45,220 nucleotides of DNA. Origin: Natronospirales bacterium. Lineage in GTDB: Bacteria; Pseudomonadota; Gammaproteobacteria; Natronospirales; REEB76. The notes beneath the pieces were generated by a model. The model was not told the origin of the DNA, made no database searches, and worked only from the letters and a program-made list of their open reading frames with translations. This document shows positions 1-45,220 of this stretch, one piece after another. A program made the position numbers and the translations under genes. The stretch lies in assembly GCA_021816765.1 (NCBI GenBank), contig JAKAXB010000015.1, forward strand, positions 1-45,220, read 5' to 3'. The stretch's first letter is position 1, and each line of letters starts with the position of its first letter.

Positions 1-284
1 CGGCAAACGCAAGCGCAATTCCTCTGCGTCGGATGCGGCTTCGAGGAAAACGCCGATGTGGTCGGTGCGATCAATGTTCTCAGGGCGGGACACGCCCGGT
101 TCGCCTGTGAAGTGAGCGGTGCAGCAATGCCGCCAGCAGCAGGAACCCACCGAAGCGACTCCGGGGCGGCTCCATGCCACGCCTGAGCGCCGTAGGAATC
201 TCCGGCATTCAGGCCGGGGAGGATGTCAACGAGGGCTATTGCCGGATCGGTGGGGCATTTTCTGCCGCCGGACGCAAAAACTAA
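1..284 (+). pseudogene. tnpB: 3' end of IS200/IS605-family tnpB (OrfB), partial and apparently frameshifted
   Basis: The gene enters from the left edge. Frame 1 (1-186) reads the C-terminal zinc-ribbon part of TnpB: a CxxC pair (residues 9 and 12 of the fragment), then the NADVVGAINVLRAGHA segment typical of the RuvC/zinc-ribbon end, then PPAAGTHRSDSG, and stops at 184-186. The usual tail of these proteins continues in frame 3 instead (AVGISGIQAGEDVN from 189), running to a stop at 282-284. This points to an indel near 155-175 and a broken gene, though many TnpB tails simply read through the transposon right end. TnpB is an RNA-guided nuclease encoded by IS200/IS605 elements. The TnpA transposase, if there is one, is outside the window. 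Family assignment is firm; whether the protein is still made cannot be judged from this fragment. Confidence 0.8.
196..230 (+). ncRNA. IS200/IS605 right-end hairpin, probable 3' end of TnpB omega RNA
   Basis: A stem formed by 200-206 (CTCCGGC) and 213-221 (GCCGGGGAG, small bulge) around a short ATTCA-type loop is followed by GGATGTCAAC (221-230). This is the strongly conserved right end of IS605/IS1341-type elements. In these elements the omega (reRNA) guide RNA overlaps the tnpB 3' end and terminates at the right end, so the guide would be read from the flanking DNA starting near 230. The hairpin and sequence are seen directly; the RNA itself is inferred from the family. Confidence 0.55.
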
Positions 285-307
285 ATCTTTTGTATTTAAC
301 AGAATGA

Positions 308-337
308 TTGGACTTACTCTGGTCTGGTTGCTATACC
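308..337 (+). promoter_or_regulatory. candidate sigma-70 promoter for the S53 protease gene
   Basis: TTGGAC (308-313) and TATACC (332-337) are separated by 18 bases, upstream of the protease gene that begins at 506. The match to consensus is only moderate and the leader would be about 160 bases long. It would contain the hairpin at 373-389. Confidence 0.3.
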
Positions 338-372
338 TTACTTCTACGCGGACGAAGGGGGAGCTTGGTTCG

Positions 373-389
373 CTGAATCCACGATTCAG
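373..389 (+). promoter_or_regulatory. perfect hairpin in the leader of the S53 protease gene
   Basis: CTGAATC-CAC-GATTCAG is a perfect 7-bp inverted repeat with a 3-base loop, about 115 bases upstream of the protease start. It has no T-run after it, so it is not a standard terminator. It could be an operator or a leader structure. Confidence 0.4.
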
Positions 390-505
390 GTGAAGCGGGA
401 TTTTCTGCCGGGCTGTTCACCGGTGCGATACCAGCGCCACTGCTGTCTTGCTGTCGTGACTCCGCGCCGGGTTCCATCGGGATAACCCCATTCAGGAGAA
501 AGGCT

Positions 506-2461
506 ATGCGTATCTCAGAAAGGTTCGTTTTGGGAGCATTGTTTGCTGTCCTCGCCGGTACCACCACCGTGCTTGCCGGTGTTCCCTATCCCCACGAACA
601 TGAATCCCGGGGGATTGACCTCGGTTCCATGCGTGTGCTGGAGAGCACCCGACCGCTGACCGTGACGGTGGCGCTGAAGCTGCAGCATCCCGCCCAGATG
701 CAGGCGCTGCTCAACCGGCTCTACACCCCGGGCAGCCCCGCGTTTCACCGGTTCCTGACGCCGCAGGAATTCCGCGCACGGTTCGCCCCGGATCCCGCCA
801 CCGTGGCTGCCATGACGCGGCATTTTGAGTCGTTCGGGCTCGGCGTGCGCACGGTCAACGGTACGCTCCTCAAGGTGAGCGGTCCCCCGGCGAACATCGA
901 GCGCGCCTTCCAGGTGCGCCTGCACGTGTTCGAGGTGCCGGCCCACGGACGCACGGAGGCCTACCACTACCACGCGCCAGTCAGCGCACCCAGGCTCTCA
1001 CCGAGCGTGGCCGCGAATGTGCAGGCGATGTTCGGATTTGACAGCCGCCCGCGTTTCCGGCCATTGCACAATCATCTGCCTGCGCAACTCATACCCAGAG
1101 CCGAACACCTCGGCGGCAGCCGCGCGGTCAATACCCCGGACCCGCCGGGATTCTGGACCGTGACCGATACCGCCCAGTACTACGGCGTGACACCGCTCTA
1201 CAACCAGGGAATCACGGGTGCGGGAGAGACCCTCGGTATCGTCACGCTTGCCGCCTTTACTCCGAGCGATGCCTTCACTTACTGGAGCAGTCTCGGCCTC
1301 AACGTCAATCCCAACCGTATCACGGTCGTCAATGTGGATGGCGGCCCGGGTGCACCGAGCGACGCCTCCGGTTCCATCGAAACTACGCTTGATGTGGAGC
1401 AATCCGGTGGCCTCGCGCCCGGCGCCAACATCATCGTGTATCAGGCACCCAACACCGATCAGGGGTTTGTGGACGCCTTCGCCCAGGCGGTGGGTGACAA
1501 CAATGCGGACAGCGTGTCGGTGAGTTGGGGCGAGTGGGAGGCGTTTGCGGCGCAGGTGAGCGTAAACGATCCGGTGAGCGGCCAGGCGGCGGATGAACTG
1601 CAGGCCTTCAACGATGTCTTTTTACAGGCGGCCATCCAGGGACAAAGCCTGTTCGCCGCGGCCGGCGATTCCGGCGCCTATGATGCCAACGCCTTCTTTC
1701 CCGTGCCGCAGTTCTCCAAGGTGCTGTCGGTGGATGATCCAGCCGATGAACCTTTCATCACGGCGGCCGGCGGCACCACACTTCCTGGCCAGCAGATTTA
1801 CGGCCTGCCCGGCGGCGGTACCTACACCATCAACATTCCCCACGAGCGGGTGTGGGGCTGGGACTACCTCACCGGCCTGTGCCGCAAGCTCGGCTTCGAT
1901 CCGGTGAGCTGCGGCATTTTCCCCGGGGGCGGGGGCGGTGGGGTGAGTGTGTATTTCCGCAAGCCGTTCTATCAGTTTGACCTGGACGGCGTGCGTCGCA
2001 GCCAACCGCACCAGTCGCTGATCGACTACACTCAGACCCCGCCCCAGACGCTGATCACGCTGCCGGCCAATTTCGCCGGACGCAACGTGCCGGATATTTC
2101 GCTCAATGCGGATCCGGAGACGGGCTACGTGATCTTCTATACCTCCGACCAGACCGGCTTTGGCGTAGCGTCCTATTACGGCGGCACGAGCTTCGTGGCC
2201 CCGCAGTTGAACGGCATCACCGCGCTCATTGACCAGGATGTGGGCGCGCGCGTGGGGCTGCTCAACTTCGGGCTCTACACGCTCGTGCGGTTCCCGTCGC
2301 TTGCCTACGAAGGTCGGGAGGCGCCGTTACGCGACATCCGCAACGGTGACAACTGGTTCTATCGGGGGCGGGAAGGGTACGATCCGGCCTCGGGCGTGGG
2401 CGTACCCGATGTGGCCAATCTCGCGCACGCCTACAAGAACTTTTTTGAATTTGAGCAGTGA
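506..2461 (+). CDS. secreted S53 family serine-carboxyl peptidase (sedolisin/kumamolisin type)
   Basis: A 651-residue precursor with a signal peptide (about residues 1-25), a pro-kumamolisin activation domain (about 30-180) and an S53 catalytic domain. The catalytic residues are visible: E292 and D296 in ETTLDVEQ, the oxyanion Asp D388 in AAGDSGA, and the nucleophile S562 in GGTSFVAP, where the family more often has SGTS. The C-terminal DIRNGDN...GYDPASGVGVPD stretch matches the calcium-binding site. These enzymes are self-activating endopeptidases that work at acid pH, outside the cell. A good ribosome-binding site (GGAG) precedes the ATG. The gene stands alone and ends in a strong terminator at 2485-2513. 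Family and active site are certain; the substrate is unknown. Confidence 0.93.
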   Translation: MRISERFVLGALFAVLAGTTTVLAGVPYPHEHESRGIDLGSMRVLESTRPLTVTVALKLQHPAQMQALLNRLYTPGSPAFHRFLTPQEFRARFAPDPATVAAMTRHFESFGLGVRTVNGTLLKVSGPPANIERAFQVRLHVFEVPAHGRTEAYHYHAPVSAPRLSPSVAANVQAMFGFDSRPRFRPLHNHLPAQLIPRAEHLGGSRAVNTPDPPGFWTVTDTAQYYGVTPLYNQGITGAGETLGIVTLAAFTPSDAFTYWSSLGLNVNPNRITVVNVDGGPGAPSDASGSIETTLDVEQSGGLAPGANIIVYQAPNTDQGFVDAFAQAVGDNNADSVSVSWGEWEAFAAQVSVNDPVSGQAADELQAFNDVFLQAAIQGQSLFAAAGDSGAYDANAFFPVPQFSKVLSVDDPADEPFITAAGGTTLPGQQIYGLPGGGTYTINIPHERVWGWDYLTGLCRKLGFDPVSCGIFPGGGGGGVSVYFRKPFYQFDLDGVRRSQPHQSLIDYTQTPPQTLITLPANFAGRNVPDISLNADPETGYVIFYTSDQTGFGVASYYGGTSFVAPQLNGITALIDQDVGARVGLLNFGLYTLVRFPSLAYEGREAPLRDIRNGDNWFYRGREGYDPASGVGVPDVANLAHAYKNFFEFEQ

Positions 2462-2484
2462 TTGCCTTCTGACCATGCCCTGTC

Positions 2485-2513
2485 TCGGGCGGCTCCGGCC
2501 GCCCGATTTTTCT
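2485..2513 (+). terminator. Rho-independent terminator after the S53 protease gene
   Basis: A perfect 9-bp stem, TCGGGCGGC (2485-2493) and GCCGCCCGA (2498-2506), has a TCCG loop and is followed by five T residues (2507-2511). It lies 24 bases after the stop codon, between two convergent genes. Confidence 0.9.
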
Positions 2514-2578
2514 CCGCCTGCGTCGTCAACCGCGATCCAAAATTTTCCCGAAAACGCAACGTTCCGGTGTACCGGTGT

Positions 2579-3196
2579 TCAGGGGCCGAGGCCGGATACC
2601 ATGGCTTCGAATACCGCGCGGATCTGTGACTCGGGAAAGGGCGGTGGTTGTCCCTGTTGCGTCGCCAGCAGGCGATCACGGACCATGCCTTCGGCGGCCC
2701 CCAGCAGAGCCGAGCATACTGCAGGGGGCTGCAAGGTCTTGCTGAAACCGCCATCTTTTTGACCACGTTCTATCAGATGCACAACAAGTTTGGCGAAATC
2801 CAGGAAACCCTTGGAAAGCTGGATCTCGGCGGTGTCGCCTCGCGGGCGGCGGCTTTCGAAAAACAGCAGCCTGGCGAGGTCCGGGTCGCGGTCGAATACA
2901 TTGATCATGGCCGACAGGATCGCGATGGTGGCTTCCCGTGCCGTGGTGGACGCGGCCACAAGCTGCACGAGTTCGGGATTCAGCGGTGCCCAGCTCTCGT
3001 TGAAAATGGTTTCCAAGAGTCCGGCCTTGGTACCGAAATAGCGCACCAGTTGTGACTCGGAGGTACCCGCCTCCCGCGCGATGGCGGCGGTGGAAACCCG
3101 TTCGTAGCCTTCCTCGGCCATGAGACGTTTGGCGGCGGCGAGCAGCCGGTTGCGACTGCTGGCGGCGCTGGGGGTATCGGTGTGCGGCGTTGTCAT
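2579..3196 (-). CDS. TetR/AcrR family transcriptional repressor
   Basis: 205 residues. The N-terminal part (about 15-60) is a TetR helix-turn-helix: RLLAAAKRLMAEEGYERVS, then TAAIAREAGTSESQLVRYFGTKAGLLETIF. The rest is an all-helical ligand-binding and dimerisation domain (about 70-200). It lies divergently from the large secreted protein at 3417. Two nearly identical 15-bp sequences (3245-3259 and 3335-3349, in opposite orientation) sit in the shared intergenic region at promoter positions, so it probably represses both itself and that gene. The inducer cannot be predicted. Some TetR proteins regulate efflux or lipid genes, but none is adjacent here. Confidence 0.9.
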   Translation of the reverse strand: MTTPHTDTPSAASSRNRLLAAAKRLMAEEGYERVSTAAIAREAGTSESQLVRYFGTKAGLLETIFNESWAPLNPELVQLVAASTTAREATIAILSAMINVFDRDPDLARLLFFESRRPRGDTAEIQLSKGFLDFAKLVVHLIERGQKDGGFSKTLQPPAVCSALLGAAEGMVRDRLLATQQGQPPPFPESQIRAVFEAMVSGLGP

Positions 3197-3244
3197 GATG
3201 GGGTTTGGTCTCTGGCTGACGGTATCAATTCTGCTCGGAGAATG

Positions 3245-3266
3245 GTAGTAGCACTATCACTGTCAG
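3245..3266 (-). promoter_or_regulatory. operator/promoter of the tetR-type gene (first copy)
   Basis: On the minus strand CTGACA (3266-3261) is followed by TGATAGTGCTACTAC (3259-3245), which matches the second copy at 3335-3349 at 14 of 15 positions. It occupies the place of the spacer between a -35-like hexamer and a poor -10 (about 3242-3237). This arrangement suits autorepression. The repeat is seen; its binding by the TetR protein is inferred. Confidence 0.6.
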
Positions 3267-3326
3267 TAAAGAGGCAGTGCTAACCTCATGTTTGGAAAGG
3301 AGTAATAAAAAATACCAGTGTTACTA

Positions 3327-3355
3327 TTGACAAATGATAGTGGTACTACTACTTT
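3327..3355 (+). promoter_or_regulatory. promoter with embedded TetR operator for the secreted Fn3/PKD protein
   Basis: A perfect -35 hexamer TTGACA (3327-3332) and a weak -10 TACTTT (3350-3355) are spaced by 17 bases. The spacer is almost filled by TGATAGTGGTACTAC (3335-3349), the second copy of the operator. The sequence AGTGGTACTACT (3339-3350) is itself an imperfect palindrome (10 of 12 positions). A repressor bound here would block RNA polymerase directly. Confidence 0.65.
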
Positions 3356-3416
3356 CTTTTGGTAGGATTATGTGTGCCCAGGGAGGGGCATCCACAACAC
3401 TATCTGGGGGTCCGTC

Positions 3417-6400
3417 ATGCGTCGGCCAATTTTGATACTGTCCAGCATTTTGCTGGTAAGCCTGACAGTTGTAAGCGCCTTATCAGCGCCCACCACGCCA
3501 CCGAGCGGCACCTTGTCCACCAGCAGTCCCACTGTCACCTTCACCGGCGGGCCGGACTTGGTTTCCAACCCGACGCCGGATCCAGCGGGCGCGACCGGCG
3601 GACCGGTATGCAATACCGCCGCGGGGGCACCGCCCTGTGACAATTACACGCTCAACGTGAACTTGCCCGCGGATTACCAGCAGACCCATCCGCATGCGCT
3701 GATTACCATCAGCCTCGGCTGGAACGGCGGCGATGACTATGACCTTTACGCCTATAACAGCGCGGGGACTCTGGTGGCGTCCTCGGCCACGTCCAATGAC
3801 CCGGAGGTGATCCGGTTGCCGGCCTGCCAGGGCAGCTATGCGCTCAACCTCTCGATCGTGCCCTACACGGCCGAAGGCGATGCCTATACCGGCACCATCA
3901 CTCTGAACCCGGATGCGGGCAACAGCGTGACCTGTGGAGGCAATCCGCCGGCGCCCGGCGCCAGCGGCCCCGGCGTACCGCGCTTCCAGAACTACCCGGC
4001 ACCCTCACGGTTCGACGGCTTTGAAAACGAACCATCCGTGGGCGTGGACTGGAAGACCGGCAACGTGATGTTCTCCAACATCGGTATCCGCAGCGTGGGC
4101 GGCATCATCAGCCTGGCCCAGCCCGATACGCTGCGCATCGGCTTTGATTTTTCCACCTCACCCGCGCGGGCTACCTGGAACAGCGTCGGTTTTGTGACCA
4201 CCAGTCAGATTAGCCTCGACCCGATTCTGTTCACCGATTCGAGCACGAATCGCACCTTTGTCACCGAGCTCAGCGGCGCATGCAGTTTCGCCGCCTTCAC
4301 CGACGACGACGGCAACAGCTGGACGCCGAGCCAGGGCTGCGGAATTCCCGCTGGTGCGGATCACCCCTCCGTGGGCGGCGGCCCGTATGCAGGCGGCGTG
4401 CTGCCCGTCGGCGTGCAGGCGCAAGGCCTGTATCCCGACGCGGTGTATTACTGCTCCCAGGACATCTTCACCGCCTTCTGTGCGCGCAGCGACGACGGCG
4501 GCCTGACCTACGGTCCCGGGGTACCGATCTATTTCGGCACCGCCGGACTGCTTCCGGTCGGCGATTACAACTTGGTGCAGTGCGAAGGCCTGCACGGGCA
4601 CATCAAGGTCGGACCCGATGGCACGGTGTATGTACCGAACGCCAATTGCTCGGGACATCCGGCCGTCGCGGTAAGCGAGGATAACGGTCTCACCTGGAAC
4701 GTGCGACCGGACTACAACGCGGCGAGTCCCACGTTTTCCGGTTCCGATCCTTCGGCCGCGGTGGCGAGCGACGGTACGCTGTATTTCTGTTACCAGGGCG
4801 CCGATGCCCATGCGCATGTAGCGGTCTCGACCAATCACGGCCTCACCTGGACCTATGATCAGGATGTATCCGGGCCCATCGGGGTGGTAAACACGGTATT
4901 CCCGACCGCAGTGGCGGGCGATCCCAACCGGGCGGCGTGCGCCTTCCTCGGTTCCACCACCGCGGGTGACTACCAGGCGGCGGGTTTCGCCGGCACCTGG
5001 CAACTGTATGTCGCCTACACGTATGACGGTGGCGCGAGCTGGAAGGTTGTGGATGCGACGCCCAACGACCCGGTGCAGGGTCCCGGCGGCATCTGCACGG
5101 GGGGCACTACCTGCCCGGGCAACAACCGCAATCTACTCGACTTCATCGATTCCCATCTGGATGCCCACGGCAACGTGGTGATCGGCTATGCGGACGGTTG
5201 CACCGGAAGCTGCGTCAGCGGCGGACCCAACCCCTTCGATTCGCTACCCACGGTGGCCTACCAGTCGGGCGGCGATCCGCTGTTCGCCGAGTATGATCCG
5301 GTGGAACCGGCGGCACCCAAAGCCCCGCTACTGGATTCCGCCAGCCAAGACGCGAGCGGTGCGGTGCAACTCGCGTGGCAGACGCCGGATGATGGCGGCG
5401 CGGCTATCAGCGGTTACCGCGTTTATCGTGGCACGGCGAGCGGAGCGGAAACACTCTTGACGACACTGAGCAGTCCCAAGACCACCTACACGGACGCGAG
5501 CGCGCTGCCGCCCTCAACCGGCGCGGTCTATTACTACGAAATCAGCGCCTTGAACAGCGTCGGCGAAGGCTCGCGCGGCAACGAGTTGGCGGCCGCGCCA
5601 CCGGTTCTGCCACCGAGTCCCTGCCGGCTGCCGGGCCTGACGGTGGTTACCGATCCGAGCGGTGATCAGACAGGCGCGCCGGCGAACACCGAGATGGACA
5701 TCCAGTCCCTGGCGATTGCCGAGCCGTATTTCACCGATGGTTCGCAACGGCTGGTGTTCACGCTCAAGGTCCAGGATCTCAACACCTTGCCGGCCAATGC
5801 CTACTGGAAGGCGTATTTCGAGGCGCCGGATGGCACCACTTATTTTGTGGACATGAATACCACCAATGCCCAGGGTGCGCCGAGCTTCGAGTACGGACAT
5901 GTGGCGGTGGGACCCTCGGGCTCCGATGATGTGGTCGATGGCGCTTTGGATTCCGACAGCGGATACAGTGCCGACGGCACCATCCGCCTGGTGGCGGAAG
6001 ACGCCAATATTGGAGGGCTTGCGGCGGGTACTGTGCTGCAGCAGGTACATGCCACCACCCAGTTGCTGGCGGGCGGTTCCGGTACGGGGGTGCTGCAGAC
6101 GATGGATACGACCGGGAACGGCAGCTATACGCTGGTGGGCAATGCCAGCTGTCAGCCGAACAACCCGCCGGTCGCTGCGCTCGCCGCCAGCCCGGTTTCC
6201 GGAACCGCGCCGCTCACGGTGCAGTTCAGCGGTTCCGGTTCCTATGATCCGGACGGCGACAGCGTCAGCCAGTACGCCTTTGACTTCGGCGACGGCAGCA
6301 CTCCGGTAACTCAGTCAAGCCCCGTTATCTCGCACACCTATCCGCAGAGCGGTGGATATGAGGCAACGCTGACCGTCACGGACAGCAAGGGTCTGGCGAG

Positions 6401-6833
6401 CCAAAATACCGCGAGCCTGCGTATCAATGTGGAACAGGCACCCGCCGGTGCACAGGAGATACGCGGCAGCGGAACCATCCCCGTGGATGCAGCCGGCGAC
6501 ACCGGGCGCTTCGATCTTGACGTGACCTCGGTCAACACCGGGCGTTTCCACTGGAAAGACAAAACCCATGGCATTGAGTTCGAGACCAAGAACATCTCAG
6601 GCTTCAGCCGCCTCGGCAATTGCGTGAGCTTCTCCGGCACCGGAACGTTGGAGGAACAGAGCGGTAGCGTGTCGTTCGCAGCCACCGGTTGCGACAATGG
6701 TCCGGCCGGATCGGGACTGGATACTTTCTCCATCCAACTTTCCGGTGCGACGGCGGGCAGCTACAGCGGTACGCTGCAGCGTGGTGACTTGGTGCTGTTC
6801 GAGCGCGGCGCTTCCTCGGGGGATAACGACTGA
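3417..6833 (+). CDS. large secreted multidomain protein (sialidase-like repeats, Fn3, PKD)
   Basis: About 1138 residues from the ATG at 3417, chosen because a clean signal peptide (MRRPILILSSILLVSLTVVSALS) begins there; an in-frame ATG at 3372 would add 15 unlikely residues. Regions in order: an N-terminal beta domain (about 55-175), a BNR/sialidase-like propeller with Asp-box-like DDGGLTYGP and TYDGGASWK (about 190-620), a fibronectin type III domain (about 630-730), a beta-sandwich region (about 740-905), a PKD domain (about 915-1005, with SGTAPLTVQFSGSGSYDPDGD and FDFGDG) and a C-terminal beta domain. It is probably exported and involved in binding or breaking down polymers or surfaces; no catalytic residues can be named. 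A TetR operator overlaps its promoter, which suggests tight, inducible expression. Confidence 0.8.
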   Translation: MRRPILILSSILLVSLTVVSALSAPTTPPSGTLSTSSPTVTFTGGPDLVSNPTPDPAGATGGPVCNTAAGAPPCDNYTLNVNLPADYQQTHPHALITISLGWNGGDDYDLYAYNSAGTLVASSATSNDPEVIRLPACQGSYALNLSIVPYTAEGDAYTGTITLNPDAGNSVTCGGNPPAPGASGPGVPRFQNYPAPSRFDGFENEPSVGVDWKTGNVMFSNIGIRSVGGIISLAQPDTLRIGFDFSTSPARATWNSVGFVTTSQISLDPILFTDSSTNRTFVTELSGACSFAAFTDDDGNSWTPSQGCGIPAGADHPSVGGGPYAGGVLPVGVQAQGLYPDAVYYCSQDIFTAFCARSDDGGLTYGPGVPIYFGTAGLLPVGDYNLVQCEGLHGHIKVGPDGTVYVPNANCSGHPAVAVSEDNGLTWNVRPDYNAASPTFSGSDPSAAVASDGTLYFCYQGADAHAHVAVSTNHGLTWTYDQDVSGPIGVVNTVFPTAVAGDPNRAACAFLGSTTAGDYQAAGFAGTWQLYVAYTYDGGASWKVVDATPNDPVQGPGGICTGGTTCPGNNRNLLDFIDSHLDAHGNVVIGYADGCTGSCVSGGPNPFDSLPTVAYQSGGDPLFAEYDPVEPAAPKAPLLDSASQDASGAVQLAWQTPDDGGAAISGYRVYRGTASGAETLLTTLSSPKTTYTDASALPPSTGAVYYYEISALNSVGEGSRGNELAAAPPVLPPSPCRLPGLTVVTDPSGDQTGAPANTEMDIQSLAIAEPYFTDGSQRLVFTLKVQDLNTLPANAYWKAYFEAPDGTTYFVDMNTTNAQGAPSFEYGHVAVGPSGSDDVVDGALDSDSGYSADGTIRLVAEDANIGGLAAGTVLQQVHATTQLLAGGSGTGVLQTMDTTGNGSYTLVGNASCQPNNPPVAALAASPVSGTAPLTVQFSGSGSYDPDGDSVSQYAFDFGDGSTPVTQSSPVISHTYPQSGGYEATLTVTDSKGLASQNTASLRINVEQAPAGAQEIRGSGTIPVDAAGDTGRFDLDVTSVNTGRFHWKDKTHGIEFETKNISGFSRLGNCVSFSGTGTLEEQSGSVSFAATGCDNGPAGSGLDTFSIQLSGATAGSYSGTLQRGDLVLFERGASSGDND

Positions 6834-6857
6834 ACTGTGCCGAAGCTTGAGGGATCA

Positions 6858-6896
6858 TTCACTCCCCTCTTCCCAGAATGGGAAGAGGGGAGTGAA
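6858..6896. terminator. perfect 18-bp hairpin after the secreted Fn3/PKD gene
   Basis: TTCACTCCCCTCTTCCCA (6858-6875), loop GAA, then its exact reverse complement (6879-6896). It starts 25 bases after the stop codon of the gene ending at 6833 and lies between convergent genes. No T-run follows on either strand, so it may act as a Rho-dependent or bidirectional 3' structure rather than a standard intrinsic terminator. Confidence 0.65.
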
Positions 6897-7044
6897 GACG
6901 CGGGCTGAGGCAATAGACGGCTGAAACCCATTTTCTGCGGACTGGCAAGTGCGACATGGATGTGGCGCAGCGAAAATCAAACACGAAGTGTTGGGTTTTC
7001 GGAGCAAGGCGCGAATTCACTTCCTGGGCGGTGTGCTACTGCGC

Positions 7045-7392
7045 TCAGCGCAGCGCGCGCAGAAAGCCGAGCAGTGCACTGCGCCGCTTCGGCGTCATGG
7101 CGCGATAAATTTCCAGCAATTCCTGTTGATCGGGTGATAACCCCGGCGCGTAATGCCCGCGGCTTTCCTGGACGGCCGAGGGTTGCACGGGGCCGGCGCC
7201 GGTGGCGAGCCATTCGTATTGCACGCTGAGCAGTTGCGCAAGTCGCGCAAGCCTCTCGCGGCGCGGAGCCGGACCCGCACCGGATTCCCACTGGTTGCAG
7301 GCACTGCGCGATACGCCCATCAGTCGTGCGAGCTGGCTTTGAGACAAGCCCGCCTGAACGCGCGCCTGCCGGATACGCAGATGAATACTCAT
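7045..7392 (-). CDS. XRE family helix-turn-helix regulator
   Basis: 115 residues. Residues about 5-60 form a Cro/CI-type helix-turn-helix: IRQARVQAGLSQSQLARLMG, then VSRSACNQWESGAGPAPRRERLARLAQLL. The C-terminal part (about 75-115) is a short helical tail with SPDQQELLEIYRAMTPKRRSALLGFL, common in single-domain phage-type or chromosomal regulators. It is divergent from a small plus-strand gene at 7512, with a palindrome (7412-7422) and a promoter-like element between them. The target is probably its own region; no prophage genes are present. Family call is certain. Confidence 0.85.
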   Translation of the reverse strand: MSIHLRIRQARVQAGLSQSQLARLMGVSRSACNQWESGAGPAPRRERLARLAQLLSVQYEWLATGAGPVQPSAVQESRGHYAPGLSPDQQELLEIYRAMTPKRRSALLGFLRALR

Positions 7393-7411
7393 GGCAGGTT
7401 AGTTTAGGGAG

Positions 7412-7422
7412 GCTTGACAAGC
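7412..7422. promoter_or_regulatory. 11-bp palindrome upstream of the XRE regulator
   Basis: GCTTGACAAGC is a palindrome around its central base, 20 bases upstream of the XRE start. Such a site suits a dimeric Cro/CI-type protein. Binding is inferred. Confidence 0.4.
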
Positions 7423-7441
7423 GCCGAAAGGAAAGAAAGAA

Positions 7442-7469
7442 TTGACAGCTAACGTTCAGTTATTCTAAA
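7442..7469 (+). promoter_or_regulatory. candidate promoter of the small gene at 7512
   Basis: A perfect TTGACA (7442-7447) is followed after 16 bases by TCTAAA (7464-7469). The spacer contains TAACGTTCAGTTA (7450-7462), with TAAC/GTTA arms that could be another half of a regulator site. Confidence 0.35.
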
Positions 7470-7511
7470 CATCCTGTTGTAGCACGGTGCGACGGGGTCG
7501 GTGCCTGGGAG

Positions 7512-7814
7512 ATGCAAGCGGAAACCACACCTTCGCCGGCGACAAAGTTCGCGGACATTCTGGCGCAATACCACATCACCCTGGGTGAGGTGGCGTACCA
7601 GACCGGGTATGCCGGAACCGAGGTGCAATGCGCCCTGGACATGGACCGTTTTGACACCTGCCCCATCATCGTGCTGGTGCAGATCAGGGTGGCGATCGAA
7701 AAACTGCTACGTCACCGCGGCTGGCAGGGGGAAGGACGTGAGCTTTGGGGGAAATTCGATGAGCGTTTGCTGGCACTGCTTGCGCAACACCGTAGCCATG
7801 ACCATCGCAGTTGA
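7512..7814 (+). CDS. small hypothetical protein, possible helix-turn-helix fold
   Basis: 100 residues, not recognised. Residues about 12-70 have the pattern of a helix-turn-helix domain: FADILAQYHITLGEVAYQTG, then a short turn and an amphipathic helix ending in VQIRVAIEKLLRHRGW. It is divergent from the XRE gene, and such paired small regulators occur in phage-type switches. The start is uncertain: a purine-rich GGGAG lies immediately before the ATG, closer than usual, and an overlapping frame begins with GTG at 7501. The gene ends just before purK, which is convergent. It could be spurious. Confidence 0.45.
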   Translation: MQAETTPSPATKFADILAQYHITLGEVAYQTGYAGTEVQCALDMDRFDTCPIIVLVQIRVAIEKLLRHRGWQGEGRELWGKFDERLLALLAQHRSHDHRS

Positions 7815-7827
7815 AAGCACGCGCCGC

Positions 7828-8958
7828 TCAGCGCGGCGCGATATCGGGGAAGTTCTTCAGGCGTGATAGAAGTTCCCGGCGCGTGGCGCATACCAGCGTC
7901 GCATGACCCAGTTTGCGGCCGGGCCTCGGCTGCTTGCCATAGTCGTGGTAGTGCGCGCCGGGAATCTCAAGCACACTCGCCACCGGCGGCATACTGCCGA
8001 TGAAATTCACCATGGCGGCGTAGCCCCGCGCCGAGGTATCCCCCAGCGGCAGCCCGAGAATGGCGCGCAGGTGGTTTTCAAACTGGCTGGTGACCGCGCC
8101 CTCGATGGTCCAGTGGCCGGAGTTGTGCACCCGCGGTGCAGTCTCGTTGGCGATGAGGCGGCCTTTTTTGACAAAAAATTCAATGGTGAGCACACCGGCG
8201 TAATCGAAGTGACGCAGTACGCGCCGCGCGTAATTTTCCGCGGGTTTCTGCAGTTTCCGGTCGGCACAGGGGGCGATGGAATAGCGCAGGATGCCATCCC
8301 GGTGCACATTTTCGACGATGGGATAAAAAGCCATGTCACCGCGACGGTTGCGCACGCCGATGACGGAGACTTCGCACTCAAATTCGATGAATTCCTCCAG
8401 AATCATCGCGATACCGCCCAGGGCGTTGAAGGCGCTGCCGAGCTCGGCGGAACTGCAGATCACGCGCTGGCCGCGGCCGTCGTAGCCGAGACGGCGCGTC
8501 TTGAGTACCGCCGGGTAGCCGATCTCCTGGATGGCCTGTTCCAGGTCCGGCATGCTGCTCACGGCACGGAATTTCGCGGTGGGAATTTTGAGTGCACGGA
8601 ACAGGCCTTTTTCCGAAAGGCGGTCCTGTCCGATGGCGAGCGCCGTAACCGGCGGCAGGAAGGTTTTGTGCTTTGGAATATCACCCAGCGCTTCCACCGG
8701 CACGTTTTCCACGTCATAGGTGAGCAGGTCCACCTGTGCGGCGAGTTGCGCGAGCTTTTCCGGGTCGCTGAATGCACCGATCAGAATTTTGCTCACCTGA
8801 CCGCCGGGTGCATCGGCGCTCTTATCGAGGAATACGCATTGAAGTCCCAGAGGATAACCGGCGAGCGCCAGCATGCGTCCCAGCTGGCCGGCACCCACGA
8901 TACCCACTCTTTTCACGTTCAGGGCCGCGATGATTTGTTTTGTGGTGTTCGCATTCAT
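7828..8958 (-). CDS. purK: N5-carboxyaminoimidazole ribonucleotide synthase (PurK)
   Basis: 376 residues, close to the usual 355-380. PurK is an ATP-grasp enzyme that makes N5-CAIR from AIR, ATP and bicarbonate in purine synthesis. The N-terminal fold VGIVGAGQLGRMLALAGYPLG, the central ATP-grasp part (KTRRLGYDGRGQ, ILEEFIEFECEVSVI) and the late motif NETAPRVHNSGHWT are all present. About 14 residues precede the core (VKRVGIVGAG), so a GTG there is a possible alternative start. It follows purE on the minus strand with a 67-base gap, and PurE uses its product, so the two form an operon. Confidence 0.96.
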   Translation of the reverse strand: MNANTTKQIIAALNVKRVGIVGAGQLGRMLALAGYPLGLQCVFLDKSADAPGGQVSKILIGAFSDPEKLAQLAAQVDLLTYDVENVPVEALGDIPKHKTFLPPVTALAIGQDRLSEKGLFRALKIPTAKFRAVSSMPDLEQAIQEIGYPAVLKTRRLGYDGRGQRVICSSAELGSAFNALGGIAMILEEFIEFECEVSVIGVRNRRGDMAFYPIVENVHRDGILRYSIAPCADRKLQKPAENYARRVLRHFDYAGVLTIEFFVKKGRLIANETAPRVHNSGHWTIEGAVTSQFENHLRAILGLPLGDTSARGYAAMVNFIGSMPPVASVLEIPGAHYHDYGKQPRPGRKLGHATLVCATRRELLSRLKNFPDIAPR

Positions 8959-9025
8959 GTCGGGTTGGCTTTGAAATCAAAATGCCTGCCAGGCATGAGG
9001 ATGCCCGACTGCGTCGGCGTTGGAA

Positions 9026-9514
9026 TTATTTGGCAGGATCGGGATCCCGGAGTACCGCCTCGGTCTGGGCGCGACGAAAATCGTCCAGGCGCTTGCGGAT
9101 ATCGGCATACTTGTTGCCGAGTATGGCGGCGGCGAGCAGTGCGGCGTTTACTGCGCCCGCTTCACCGATGGCGAGCGTGCCCACGGGCACCCCGGCCGGC
9201 ATCTGCACGATGGACAGCAGCGAATCAATGCCTTTGAGTGCCTTGGACTTCACCGGCACACCGAGTACCGGCAGCGGGGTTTTGGCGGCGGCCATGCCGG
9301 GCAGGTGCGCGGCACCCCCGGCACCGGCAATGATCACCTCCAGGCCGCGGGCGGCGGCTGAGGTGCAGTAGTCGAACAGGAGGTCCGGGGTGCGATGGGC
9401 CGAGATCACGCGCTGCTCGTAGGGAATGCCCAGCTGATCCAGGGTTTGGGCCGTGTGTTCCAGGGTATCCCAGTCGGACTTGGAGCCCATGATGACGCCG
9501 ACGAGTGCTTTCAT
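9026..9514 (-). CDS. purE: N5-carboxyaminoimidazole ribonucleotide mutase (PurE, class I)
   Basis: 162 residues, the normal length. Class I PurE converts N5-CAIR to CAIR in the cytoplasm. The motifs [10 protein letters not shown] near the N-terminus, SAHRTPD (with the catalytic His) and [10 protein letters not shown] (phosphate/substrate loop) are intact. The presence of purK beside it confirms the bacterial two-step class I route. It is the first gene of the purE-purK pair. A short inverted repeat lies just upstream of the start (9517-9529). Confidence 0.97.
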
Positions 9515-9516
9515 CG

Positions 9517-9529
9517 GGGTAGTTTACCC
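9517..9529. promoter_or_regulatory. inverted repeat just upstream of purE
   Basis: GGGTA-GTT-TACCC is a perfect 5-bp inverted repeat ending three bases before the purE start codon. It overlaps the place where a ribosome-binding site should be, so it could be an operator or could fold and mask translation. It does not match the E. coli PurR box. Confidence 0.3.
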
Positions 9530-9587
9530 GTTGCCGGTTGGCACATAAACCGGTTTGCCGGTGAGGGCCTGGATATATCCGGCGTGC

Positions 9588-10088
9588 TCAGGTCAGAGTT
9601 TGGAGATAGCGGAACAGTTCCCGGGCGCGGCGCGGGGAACGGCCTGCGGCCGTGTCCCGGGCGGCCCCGCGCATCAGACGGCGCAGATGCGGGTGGTCCG
9701 CCCGCGGATACTGCGTGAGGAATTCGCCCAGGGCGGCATCGCCCTCGGCGATGAGCCGGTCGCGCCAGCGCTCCAGTTGGCGGAAACGCGCCCGGGCTGC
9801 CTTGTCGGTGCCACGCAACTCATCGAGTTTGAGGCGGATGGAGTGGGTGTCGGTCTCGCGCATGAGTCGGCCGATGTACTGGCGCTGGCGTTTCAACGCG
9901 CCATGACTGCCGATATGCCGCGCCTGCTCGACGGCATCCCGCAATTGCTCCGGCAGCGGCAGCGCCGCGAACTGGCTCTCCGGCAGGCGCACCAGTTCCT
10001 CACCGAGCTTCTGCAACGCTTCCACCTCGCGTTTGCGCTGCGATTTGCTGGGGACGCCTGTACGCGGAATGTCGTCATTCAGGTCCAT
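9588..10088 (-). CDS. darP: ribosome biogenesis factor DarP (YjgA, DUF615)
   Basis: 166 residues from the ATG at 10088. DarP assists late assembly of the 50S subunit. The family pattern is clear: SKSQRKREVEALQKLGEELV, LPLPEQLRDAVEQARHI, then the basic KRQRQYIGRLMRE and the closing GRSPRRARELFRYLQTL. The longer frame to 10130 adds 14 residues that would overlap tldE on the other strand and do not look conserved, so 10088 is preferred. darP divergent from tldE/pmbA is a widespread gammaproteobacterial arrangement. Confidence 0.92.
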   Translation of the reverse strand: MDLNDDIPRTGVPSKSQRKREVEALQKLGEELVRLPESQFAALPLPEQLRDAVEQARHIGSHGALKRQRQYIGRLMRETDTHSIRLKLDELRGTDKAARARFRQLERWRDRLIAEGDAALGEFLTQYPRADHPHLRRLMRGAARDTAAGRSPRRARELFRYLQTLT

Positions 10089-10131
10089 GGGTTTACAATG
10101 TCCAATCTTTGCCGTTGTCCCCCGGAACACT

Positions 10132-11484
10132 ATGCATGCTCATGCTGACCATGATACTACGGGCTATTCGCAAGCCGACCTCAATGCGTTGGTGGAGCGC
10201 ATACTCAAGGAAGCACGCACCCGGGGCGCGAGCCAGGCGGAGGCGGGGGCAAGCATCGAATCGGGCCTCACGCTGACGGTACGCATGGGTGAGGTGGAGA
10301 CGCTGGAATACCAGCGCGACCGCGGCTTGGGGGTTACGGTGTACTTCGGTACGCGCAAGGGTTCCGCCAGCACCTCGGATCTGTCGCCGGCGGCGATTGC
10401 GGAAACGGTGCGTGCCGCCTGCAGCATTGCACGCTATACCGCGGAAGACAGTTGCGCCGGGCTCGCGGATGCCGCGCTCATGGCCAAAGACATTCCTGAT
10501 CTGGACCTGTGTCACCCCTGGGCGCTGGAACCGGAAGACGCCATTGCCATCGCCAAGAAATGCGAAGACACGGCACGCGGCTTCGACAAGCGCATCCAGA
10601 ATTCCGAGGGGGCGACAGTTACTTCTCATCAGGGACTGCGCGTGTACGGCAACACGCAGGGGTTTGTTGGCGGGTACGCCAGCACCAACCACAGTCTTGC
10701 CTGCGCGGTGGTGGGGCGTGAAGGCGGGGGCATGCAGCGTGATTACTGGTACACCACGGCGCGGGATGCCAGGGAGCTGGAAGCGGCGGAAGCCGTGGGG
10801 CGCAAGGCGGCGGAGCGCACCCTCGCGCGTCTCGGCGCACGCAAGCTGAGCACGCGCCAGGCGCCGGTGTTGTTCACGCCGGACGTGGCGCGCGGACTGA
10901 TCGGCCATTTCCTCGGCGCCATCCGCGGCGGTGCCCAATACCGCGAGGCCTCATTCCTGCTGCGTGCGGCGGGTGAAAAGCTGTTTCCCGATTTTCTACG
11001 GCTCTCCGAGCGGCCGCATATTCCCGGGGCGCTGGGAAGCGCCGCTTTCGACAGCGAAGGCGTGGCCACTCGCGACCGCGAACTGGTGGATAAGGGCGTA
11101 CTGCAGCATTATCTGCTGGATAGCTATTCCGCGCGCAAACTCGGCTTGCAGACCACCGGCCATGCCGGCGGCGTGCATAACCTCATCGTGGAACCCGGGG
11201 AACTGGATTTCACCGGCTTGCTGAAACTGATGCATACCGGCCTCGTGGTCACCGAGCTCATGGGCCAGGGCGTGAATGGCGTTACCGGCGATTACTCGCG
11301 CGGCGCCGCGGGTTTCTGGCTGGAAAAGGGCGAAATCGTCTGCCCCGTGGAAGAGGTAACGATTGCCGGCAATCTGCGCGCCATGTACCGTGATATGGCT
11401 GCTGTCGGCAAGGATGTGGATCTTCGCGGCAGCGTACGCACCGGGTCAATACTGATGGGTCCGATGACCATCGCAGGTCAGTGA
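10132..11484 (+). CDS. pmbA: metalloprotease-associated protein TldE (PmbA)
   Basis: 450 residues from the ATG at 10132, the same length as E. coli PmbA; the reading frame is open back to 10033 but the extra part overlaps darP. TldE pairs with TldD in a cytoplasmic protease that processes modified peptides such as microcin B17 and degrades CcdA. TldE itself lacks the HExxxH zinc motif, and none is seen here. Family hallmarks are RDRGLGVTVYFGTRKGSAS, QNSEGATV, and the C-terminal GVNGVTGDYSRGAAGFWLEKGEIVCPVEEVTIAGNL. TldD is not in this window. TACAAT (10094-10099) may be its -10 element. Confidence 0.95.
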   Translation: MHAHADHDTTGYSQADLNALVERILKEARTRGASQAEAGASIESGLTLTVRMGEVETLEYQRDRGLGVTVYFGTRKGSASTSDLSPAAIAETVRAACSIARYTAEDSCAGLADAALMAKDIPDLDLCHPWALEPEDAIAIAKKCEDTARGFDKRIQNSEGATVTSHQGLRVYGNTQGFVGGYASTNHSLACAVVGREGGGMQRDYWYTTARDARELEAAEAVGRKAAERTLARLGARKLSTRQAPVLFTPDVARGLIGHFLGAIRGGAQYREASFLLRAAGEKLFPDFLRLSERPHIPGALGSAAFDSEGVATRDRELVDKGVLQHYLLDSYSARKLGLQTTGHAGGVHNLIVEPGELDFTGLLKLMHTGLVVTELMGQGVNGVTGDYSRGAAGFWLEKGEIVCPVEEVTIAGNLRAMYRDMAAVGKDVDLRGSVRTGSILMGPMTIAGQ

Positions 11485-11549
11485 ACAATTAGGATGTTTT
11501 GTCCGAACCGTCCTGACATAGCGTCTGAACATTTCCACAGGGAGTCTGT

Positions 11550-12398
11550 ATGACATTCGCCATCATTGTGCACGGCGGTGCGGGTGCGGTCGCGCCCCAG
11601 AGCCTGGATGCGCGCAAGCAAGGCTGCCGTGCGGCCGCGGAAGCGGGTCATGTCGTTCTCAAAAGAGGCGGCAACGCGCTGGACGCGGTGGAAGCGGCGG
11701 CGGTGGTGCTGGAAAACAACCCGCTATTCAATGCCGGCAAGGGCTCCACATTGAATTGCGAAGGCCGGGTGGAAACCGATGCGGCCGTCATGGACGGCGC
11801 CACATTACGGGCCGGCGCGGTCACGGCAGTGAGCGGCATCCGCAATCCCATCCTGCTGGCGCGCAAAGTGATGGAAGCGAGCCCGCACATCCTGCTGGCG
11901 GGTGCGGGCGCGGCGCGCTTCGCCCGGGAGCAGGGGATCGAACTCTGCGATCCCGCGGAGCTTGTGGTTCCCGCGCAGCAGCAGCACTGGCAGCGTGAGC
12001 ATGGCACCGTGGGTGCGGTGGCGCTGGATGCGCACGGCCATCTTGCGGCCGCCACCTCCACCGGCGGTATTTTCAACAAGCTGCCGGGCCGTGTGGGCGA
12101 TACGCCGCTCATCGGTTGCGGCACCTATGCCGACGGCTGCGCTGCCGTGTCCTGCACCGGCAAGGGCGAGGACATTATCCGTGTGACCCTCGCCCGTCAT
12201 GCGGCCTGGCTGCTGGAGCAGGGTGTCGAAGCCGGCGCCGCGGCGGAACAGGCCATGCGGCATTTTGCCGAACGCACGCACAGTGAGGCCGGCATCATTC
12301 TGGTGGACCGTGGCGGTCATGTGGGGTATGCACACAACACGCCCAATATGCCCATCTGTGCCCTGACCCCCGAGGGCCGGCTGCTTTGGGAAGCTTGA
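11550..12398 (+). CDS. iaaA: isoaspartyl peptidase/L-asparaginase (plant-type, Ntn hydrolase)
   Basis: 282 residues. These enzymes remove isoaspartyl residues from dipeptides and also hydrolyse L-asparagine. They are made as an inactive chain that cuts itself before a threonine, which becomes the nucleophile. Here T153 in HGTVGAVALD is that residue. Other family features are the opening VHGGAGAV, the NPLFNAGKGSTLN loop, TDAAVMDG, STGGIFNKLPGRVGDTPLIGCGTYAD and SCTGKGEDIIR. It begins 65 bases after tldE with a GGGAG ribosome-binding site, so they may be cotranscribed; both act on peptides. It is slightly shorter than E. coli IaaA (321 residues). Confidence 0.93.
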   Translation: MTFAIIVHGGAGAVAPQSLDARKQGCRAAAEAGHVVLKRGGNALDAVEAAAVVLENNPLFNAGKGSTLNCEGRVETDAAVMDGATLRAGAVTAVSGIRNPILLARKVMEASPHILLAGAGAARFAREQGIELCDPAELVVPAQQQHWQREHGTVGAVALDAHGHLAAATSTGGIFNKLPGRVGDTPLIGCGTYADGCAAVSCTGKGEDIIRVTLARHAAWLLEQGVEAGAAAEQAMRHFAERTHSEAGIILVDRGGHVGYAHNTPNMPICALTPEGRLLWEA

Positions 12399-12401
12399 GA
12401 G

Positions 12402-12422
12402 CGCCTGTTCCCGCGGCAGGCG
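12402..12422 (+). terminator. possible weak terminator hairpin after iaaA
   Basis: CGCCTG (12402-12407) and CAGGCG (12417-12422) form a 6-bp stem with a 9-base loop just after the iaaA stop. There is no T-run, so termination here is uncertain. Confidence 0.3.
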
Positions 12423-12436
12423 TACCGGGGGGCTGC

Positions 12437-12451
12437 AATTCTCGCAGAATT
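12437..12451. promoter_or_regulatory. 15-bp hyphenated palindrome upstream of the Asp-box protein gene
   Basis: AATTCT-CGC-AGAATT is a perfect 6-bp inverted repeat, about 115 bases before the start codon at 12568. It is AT-rich in GC-rich surroundings, as protein-binding sites often are. No known box was recognised. Confidence 0.4.
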
Positions 12452-12567
12452 CACTACACTGAGCAGGCTTTCCCGGAGCGTCGCCGCTGGAATTTCCCGC
12501 CACGACGCTGGTTAAACGCACTTACATACATAATCCCGCCCCGCCCATCCGGTCCGGAGGAATAAAC

Positions 12568-15500
12568 ATGCGTCACACCCGTCATTTCCTGGTTCTGGTG
12601 TTTGTCCTGGCGCTGCTGTCGCCGGGTTTTGCCGCTGCCAAGCTCCACGGCGATCCGTATTTCCGTGCGCTCCACTGGCGGCTCATCGGCCCGTTCCGTG
12701 GCGGCCGTTCCGTTGCTGTGGCCGGGGTGGCGAGCGAGCCGCGCACCTTCTATTTCGGCGGGGCCGCCGGCGGGGTATGGAAGAGCACCGACGGCGGTAT
12801 TTCCTGGCGCAATGTCTCCGACAAGTTCTTCAAGACCGCGCCGGTGGGGGCGCTCGCGGTGGCGCCCTCGGATCCCAACGTGATCTATGCCGGCATGGGC
12901 GAGTCTTTCATCCGCGGCGACATGATGACCGGCGACGGCATCTACAAATCCACCGACGCGGGCAAGACTTGGCAGCACATGGGCCTCTCCGGTACCCATG
13001 TAATCAGCGAAATCGCGGTGGACCCGCGCAATGCGGAGGTAGTGTATGTGGCGGCACTGGGCCACGTGTTCGGCCCCAATCCCGAGCGCGGCGTGTACAA
13101 ATCCAGCGACGGCGGGCGCACCTGGAAGCGGGTGCTGTACCGGGACGAAAACACCGGCGCGGTAGATATCAGCATTGATCCGCATAACCCGCGCATCCTG
13201 TTCGCCTCCCTGTGGCAGGCGTACCGCAAGCCCTGGATCATGTCGAGCGGCGGACCGGGCAGCGGCCTGTACCAGTCCACCGACGGCGGCGACACCTGGA
13301 CCAACATCTCGGATCATCCGGGCCTGCCCGCGGGCATCCTCGGCAAGATCGGAGTGTCCGTGTCTGGCGCCGATCCGAACCGCGTGTACGCTATCATCGA
13401 GGCGAAGAACGGCGGCGTGTTCCGCTCCGACGATGACGGCGCCACCTGGCAGCGCTTGTATCACCAATCGGAGCTGACGCAGCGTGCCTGGTACTACATG
13501 CGCATCTACGCCGATCCCCGGAACAAGGATGTGGTGTACGCGCCCGAAGTGGACGGGCTGTTCAAGTCCGTGGACGGCGGCAAAACCTTCAAGCCGCTCG
13601 CGACCCCCCATGGCGACAACCACGTGCTGTGGATCAATCCCGGGCATCCCGGGATCATGGTGGAGGGCAACGACGGTGGCGCCACCGTGAGCTATGACGG
13701 CGGACATACCTGGAGCAGCGAGAACAACCAGCCCACCGCGCAGATCTACCACGTGACCGTGGATGACCAGTTCCCGTATCACATCTACGGCGCCCAGCAG
13801 GACAACTCCACCATTGACATCGCGAGCCGCAGCGACGGCCCCGGCATCGGCGTGCGCGATTGGCAGCCGTCCGCGGGCGGCGAGAGCGGCTGGGTGGTGC
13901 CGAGTCCGTCGAATCCCTGCGTGGTGTACGGCGGCGGCTACAGCGGACTGCTGGAGCGGCTCAACCACTGCACCCATCAGGTACGGCTGCTGGATCCCTG
14001 GCCGGACAATCCCATGGGCCACGGCGCGGCGCATCTCAAGGAGCGTTTCCAGTGGACGTATCCCATTCTGGTTCCCGCCGACCAGCCGCACACGATTTAT
14101 GTCGGTTCGCAATACGTGCTCAAGAGTACCAACGATGGCATGAGCTGGCAGCGCGTGAGTCCCGATCTCACACGTAACGACAAGGCGAAGCAGGCCCCCT
14201 CCGGCGGGCCCATCACCAAGGACAACACCGCCGTCGAATACTACGACACGGTGTTCGCGCTGGCGGAGTCCCCGGTGAAGGCGGGCGTGCTGTGGGCAGG
14301 CTCTGACGACGGCCTGGTGCATGTGTCCCGCGATGACGGCGCCCACTGGGAGAATGTCACGCCCAAGGGCCTGCCCGAGTGGGCCACCGTTTCCATCATC
14401 GAGCCGTCGCACTTTGCGGCCGGATCGGCGTATCTCGCGGCCTACAACTACCGGCTGGATGATTTCCATCCCTACCTGTTCAAGACCACCGATTACGGCC
14501 GAAGCTGGCAGGCCATAGACAACGGCATCCCGGCGGACGAGCCCAGTTTCGTGATCCGCGAGGATACACAGGATCCCAATCTATTGTTCGCCGGCACCCA
14601 GCGCAGCGTGTATGTGTCCTTCGATGACGGCGCGCACTGGCAGTCGCTGGCCTTGAATCTGCCGGCGGTACCGGTGTTCGATATGGCGATCCAGCCGCAG
14701 GCGGACGATCTGGTGCTCGCCACCCACGGCCGTGCCTTCTGGGTGCTGGACGATCTGGGCTTCCTGCGTCAGCTCACGGCGGCCGTGCGCCGCGGCGGCG
14801 GCACGCATCTCTTCCAGCCCGAGCACACCTATCTGCTGCCGGGCTTCGACTTCGGCGGCCATCCGGCGGACGAGGGCCGGAATCCGCCGGACGGCGCGGT
14901 GATCTATTACCACCTCGAGTCGGCGCCGGCCAAGGGCGCGGCGATCACGCTCAGCATCCTGGGGTCGGATGGCAAAGTGATCCGCAGCTTCAGCAGCCAA
15001 CCCAAGAAACCGGCTGCGGCCGGCGCAAGCTTCCACGGCAAGGCCAAACCGGCGCCCGACCAGTTGCCCGCCAAGGCCGGCATGAATCGTTTCGTGTGGA
15101 ATCTGCGCTATGCGGACGCGACGAAAGTGCCGGGTGCGGTACTGTGGTTCGGCAACGTGCAAGGTGCGAAGGTATTGCCAGGTACCTACACCGTGAAGCT
15201 CACGGCGGATGGTCGGAGCTACCGCGAACCGTTCACGGTGCTGAATGACCCGCGCTCGAAACTCAGTGCGGCGGATCTGGCGGCCCGCGAAGCTCTGCTG
15301 CTCAAGATCCACGCGAAGCTCAATGCCACCGACAAAGCCATCAGCAGCCTGCGCAGCTTGCGTGCGCAGATCAACGGACTCATGAAACGCTACGCGTCCG
15401 CGTCGCAGGGCAAGGCGCTCGCCGAAGACACCAAGCCGCTGCGGGCGGAACTGGACGGCATTGAGGCGGCACTCATTCAAAGCAAGGCGCATGCCAGCGA

Positions 15501-15732
15501 GGATGTGCTGAATTACCCGATCCGCCTCAACAACAAGCTGGCGGCGCTGTTCACCACCGTGGAAGTGAGCAATTCGCGGCCCACCGCGCAGGACTATGGG
15601 GTGTTCAGGGAACTCTCGACACAAGTTGATGTCCAGCTTGCCCGCTGGCAACGGGTGCGGGACAGTGCGCTGCCAGGACTGAATGCAAAGATCAAGGCAC
15701 TGGATTTGCCGGCGGTGTATATGAAGCCGTGA
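12568..15732 (+). CDS. secreted Asp-box (BNR/sortilin-type propeller) protein
   Basis: 1054 residues with a signal peptide (about 1-24, ending FAAA). About eleven Asp-box or Asp-box-like motifs are spread through residues 65-700, for example KSTDGGISW, KSTDAGKTW, KSSDGGRTW, QSTDGGDTW, RSDDDGATW, KTTDYGRSW and SFDDGAHW. They indicate one or two beta-propellers of the sortilin/VPS10 and glycosidase-like kind. The C-terminal 280 residues hold a beta domain (PGTYTVKLTADG) and a helical segment rich in Lys and Leu. A GGAGG ribosome-binding site precedes the ATG. Members are annotated as glycosyl hydrolases, but no catalytic residues were identified, so binding or scaffolding is equally possible. 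The partial gene at 43606 is a clear paralogue. Confidence 0.85.
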   Translation: MRHTRHFLVLVFVLALLSPGFAAAKLHGDPYFRALHWRLIGPFRGGRSVAVAGVASEPRTFYFGGAAGGVWKSTDGGISWRNVSDKFFKTAPVGALAVAPSDPNVIYAGMGESFIRGDMMTGDGIYKSTDAGKTWQHMGLSGTHVISEIAVDPRNAEVVYVAALGHVFGPNPERGVYKSSDGGRTWKRVLYRDENTGAVDISIDPHNPRILFASLWQAYRKPWIMSSGGPGSGLYQSTDGGDTWTNISDHPGLPAGILGKIGVSVSGADPNRVYAIIEAKNGGVFRSDDDGATWQRLYHQSELTQRAWYYMRIYADPRNKDVVYAPEVDGLFKSVDGGKTFKPLATPHGDNHVLWINPGHPGIMVEGNDGGATVSYDGGHTWSSENNQPTAQIYHVTVDDQFPYHIYGAQQDNSTIDIASRSDGPGIGVRDWQPSAGGESGWVVPSPSNPCVVYGGGYSGLLERLNHCTHQVRLLDPWPDNPMGHGAAHLKERFQWTYPILVPADQPHTIYVGSQYVLKSTNDGMSWQRVSPDLTRNDKAKQAPSGGPITKDNTAVEYYDTVFALAESPVKAGVLWAGSDDGLVHVSRDDGAHWENVTPKGLPEWATVSIIEPSHFAAGSAYLAAYNYRLDDFHPYLFKTTDYGRSWQAIDNGIPADEPSFVIREDTQDPNLLFAGTQRSVYVSFDDGAHWQSLALNLPAVPVFDMAIQPQADDLVLATHGRAFWVLDDLGFLRQLTAAVRRGGGTHLFQPEHTYLLPGFDFGGHPADEGRNPPDGAVIYYHLESAPAKGAAITLSILGSDGKVIRSFSSQPKKPAAAGASFHGKAKPAPDQLPAKAGMNRFVWNLRYADATKVPGAVLWFGNVQGAKVLPGTYTVKLTADGRSYREPFTVLNDPRSKLSAADLAAREALLLKIHAKLNATDKAISSLRSLRAQINGLMKRYASASQGKALAEDTKPLRAELDGIEAALIQSKAHASEDVLNYPIRLNNKLAALFTTVEVSNSRPTAQDYGVFRELSTQVDVQLARWQRVRDSALPGLNAKIKALDLPAVYMKP

Positions 15733-15843
15733 ACGACATGCGCCGATGCCGTTCCCGGCCGCCGGATGACTGAGGTGATCTCGAACATGACGTCTGCGCG
15801 GCAGACCGGGGTAACGGCAGGCGCTCCCGTGGCTGCGTCAGGA

Positions 15844-16299
15844 TCAATAGGGCGTGCCGTCCTTGTGAACGTAGCCGGGTGAGCGACTGCGGATCGCAAG
15901 ATCAATGTCCGGATAATCCACGGCGCTGCCCAGGGGATCGCGCGTGCCGATTTCGAGAATGACCGCTTCGGTTTTGCCGCGATTCCGCAGACAGTGGCCG
16001 TCCGGGTCGCCGACCTTGAAACCGGCGCACTCCCCGGTACGCAGCACCTCCTCTCCGGTATCCGTGACGAGCACCACTTCACCCTCGAGCACATAGACGA
16101 ATTCATCTTCGCTGGCATGCCAGTGGCGCTGGCTCGACCAGCCGCCGGCGGGCAGGTGCAGCAGGTTGACGCCGAACTGGGTAAGTCCCGCCGCATCGCC
16201 CAGCCGCCAGCGTTGTCGGCCGCGGCAGGGCTCATCGTAGGGCGCCGGATAGCGGCTGCCGTGCCGGGTCGGTGCGGTTTCGATCGTGATTTTTTTCAT
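15844..16299 (-). CDS. cupin domain protein
   Basis: 151 residues from the ATG at 16299, preceded by AGGAG at a 5-base spacing; the GTG at 16305 would be too close to that site. A single cupin barrel: the first metal-binding motif is in HWHASEDEFVYVLEGEVVLV (two His and a Glu), and the second in the DPDGHCLRN region (His). The sequence FGVNLLHLPAGGWSS before it is typical of small cupins of the mannose-6-phosphate isomerase-like or sugar-binding type. The substrate is unknown. It is a stand-alone minus-strand gene, convergent with the Asp-box gene. Confidence 0.85.
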   Translation of the reverse strand: MKKITIETAPTRHGSRYPAPYDEPCRGRQRWRLGDAAGLTQFGVNLLHLPAGGWSSQRHWHASEDEFVYVLEGEVVLVTDTGEEVLRTGECAGFKVGDPDGHCLRNRGKTEAVILEIGTRDPLGSAVDYPDIDLAIRSRSPGYVHKDGTPY

Positions 16300-16875
16300 G
16301 TGCACTCCTCAAGAACTTGAACCCCCAAATGCGCATTATTAGGCAGCGAGACAGTTGCCTGGTCCCTGCCGTATCAGTGGAAGTGATCCGCAGAATGTGC
16401 TTGACTTCGATAGGCGCGGGCGGCATCTGAGAAAGTATCAAACCAGCGACGTACCGGGTCAATGTGTCCTGCTGTTGATTTTCATCGCATTTCGAATACC
16501 CATGTGGCTCCGCGTGCAGGCAGCACCTTATGAAATGGATGACCTTTTGAAGATAGTGCCCATCACGAGAAGGTGGCCATGTAATCACGCGCGGCGATTG
16601 ATCTGCATTTCAATAATAGTATGCTGGCGGTGCTGGATGAAACAAGAGACCTGCCGCGCGTTACCGCCGGTACGTCCGTACGGTTGGGCGGCGGAAACCG
16701 GTACCATTCCCCCGTGCCGTGTGGGCAGGGCACGGCAGGTCCAGAGTGCCGTGTGACGGATGATCGGCGTCAAGGATTGGATGCGTACGCGGCGGAATCA
16801 GGCGGATAGGGTGTGGGCCGGAATGGCAGCTGGATTTTATCTGCGCGGTTCAGGATTCCAGGGCGGAAATTTGCA
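16300..16875. other. intergenic region without a convincing gene
   Basis: About 575 bases between the cupin start and the end of the regulator gene, both on the minus strand. Short open frames on both strands show no recognisable protein. An inverted repeat CCGTGCC (16712-16718) / GGCACGG (16729-16735) with a 10-base loop could be a weak 3' structure for the regulator gene. The composition is slightly more AT-rich than in the flanking genes. Confidence 0.5.
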
Positions 16876-18789
16876 TCATATCCCGTTGCACCCGGGCTGC
16901 CCCAACTTATGCGTCAGATTCTGGAAAACCGCGCTCTTGCACAACGGATGCAGGCTCGGCCAGACGCTGATGAAGGGTATCAGCATGCTGATGCTCCGGT
17001 TGTCCACGGCGGCCGACAGTGTGGTGAGGGCCTTATTCTGATTTCCCAGATGCATGTAGGCATCGGCCACAAATACCGGCTTAAGTCCGTTAGCAGGGGC
17101 TTGGGCCGCCTGCCGGAGGTACCAATTGAAATAATTCACCAGTGCCGAGCGGCTCCTGGCCCGCACACTGGCGATATCGGTGGCATCGGCCCGCAGGTAT
17201 CGCATCTCCGCAGCCGCCTTATGCACCGCTTCCACATACTTGCCCTCACCCAACAAGCTGAGGATCAGGATATGCAGCGGCAGCGGGTTGGGTCCGTCCA
17301 GCGTCAGGTTCGATTCGGCGTAGCGTGCCGCCTGGTTGTAGCGACGTGTCAGATAGAAATACAGCGCGGATTTGCGCGACAGGCGTAGCGCCACGGGGTC
17401 GAGTTTGCCCGCAAGTTCCAGCGCGTCCTGCGTATCCCGCATCCGGTCGCTGGCGGCCAGATAACCGGCATAAGCCTGCCAGGTGCGACTGTCGCCTGGA
17501 TTGAGGCGCAGCGCCTGGTTGAAATCGGAACGCGCGGCGGACAGGTTCCAGTCATAAAACAGCGCCAGTTGTCCGCGAGCCAGATGTGCCTGGGCCGAGT
17601 ATTGATTCAGGGTGATTCCCCGTTCGAGCCGCCGCCGCGCATGCGCCAGATCCCGAGGGGTGAGATCGGATGTTGCCAGCAGCGCTTCGGCTGTGCACAC
17701 ATACGCCGCTGCGAATTCCGGGTCCAGCGAGGATGCCTGCCGGCAGTAGTGGTAGGCCTGACCGGGCCTCCGCTGCGAGATCTGGTAGCGTCCGAGCGCG
17801 AAAGCCAGCGCTGCCTTGCCGTTGGCGGTGAAATCCGATGGCTTGATGCTGGCGTCCGGGCTGAGCAGGTCCGCCACGTGGGTGGCGATGCGGATAAGCA
17901 GCGCCTGATACGCCACGCTGGTGTACTCAGCGTCCAGCCGATATTCCTGCCCCCACACGTAGCTCTGGTCCGCCACACGGATGAGACGCGCGGAGATGTG
18001 CAGGCTGCTCTGCCGGTTCTCTCCGATCGAACCTTCCAGCACGTAATCGGCCCCCAGGGCATGGCCGATATGTTTGATGGTGTAAGCATCGCCGGCGTAA
18101 TGCATGGCTGAGGTATTGGCGATCACCGCCAGCCGGCCGGGGGCGATGGGTCCGAGCAGATCCAGGATGTGGTTGGCGATGGAAATGCCGACGACGCCGA
18201 GATCGTGGTGGCTGGAAACATTGGTGAAGGGCAGTACGGCGATGGTGATGCGTCGCGGCGTGCGGCCGGTCGCAGCCCATGGATTGAAGCGCGACGCCAG
18301 CAGAACGGATACCAGCACCACGGCCAGCACAATTGCGCCACCGGCCAGCGCGGCCCTGGGGAATCTCGCGCGCCGCCCAGCGGAAGATGTTGCTGCATTC
18401 TGATTGAAGACCGGAATCACGGTAGGCGGGGGGGTACGGCTGGTTTCACCTGGGTTCACGGGATGCACAAACTTGTAGCCGCGTCGTGCAATGGTCTGGA
18501 TGTAGCGCGTGCCGGCTGCCCCGTCATTCAACACCATGCGCAACTGCCGCACGCAGGCGCTGATGCCCTCTTCAAACTCGACGACAATATTGTCCTTCCA
18601 CAGGTGAGCGCGGATCTCCTCGCGCGACACCGTGGTGCCCGCATGGCGCAGCAGCAGTTCCAGCAGCTTCGCCACCTGCGGACGCAACTGCACCGTTTTG
18701 TGCCCGTCGCAGAGCTCGCCACTGGCCGGCGAGAATCGGAATTCGCCAAACGTATAGCAATCGTGCGGCCCGTCAGCAGCGGAAGTCAT
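16876..18789 (-). CDS. membrane-anchored winged-helix regulator with TPR repeats (CadC/ToxR-like)
   Basis: 637 residues. Residues about 12-112 form an OmpR/PhoB-type winged helix (LRPQVAKLLELLLRHAGTTVSREEIRAHLW, then ACVRQLRMVLND and YIQTIARRGYKF). A Pro-rich linker leads to one membrane segment (about 147-168, ALAGGAIVLAVVLVSVLLA). The outer part starts with a TolB-like segment (ITIAVLPFTNVS, GADYVLEGSIG, RLIRVADQSYVWG; about 180-300) and continues with several TPR units (about 330-560). This layout is known from CadC-like one-component regulators that bind DNA directly from the membrane. No ribosome-binding site is evident at the start, so the start is uncertain. The ligand is unknown. Confidence 0.85.
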   Translation of the reverse strand: MTSAADGPHDCYTFGEFRFSPASGELCDGHKTVQLRPQVAKLLELLLRHAGTTVSREEIRAHLWKDNIVVEFEEGISACVRQLRMVLNDGAAGTRYIQTIARRGYKFVHPVNPGETSRTPPPTVIPVFNQNAATSSAGRRARFPRAALAGGAIVLAVVLVSVLLASRFNPWAATGRTPRRITIAVLPFTNVSSHHDLGVVGISIANHILDLLGPIAPGRLAVIANTSAMHYAGDAYTIKHIGHALGADYVLEGSIGENRQSSLHISARLIRVADQSYVWGQEYRLDAEYTSVAYQALLIRIATHVADLLSPDASIKPSDFTANGKAALAFALGRYQISQRRPGQAYHYCRQASSLDPEFAAAYVCTAEALLATSDLTPRDLAHARRRLERGITLNQYSAQAHLARGQLALFYDWNLSAARSDFNQALRLNPGDSRTWQAYAGYLAASDRMRDTQDALELAGKLDPVALRLSRKSALYFYLTRRYNQAARYAESNLTLDGPNPLPLHILILSLLGEGKYVEAVHKAAAEMRYLRADATDIASVRARSRSALVNYFNWYLRQAAQAPANGLKPVFVADAYMHLGNQNKALTTLSAAVDNRSISMLIPFISVWPSLHPLCKSAVFQNLTHKLGQPGCNGI

Positions 18790-18979
18790 GACAGAGTACA
18801 GGCAGTAATGGATGCGCGGGGGTGACCGGAAGGGGGGGTGTGTTCACCCATTGCATCATGGTCATACCTGTGGCGGGGCTGCGTCGCAATGCAGGGGCCG
18901 TATCCAGGATGCCGGCAAACGATCCCGGTGGCATGGACCGGAACGGCGTCACGGCGGTGCTGCCGCGCCCCACGACTGA

Positions 18980-19744
18980 TCAGCGGCCGAACACCCTGAG
19001 CGTGGGCACGAGTCTGTGACTCAATGCATGCGCCGACTTGATCTGTGCCGCAGACAGATTCTTGCCCAGGATCATGAGCCCCTTGCCGGCGATATCCAGC
19101 CCGCCTTTCCGGGCCAGCAACATCCAGGCGTAGGCCTGTACGTTGTCCTTGGGGGCGCCTTCGCCAGTATGGTACATGATCGCGATGTTGTATTGCGCCG
19201 CAGGCAGTCCATGGCCCGCCGCGCGGCGATACCACATCAACTCCTTAACCGGATCCCGGGCCACCCCCTGACCAGTGTCATGCATTAATCCGAGCTGGAA
19301 TTCCGCGTACGGGTTACCGCGACGGGCGGCGATCCGGAACCAGTAGTCCGCCTTGGCATAGTCCTGCGGGAAGCCGCGACCATTGAAGTACAGGGTGCCG
19401 AGATTGTAGGCGGCGGCGTCCATGCCCGCATAGGCCGCGAGCCGGTACCAGTAGGCGGCCTGCTGGTATTGTCCGCGGCTGGCCAGCATGACGCCGAGAT
19501 TAGCCTCTGCTTCCGCATCGCCGATCTTGGCGAGTTCGGTCGCCTGGGCGATATCCTGCCGGGTGTATTTGGTGGTGCCGACGGGCATGGAAAGATAGGC
19601 AGGTTGCCGCATCCAGATGACCTGAACGCCAGGCGGCGTGTGGTCCGCCCGAGCCGGTGAGACCGGCAACATCGCACTCAGGATCAGCAGCAGGGCAAGC
19701 AGCGCATTGCACGCGCAAGGCGCAAGTACGCGGTGGTGGATCAT
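18980..19744 (-). CDS. exported Sel1-like repeat protein
   Basis: 254 residues from the ATG at 19744, chosen because GGAGG lies 8 bases upstream and the signal peptide (CACNALLALLLILSAMLPVSPARA) follows; in-frame ATGs up to 19771 are also possible. Four Sel1/TPR-like repeats fill residues about 80-220, for example AAYNLGTLYFNGRGFPQDYAKADYWFR, AEFQLGLMHDTGQGVARD and AQYNIAIMYHTGEGAPKD. Sel1 proteins are helical scaffolds for protein contacts. It lies upstream of the TPR regulator on the same strand, 190 bases away, so the two may be related in function, but this is inference. Confidence 0.85.
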   Translation of the reverse strand: MIHHRVLAPCACNALLALLLILSAMLPVSPARADHTPPGVQVIWMRQPAYLSMPVGTTKYTRQDIAQATELAKIGDAEAEANLGVMLASRGQYQQAAYWYRLAAYAGMDAAAYNLGTLYFNGRGFPQDYAKADYWFRIAARRGNPYAEFQLGLMHDTGQGVARDPVKELMWYRRAAGHGLPAAQYNIAIMYHTGEGAPKDNVQAYAWMLLARKGGLDIAGKGLMILGKNLSAAQIKSAHALSHRLVPTLRVFGR

Positions 19745-20130
19745 GATCTTTCCCTCCATAACGCTGTGCATTCATGGTTGTGGAGCAGGCCACAGCCATG
19801 CCGGGCCGCCCTGCCATAAGGTATAGCAGCTTCACGGCGGCGGGGCGCGCAAACCGCCCTGAAACATACCTGATTCATTTCTTGACGGGGTACGGCGCAG
19901 CTCAGGACAGGCGGCCCGGCGTGGTGCGGGCGCCAAGCCGGCCCGTGTATTATCGAGATATCAGGATCGGCTTCGTCATTGACCGCGGATTTGTGCGGAG
20001 TCCCTGTACATTTCGCATTTCTGCATTCCTGATTGCGGCTGACATCCACGGCGCCCTGGATCGGTGAGCCGATTCGGCGGCGCCGCGTGGTAACGACGGT
20101 CAGGCCGGAATCACGCGGTGCCGCGACCGG
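19745..20130. other. intergenic region, no gene seen
   Basis: About 385 bases between two minus-strand genes. It must contain the promoter of the Sel1 gene. Near its right end an imperfect inverted repeat (GCGCCGCGTG at 20080-20089 and CACGCGGTGC at 20112-20121, 9 of 10 pairs) could terminate the gene ending at 20131; there is no T-run. Short open frames show nothing recognisable. Confidence 0.45.
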
Positions 20131-20577
20131 TCATTTCGCCGCTGGTGCCTGACGATCCTGCCTACGTTTGTTGAGGAGCACGAGATTCTCATCCAGACTC
20201 TTGCGCAGGGTGGCGAGTGCCGCGTGACTATTGCTCACATGCAGTTGCAGGCGTGCCAAGTGCAGATAAGCGTAATTGCGCAATATGGGGTTCTGGGTAC
20301 TCGCGAGAATGTGCTGGTAGGTGGCCACTAGCTCGGCGCGATCGCCGCTCAGCATCGATAATTTACGGATGGCGCGCAGGTCGGCAAACACCGCGCCCAT
20401 GAGCGGATTGAAACCTGGCCGCATGGAATGATGCCAGCGTTTGTGCCAATTCGGATGGCAGGTTTGTGGAATTGCGGGCATGGATGACATGGCCATCGGG
20501 CTTGCCGAGGCGGTAGAGCCCGCGCCCAGGAACAGCAGGGCGGTGGAAACGGTCAGGATCGAGGTCAGATACTTCAT
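20131..20577 (-). CDS. small exported helical protein of unknown function
   Basis: 148 residues from the ATG at 20577, with a good GGAG ribosome-binding site 5-7 bases upstream. A longer open frame to 20949 lacks the features of a protein and is rejected. The signal peptide covers about residues 1-25 (MKYLTSILTVSTALLFLGAG). The mature part is His-rich at first (CHPNWHKRWHHSMRP) and then helical, resembling a single TPR-like hairpin (ILRNYAYLHLARLQLHVSNS, HAALATLRKSLDENL). It lies 330 bases after the EnvZ-like kinase on the same strand, so it may be an accessory or target of that system. No family was recognised. Confidence 0.7.
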   Translation of the reverse strand: MKYLTSILTVSTALLFLGAGSTASASPMAMSSMPAIPQTCHPNWHKRWHHSMRPGFNPLMGAVFADLRAIRKLSMLSGDRAELVATYQHILASTQNPILRNYAYLHLARLQLHVSNSHAALATLRKSLDENLVLLNKRRQDRQAPAAK

Positions 20578-20908
20578 GGGATAGCTCCTTCGTTGGTTTG
20601 GAAAAAGAAAGCCGGTGCAGCGGGCCGGGAAGGTGCAAGGCACCGGCAAGATTCCGGGTGCGGGAAAGCACCCGGTAGGTCCCGGTGGGGAGACCGGAAC
20701 TCGGTTTGCGCAGGCAGACCTGCGCACCGGGGCCGTTCGGTCGGTTCCAGACCAGCATGCTCCAGCCGTTTGCGCATGTTCACCACCGTGCGGGAAGGCC
20801 CCGCTGCCCGGGCCGGACTTCCCGGTGACTGTTTCCCTCGGTATTCGGGGGAGAGAGATCGCCGGATGCAGTGTCGCCGGAGAGTGGGCCGTTCCACCGG
20901 GATACGAT
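20578..20908. other. intergenic leader with hairpin, no gene
   Basis: About 330 bases between the kinase gene and the small exported protein, all on the minus strand. A perfect 8-bp hairpin, CCGGGTGC-GGGAAA-GCACCCGG (20654-20675), and several repeats of the CCGGT/ACCGG word nearby suggest a structured RNA leader or a 3' structure of the kinase transcript. The region is open in one frame but its translation is Pro/Arg/Gly-rich and not protein-like. Confidence 0.45.
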
Positions 20909-22210
20909 TCAATCGTTGGGAATCTCGACACATACCAGCAATCCGCCACCCTCGCGATTGTGGATCGTCAATTCCCCGCCGTGCACTCGCACGATACGTT
21001 CGGCGATGGTAAGGCCGAGCCCTGCACCGCGTTGCTCGCTGCGGGAAGCATTTTCCCGGGCAAACGGCTGCAACAGACTCTGGGGTTCGACGCTCTGGAT
21101 TCCGGGGCCGCGGTCTGCCACGGTGAGACGCACGCCGTGACCGGTGGGTTCGGTATGTACCTCCACATCCTTGCCGCCGTAGCGTACGGCGTTGTCTACC
21201 AGATTGGTGACCAGTCGGCGGACGGCGAGTTTGCGGCAGCGCAGCAACGGCAGGATGCCGGTTTCCTGACGCACGGCAGCGCCGGTATCCGTATAACGCT
21301 GGCAGACGTCGAACACAATCTGGTTGAAATCGGCCAATTCGGGGGATTCCTCACTTCCGTCCCGGGCGTAATCCAGGAATTGGGTGAGGATGGCATCCAT
21401 GTCTTCCACATCCCGAACCATGCCGATGGATAGCGCGGGTGCAATGTTCTTGCCGGCGAGTTCGATGCCGATGCGCAGGCGCGTGAGCGGGGTGCGCAGA
21501 TCGTGGGAGATACCGGCCAGCATCAACCGGCGTTCGGCATCGAGCTTCTTCAGATCCTCGACCATCTGGTTGATGCCGCGGCTGAGATCGCGGATTTCCT
21601 GGGGACCGGCTTCCTTCAATACCTGCGGTATGCGGCCGCTGCCGATGGTGCGTGCGGCCTGCAGTACCGCATCAAGCTGGCGGTTCAACCGGAAGATGAT
21701 CAGATAGGCGCCAACGATCGCGATCAGCAGGCCGATGGCAACCCAGAGCAGCAAGTCAACCGGGAACGCTTTCCACAAGCGGTTGTGGGGAATGGCAAGC
21801 CAGTAGAGTTGGCCGCCGACCGGGAACCTGATCCAGAGATTGTCTGAAGAGGGTTCGGTTCTTACCAGAATCCCGGGACCGAAGGTCTTTCTGAGTCGAG
21901 CCTCAAGATCCTTGAACGGCGTATTGTCCAGCCGGCGCAACACGGGGTGCGCCGTGGAATCCTTCACGATCCGAAGACCGTATTGAGTGGAGGCCTGGGC
22001 GAGGAAAGAGGGTACGCGATCCGCCGGCAGCGTGTTGAGCGCCGCCTGCGCGAGGATGATATCTCTGGTAAGAGGATACGCGTGATTGTTGCGGGAGTTC
22101 TCCAGAAAAAACAATCGCACAATCCCAAACCATGCCACCTGGCTCAGGATGATGAGCAGGGCGATCATCAGTGCCGTGCGCCCCAGCAGACTGTTGGGCA
22201 ACAGCTTCAC
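20909..22210 (-). CDS. EnvZ-like sensor histidine kinase
   Basis: 433 residues from the GTG at 22210, whose bases overlap the stop of the regulator gene (GTGA). Two membrane segments (about 8-35 and 150-175) flank a periplasmic sensor of about 110 residues, followed by HAMP, a HisKA domain with phosphorylation site H236 in ISHDLRTPLTRLR, and an HATPase domain with NLVDNAVRYGG (N box), DRGPGIQ (G1) and GAGLGLTIAERI (G2). It is the second gene after the OmpR-like regulator and very probably its partner. EnvZ-type kinases sense osmotic or envelope conditions. The divergent exporter operon is a likely target. The signal is unknown. Confidence 0.93.
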   Translation of the reverse strand: MKLLPNSLLGRTALMIALLIILSQVAWFGIVRLFFLENSRNNHAYPLTRDIILAQAALNTLPADRVPSFLAQASTQYGLRIVKDSTAHPVLRRLDNTPFKDLEARLRKTFGPGILVRTEPSSDNLWIRFPVGGQLYWLAIPHNRLWKAFPVDLLLWVAIGLLIAIVGAYLIIFRLNRQLDAVLQAARTIGSGRIPQVLKEAGPQEIRDLSRGINQMVEDLKKLDAERRLMLAGISHDLRTPLTRLRIGIELAGKNIAPALSIGMVRDVEDMDAILTQFLDYARDGSEESPELADFNQIVFDVCQRYTDTGAAVRQETGILPLLRCRKLAVRRLVTNLVDNAVRYGGKDVEVHTEPTGHGVRLTVADRGPGIQSVEPQSLLQPFARENASRSEQRGAGLGLTIAERIVRVHGGELTIHNREGGGLLVCVEIPND

Positions 22211-22932
22211 TTTTCGGATTCCTTCGGGACGAAGACATAGCCGTAACCCCAAACAGTCTGGATGTAGCGCGGGCGGGCGGGTTCGTCCTCAATCAGGCGC
22301 CGCAGGCGCGATATCTGCACGTCCATGCTGCGGTCATAGGCGCCGTGCTCCCGGCCGCGGGACAATTCCATGAGCTTCTCGCGTGACAGCGGTTGGCGCG
22401 GGCGGTTGACCAGCGCTTCCAGCACCGCAAATTCGCCGGTAGTGAGCGGGAGTGTCTCACCGGCCTTGCTCAGTGTACGGGTGCCGAGGTTAAATTCGCA
22501 GAGGCCGAAGCGCACCACGGTTTCTACGGCGGCGGGAGTCCCGGGGGGTGTCACAGGCTGGCGGCGTCTCAGCACCGCTTTGATGCGCGCCACCAGTTCG
22601 CGGGGATTGAAGGGCTTGGGCAGGTAGTCGTCGGCGCCCACTTCGAGGCCGACGATGCGATCCACCTCGTCACCCTTGGCGGTGAGCATGATCACGGGCA
22701 ATTCCATGCCGGCAGCGCGCAGGCGGCGGCAGAGCGTCAGGCCATCTTCTCCGGGAAGCATGAGATCCAGCACCAGCAGGTCCACCGTATGCCGGACGAG
22801 CGTCTGCTCGAGTTCCTGGCCATTGCTGGCGCTGAATACGGCAAATCCCTGTTCCTGCAGATACTGCTCCAGCAGCGCACGGATGCGAAGATCATCATCA
22901 ATGACCAGAATTCGTGTGGGGGTTTCCTTCAT
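22207..22932 (-). CDS. OmpR-like response regulator
   Basis: 241 residues from the ATG at 22932. A receiver domain (about 6-120) carries the acidic pair D12/D13, the phosphoacceptor D56 in LLVLDLMLPGEDG, and K in DDYLPKPFNPREL. An OmpR/PhoB winged helix follows (about 140-235, TTGEFAVLEALVNRPRQPLSREKL, MDVQISRLRRLIED, IQTVWGYGYVF). The set PKPFNPREL and RTLSKAGE resembles true OmpR. It is translationally coupled to the kinase gene and divergent from a TolC-MacAB operon with 143 bases between, so it probably controls that operon and itself. A second, very similar regulator is at 35825. Confidence 0.94.
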   Translation of the reverse strand: MKETPTRILVIDDDLRIRALLEQYLQEQGFAVFSASNGQELEQTLVRHTVDLLVLDLMLPGEDGLTLCRRLRAAGMELPVIMLTAKGDEVDRIVGLEVGADDYLPKPFNPRELVARIKAVLRRRQPVTPPGTPAAVETVVRFGLCEFNLGTRTLSKAGETLPLTTGEFAVLEALVNRPRQPLSREKLMELSRGREHGAYDRSMDVQISRLRRLIEDEPARPRYIQTVWGYGYVFVPKESEK

Positions 22933-23075
22933 GCACGCAAGTGTAGCGGTGATTGCAACAGTCCGGTACACCGAAGTATTGCAAAGTGTTTCGTCTGCCT
23001 TTCCGGAAATAAGTTGTTACAAAAGTCTCTGCGGCGGACACAGTTCCGATACATCTCGGGCCTATCCTGCGCGCC
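22933..23075. promoter_or_regulatory. divergent promoter region between regulator and exporter operon
   Basis: 143 bases. The word ATTGCAA occurs twice in direct orientation, at 22952-22958 and 22978-22984 (26 bases apart). The sequence GTTACAAAAG lies further right. Direct repeats fit OmpR-type regulators, which bind as tandem dimers. No clear -35/-10 pair was found. Confidence 0.4.
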
Positions 23076-24524
23076 ATGCAAACTCGTCGCTTGCCGTTCA
23101 GCGCGCCCACGCCCCGCAGGGGACGGGCGATGATGGCCGTCGTGATCCTGATGGGGTGTCTCACGGCCGCCATGGTCAGGGCGGCGGATATGGATCCCCT
23201 GGATACCGGCCGCTATGTGAGTGCCGGGCCAGCCACCGGCAGCCCGGCAGTGTTGTGCGCGCCGATCCCGAGCCCGCTCGGTACGCTGACACTCCTCAGC
23301 GTGGCGGAGATCGCGCTTTGCAATAATCCGCAGACTCGCGTGGCCTGGATCAACACCCGGATTGCGGCGGCGCAGCTCGGCATCAGTCGGGCGAGTTACC
23401 TGCCGAGCGTGAGCCTGTCGGCCACGCGCCAATGGAACCGGAGCAGCGGTACGAGTCTTGCGGGCAACGGCGTGTCCACCACGGAAACCAATGTCACGCT
23501 TTCCCTGCAATACCTGCTTTTCGACTTCGGCGGCCGTAGTGCCCAGGTCGAGAGCGACCGTGAGGCGCTGATCGCCGCAGATCTCAGCCAGGATGCCGAG
23601 ATTCAAAGTGTGTTGTTTTCAACCATACAGGATTATTACGACCTGCTGGCGACGACGGAGTCCGTGAATGCGGCACGGGCAACGCTGCATTCCGGCCAGG
23701 TGGCTTATGCGGCCGCCGTGGCACAGCATCAGGCTGGCACGGTCACGCTCAGCGACGTACTGCAGGCACAAACGGCGCTGTCCCAGGCGCGTTTTACGCT
23801 CACCCAGACTCTTGGCGCCATGCGCACCGCCCGCGGTACGCTCGCCAACATCATGGGGTTGCCCGCCGACACCCGCTTTGCCGTAACAACGCCCGCGCCG
23901 GCGCCCGCGAATCCTGACATGCAGGCTACGCTCAAGGAACTGGTCGCGCAGGCAGCGCTCGCTCGTCCGGATCTGGCGGCAGCGCGCGCCGAAATCCGAT
24001 CCTCCGAGGCTGCTGTCAGCGTCGCGAAGTCGAACGGGCTGCCGACGCTGTCGGCGTTTGCCGCACCGCAGTACCTTGACTCCGCCGCGTATGGCGGCGA
24101 GCATCAGACCGTGTTCGGCCTGAGCCTCAGCGTCCCGCTGTTCAACGGCTTCAGCACCACCTATCAGATTCACAAGGCGCGGGCGGAACTCGATTCCGCC
24201 AAAGCCGCACGCGACCAGCTGGCCAATCAGGTGTCGCTGCAGGTGTTCGATGCCTATACCGCTTACCTTACCGACCGGCAGGCGCTTGCCGCCTCCAGCG
24301 ATCTGGTCGCAAGCGCCAAGTCCTCGGCGCAACTGGCGCTGGGACGCTATCAGGCGGGCGTCGGCAACATTCTTGATGTGCTCAGCGCAAATGCGGCGCT
24401 CGCCGCCGCCCGCAGCGAAGACATCCAGACTCGCTACGACCTGCATATCACGCAAGCCTCGCTGGCGGAAGCTGTGGGGAATCTTAACCTGGGAGACTTC
24501 GGCCAGAGCCGGGGAAATCAGTGA
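23076..24524 (+). CDS. TolC-family outer-membrane efflux protein
   Basis: 482 residues. A signal peptide probably begins inside the chain (MMAVVILMGCLTAAMVRA, about residues 19-36), so a later start at the ATG near 23130 is possible. The body has two outer-membrane efflux (OEP) repeats: helical/beta units starting LLSVAEIALCNNPQTRVAWI and LVAQAALARPDLAAARAEI, each with FDFGGR or FNGF strands and long coiled coils. The protein forms a trimeric channel across the outer membrane and periplasm. It is the first gene of an operon with a MacA-type adaptor and a MacB-type ABC pump, with overlapping GTGA junctions. Confidence 0.93.
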   Translation: MQTRRLPFSAPTPRRGRAMMAVVILMGCLTAAMVRAADMDPLDTGRYVSAGPATGSPAVLCAPIPSPLGTLTLLSVAEIALCNNPQTRVAWINTRIAAAQLGISRASYLPSVSLSATRQWNRSSGTSLAGNGVSTTETNVTLSLQYLLFDFGGRSAQVESDREALIAADLSQDAEIQSVLFSTIQDYYDLLATTESVNAARATLHSGQVAYAAAVAQHQAGTVTLSDVLQAQTALSQARFTLTQTLGAMRTARGTLANIMGLPADTRFAVTTPAPAPANPDMQATLKELVAQAALARPDLAAARAEIRSSEAAVSVAKSNGLPTLSAFAAPQYLDSAAYGGEHQTVFGLSLSVPLFNGFSTTYQIHKARAELDSAKAARDQLANQVSLQVFDAYTAYLTDRQALAASSDLVASAKSSAQLALGRYQAGVGNILDVLSANAALAAARSEDIQTRYDLHITQASLAEAVGNLNLGDFGQSRGNQ

Positions 24525-25678
24525 TCATCATGACGTCGCGCAATGTCCGACTGAAATATCTTTTCCCCGTCGCGGCACTAGTCGTTGCAGGCCTGCTGAC
24601 CGCACTCTGGTGGCATGTGCATTCCAGCCACAGGGGCGGCGCGTTGCAGACTGCAACGGTGCAATACGGGGATATCCGCCAGACGGTGTCCACCAGCGGC
24701 ACGCTGGATCCGGTGGTGCTGGTCAATGTGGGAACCCAGGTGTCGGGTACGGTCAACCGGTTGTATGTGAACTTCAACGATCATGTACGCAAGGGGCAGG
24801 TGCTGCTCACGCTGGATCCGACACTGTTCCAGGCCCAGATGGAGGTGGACCGCGCCAATCTGAAGAGCGATGAGGCTAACCTGCATCTGGCACAGGTGAC
24901 CGAAGTGCGTATCCAGCGGCTCTACAACGAGAATTATGAAACCCGGCAGGATCTCGACCAGGCCATCGAGGCGCGGCAGGCGGCGGAGGGTGCCGTGAAA
25001 GCGGTGCAGGCGCAGTTGCTGCGCGATGAGACCAACTTGTCCTATACGGTGATCCGCTCGCCGGTCAACGGCACGGTGATTGACCGCGAGGTGGAGCTTG
25101 GGCAGACGGTGGCCGCAAGCCTGCAGACCCCGACCCTGTTCCTGATCGGCGAGAATCTCACGCAGATGCAGGTTGACACCTACGTCAGCGAGGCGGATAT
25201 CGGCCAGATCCGGCCCGGTGATCCCGCCACCTTCACCGTTTATGCTTACCCGGGGCGCGAATTCCACGGTCGAGTAGTACAGATCCGCGAAGCGCCGATC
25301 ACGGTGCAGAATGTCGTCACCTATGACGTCATCGTATCCGCCCCGAATCCCAAGGGACTGCTCTTGCCCGGCATGACTGCCGACGTCACCATTACCACTG
25401 CGGACCTCAAGCACATGCTGCGAGTGCCGCGGGCGGCCTTCGCTTTCGCGCCGCCTTCCGCGACGATGGCGCGCGCAGAACCACTCCCGCCCAAGGGTCG
25501 CAAGCGGCTCTGGGTGCTGCGCCAGGGGCATCTTGTACCGGTGACGGTTACCGTGGGCGTTGCCAACAATGAATACGTGGAAATCACCGGCGGGAATCTC
25601 GCGGCCGGTGAGCGGGTGGTGGTGGGCGAGACCCGTCCGATGGCGAGTGCGTCGCAATTGCCGGGGCGGCGTCCGTGA
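24521..25678 (+). CDS. macA: MacA-type periplasmic adaptor of an ABC exporter
   Basis: 385 residues from a GTG that overlaps the previous stop codon; an ATG at 24530 is an equally good start. A membrane anchor (about 10-32) is followed by a biotinyl-lipoyl-like domain (TVSTSGTLDPVVLVNVGTQV, VKRLYVNFND-type turn), a helical hairpin of moderate length (about 105-175), and a beta-barrel part (LSYTVIRSPVNGTVIDR, PGMTADVTITT). MacA links the inner-membrane pump to TolC and stimulates its ATPase. It is in an operon between TolC-type and MacB-type genes. MacAB-like systems export macrolides, peptides, siderophores or lipids, so the cargo is unknown. Confidence 0.92.
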   Translation: MIIMTSRNVRLKYLFPVAALVVAGLLTALWWHVHSSHRGGALQTATVQYGDIRQTVSTSGTLDPVVLVNVGTQVSGTVNRLYVNFNDHVRKGQVLLTLDPTLFQAQMEVDRANLKSDEANLHLAQVTEVRIQRLYNENYETRQDLDQAIEARQAAEGAVKAVQAQLLRDETNLSYTVIRSPVNGTVIDREVELGQTVAASLQTPTLFLIGENLTQMQVDTYVSEADIGQIRPGDPATFTVYAYPGREFHGRVVQIREAPITVQNVVTYDVIVSAPNPKGLLLPGMTADVTITTADLKHMLRVPRAAFAFAPPSATMARAEPLPPKGRKRLWVLRQGHLVPVTVTVGVANNEYVEITGGNLAAGERVVVGETRPMASASQLPGRRP

Positions 25679-27867
25679 GCAGCACATCGGGCGTTGCCGC
25701 CGGCGGTACGGTTCTGACCGTCCAGTCCCGCGACAGCTGTGCGCCCGGCGAGCCGATCATCGAACTGCAGGAGGTTTCACGCATCTATTCCCTCGGGGGG
25801 GTGGAGACACCGGCGCTGCAACACGTCAGTTTCACCATTGCACGGGGCGAATTCGTCGCCATCACCGGACCCTCCGGGTCCGGCAAGACCACCCTGATGA
25901 ACATCATCGGCTGTCTCGACCGGCCGACCTCCGGGCGCTGCCTCCTGAAGGGCGAGGATGTGTCCACGCTCAGCGAACCCGAGCTCGCCGATGCGCGCAA
26001 CACCCAACTCGGCTTCGTATTTCAGAACTTCAATCTGCTGGCTCGCACCTCGGCGGTGGAAAACGTGGCCTTGCCGCTGGTGTATGCGGGCGCCGCGCGT
26101 GCCGGTATGCAGCGGGCCCGGGAACTGTTGGCGCTCGTGGGACTTGCCGACCGTATGGAGCACACCTCCGCCCAGCTCTCCGGCGGGCAGCAGCAGCGGG
26201 TGGCCATCGCCCGCGCCTTGGCGAATGATCCGGCGATTATCCTGGCGGACGAACCCACGGGGCAGCTCGACACGCACAATTCGACCGAAATCCTGGCCAT
26301 GCTCCGCGAGCTCAATCGCAGCCGGGGCCTGACGATGGTGGTGGTCACGCACGATCCGTCCATCGCCGCCCAGGCCGATCGCACCATCACTTTCCGCGAC
26401 GGGCAAATGGGTTCCGACACCAGGAACCCGGTCCCTGCCTCCGCGCCGGTCGCGTCGCTCTCCTGGGACAGGATGACGCAACTGAAGCCGGGCAGTTCTG
26501 TCGGGCAGCGTATGACAGACCTCTTCATTATGACGCTTCAGACCGCGGCCCGTGCCCTGATGCGCAACAAGCTCCGCTCATCGCTTACGGTGCTCGGCAT
26601 TTTCATCGGCGTCGTGGCTTTCATCACCATGGTGGCTGTCGGTCACGGTGCGCGCGCCGCCGTCGCCAAGCAGTTGCGGATACTCGGAACCAATATGGTC
26701 GTCGTCCTGCCCGGCACCATCAATCAATTTGGTGTTAACGGCGGTGAAGGGACGCGATCCACACTCACAGTCGGTGACTCACGAGCCATTGCACGCGATG
26801 ATCCGGCTGTACTTCACGTCAGTTATCTAATACGCCAGCCCGGTGCAGTGACATACCAGTCCAATAATTGGACAACGACCATCCAGGGAATCTCCTCCAG
26901 TTACCTGGCAGTGCGCAACTGGCCCATTGCAGCAGGCCGGGAGATTGATCGGCAGGATGAGTTGAAAACGCGGCGGGTCTGCGTGCTTGGACAGACGGTC
27001 GTGCAACAACTGTTTCCCAACGGAGAGAATCCACTCGACAAGGTCATACTGGTGCGGGGAGTTCCGCTGCGTGTCATCGGCGTCCTTACCCCGCTCGGAC
27101 AGACCGGTTTCGGCCAGGATCAGGACGACATCGTATTGATTCCCTATACCACTGCACAGGAAGTGGTGCTTGGGCCGGCTCGAGTTGCTCCCTTGCCCCC
27201 GATCAGCATACCGCCGGGAACCCATTTCATCGTGCCGGCCGATCTGCCGCAGAATCTGTACGCCCACCTGCAGCCTAATGCCCTCAACCTCACGCCGCGT
27301 ATTGACAATGTTGTCAGCGTCCTGCTGGTTCAAGCACGCTCTGCCGCCCTGGTTCCGGCGATCATCCAGCAGGTCACCACCACCCTCCATGAGCAGCACC
27401 ATTTACGTCCCGGCCAGCCGGATGATTTCTCGGTGCGCAACCTGAGCCAGATTGTTCAGGTTCGTGAAAGCAGCAGTCGTATCCTCACGCTGCTTTTGGC
27501 CGCCGTGGCGGCAATCTCGTTGATCGTCGGCGGCATCGGCATCATGAACATTCTGCTCGTCTCGGTAACTGAGCGTACCCGCGAGATCGGCATCAGGAAA
27601 GCCGTCGGCGCACATCGGGCACATATCCTGATGCAGTTTCTGGTCGAGGCATTTCTGCTGGCAGCGCTTGGAGGACTCGCTGGTATCATCGCAGGATCCG
27701 GCATCTCGTCCCTGATCGCGGGAGCGCTGCATTGGGAAACCTACATTTCCCCGGAAGCCGTGATTTTCTCGCTGCTGTTTTCCGGTGCGGTCGGGATTTT
27801 TTTCGGCTTCTACCCGGCGCGCAAAGCGGCGCGACTCGACTCCATCGAGGCGCTGCGCTACGAATGA
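25675..27867 (+). CDS. macB: MacB-type ABC transporter, ATPase fused to FtsX-like permease
   Basis: 730 residues from a GTG overlapping the macA stop (GTGA); E. coli MacB has 648. The first 28 residues are an extra low-complexity lead. The ATPase domain shows Walker A GPSGSGKTT (about 65), the signature LSGGQQQR (about 168) and Walker B IILADEPTGQLD (about 190). A linker leads to a first membrane segment (LRSSLTVLGIFIGVVAFITMVAVG, about 300), a large periplasmic domain (about 325-595) and three C-terminal segments (VAAISLIVGGIGIMNILLVS, FLLAALGGLAGIIAGSGI, FSLLFSGAVGIFFGFYPA). MacB works by mechanotransmission, driving TolC-bound substrates out of the periplasm. Confidence 0.95.
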   Translation: MSSTSGVAAGGTVLTVQSRDSCAPGEPIIELQEVSRIYSLGGVETPALQHVSFTIARGEFVAITGPSGSGKTTLMNIIGCLDRPTSGRCLLKGEDVSTLSEPELADARNTQLGFVFQNFNLLARTSAVENVALPLVYAGAARAGMQRARELLALVGLADRMEHTSAQLSGGQQQRVAIARALANDPAIILADEPTGQLDTHNSTEILAMLRELNRSRGLTMVVVTHDPSIAAQADRTITFRDGQMGSDTRNPVPASAPVASLSWDRMTQLKPGSSVGQRMTDLFIMTLQTAARALMRNKLRSSLTVLGIFIGVVAFITMVAVGHGARAAVAKQLRILGTNMVVVLPGTINQFGVNGGEGTRSTLTVGDSRAIARDDPAVLHVSYLIRQPGAVTYQSNNWTTTIQGISSSYLAVRNWPIAAGREIDRQDELKTRRVCVLGQTVVQQLFPNGENPLDKVILVRGVPLRVIGVLTPLGQTGFGQDQDDIVLIPYTTAQEVVLGPARVAPLPPISIPPGTHFIVPADLPQNLYAHLQPNALNLTPRIDNVVSVLLVQARSAALVPAIIQQVTTTLHEQHHLRPGQPDDFSVRNLSQIVQVRESSSRILTLLLAAVAAISLIVGGIGIMNILLVSVTERTREIGIRKAVGAHRAHILMQFLVEAFLLAALGGLAGIIAGSGISSLIAGALHWETYISPEAVIFSLLFSGAVGIFFGFYPARKAARLDSIEALRYE

Positions 27868-27907
27868 AGCGGCCGTCGCGGCATGCCGCCCGGTCCGTAT
27901 GCCCGCC

Positions 27908-28624
27908 CTAGCCAAGGATATTTTGCAGAAAGTCCATGATATCTTTCCAGGCGATGTCCGCCATCGCCGGCACGTAACTGGCGCGCTCCTCGCACAGGAA
28001 ACCGTGGCCGGCGCCGGGATAGACGGCGAGCGTGTAGCGTTTCTTGGCCGCGGAAAGTGTTTGTGCGACACGTGCGTGTTCTGTCGGTGTAATGTTATTG
28101 TCTTCGGCGCCATAGCCGAGAAAAACCGGTGCGCGCATTTTTTCCGCCTCGTCAATGGGCGGAATGCGGCCGAAGCGGTCTGGGCCGTCCGGTGCAATGC
28201 CGCCGCCGTAGAAGCTCACCGCCGCCTGCAGCCGATCCGGGAACCGGCAGTGGGCCAGAAACGCCAGCCGCCCGCCCATGCAGAAGCCGAGGATGCCGAG
28301 ACGGTCTTTGCTGACATTGTCCTGTGTACGCAGCCAGTCCAGGGATTCGGCCATTTCCCCCATGACCTGGTCATCGCGGATGGTCTGGATCTTCGGCCGC
28401 ACTTTGTCCATGTCGGTATAGGCGAAGACATCGCCGTGGAAAATATCCGGTGCCATCGCCATAAAACCGGCGCTGGCGAGGCGCTCGCACACGCCCTGGA
28501 TGTGAGCGGTGATGCCAAAGGCTTCCATGAGTACCAGCATCCCCGGGAAGGGTCCTTTGCCGGCAGGCTGGGCGGCATAGCCGTTCAGCGAATCGCTGAT
28601 CTTGATGCTGGTCGAATTGCTCAT
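27908..28624 (-). CDS. dienelactone hydrolase family protein
   Basis: 238 residues, an alpha/beta hydrolase. The catalytic triad of this family is visible: C115 in GFCMGGRLA, D175 in YGAEDNNI and H207 in PGAGHGF, with E34 (LVLMEAFGI) in the position of the regulatory glutamate. Dienelactone hydrolase opens the lactone in chlorocatechol breakdown to give maleylacetate. No other catabolic genes are near, so this may be a general esterase of the family. It ends convergently with macB, 40 bases away. Confidence 0.92.
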   Translation of the reverse strand: MSNSTSIKISDSLNGYAAQPAGKGPFPGMLVLMEAFGITAHIQGVCERLASAGFMAMAPDIFHGDVFAYTDMDKVRPKIQTIRDDQVMGEMAESLDWLRTQDNVSKDRLGILGFCMGGRLAFLAHCRFPDRLQAAVSFYGGGIAPDGPDRFGRIPPIDEAEKMRAPVFLGYGAEDNNITPTEHARVAQTLSAAKKRYTLAVYPGAGHGFLCEERASYVPAMADIAWKDIMDFLQNILG

Positions 28625-28800
28625 GCGAAATGCCTCATGGTGCGTTGCAAAAAATCGTCAGGGATTTCGTACCTGAGACTAAAGTCGGGTAAAACAGTGC
28701 ACCGCATAAATTCCCTGCCGTGGCAGGCAAGAACAGGCCGGCGGGGTTATGCCTGCAATTGAAATTGGGTCTGCACAGAAAGTGTCTGACCGCCTTTGCC

Positions 28801-29277
28801 TCAGCGCGGTGGGGGCGGGGGCGGGGGCGGCAGATAGCGCGGTGCGGCATAACCGGGCACTTGGTTACCCTTCGCATACATGCATTGCGCATACGCGATG
28901 TTGTAGCGCCGCTGCAAGGACATATCCGCCCAGCCTGCCGCATTCGCACCCTGGGCCGTGCCGAACAGCAATCCGGTCGCGGCACCGGCCTGCGTAGGAC
29001 CCTCATCGCCACCTCCAAGAAGTGCGCCGGCCGCCGCACCGATGACGGTTCCTGCCACCGCTCCGCCGATCACCTTTTCATTCGCCGCCCGCCCGGCATG
29101 CGCGCCGATCTGCACGCGTGCGTACTCCTGGCACATGGCATTATCCTGCTGAAATACACTGAACGGCATTCCGGGCGCCGGCATGACGGCGATCGTCGGT
29201 GCGCTGGGGGCGTCGGCACATCCGGCCAGCATCGTGGCCAGTACCGCTATGCCGGGTAAATATCTATATATACGCAT
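28801..29277 (-). CDS. glycine-zipper lipoprotein
   Basis: 158 residues from the ATG at 29277. The lipobox MLAGC puts the modified Cys at residue 20. A glycine-zipper membrane segment (VIGGAVAGTVIGAAAGALLGGG, about 68-90) is followed by TGLLFGTAQGANAAG, then YAQCMYAKGNQVPGY and a poly-proline tail of eight Pro before the last Arg. Related proteins are small outer-membrane or envelope-stress proteins of unknown function. It follows the Trp/Tyr-rich protein with only 10 bases between, so the two form an operon. Confidence 0.85.
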   Translation of the reverse strand: MRIYRYLPGIAVLATMLAGCADAPSAPTIAVMPAPGMPFSVFQQDNAMCQEYARVQIGAHAGRAANEKVIGGAVAGTVIGAAAGALLGGGDEGPTQAGAATGLLFGTAQGANAAGWADMSLQRRYNIAYAQCMYAKGNQVPGYAAPRYLPPPPPPPPR

Positions 29278-29287
29278 GACGGTTTCC

Positions 29288-29770
29288 TTATCGGCCGGGC
29301 GGCGGGGTGGCGGGAACTTTTTCCCATCCTCCCGGGCAGGATGGTACATACGGGTAATAGCCCTTGGCGGCGGCGCAGTAATACCAGTACTGAGTGGGAG
29401 GCGGCCCGGGTGTCGCAGCCGGTGCCGGATAAGGCCGTGTGATCACGATCTGCGACGGCACGTAGGGGTTGGGATAGGGATACACTGGTGCGGGATAGGA
29501 ATACCAGATGCCGGCGTTGATCCACCACCAACCGAACCGTTGTCCGTACCAGCCATGCCACCAGCGACCCTCGCGCCAGCCGTCGAAGTCGCGACGGCCA
29601 AAATCGCCGATATCGCCACGGTCCCACGCGTGCCACTCACCACCACGCCGGTAATCTCCTTCACGACGATCACCGCGGTCATGGTCGGCCATGGCGCGCA
29701 GGGGGAAGAGCACGCTGAGGGAAAATAGGGGCAGCGCCAGCAGCAGTGCGAGAGTCCTGGTTCTGCTCAT
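29288..29770 (-). CDS. secreted Trp/Tyr-rich protein, unknown function
   Basis: 160 residues with a signal peptide (about 1-28, ending RAMA). The mature chain begins with a charged Asp/Arg/Gly stretch (DHDRGDRREGDYRRGGEW), then a Trp-rich part (GWREGRWWHGWYGQRFGWWW), and ends with Pro/Tyr-rich PVYPYPNPYVPS and the motif YWYYCAAAKGYYPYVPSCPGGWEKVP. This C-terminal motif recurs in many small proteobacterial envelope proteins, usually next to glycine-zipper lipoproteins as here. A GGAGG ribosome-binding site precedes the start. Function unknown; an envelope location is likely. Confidence 0.82.
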   Translation of the reverse strand: MSRTRTLALLLALPLFSLSVLFPLRAMADHDRGDRREGDYRRGGEWHAWDRGDIGDFGRRDFDGWREGRWWHGWYGQRFGWWWINAGIWYSYPAPVYPYPNPYVPSQIVITRPYPAPAATPGPPPTQYWYYCAAAKGYYPYVPSCPGGWEKVPATPPPGR

Positions 29771-30075
29771 AGTGCCTCCAATTTGTTACCGGATATTTCC
29801 ACAATGATAGCCAGCCTCATGCCGAAGCTTATGGATAAAACGCCAGCGCAGAGCAAGGGTTGACGACATTAATCTATTGTAACCCGCGGGGGGGTGGTGC
29901 CGGGGGAACGGGCGCGGTGCTCTCTCCGCCGGGTCTGAGCGGTACGGTGTCGCATCATGGGCTGGCATCGCCGCACCAGGGCGTGCCACGATTCCTGAAA
30001 ATGCCCGGGCAACGGATTGCATGCGCGTGAAGTGATTCATTACCACGCGTCTGCCGGTAAAACCGGGTTTTGGCC
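29771..30075. other. intergenic region between envelope genes and RND pump gene
   Basis: 305 bases, flanked on both sides by minus-strand genes. It holds the promoter of the 29288-29770 pair. AAAACC-C-GGTTTT on the minus strand (about 30059-30071) is a small palindrome just after the pump gene and may be part of its 3' end. Open frames here show nothing recognisable. Confidence 0.4.
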
Positions 30076-33000
30076 TCAACTTCTCTCGGCGGGTTCTGGC
30101 AACGTCGCCCGTGCATGGGACGGGCCACGCAATTTTTCGCTCAGGTGGTCCATGGCCACGTAGAATGCAGGCGTGATGTAGAGGGTGAGCGCCTGCGAGA
30201 AGATCAAGCCGCCTACCACCGCGATGCCGAGCGGGCGGCGGGATTCCGCACCCATGCCGCTGCCGAGCGCGATGGGCAGGGTGCCGCAAATGGCGGCCAG
30301 TGTGGTCATCATGATGGGACGGAAGCGTACCCGGCAGGCCTCGATGACTGCATCCCGGGCGTTCAGGTTCTTCTCACGCCGCATCTGGATGGCGAAGTCC
30401 ACCATGATGATGCCGTTCTTCTTCACCAGTCCCACCAGCATGATGAGGCCGACGAAACTGTAGATGTTGAGGTGCTGATTGAAGAGGATCAGGCTGAGCA
30501 GCGCCCCCACCATGGCCAGCGGCAGCGCCGTCAGGATGGTGATGGGATGGATGAAATGCTCATAGAGGATCGCCAGCACCATGTAGATCACCAGGATGGT
30601 GATCATCAGAAGCACCGGCAGGTCCACCAGGGACTGCTGGAAAGTAAGGGCGTTGCCGGCGAACACTCCGGTGATGTCGGCCGGAAGCCTGGCGCTCGCC
30701 AGCGCTTCAATCCCCCGCGTCACATCGCCCAGTGACACGCCCGGTGCCAGGTTGAACGAGAATGTCACTGACGGCAACTGCTCGTAATGATCCACCTGCA
30801 ATGGACCCACGCCGGAAGTTATCTTTGCCACGCTGTTGAGCGGCACAATGGTATTGCCGGCCCCCGGCACATAGAGGGCGCTGAGGGCAGCCATGTTCGC
30901 TTGGAATTGCGGCGCCAACTGCAGGATGACGTAATACTCGTTCGAGGACCCGAAGATCCTGCTGATCTGGTTGCCGCCATACGCGTCATAAAGTGCCGAT
31001 TGGATTTCGGTGGCGGTCACTCCGAGTGCGGATGCCTTGTTGCGCAAAATGTGCACGTTGATCTGCGGGTTGTTGAGTTCCAGGTCGCTGTTTACATCCT
31101 GGATGCCGGGTACCTGTTTGAGCTCCGGCAGGAATTTGACCGCGGCCTGGTCCAGAGTGCCCACATCCAGCCCCTGCAGTACGTACTGGTAGGTACCCGT
31201 ACCACCCATGCTGCCGATGTTGATGGCAGGTGGGATGCGGAAATACACCTGCATGTCGTGTACGTGCGCGACTGCCTTGCGCAACTGCTGGATGACCTCG
31301 TCGGCACTCGCACTGCGCTTGTCCATGGACTTGAGCATGATGAAAATCCGTCCGATATTGCCGCCGGCGGTGCCGCTCTGGCCCTGGCCGACGCTGGAGA
31401 TGGCGCGCGCCACATTGGGGTTTTCCCGCACGATGCGCGCCACCCGCTGCTGGAGCGTCTGCAGCTCGGCAAAAGTAACCCCCTCTGGCGCCTGGGTGCT
31501 GCCCATGATGAGTCCGGTATCCTCCGTGGGGATGAACCCCTTGGGCACCACCAGGAAGAAATAGAAGGTCAGCAGCAGCATCAACCCGGCCACCACCAGC
31601 ATGGTGCGCCAGTGATCCACCGACCAGGTGAGGGTTTTTCCGTACCAGTCGCGGGAACGGTCAAAAGCCTTTTCCAGGGTAGCGTACAGCCGGCCATGGC
31701 GGCCGCTGTCCTTGAGGAAGCGGCTGCAGAGCATGGGCGTCAGTGTCAGGGAGACGATGCCCGAGATGAGGATGGCAATGGCGACGGTGATGGCAAATTC
31801 GCGGAACAGCCGCCCCAGTATCCCGCCCATGAGCAGGATGGGCAGGAACACCGCCACCAGCGACAGGGTCATGGATACCACGGTAAAGCCGATCTCCTTG
31901 CTGCCGATCAGCGCTGCACGCAGCGAGGACTCGCCTTTCTCCCGGTAGCGGACGATGTTCTCCAGCACCACAATGGCGTCGTCCACCACGAAACCCACGG
32001 CCAGCGTGAGCGCCATGAGCGAGAGATTGTCGAGGCTGAAGCCAATAAGCTTCATGATCGCGAACGTGCCGATGATGGAGGTGGGCAGCGCCAGCGCCGA
32101 GATGACGGTGGCACGAATGTTGCGCAGGAACAGGAAGATCACGCATACCACCATCCCGATGGCGAGCAGCAGCGTGAACTTCACGTCATTGATCGAGCCG
32201 GCGACAAATTCCGCATGATCGTGAAAGATCTGCAGTTGCGCGTCGCCCGGTGCCTCGCTGGTGAGCTGCGGCAGGAGCGCGTGCACCGCTTGGGAGATAG
32301 CCACCGCGTTTGACCCCGGCTGGCGCTGTACCGCCAGCATGATCGCGGGCTGCATGCGGCCGCCGTCTTCGGCCTTGTTGAAAAACTTGGTGATCTGCTT
32401 GTTTGCCTCGACGCTGTTCACGGCTGTGCCGATATCCGAGAGATGCACCGGCGCACCGTTCTGGTAGGCCACTACCAGATTGTTGTATTCGGCGGCATTA
32501 CTGAGCTGGCCATTGGCTTGAACAGTGTAGGTGCGGGTCGAGCCATATAAAATCCCGGAGGGGAGATTAGTGTTGCCGTTCTGCACCGCCTGCGCCACCT
32601 GGGTGATGGTCAGATTGCGCGCGGCGAGTGCGTACGGGTTGATATAAATGCGCACCGCGTACTTCTGGGCGCCAAAGACATTGACCTGGGCCACTCCCGG
32701 AATCATGGATATCTGTTCGGCCACGCGCGTTTCGGCGTATTCATCCAGCTGGGTGAGGGGGATGTGGTTCGCGGTCATGCCGAGAAAAATAATCGGAGAA
32801 GCAGTCGGATTGACCTTGTACAGGTGCGGTGGTGCCGGCATATCGGTGGGCAGCTCGCGGATCGCCTGGGAGATGGCGGTCTGCACGTCCATGGCCGCAT
32901 CATCGATATTCCGGGACAGGTCGAACTGCAGCGTGATGGAAGTGTTGCCGGTGGTGCTCACCGAACTCATGGAGGAGAGCCCGGCGATGGTGGAGAATTG

Positions 33001-33213
33001 CCGCTCCAGGGGCGTGGCCACCGCGGCCGCCATGGTTTCAGGATCCGCACCTGGCAGACTGGCATTCACGTTGATGGTGGGGAAATCCACGTTCGGCAGT
33101 TCACTCACCGGCAGGGTGAAGTACGCCACCAGGCCGAAGATGAGCAATGCGGCCATCACCACCGTGGTCATGACCGGGCGGTGGATGAACGGCGCGGAAG
33201 GATTGAGGTTCAT
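30076..33213 (-). CDS. RND-family multidrug efflux pump (HAE1, MdtB/MdtC-like)
   Basis: 1045 residues, the standard length. The chain begins FIHRPVMTTVVMAALLIFGLVAYFTLPVSELPNVDFPTI and has twelve predicted membrane segments and two large periplasmic loops. The proton-relay pair D411/D412 lies in TM4 (GFVVDDAIVVLENI). NPSAPFIHRP at the start and PTASPIIFLGM are closest in pattern to the MdtB/MdtC/OqxB branch, not AcrB. It is the last gene of a TolC-adaptor-pump operon and overlaps the adaptor stop by ATGA. Only one RND subunit is present, unlike E. coli mdtABC, which has two. Confidence 0.95.
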   Translation of the reverse strand: MNLNPSAPFIHRPVMTTVVMAALLIFGLVAYFTLPVSELPNVDFPTINVNASLPGADPETMAAAVATPLERQFSTIAGLSSMSSVSTTGNTSITLQFDLSRNIDDAAMDVQTAISQAIRELPTDMPAPPHLYKVNPTASPIIFLGMTANHIPLTQLDEYAETRVAEQISMIPGVAQVNVFGAQKYAVRIYINPYALAARNLTITQVAQAVQNGNTNLPSGILYGSTRTYTVQANGQLSNAAEYNNLVVAYQNGAPVHLSDIGTAVNSVEANKQITKFFNKAEDGGRMQPAIMLAVQRQPGSNAVAISQAVHALLPQLTSEAPGDAQLQIFHDHAEFVAGSINDVKFTLLLAIGMVVCVIFLFLRNIRATVISALALPTSIIGTFAIMKLIGFSLDNLSLMALTLAVGFVVDDAIVVLENIVRYREKGESSLRAALIGSKEIGFTVVSMTLSLVAVFLPILLMGGILGRLFREFAITVAIAILISGIVSLTLTPMLCSRFLKDSGRHGRLYATLEKAFDRSRDWYGKTLTWSVDHWRTMLVVAGLMLLLTFYFFLVVPKGFIPTEDTGLIMGSTQAPEGVTFAELQTLQQRVARIVRENPNVARAISSVGQGQSGTAGGNIGRIFIMLKSMDKRSASADEVIQQLRKAVAHVHDMQVYFRIPPAINIGSMGGTGTYQYVLQGLDVGTLDQAAVKFLPELKQVPGIQDVNSDLELNNPQINVHILRNKASALGVTATEIQSALYDAYGGNQISRIFGSSNEYYVILQLAPQFQANMAALSALYVPGAGNTIVPLNSVAKITSGVGPLQVDHYEQLPSVTFSFNLAPGVSLGDVTRGIEALASARLPADITGVFAGNALTFQQSLVDLPVLLMITILVIYMVLAILYEHFIHPITILTALPLAMVGALLSLILFNQHLNIYSFVGLIMLVGLVKKNGIIMVDFAIQMRREKNLNARDAVIEACRVRFRPIMMTTLAAICGTLPIALGSGMGAESRRPLGIAVVGGLIFSQALTLYITPAFYVAMDHLSEKLRGPSHARATLPEPAERS

Positions 33214-34322
33214 GGAGAGGCCGTCGATGCGGCCGGCGTTCGTATAGCGCCGCGCACGATCACGGGCATGTTGGCCCGCAGGGTGCGCGGCACGCGCGTG
33301 ATGACTATTTCCCCGGCTTTCAGACCCTTGGCGATGACCGCCTCATCCCCCACTTGGCGGTCTTCGGTCACCGGCAGAATCACCGCCCGCCGGTTTACGA
33401 CCGTGTACACAAAGTTGCCGTTCTGACCGGCTTGCACCGCCGTCTGCGGTATCACCACGGCATCGGGCTGAATGGCAAGCCGCATTTCCACGCTCACATA
33501 TTGACCGGGCCAGAGCTGTGTGGTCTGGTTGGGGATACGCGCCTTGAGCATTACCGTGCCGGTGCTGGTGTTGACGCTGTTGTCAATGAATACCAGATCG
33601 CCCTCGCCCAGATTACCGCTGCCGTCCTCGCGGCTGACAAACACGCGGATGCTGTGTTTCGCGTTATAGCGCAGCACCCGCGGCAGGAATTGCTGCGGAA
33701 CATTGAACTGCACCAGGATCGGCTGCATCTGGTTGATGGTGACCAGCGGCGTCGCGGCAGTCTGAGATACCAGATTGTCCGCCCGCACCGTGAGATTGCC
33801 GGTCAGGCCGTTGATAGGGGAGCGGATGGTGGTGTAGGAGAGATTGATCTCGGCCTGCTGCAACGCCGCCTTGGCCTGGGTGGCGGCGGCGGCGGCGCTT
33901 TCATAGGTCTGGGGTGCGACGTAATCCTTGGCGGCGAGCGGCGCTTCGCGGTCGGCCTGGGCCTTGGCGGTCAGATAAGCCGCCTTGGCGGAAGCGACCG
34001 CGGCCTGAAACGGAGCGGGATCGATCAGGAAGAGCGGCTGGCCCATATGTACGTACTGGCCTTCATGGAAATACACCCGTTGCAGCATGCCGCTCACCTG
34101 CGGCTGTACCAGCACCGTGTGTTCCGATTGCACCTGTCCCACGACCGTGAGTTGGATCGGCATGGGTTTGGTGACAGCGAGCGTGGTATCAACGGGCAGT
34201 GGCGGCATGACGTGCCTGGCGTCGGCGAGGCGCGCGTTGCTGACGATGCGCCAAGCCACCAAGCTGCCCAGTACCACAACGATCAGGCCCATGACCGACA
34301 GGTATTTGATCCTGGTGCTCAC
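33210..34322 (-). CDS. RND efflux periplasmic adaptor (MdtA-like)
   Basis: 370 residues, starting at a GTG whose bases overlap the TolC-type stop codon (GTGA). An N-terminal membrane anchor or signal (about 8-28) is followed by the lipoyl-like domain (TVVGQVQSEHTVLVQPQVSGMLQRV), a helical hairpin (QADREAPLAAKDYVAPQTYESA, about 105-155), the second lipoyl half (LSYTTIRSPINGLTGNLTV) and beta-barrel and membrane-proximal domains (LKARIPNQTTQLWPGQYVSVEM). It links the pump at 30076 to the channel at 34319. The pattern resembles MdtA. Confidence 0.93.
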   Translation of the reverse strand: MSTRIKYLSVMGLIVVVLGSLVAWRIVSNARLADARHVMPPLPVDTTLAVTKPMPIQLTVVGQVQSEHTVLVQPQVSGMLQRVYFHEGQYVHMGQPLFLIDPAPFQAAVASAKAAYLTAKAQADREAPLAAKDYVAPQTYESAAAAATQAKAALQQAEINLSYTTIRSPINGLTGNLTVRADNLVSQTAATPLVTINQMQPILVQFNVPQQFLPRVLRYNAKHSIRVFVSREDGSGNLGEGDLVFIDNSVNTSTGTVMLKARIPNQTTQLWPGQYVSVEMRLAIQPDAVVIPQTAVQAGQNGNFVYTVVNRRAVILPVTEDRQVGDEAVIAKGLKAGEIVITRVPRTLRANMPVIVRGAIRTPAASTASP

Positions 34323-35737
34323 GGCAGGGTGGCTTCCTTTGCAGGGGAGGTGAGTCCTCCGACCGCATGGCCGAGGGCCGCGAGCGCGGTAAACCAGTTC
34401 AGCCGTGCCTGCACCTGCTGCACGCGTGCGTTGGCGAGGGTTTCCTCCGCGATCAGAAGACTGAGAATGGTGTCGAGACCGATGCGATAGCGCGCACTGG
34501 ATACCTTTTCGGCCTGCTGCGCGCTTTTGAGTTGCAAACCGCTGGTACGCAGCGTCACGGCGGCGGTATGCAGGTTCTGATAAGCCTGCCAGACCTCCAG
34601 TTCCACCTGCTGTCGCAGTTGTGTGGTGGTGGCCTGACTCACGTCCACGGCGACCCGCGCTTGCCGGTTGGCGGCCTGATCGCCGAATCCCGTGAACAGC
34701 GGAACGCTCAGGGTCAATCCTGCGCTGTAGTTTTTGGTGGACTGGCTGATGCCGCTGCTCAGCGTGCGTGTGCTGCCGGCGCTGGCACTCAAGGTCAGTA
34801 TGGGCAAACCACGGCCTTTGGTAGCCTCGAGATTTGCAATGGCTTGCTGTTCACCGGCTTTGGCGGCAAGCAGCTCCGGCCGGGCATGACGTGCCTCGTC
34901 CAAGAGCGCCCCGACCGTTTGCTTCGGCATCACCGGCTTCACATTCTGCTTCCAGGGGGCGAGCGCCAAGTGTGTGTTGGCGGGGAATCCCACCACCACG
35001 GCCAGGGTGCCCTGGGCGACGGCCAACTGACCCTGGGCCTGCTGCAGAGCGAGCTGCGTACCGGCCAGTGCGGCCTCGGCCTGGTAAACGTCACCGATGG
35101 TGGCGAGACCCGATTTCTGGTTCTCGCGCACCGCGTCCAGACTGGTTGTCGCATCCTGTACGCTCAACTCGTCGGCCTGATCGAGAGCCTGCAGGCCCAG
35201 CACCTGGTAGTAATCCTGTTCCACCGCGAGGATGACATCCTGCAGCGTTTGGCTGTTGGAGAGTTGCGCCGAGATCAGGGCGAATTTGGCGGCATTGAGG
35301 GTTCCGGAGCGGGTGCCGAAATCCCAGAGCAGATAGTTCAGACTGATGGCGGGTCCGTAACGGGTCTGGGCACCGGTACCCTGGCCGGTGAAGCTGACCA
35401 GATCATTGCGGGAATAGGAGTAGGTAAGGCTCACCTGCGGCCAGTAGCCGGCGCGTGCCAGCTCCACGCCTGCCTGGCTTGCACGGATCGCGTCCCAGGC
35501 GAGCCGGGTCTGCGGATTATTCGTCAGCGCCATGTCGGTGAGTTCAATCAGGGTCAGGGGCCGTATGAATTGGGACGGGTTGCCGGCGGCGCGTACCACT
35601 GGTGTCGCAAGTACAAGCACTACGAGGAGCAGTATGGCAGGACGACAACGCATGGCAGGTTTCCGCCCAGCATGGGGTAGTGACGCACTCGGACGCTCCG
35701 TTCGGGCAGAAGTTCGCTGAGTCAAGACCATTTTCAT
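34319..35737 (-). CDS. TolC-family outer-membrane efflux protein of the RND operon
   Basis: 472 residues as given; the signal peptide MRCRPAILLLVVLVLATPVVRA suggests the true start may be the ATG at 35653 (444 residues). Neither start has a strong ribosome-binding site. Two OEP repeats are visible (LIELTDMALTNNPQTRLAWD, LLDEARHARPELLAAKAGEQ), with WDFGTR and FTGFGDQ strands. It shares motifs and order with the TolC-type protein at 23076 (ALCNNPQTRVAW versus ALTNNPQTRLAW), so the two are paralogues. First gene of the operon and divergent from the second two-component system. Confidence 0.92.
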   Translation of the reverse strand: MKMVLTQRTSARTERPSASLPHAGRKPAMRCRPAILLLVVLVLATPVVRAAGNPSQFIRPLTLIELTDMALTNNPQTRLAWDAIRASQAGVELARAGYWPQVSLTYSYSRNDLVSFTGQGTGAQTRYGPAISLNYLLWDFGTRSGTLNAAKFALISAQLSNSQTLQDVILAVEQDYYQVLGLQALDQADELSVQDATTSLDAVRENQKSGLATIGDVYQAEAALAGTQLALQQAQGQLAVAQGTLAVVVGFPANTHLALAPWKQNVKPVMPKQTVGALLDEARHARPELLAAKAGEQQAIANLEATKGRGLPILTLSASAGSTRTLSSGISQSTKNYSAGLTLSVPLFTGFGDQAANRQARVAVDVSQATTTQLRQQVELEVWQAYQNLHTAAVTLRTSGLQLKSAQQAEKVSSARYRIGLDTILSLLIAEETLANARVQQVQARLNWFTALAALGHAVGGLTSPAKEATLP

Positions 35738-35824
35738 GCCCCGTACCGGTTAGCCATTATACTTGTTCCGTAGTTATGGAAGCAGACCTTAAAATATACG
35801 CTTTACCCGAGGGATGGCTCCCGC
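35738..35824. promoter_or_regulatory. divergent promoter region of the RND operon and second two-component system
   Basis: 87 bases. It holds an imperfect palindrome TTCCGTAGTTATGGAA (35766-35781) and several AT-rich -10-like words (TATACT at 35758-35763, TAAAAT at 35790-35795). The ATTGCAA repeats of the first system are absent, so the two regulators may recognise different sites. No consensus promoter could be fixed. Confidence 0.35.
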
Positions 35825-36556
35825 ATGGTCAAAGACGATTACATTCTGGTGGTAGACGATGATGCCGAGACTCGCGCATTATTGCGAGAATATCTTTCCC
35901 GCCAGGGCTATCGCGTAACTGCTGTGGCAGATGGCAATGCCATGGATAAAGCGCTGGAGGAGACAGGTGTCATTTTCGATATGGTAGTACTCGACTTGAT
36001 GTTGCCCGGGGAGGACGGTATTACACTTTGCCGACGCCTGCGCAAACGCGATAATCTACCGGTTATCATGCTGACGGCACGCGGTGAACAAGTTGACCGG
36101 ATTACAGGCCTGGAAACAGGCGCGGATGATTATCTCCCCAAGCCCTTCAACCCACGTGAGCTTCTGGCGCGCATCAAGAGCGTGCTACACCGAGCACGTA
36201 CTTTGCCCGAGGTACCGCACAGAAGCGATGTGCGATATTTCCGTTTCGAAGGCTGGCGGCTCAATACTGCTGCCCGTCACTTGATTGCTCCCGGTGGCGT
36301 AGTGATCCCGCTTCCGGGGGCCGAGTTCCGGTTGCTGTGCATTTTCTTGCAGTTGCCCAACGTGGTGCTGAGCCGCGAGCGATTAAGCGAAATGTTGCAT
36401 AGCCGAGAGGCTGATTTGCCCTTCAACCGCAGCGTGGATGTGCAGGTAAGCCGCCTGCGCCGACGGTTACAGGATCACGAGCGAAAATCGGCGGCAATTC
36501 GCACGGTTCGCGGCAAAGGGTACCTGTTCACGTTACCGGTGGAAATCGAACGCTGA
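35825..36556 (+). CDS. OmpR-family response regulator (second system)
   Basis: 243 residues. The receiver has D11-D13, phosphoacceptor D57 in MVVLDLMLPGEDG and the Lys in DYLPKPFNPREL; the winged helix covers about 145-240 (LPGAEFRLLCIFLQLPNVVLSRERL, VDVQVSRLRRRLQD, IRTVRGKGYLF). It shares long runs with the regulator at 22207 (LMLPGEDG, TLCRRLR, GADDYLPKPFNPREL), so they are paralogues. It is divergent from the RND efflux operon, with 87 bases between, and its stop overlaps the start of the kinase gene. Probable role: control of the RND operon. Confidence 0.94.
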   Translation: MVKDDYILVVDDDAETRALLREYLSRQGYRVTAVADGNAMDKALEETGVIFDMVVLDLMLPGEDGITLCRRLRKRDNLPVIMLTARGEQVDRITGLETGADDYLPKPFNPRELLARIKSVLHRARTLPEVPHRSDVRYFRFEGWRLNTAARHLIAPGGVVIPLPGAEFRLLCIFLQLPNVVLSRERLSEMLHSREADLPFNRSVDVQVSRLRRRLQDHERKSAAIRTVRGKGYLFTLPVEIER

Positions 36557-37926
36557 TGCATTTTTTACCACGCTCCCTCTCTGGCCGGTTGATATTGATC
36601 CTGCTTACCGGATTGATCGGTGCCCAGTTCTTGGCGGCCACTCTGAGTCTCTACGAGCGCGACCGAGCCATGATTTACTTTAGTGATCAGTGGTGGGCGC
36701 AGCACTACGCGGAGGTGGTGCATCTCATGGAAACCCTGCCTGCGGAGGAACGCCCACAGGTGGCCATCGCCAGTATCATACCGAGACTCATCGTGACCCT
36801 GTCACGCAAGCCCTTGCCGGATTCCCCAGGCTCACTGCCGGAGGATACCGCTGCTGTTAGGTTCCAGGCGAAACTGCAGCGACTTCTGCCTGGGCACATA
36901 GTGTATGGCTATCTACTCCGAATCCCGATACCGGGAGAGGAGCGGGATACGCCTTTTGAACTGGGCTATCGCATCCGCAGTGTGACCGGAGTGAGGCTCA
37001 CGGACGGCAATTGGGTATACTTTAATTTCTTGCGACCACTTCGACCATTTGCCGTGAGCGAATGGCCTTACCCGTTGCTCGTGTATCTTGCCGTGCTACT
37101 GGCGGCGGTAGTTCTTCTATTGTTGATCGCGGTACGACTTACGACGCGGCCACTGACGGTAATGGCGGCGGCGGCAGAGAAATTCGGCCGCGATATCAAT
37201 CAACCGCCGCTACCGGAGCGCGGCCCCACAGAGGTGCGCGAGGCCACACACGCCTTCAACGAGATGCGGATGCGTTTGCGGCGCTATGTGGAGGACCGTA
37301 CACATTTGTTGACTGCGATTTCCCATGACCTGAGGACGCCGATCACCCGCTTGCGCCTGCGCAGTGAGCTACTCGATGACGAGGAACTCAAGCAGAAATT
37401 CAATCACGACCTGCAGGAAGTGGAGGATATGACTGTCGCTACGCTGGAGTTTCTGCGGGGTTTGAACGTGAGTGAATCGTCGCAGCCCATGGATTTGATG
37501 GCGCTGCTTGAAACCCTTCAGGCGGATGCCGTGGAAATGAAACATGAAGTGACGGTAAGAGGTACGATATCCAGTCCGTTCCACGGCCAGCCACGGGCGC
37601 TGCGCCGTTGTCTCGAAAACCTGCTAAACAACGCTATACGGTACGGTGGGCGTACCGAACTGCGGGTACGGGAAGCGGGTGACAAGGTGGAGATCGTAGT
37701 GCGCGACTATGGCAGCGGCATCCCGGAAGATCAGCTCGAAAAGGTATTCGAGCCCTATTATCGTCTTGACAATTCGCGTAGTCGCGCGGGTGGTGGGACA
37801 GGACTGGGGCTGAGTATCGCGCGCAACATTGCCGTGGACCACGGTGGGGAATTGATATTACGCAACCATGCAGGGGGTGGGCTCGAAGCGGTACTTACCC
37901 TGCCGCGGAATCCGGAGTCGGCGTGA
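36556..37926 (+). CDS. sensor histidine kinase (EnvZ-like, second system)
   Basis: 456 residues. The ATG shares one base with the regulator stop (TGATG). Membrane segments at about 10-32 and 178-200 flank a periplasmic domain of about 145 residues. HAMP, HisKA with H257 in AISHDLRTPITRLRLR, and HATPase with NLLNNAIRYGG, DYGSGIPEDQ and GTGLGLSIARNI follow. The partner is the regulator directly upstream. The sensor domain is longer than that of the first kinase and shows no similarity to it by eye, so the two systems probably sense different signals. Confidence 0.94.
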   Translation: MHFLPRSLSGRLILILLTGLIGAQFLAATLSLYERDRAMIYFSDQWWAQHYAEVVHLMETLPAEERPQVAIASIIPRLIVTLSRKPLPDSPGSLPEDTAAVRFQAKLQRLLPGHIVYGYLLRIPIPGEERDTPFELGYRIRSVTGVRLTDGNWVYFNFLRPLRPFAVSEWPYPLLVYLAVLLAAVVLLLLIAVRLTTRPLTVMAAAAEKFGRDINQPPLPERGPTEVREATHAFNEMRMRLRRYVEDRTHLLTAISHDLRTPITRLRLRSELLDDEELKQKFNHDLQEVEDMTVATLEFLRGLNVSESSQPMDLMALLETLQADAVEMKHEVTVRGTISSPFHGQPRALRRCLENLLNNAIRYGGRTELRVREAGDKVEIVVRDYGSGIPEDQLEKVFEPYYRLDNSRSRAGGGTGLGLSIARNIAVDHGGELILRNHAGGGLEAVLTLPRNPESA

Positions 37927-37947
37927 GCCGGGAATTTTGGCCTTTCT

Positions 37948-37962
37948 GCCTCGTACCGAGGC
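37948..37962. terminator. possible bidirectional terminator hairpin between convergent genes
   Basis: GCCTCG-TAC-CGAGGC is a perfect 6-bp stem with a 3-base loop, in the 48-base gap between the kinase and the nitrilase genes. T-runs are short, so its strength is doubtful. Confidence 0.45.
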
Positions 37963-37974
37963 GAGTACGCCCAC

Positions 37975-39054
37975 TTATCTTTTTGTCTGTCCCATCGAGA
38001 TGACATCTTTTGGGTTATTTGTTGAACTTTCATTCAATTTGCCGCAAGCGGTTGCATCGAATGGTTCGGGGTTGATACTCAATACGCTACGCACGGGCAC
38101 TTGTACGTTTTCATTTACCCGCAAGCCGAAGATGTCGGGTCGCGCATAGTGGCCCGTCACGTCGAAGTCATACTTGCCCCGGCTAATCGCGTTCATGTCC
38201 AACGGCGCATAGAGTATGGTCTCTCCCCCGAAATGGGGGCCGGCCAGCACGTTGCCCAGGGGATCAACGATACAACTGCCGCCCCGCATCAGTACGTCCC
38301 CATTGGCTTCCAACCCTGAACGGCAGGATTCAGGGATGTCCTGACGTGTCAGATATTGGCAGGCGGACAGCACGAAGCAGCGTCCCTCCAGGGCGACGTG
38401 GCGCATGCTCGGCAGCCAAGTCTCGCGGCTGTCCGCAGTCGGAGCACAGTACAGTTCGATGCCTTTGGCGTACAGAGCCAAGCGCAGTGCCGGCATGTAG
38501 TTTTCCCAGCAGATGGCCGCGCCAATGCGGCCAATTTCTGTCTCCACCACTGTGAGGGTTGAACCATCGCCAAAACCCCAGACCAGACGTTCAAGCGCCG
38601 TCGGCATCACCTTCCGGTGTTTGCCGAGCAGGATGCCGTGGTCATCGAAGAAAAGCACTGTGCAATAGAGCGTGCCACCTGCGCGCTCAATGACGCCGAT
38701 CACAAGGTGCAATTTCGTTGATTTGGCGATGGCGCCCAACCGTTCGGTTTTTGGACCCGGGACCTCGATAGCCGATGCGTGATAGTTGCGAAATTGCTCT
38801 CGACCTTCGGCCGTCCGGTAGCCGATTCTCGCACCAAAATCGAATCCATAAGGATAGCCGCCAATAAATGCCTCGGGGAATACCATCAACCGAGCCCCTC
38901 GCCGCTGCGCATCAGCCGCAAGATCAGCGAGTTTGTTCAAACTGCGGTCGGCGTCAAACAGGATGGATGCGGCTTGTGCCACCGCCACGGGGAGTAAGCC
39001 GGTGGAAGGGATCACAGGCGATCCTCCCTGTTCGACGCTGAGTTCAAGGTACAT
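37975..39054 (-). CDS. nitrilase (carbon-nitrogen hydrolase family)
   Basis: 359 residues, the usual length of nitrilases. The catalytic residues are E61 ([11 protein letters not shown]), K148 (GKHRKVMPT) and C182 ([10 protein letters not shown]), with the second Glu E155 ([12 protein letters not shown]). Nitrilases turn nitriles into acids and ammonia. The CWENYMP signature is that of true nitrilases and cyanide-degrading relatives, not amidases. A cysteine-synthase-family gene lies upstream on the same strand, 92 bases away, in AT-richer DNA. Together they may process cyanide or beta-cyanoalanine. The start has no strong ribosome-binding site and may be further in. Confidence 0.92.
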
Positions 39055-39146
39055 GCGGCCGATTTGAAGACAATATTTTTCAAGGTATGCCCACGTCAGA
39101 GCAGTGATACGCGACCATTTTGTAGTCGCTGCAGAAATAGTGTTTC

Positions 39147-40100
39147 TTACGAATAGACGCCGGTAGAAATATATTTCAAACCAGAATCTGGTAAGACCGT
39201 AACTACCGTACTGCCCGGCTTGATGATTCCGGCGAGTTTTAATGCAGCGGCCACATTAGCGCCGCTAGACAGTCCGGCGAATATCCCCTCCTTTCTTGCC
39301 AATTGTTTGGCCGTTTCTATGCTTTCTTCATCAGTGACTGTGAGATAACCATCTACAAGCCGGTCATCCCAGAATAATGGTTTGAATGCATAGCCGCCGC
39401 CTTGTATTCTGTGTCTGGTGGATATCACAGGCTTCCCAGCCAGATAGGGGGCTCCCTCGGGCTCTACGGGGAAACACTTTATTTCCGGGCGGTGTTTTTT
39501 CAGTGCCCTGGCAATGCCGGTAAAAGTTCCGCCGGATCCCACGTAAGAAACGAAGGCATCAATATCGCCGCCGGATTGCTTCCAGATTTCCTCTCCCGTC
39601 GTCCGCTCGTGTGCCAGGGGGTTGGCGGGATTATTAAACTGATCAGGTCTATAGGCCCCTGATTTCTGCGTCAGTTCCTTGACCTTTTCCTCGACAAGAC
39701 TCAAATCCTCCCCCGACACGAAGCCTGGTTTTCCGCCCGGTGCCTGGGGGACAAGTATTACTTCCGCCCCAAAAGCAGAAAGCATTTGTCGTCTTTCCGA
39801 AGAATTGCCCTCGGACATGACGGCAATGAATTTATAGCCTTTTACTGCGCAGGCTATCGCCAAGCCGATACCCATGTTGCCGCTGGTTCTCTCGATTATG
39901 ATGGAATGCCCTGGGATGATCTTCCCGTCCTGCTCGGCTTGTTCCAATAGCTGTATGGCTACCCTGTCTTTAATGCTCAAACCAGGGCCGTAGTATTCGA
40001 GCTTGGCATAAATTTTCAGATTTTCCGTACTTAAGTTACGAAGCCAGACTAAAGGGGTTTCTCCTATCGACTCTAATACGCTATTTAATACGCCTTTCAT
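39147..40100 (-). CDS. cysteine synthase family PLP enzyme (CysK/CysM-like)
   Basis: 317 residues, fold type II PLP enzyme. K44 in LSIKDRVA is the Schiff-base lysine, TSGNMG (72-77) is the substrate-binding loop (usually TSGNTG) and GSGGTFTG binds the phosphate of PLP. The Met in place of Thr in TSGNTG, and GPGLSIKDR where CysK has NPGGSVKDR, set it apart from housekeeping CysK. Such enzymes make cysteine from O-acetylserine, or beta-cyanoalanine from cysteine and cyanide. The DNA is more AT-rich than the rest of the window, which hints at transfer. The nitrilase downstream supports a nitrile or cyanide role. Confidence 0.88.
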
Positions 40101-40492
40101 TTCGGAAGTTCCTCATTGGCCTAGTTCAAACCCTGCTCATATACTAAAAATGTTCCCCAAGCAGAAGCTGAAGAATCATCAATACCACGGGGAAACTCTG
40201 ATTCCAACTGCTTGATGCATTATACCTTTACTGTTGGCGTGCACTAAAACTACACCGGTTTAATCCGACAACTGCGCATTGAGTTTCTCTCTGCCAACAA
40301 CTTTCAGTTTTTGTGCCTTGTCCAATGTTTCATGTTTGTAACAGATTTCTTGCAAACCATGTATTTCCTGCTATTTTCTTTCCCAGCGGCAGAGGTCGGG
40401 GCGATTTCGTTGCATTTTCCCCGCCCGGCTGCAATTTTCCTCTGAATAAACGGTTGGATTCTTGCAACTATAGTCCGAATTAGGAGTGTGTT
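40101..40492. promoter_or_regulatory. AT-rich divergent promoter region
   Basis: 392 bases between the cysteine-synthase-like gene (minus) and the TonB receptor gene (plus). It is visibly AT-richer than its right side. For the receptor, TATAGT (40469-40474) is a good -10 with no clear -35, and TAGGAG precedes the ATG at 40493. For the minus-strand gene, TAGTAT/TATATG-like words near 40138-40148 may serve as a -10. No Fur box or other known site was recognised, and no gene is visible. Confidence 0.45.
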
Positions 40493-43400
40493 ATGAGCAG
40501 CAACCTGATCAGTAGAGCCGTACGGTGTGTGCTGATGGCCGGCGCGGTATCGGCGGCAGTCTCTCCGGCGGTCTTCGCCCAGGATGCCACGCAGAGCAGC
40601 AGCAATCAGAACCAGAATTCCAACACGGCCCAGTTGGGCAAGATCGAGGTGACGGGTACACGCATCCTGCGCACGGATGTGGAGACCGCCCAGCCGGTCA
40701 CCATCATCACGCGGAAGCAGATTCAGCAAACCGGCCTGACTTCCGTCGGCGACGTACTGCAGCAACTGACCCAGGCCGGTCCGGCGCTGAACACCGCCTT
40801 CAACAACGGCGGCAACGGCCAAACGCAGATTGATCTGCGGTTCCTCGGTTCCAGCCGCGTATTGGTACTGGTGAACGGACGGCGCTGGATTCCGCAGCTG
40901 AGCGGCGCGGTGGATCTGAACGAGATTCCCGTCTCCATCATCGACCATATTGAAATCCTGCAGGACGGCGCTTCGGCCATTTACGGTTCCGACGCCATCA
41001 CGGGGGTGGTGAACATCATCACCGTCAAGAACTTCAACGGTGCCGAGGCCAATGCTTACCTCGGCATGTACGACGGCCATGGGGTCGGCGGCGGCTGGGA
41101 CGGCAAGACCCAGGAATATGACTTCACCATCGGTTCGAGCGGCAACCGGGGCGGCGTGCTGATGAACGTGTCCTATGTGAATCAAAGCCCGGTGTGGGCT
41201 GGTCAGCGCACCATGTCTGCGGAACCCATCTGGGGCGAGGGTGCGCAGACCGGCAGTTCCGGGACGCCGAGCGGTCGGTTCCTGTTGGAGGGTCCCGTGT
41301 TTGGGGGCCAGACTTTTGGCCAAGCCACCTGTGCGCCCTACAATCCGGCTGCCCGTTCCCAGGGCACCTGTAACATGACCCTGATCACGCCGGGGCAGAC
41401 CAGCCAGCCGGTGCCGATCGGCAATTTCACCAATTACACCAACGCCGATGCGTACAATTACGCCCCGGCCAACTATTTCCTGACGCCCAGCGAACGCACC
41501 GGCCTGTACGTGCAGGGGCACTACAACCTGGCGGACAACCTGACCTTCACCAGTACGGTGATGTTCAACCGGCGCGATTCACAGGAGGTGCTGGCTCCCA
41601 TGCCACTGTTCATCGGCCTTGCTAGCCCTCAACGTGCTAACGGCATGTCCATCGGCATCGGGGCGAGCAATCCCTATAACCCCTTCGGCGTTAACCTGGT
41701 GGGCAACAGAAGCCAGTGGTGCGTGGTGCAGAAGAACTGCAGCACCAATCCCAACGAACTGCTGTTCTTCTCCGGCCGCCGCACGATGGAAGCGGGCAAT
41801 CGTGTTTATAACCGGAATGTGGAAACCTACATGTTCCGCTCCGGGCTGAACGGCTACTTCAACGCCCTGGGCAGCGAGTGGGACTGGGACGTAGGCTATA
41901 GCTACGGCAACAATTACGAGACCGATATCACCACCGGCCTGTTCAACACTCTGAATCTGGCCCAGGCTCTGGATTCCCCGGGCTTTACGTCCTGCAGCAA
42001 TAGTCCCGGTTGCGTGCCCTTCAACTGGTTTGGCGGTAATCCCTCCATCACCCCGGCGATGCTGAACTATGTGCTCTTTGAGGCACATGACATCGTCGAG
42101 AACACCATGCGCGACTACACCGCCAACATCACCGGCGATCTCGTGCAACTACCCGCCGGCCCACTGGGGGTGGCCACGGGCGTGGAGTATCTGGAGTACG
42201 ACGGCTTTTCGCATCCGGATGCCACCACCGTTTCGGGCAATACCTCGGGCAACGTAACCCAGCCCACGGACGGTCGCCAGTGGACCCATGCCGAGTACGT
42301 GGAGTTCAACATCCCCCTGGTGAATGATGCGCCGTTCATGAAGAGCGTGAGCCTGGACATCGCCAACCGCTGGTCGCAGTTTTCATGGAAGGGAGGTGAG
42401 CCGGCGAGCGCCAACTACGGGGTCATGCACTCTGTGGGTGCTACCACCGGTCGGGCGGCCCTGCGCTGGCAGGCCACCAATGACCTCTTGCTGCGCGCCA
42501 GTTGGTCGCAGGGGTTCCGGGTGCCGAGCCTGACCAACCTGTATTTCGGCAACAGCCAGAGCTTTCCGAAAGTCGAGGACCCCTGCGCCCCGGGACCAAA
42601 CGGTTCTTATTCCGGCAGCGGCCCGCTGCCTCCGGGATGCAACGGCCAGCAGCACGTGCAACCAGACGGCCAGATCGTGTCCACCGTCGGCGGCAATCCA
42701 GGCCTGACGCCGGAGAAGGCCATCTCGCAGAGCATCGGGTTTGTCTACAACCCCAGTTGGCTGCCGGGCTTCGATTTCAGCGCCGACTACTACAAGATCG
42801 TGCTGACCAACGCAGTGAGTGCCATCGGGTCGCAGACCATTCTGAACGGCTGCTACAACCAGCAAAACCAGAACTACTGCAAACTGATTACCCTGCAGGG
42901 CACCACGATCACCAACATACTGGATACCAACCTGAACATCGGCGGTGACCGCACCCGCGGTATCGATGTGTCCACCCACTACAAGTTCCCGTCCAATTCA
43001 ATGGGTGACTTCAAGCTGGGCCTGGACTGGACGTTCCTGCAGTCCTTCGTACAGACTGTCCCGAACAGCCAGAGCCCCACGGGCTTCTCCAACACGGAAC
43101 TGGCCGGCACCACCACGCGCTTCGGCGGTTATCCGACCCAGCGTGCCAACCTGTCGCTCAACTGGAACTACGGTGACTGGTCGGCGGTATGGCAGATCCA
43201 GTACATCGATTCCATGCATGAGGGATGTTCTCCACTCACCATCAGCCTGGGCTACTGCTCCGACCCCACCGGCTACTACGCGCCGACTGCCAGTGTGGGG
43301 ACAAACTACCTGGGCAGAACCGTCTACCACAATGTACAGGCGACCTATCATGTAGACAGTCTCAATAGCGACTTCACCTTCGGTATTCGGAATATCTTTG

Positions 43401-43507
43401 ACAAGCAGCCACCGGCAGCGTTGACGGCTTTCGCCAACAGTTCTCTGCCCGCTTTCTACCCAATACCGGGCCGGTTCTTTTACGCGCGGGTGTCGGTGAA
43501 GTTCTGA
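40493..43507 (+). CDS. TonB-dependent outer-membrane receptor
   Basis: 1004 residues. The signal peptide covers about 1-30 (AAVSPAVFAQ). A Gln/Asn/Ser-rich linker leads to the TonB box-like LGKIEVTGTRI (about 48-58), the plug domain (about 60-175: AQPVTIITRKQIQQTG, LVNGRRWIPQ, IEILQDGASAIYGSDAITGVVNIITVK) and a 22-stranded barrel ending in the aromatic residue of FFYARVSVKF. The large size and this plug pattern are typical of Xanthomonadales and Sphingomonadales receptors for peptides or carbohydrates. An Asp-box protein gene follows after 98 bases, so the pair may handle one substrate. The substrate cannot be named. Confidence 0.94.
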   Translation: MSSNLISRAVRCVLMAGAVSAAVSPAVFAQDATQSSSNQNQNSNTAQLGKIEVTGTRILRTDVETAQPVTIITRKQIQQTGLTSVGDVLQQLTQAGPALNTAFNNGGNGQTQIDLRFLGSSRVLVLVNGRRWIPQLSGAVDLNEIPVSIIDHIEILQDGASAIYGSDAITGVVNIITVKNFNGAEANAYLGMYDGHGVGGGWDGKTQEYDFTIGSSGNRGGVLMNVSYVNQSPVWAGQRTMSAEPIWGEGAQTGSSGTPSGRFLLEGPVFGGQTFGQATCAPYNPAARSQGTCNMTLITPGQTSQPVPIGNFTNYTNADAYNYAPANYFLTPSERTGLYVQGHYNLADNLTFTSTVMFNRRDSQEVLAPMPLFIGLASPQRANGMSIGIGASNPYNPFGVNLVGNRSQWCVVQKNCSTNPNELLFFSGRRTMEAGNRVYNRNVETYMFRSGLNGYFNALGSEWDWDVGYSYGNNYETDITTGLFNTLNLAQALDSPGFTSCSNSPGCVPFNWFGGNPSITPAMLNYVLFEAHDIVENTMRDYTANITGDLVQLPAGPLGVATGVEYLEYDGFSHPDATTVSGNTSGNVTQPTDGRQWTHAEYVEFNIPLVNDAPFMKSVSLDIANRWSQFSWKGGEPASANYGVMHSVGATTGRAALRWQATNDLLLRASWSQGFRVPSLTNLYFGNSQSFPKVEDPCAPGPNGSYSGSGPLPPGCNGQQHVQPDGQIVSTVGGNPGLTPEKAISQSIGFVYNPSWLPGFDFSADYYKIVLTNAVSAIGSQTILNGCYNQQNQNYCKLITLQGTTITNILDTNLNIGGDRTRGIDVSTHYKFPSNSMGDFKLGLDWTFLQSFVQTVPNSQSPTGFSNTELAGTTTRFGGYPTQRANLSLNWNYGDWSAVWQIQYIDSMHEGCSPLTISLGYCSDPTGYYAPTASVGTNYLGRTVYHNVQATYHVDSLNSDFTFGIRNIFDKQPPAALTAFANSSLPAFYPIPGRFFYARVSVKF

Positions 43508-43537
43508 CGAGAAGTCTCCCAGTAAGTGCGAGTTTTG

Positions 43538-43555
43538 GCATGACTGCAGTCATGC
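43538..43555. promoter_or_regulatory. perfect 18-bp palindrome between receptor and Asp-box genes
   Basis: GCATGACTGCAGTCATGC is perfectly self-complementary. It lies 31 bases after the receptor stop and 50 before the next start. As RNA it gives a 7-bp stem with a TGCA loop, with no T-run after it. It could be an operator for a dimeric regulator or an intercistronic hairpin that lowers expression of the second gene. Confidence 0.5.
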
Positions 43556-43605
43556 ATGGGTCGTCAGCTTGCGGACGTGGCGTAAATCGTTGCCAGGAGT
43601 TTCCC

Positions 43606-45220
43606 ATGTCGAAAAAGTTGGATAGGTTATCAGCACTGGCGTTCGTCATGGCTGTTATTTTCGGGGCATGTCAAGGCGGAGTCATGGCATCGCCGATATC
43701 CAATCCTCTTGCGCATCTTGATTTCCGTAATTTGGGGCCGGCGGTGGCGGGGGGGCGGGTAACGAGCGTGGTGGGGATTGCGGGGAACCCCAACCTCTAC
43801 TATGTGGGAGCGGCGGCGGGAGGGGTATGGAAGACCACGGACGGGGGTAACGCCTGGAAAAACGTTTTCGGGCACGGGGATAGCGCCTCGATTGGGGCGA
43901 TTGCGCTCGCGCCCTCCAATCCGAACCTGGTCTGGGTCGGTACGGGAGAGGCCAACCCGCGCAACGACATGGTGGACGGGGGGGGAGTTTATTACTCGCC
44001 GGATGCAGGCAAGAGCTGGCGCTTTATGGGGCTGAGGGATGCGGGCCAGATCGGGCGAATTGTGATTGACCCGGCCGATCCGAAGGTGGTCTACGTATGC
44101 GCTCTGGGGGATGTGTGGAAACCCAACGAGCAGCGCGGTGTATTCATGAGCAGTGACGGGGGCGGGCACTGGAAGAAGGTGCTGTATATCAATAATGAGA
44201 CGGGTTGTTCGGATATTGCCCTGCAGCCCGGCAACCCGCAGGTGCTGATCGCGGGAATGTGGCAACTGCGCCGTTATCCATGGGTACTGGACAGCGGCGG
44301 TCCTGGAAGCGGTCTGTACCGTTCCACCGATGGCGGATTCACTTGGCACCAGCTCAGCGATGGACTGCCGGCCGCGCCCACGGGCCGCAGCGCCGTTGCC
44401 TTCGCGCCCAGCCGGCCGGATCAGGTGTATGCGCTCATTCAGGCCAAGGGGGGCGTGCTTTGGGCCTCCAATGACATGGGCAGCCACTGGCATCGGGTGA
44501 GCGATGACCAGGACGACGACGTGCGCCCCTTTTACTTTACCCAGCTTGCGGTCGCTCCCAATGATCCCGAGCGGCTGTTCATGCTTTCCATGAAGATGAT
44601 GGAATCGAAGGACGGGGGCAAGACCTCCTTCTACGCCGACCCCGGTGTACACGTGGATCACCATGCCATCTGGATCGATCCCCGCAATCCCGAACGCATC
44701 ATCCAGGGCAATGATGGCGGCGTGTACCTTTCCAATGATGGTGCCAAGACTTGGCGCTATTTGGATAACCTGCCTATTGAGGAGTTCTACCAGGTAGCGA
44801 CGGGTGACACCGTGCCCTTCCTCATCTGCGGGGGGATACAGGACAACGGCGCCTGGTGTGGACTGTCCAGTGATGTCAACCAGCGCCAAATTACCGGACG
44901 CGAATGGTTTATGGTGGCAGGGGGTGATGGCCAGTACGTCGTGCCCGCGCCGTCGGACCCCGAGATCATCTATGCGGACACGGAGGATGGGGACATTGTG
45001 CGTTTTAATCGCAGAGATAATCAGTCCCAACCCATCTTTGCGTCTAAGAATGTATTCGGCGGTTTGACTTCCAGCAAGCCCCTATCTCAGCAACGTTATC
45101 GTTTCAACTGGACCAGTCCGATTGCGGTCTCGTATACCGACCCGAACGAGGTTTACCTGGGGGCGAATGTGGTCTTCCGGAGTGTGGACGGCGGTACACA
45201 CTGGCAGGTCATCAGCCCGG
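43606..45220 (+). CDS. secreted Asp-box (BNR/sortilin-type propeller) protein, partial
   Basis: 538 codons are present and the frame is open to the window end, so the C-terminus is missing. An AGGAG site precedes the ATG. The signal region (about 1-30) holds a Cys in IFGACQGG, which is only a poor lipobox. The fold is the same as in the protein at 12568: both begin with FRNLGPAVAGGRVTSV / WRLIGPFRGGRSVAV and AAGGVWKTTDGG / AAGGVWKSTDGG. About seven Asp-box motifs are seen, e.g. KTTDGGNAW, SSDGGGHW, RSTDGGFTW, LSNDGAKTW, RSVDGGTHW. It sits directly after a TonB receptor gene and may be cotranscribed, suggesting an extracellular or periplasmic partner of that receptor. Confidence 0.85.
   Translation, partial: MSKKLDRLSALAFVMAVIFGACQGGVMASPISNPLAHLDFRNLGPAVAGGRVTSVVGIAGNPNLYYVGAAAGGVWKTTDGGNAWKNVFGHGDSASIGAIALAPSNPNLVWVGTGEANPRNDMVDGGGVYYSPDAGKSWRFMGLRDAGQIGRIVIDPADPKVVYVCALGDVWKPNEQRGVFMSSDGGGHWKKVLYINNETGCSDIALQPGNPQVLIAGMWQLRRYPWVLDSGGPGSGLYRSTDGGFTWHQLSDGLPAAPTGRSAVAFAPSRPDQVYALIQAKGGVLWASNDMGSHWHRVSDDQDDDVRPFYFTQLAVAPNDPERLFMLSMKMMESKDGGKTSFYADPGVHVDHHAIWIDPRNPERIIQGNDGGVYLSNDGAKTWRYLDNLPIEEFYQVATGDTVPFLICGGIQDNGAWCGLSSDVNQRQITGREWFMVAGGDGQYVVPAPSDPEIIYADTEDGDIVRFNRRDNQSQPIFASKNVFGGLTSSKPLSQQRYRFNWTSPIAVSYTDPNEVYLGANVVFRSVDGGTHWQVISP

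Follow-up and report, generated by a model that had tools for sequence, protein, structure and literature searches.

The window analysed here, a 45,220-nt stretch of contig JAKAXB010000015.1 from a Natronospirales bacterium (assembly GCA_021816765.1), carries on one strand two neighbouring genes, the first encoding a PLP-dependent enzyme that resembles beta-cyanoalanine synthase (CAS) and the second a nitrilase (Table 1). The initial annotation had placed both at 39147-40492; the same-strand pair is real, but that interval covers only the synthase and the intergenic region upstream of it. Its reading of the synthase motifs LSIKDR and TSGNMG holds in the translated ORF, and its numbering of the nitrilase triad is exact in the ORF as drawn. 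The ATG of this nitrilase ORF has no Shine–Dalgarno sequence, and a GTG at 39013-39015, lying behind GGGAGGA (39022-39028), is likely the better start, matching the point at which homology begins (residue 17-22); the two genes are separated by 92 nt if the ATG is used and by 131 nt with the GTG. Promoter-like and terminator-like sites were no more numerous than in shuffled sequence, a search for riboswitches and other RNAs gave no Rfam match, and the neighbourhood of the pair revealed no cyanide source, dedicated regulator or transporter.

Table 1. Features of the synthase–nitrilase locus, with positions counted from the first letter of the window.
Feature	Position	Strand	Remark
PLP-dependent beta-substituted alanine synthase, CAS-like, intact, 317 aa	39147..40100	-	PF00291, E=7e-77
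NIT4-type nitrilase, 359 aa as ORF drawn	37975..39054	-	PF00795, 6.6e-60
Synthase–nitrilase spacer	39055..39146	-	no terminator-like site on the genes' strand
Likely synthase Shine–Dalgarno sequence, GAGGAA	40109..40114	-	8 nt upstream of ATG
Synthase K44, Schiff-base lysine (LSIKDR)	39969..39971	-	invariant in both alignments
Synthase asparagine loop TSGNMG, with M76 equivalent to T81M of plant CAS	39870..39887	-	
Synthase 43-residue segment (residues 113-155) with the 9-residue Tu-CAS-clade insertion	39636..39764	-	
Synthase S189 of GSGG, equivalent to T185S of plant CAS	39534..39536	-	
Nitrilase catalytic E61	38872..38874	-	FPEAF, aligned with NIT4
Nitrilase catalytic K148	38611..38613	-	HRKVMP, aligned with NIT4
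Nitrilase catalytic C182	38509..38511	-	ICWEN, aligned with NIT4

The synthase scores under every NCBIfam cut-off for CysK, CysM, CBS and SbnA. The CysK/CysM equivalogs gave 312.5 against 350.95 (TIGR01139) and 241.8 against 394.2 (TIGR01138), and SbnA gave 226.3 against 349.95; together with a tree position outside those clades, these scores reject a CysK, CysM, CBS or SbnA identity. Its best sequence match in the PDB is the spider-mite beta-cyanoalanine synthase Tu-CAS (6pmu, 44% identity), which is also the top Foldseek match (7mfj) of the AlphaFold model (pLDDT 92), with CysK structures close behind and the fold itself non-discriminating. Set against CysK and CysM in a phylogeny, a check that the initial annotation had suggested, the enzyme groups instead with the clade of this assayed CAS: an 85-row tree places it, with support of 100/100, in a clade of 15 rows that includes Tu-CAS and the Methylobacterium and Sphingopyxis kin of that enzyme but excludes E. 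coli CysK and CysM, plant OASTL, plant CAS and the paralogues from the window's genome. The placement was the same in a reduced 30-row tree and in a tree with added archaea, and a join with plant CAS was rejected in the 30-row tree (AU p 8.9e-86). The clade is further marked by its insertion, the segment concerned being 42-43 residues long in 15/15 members and 32-38 in 70/70 other sequences, which amounts to a single change on the tree; this 9-residue insertion has been described as unique to arthropod CAS and its bacterial kin (PMC4011162). Tu-CAS prefers the CAS reaction over cysteine synthesis 33.7-fold and keeps some cysteine synthase activity (PMC4011162). Since the genome carries CysK-, CysM- and CBS-like paralogues of its own, the window synthase would be surplus to cysteine synthesis.

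The residues that separate CAS from cysteine synthase in plants give a further clue. According to the part of PMC5372542 that cites Yi et al. (2012), the changes T81M, S181M and T185S turned soybean cysteine synthase into a CAS. In our alignment soybean CAS reads TSGNMG and VMGIGSGG and Arabidopsis OASTL reads TSGNTG and VSGIGTGG, and the asparagine loop TSGNMG, which the initial annotation had regarded simply as divergent, proves to be the plant CAS form. At soybean positions 81, 181 and 185 the window enzyme has M/S/S (M76, S185 and S189) compared to M/M/S in soybean CAS, so that its second switch position is as in cysteine synthase. Methionine at the first position occurs in 10/15 clade members and in one of the 70 others (soybean CAS), and serine at the third in 12/15 and in two of the 70 (soybean CAS and the genome's own CBS-like protein). 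As the join with plant CAS is rejected, the M/S combination appears to be convergent in plants and in the window synthase. Tu-CAS itself has Q/T/V at positions 81/185/181, hence M/S (M at the first position, S at the third) is neither necessary nor sufficient proof of CAS function; within the Tu-CAS clade these residues are suggestive of CAS and not diagnostic. Covariation of M76 with S189 over independent pairs, of which there are only four, was not significant (p 0.5).

The second enzyme has the CN_hydrolase fold (PF00795) with an E-K-C triad, and we can firmly assign it on sequence grounds to the NIT4 type. Its best relative among solved nitrilases is Arabidopsis NIT4 (6i00) at 404 bits, the runner-up reaching 185, and in a tree and identity comparison made against Nit6803, NitA and CynD, with NIT1-3 left out, it falls in the NIT4 branch (support 100/100), alongside Arabidopsis NIT4 and about 32 sequences from bacteria. 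Identity is 58.8% to Arabidopsis NIT4 over 306 columns and 32-37% to Nit6803, NitA, 8uxu and cyanide dihydratase. A Nit6803/Nit1C assignment was rejected, the score being 217.6 against a cut-off of 502.6 and the protein falling outside that branch. Three further CN-hydrolase genes are present in the genome, none of which matched the window nitrilase at 1e-30, and it is the sole NIT4-type nitrilase of its genome. The nearest relatives (68% for a partial gene, and 63%) belong to other families of the same class, which points to a bacterial stock for this gene.

Taken together, these assignments make it somewhat better than an even bet that the pair catalyses consecutive steps of beta-cyanoalanine metabolism, the synthase making beta-cyanoalanine and the NIT4-type nitrilase hydrolysing it. 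Beta-cyanoalanine would form when cyanide displaces the thiol group from L-cysteine, or the acetoxy group from O-acetylserine, with sulfide released alongside if cysteine is the donor; the nitrilase would then convert the nitrile to aspartate and ammonia and/or to asparagine, so that cyanide would be detoxified and its nitrogen recovered. We infer co-transcription of the two genes, the substrates named here and cyanide as the physiological input. The route as such had been put forward in the initial annotation and is now partly supported, in that enzyme families and residues favour it more strongly than was known then: the synthase sits in a clade with an assayed CAS and the nitrilase is of NIT4 type, but conservation of the gene pair did not appear.

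The composition of the locus is uneven. The synthase gene has a GC content of 50.1% (GC3 52.8%) and the region upstream of it 43.6%, against 61.3% for the whole window, and, ranked among window stretches of equal length, the gene belongs to the 1.5% with the lowest GC (13 of 886, its own overlapping stretches counted in). The nitrilase gene has 56.9% (GC3 63.6%) and thus resembles the adjoining regulator genes (55.7-57.5%, GC3 60-65%). A recount returned the same G/C numbers as first given (22 in 39121-39180 and 25 in 40201-40260), and the AT-richness originally ascribed to the pair applies to the synthase and its upstream region but not to the nitrilase. The difference in GC3 (52.8 vs 63.6) suggests separate sources for the two genes.

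For the synthase, the source appears to be archaeal, a link that is new relative to the initial annotation. A scan of genome contigs found a homologue at 67% identity in a Thermoplasmatota MAG, and close homologues are present in ten of 340 genomes of that phylum, at 68-70% in three and at 59-63% in the other seven. With archaea added to the tree the window synthase groups with them (96/93), and a placement among the clade's bacterial members was rejected (p 0.014). An alternative tree in which the archaea form a clade with the window synthase outside was not rejected (p 0.21), and the direction of transfer consequently rests on distribution and composition. Archaeal synthase loci have a GC content of 33-44% vs 50% for the window gene, and eleven genomes from the host's genus or family, some of them incomplete, gave no synthase match at 1e-70; the nine of these that were searched for the nitrilase lack it as well. 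On this evidence the synthase gene probably moved from Thermoplasmatota archaea to this bacterium. Acquisition, as originally proposed, is well supported for the synthase by composition, tree and absence from relatives, and likely for the locus. The gene's relatives, which include a mine-sediment MAG, allow the guess that the host is an acidophile.

At the position of the pair, gene content differs from that in relatives. The RR-HK gene pair (35825-37926 in the window, and loci L110-L115 in relatives) is kept in the genus, usually with a heptosyltransferase gene next to it; all six genus relatives that were fetched have other genes after HK, five of them with the heptosyltransferase next or near. 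At the same junction the window genome has a nitrilase–synthase–TonB receptor region instead, which is lineage-specific.

The archaeal relatives fall into two groups, those at 67-70% having M/S like the window enzyme and those at 59-63% having T/T (TSGNTG, GTGG). One T/T synthase (locus L164) is encoded near a cysteinyl-tRNA synthetase gene, which suggests that the T/T relatives are ordinary cysteine synthases, and this is one ground for the main alternative, in which the window gene is an extra cysteine synthase (an O-acetylserine or O-phosphoserine sulfhydrylase) taken from archaea for sulfur metabolism, with the nitrilase as a coincidental neighbour. Such a role would also suit the cysteine synthase activity seen in Tu-CAS (PMC4011162) and the prospect, raised by the non-conserved pairing and the unequal GC3, that the genes came separately. 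In contrast to the T/T archaea, however, both M and S are present in the window enzyme and the three sequences closest to it, and CysK-, CysM- and CBS-like enzymes are already present in the genome; we regard this alternative as unlikely, while leaving it appreciable weight.

Neighbouring genes elsewhere in the Tu-CAS clade bear on what else the synthase might make. Members of alphaproteobacterial type (L077 and L118) are clustered with genes for an XRE regulator, a glycine C-acetyltransferase-like and a threonine dehydrogenase-like protein, hinting at another substrate or at a link with threonine/glycine metabolism for those members. In two Thermoplasmatota loci (L009, 9027-10517; L162, 3113-4585) an M/S synthase adjoins an APC-family amino acid permease, the copy beside the permease in L162 being a second, broken one with transposase-like ORFs close by. 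Judging by these neighbours, functions within the clade are probably mixed. The window enzyme could then form some other beta-substituted alanine, or have cysteine desulfhydrase or lanthionine-type activity, with the nitrilase acting on an unrelated aliphatic nitrile; the threonine/glycine and permease neighbourhoods, and the many different contexts of bacterial NIT4-type nitrilases, would accommodate this. Yet only one assayed member of the clade is known here, a CAS, and the closest nitrilases that have been assayed (NIT4 and the Nit4 of strain CECT5344) use beta-cyanoalanine, which makes the idea distinctly improbable. An assembly artefact that put an archaeal fragment into a bacterial contig can almost be dismissed: the archaeal character and higher AT content of the synthase would fit it, as would the possible presence of both groups in mine-sediment metagenomes, but the contig around the gene spans 45 kb and includes TolC, RR and HK genes that the genus conserves, genome completeness is 99% and contamination 0%, and at 67-70% identity no archaeal genome seen is the source and archaeal flanking genes are absent.

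Returning to the beta-cyanoalanine route, we looked for the same pairing in 67 genome-contig loci, in 369 genomes across the class and 398 across the phylum (searched with each gene), in the 340 Thermoplasmatota genomes and in annotated plasmids. No cysteine synthase homologue was found near a NIT4-type nitrilase gene in about 32 other loci (flanks mostly of 1.5 kb, widened to 5-8 kb where plasmids or fetched regions were used); about 20 loci of synthase relatives likewise had no nitrilase gene nearby. The pair is unique within the sampled loci, an outcome that the initial annotation had named as counting against its proposal, and the case for the pathway consequently comes from family membership, residues and one instance of adjacency. 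Three genomes (two Brevibacillus species and G431) have both genes, apart from each other.

Plants are well known to have dedicated beta-cyanoalanine synthases, and so are mites and Lepidoptera, where the enzymes are of bacterial origin; for bacteria themselves the beta-cyanoalanine route has little documentation. It is regarded as vestigial in the cyanotroph that has been studied best (PMC8567248). Against this background the window may hold a prokaryotic counterpart of the plant CAS–NIT4 system, a two-gene unit of a Thermoplasmatota-type synthase and a bacterial NIT4 in which the CAS substitutions were gained independently of plants, a proposal to which we would give not quite an even chance. 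The plant system (soybean CAS 3vbe, Arabidopsis NIT4 6i00) shares the two proposed reactions, a NIT4-type nitrilase at 59% and, in its synthase, TSGNMG and GSGG; the window synthase differs in lying on another branch, in having the 9-residue insertion and in lacking S181M, and the genes are adjacent here. With spider-mite Tu-CAS and its Methylobacterium kin (PMC4011162) it shares the clade (100/100), the insertion and the best PDB and Foldseek matches, but identity to Tu-CAS is 44% with different switch residues, the window enzyme belongs to the Thermoplasmatota branch, and the Methylobacterium gene has no adjoining nitrilase. With a synthase–nitrilase pair this compact, two genes would suffice to test the route. 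Through its close kin of T/T or M/S type, the archaeal clade provides a natural experiment in the change from cysteine synthase to a cyanide-fixing enzyme and a comparison for the independent case of plant CAS.

The nearest arrangement in the literature is cysM3-maeB-nit4 of Pseudomonas pseudoalcaligenes/oleovorans CECT5344, part of a 14-gene cio cluster that also includes cioAB and mocR (PMC8567248, PMC11049912). Its Nit4 is cyanide-induced and has 3-cyanoalanine as substrate, and CysM3 is not believed to make that compound (PMC8567248). The likeness lies in a cysteine synthase homologue and Nit4 placed in one cluster, there for cyanide resistance; the Pseudomonas cluster differs by its oxidase and MocR, while the window has two genes only and a CAS-clade synthase, CysM3 being compared by its description only. 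The Nit1C cluster with its Nit6803-type nitrilases is similar in nitrilase superfamily and in cyanide or nitrile metabolism, but the window nitrilase is off that branch and no Nit1C partner genes adjoin it.

The CECT5344 cluster was reported to have no homologous cluster in databases (PMC11049912). In Agrobacterium sp. T29, plasmid NZ_CP040642.1 (L081, 3598-8553) encodes a MocR-like regulator, a NIT4-type nitrilase, cydA, cydB and a DUF2474 protein, all codirectional and separated by about 20 nt at most, forming a compact cio–nit4 cluster. A bd-type oxidase is also encoded in the window's own genome, its subunit I sharing 41% identity with the one encoded in the Agrobacterium cluster, which would be compatible with life with cyanide around. 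In Brevibacillus (L092, 54-5831; L093, 5341-11114) the NIT4-type nitrilase gene directly follows oxidase assembly genes (ctaB-like UbiA and SCO1/SenC), and these are the two Brevibacillus genomes that have a Tu-CAS-clade synthase elsewhere.
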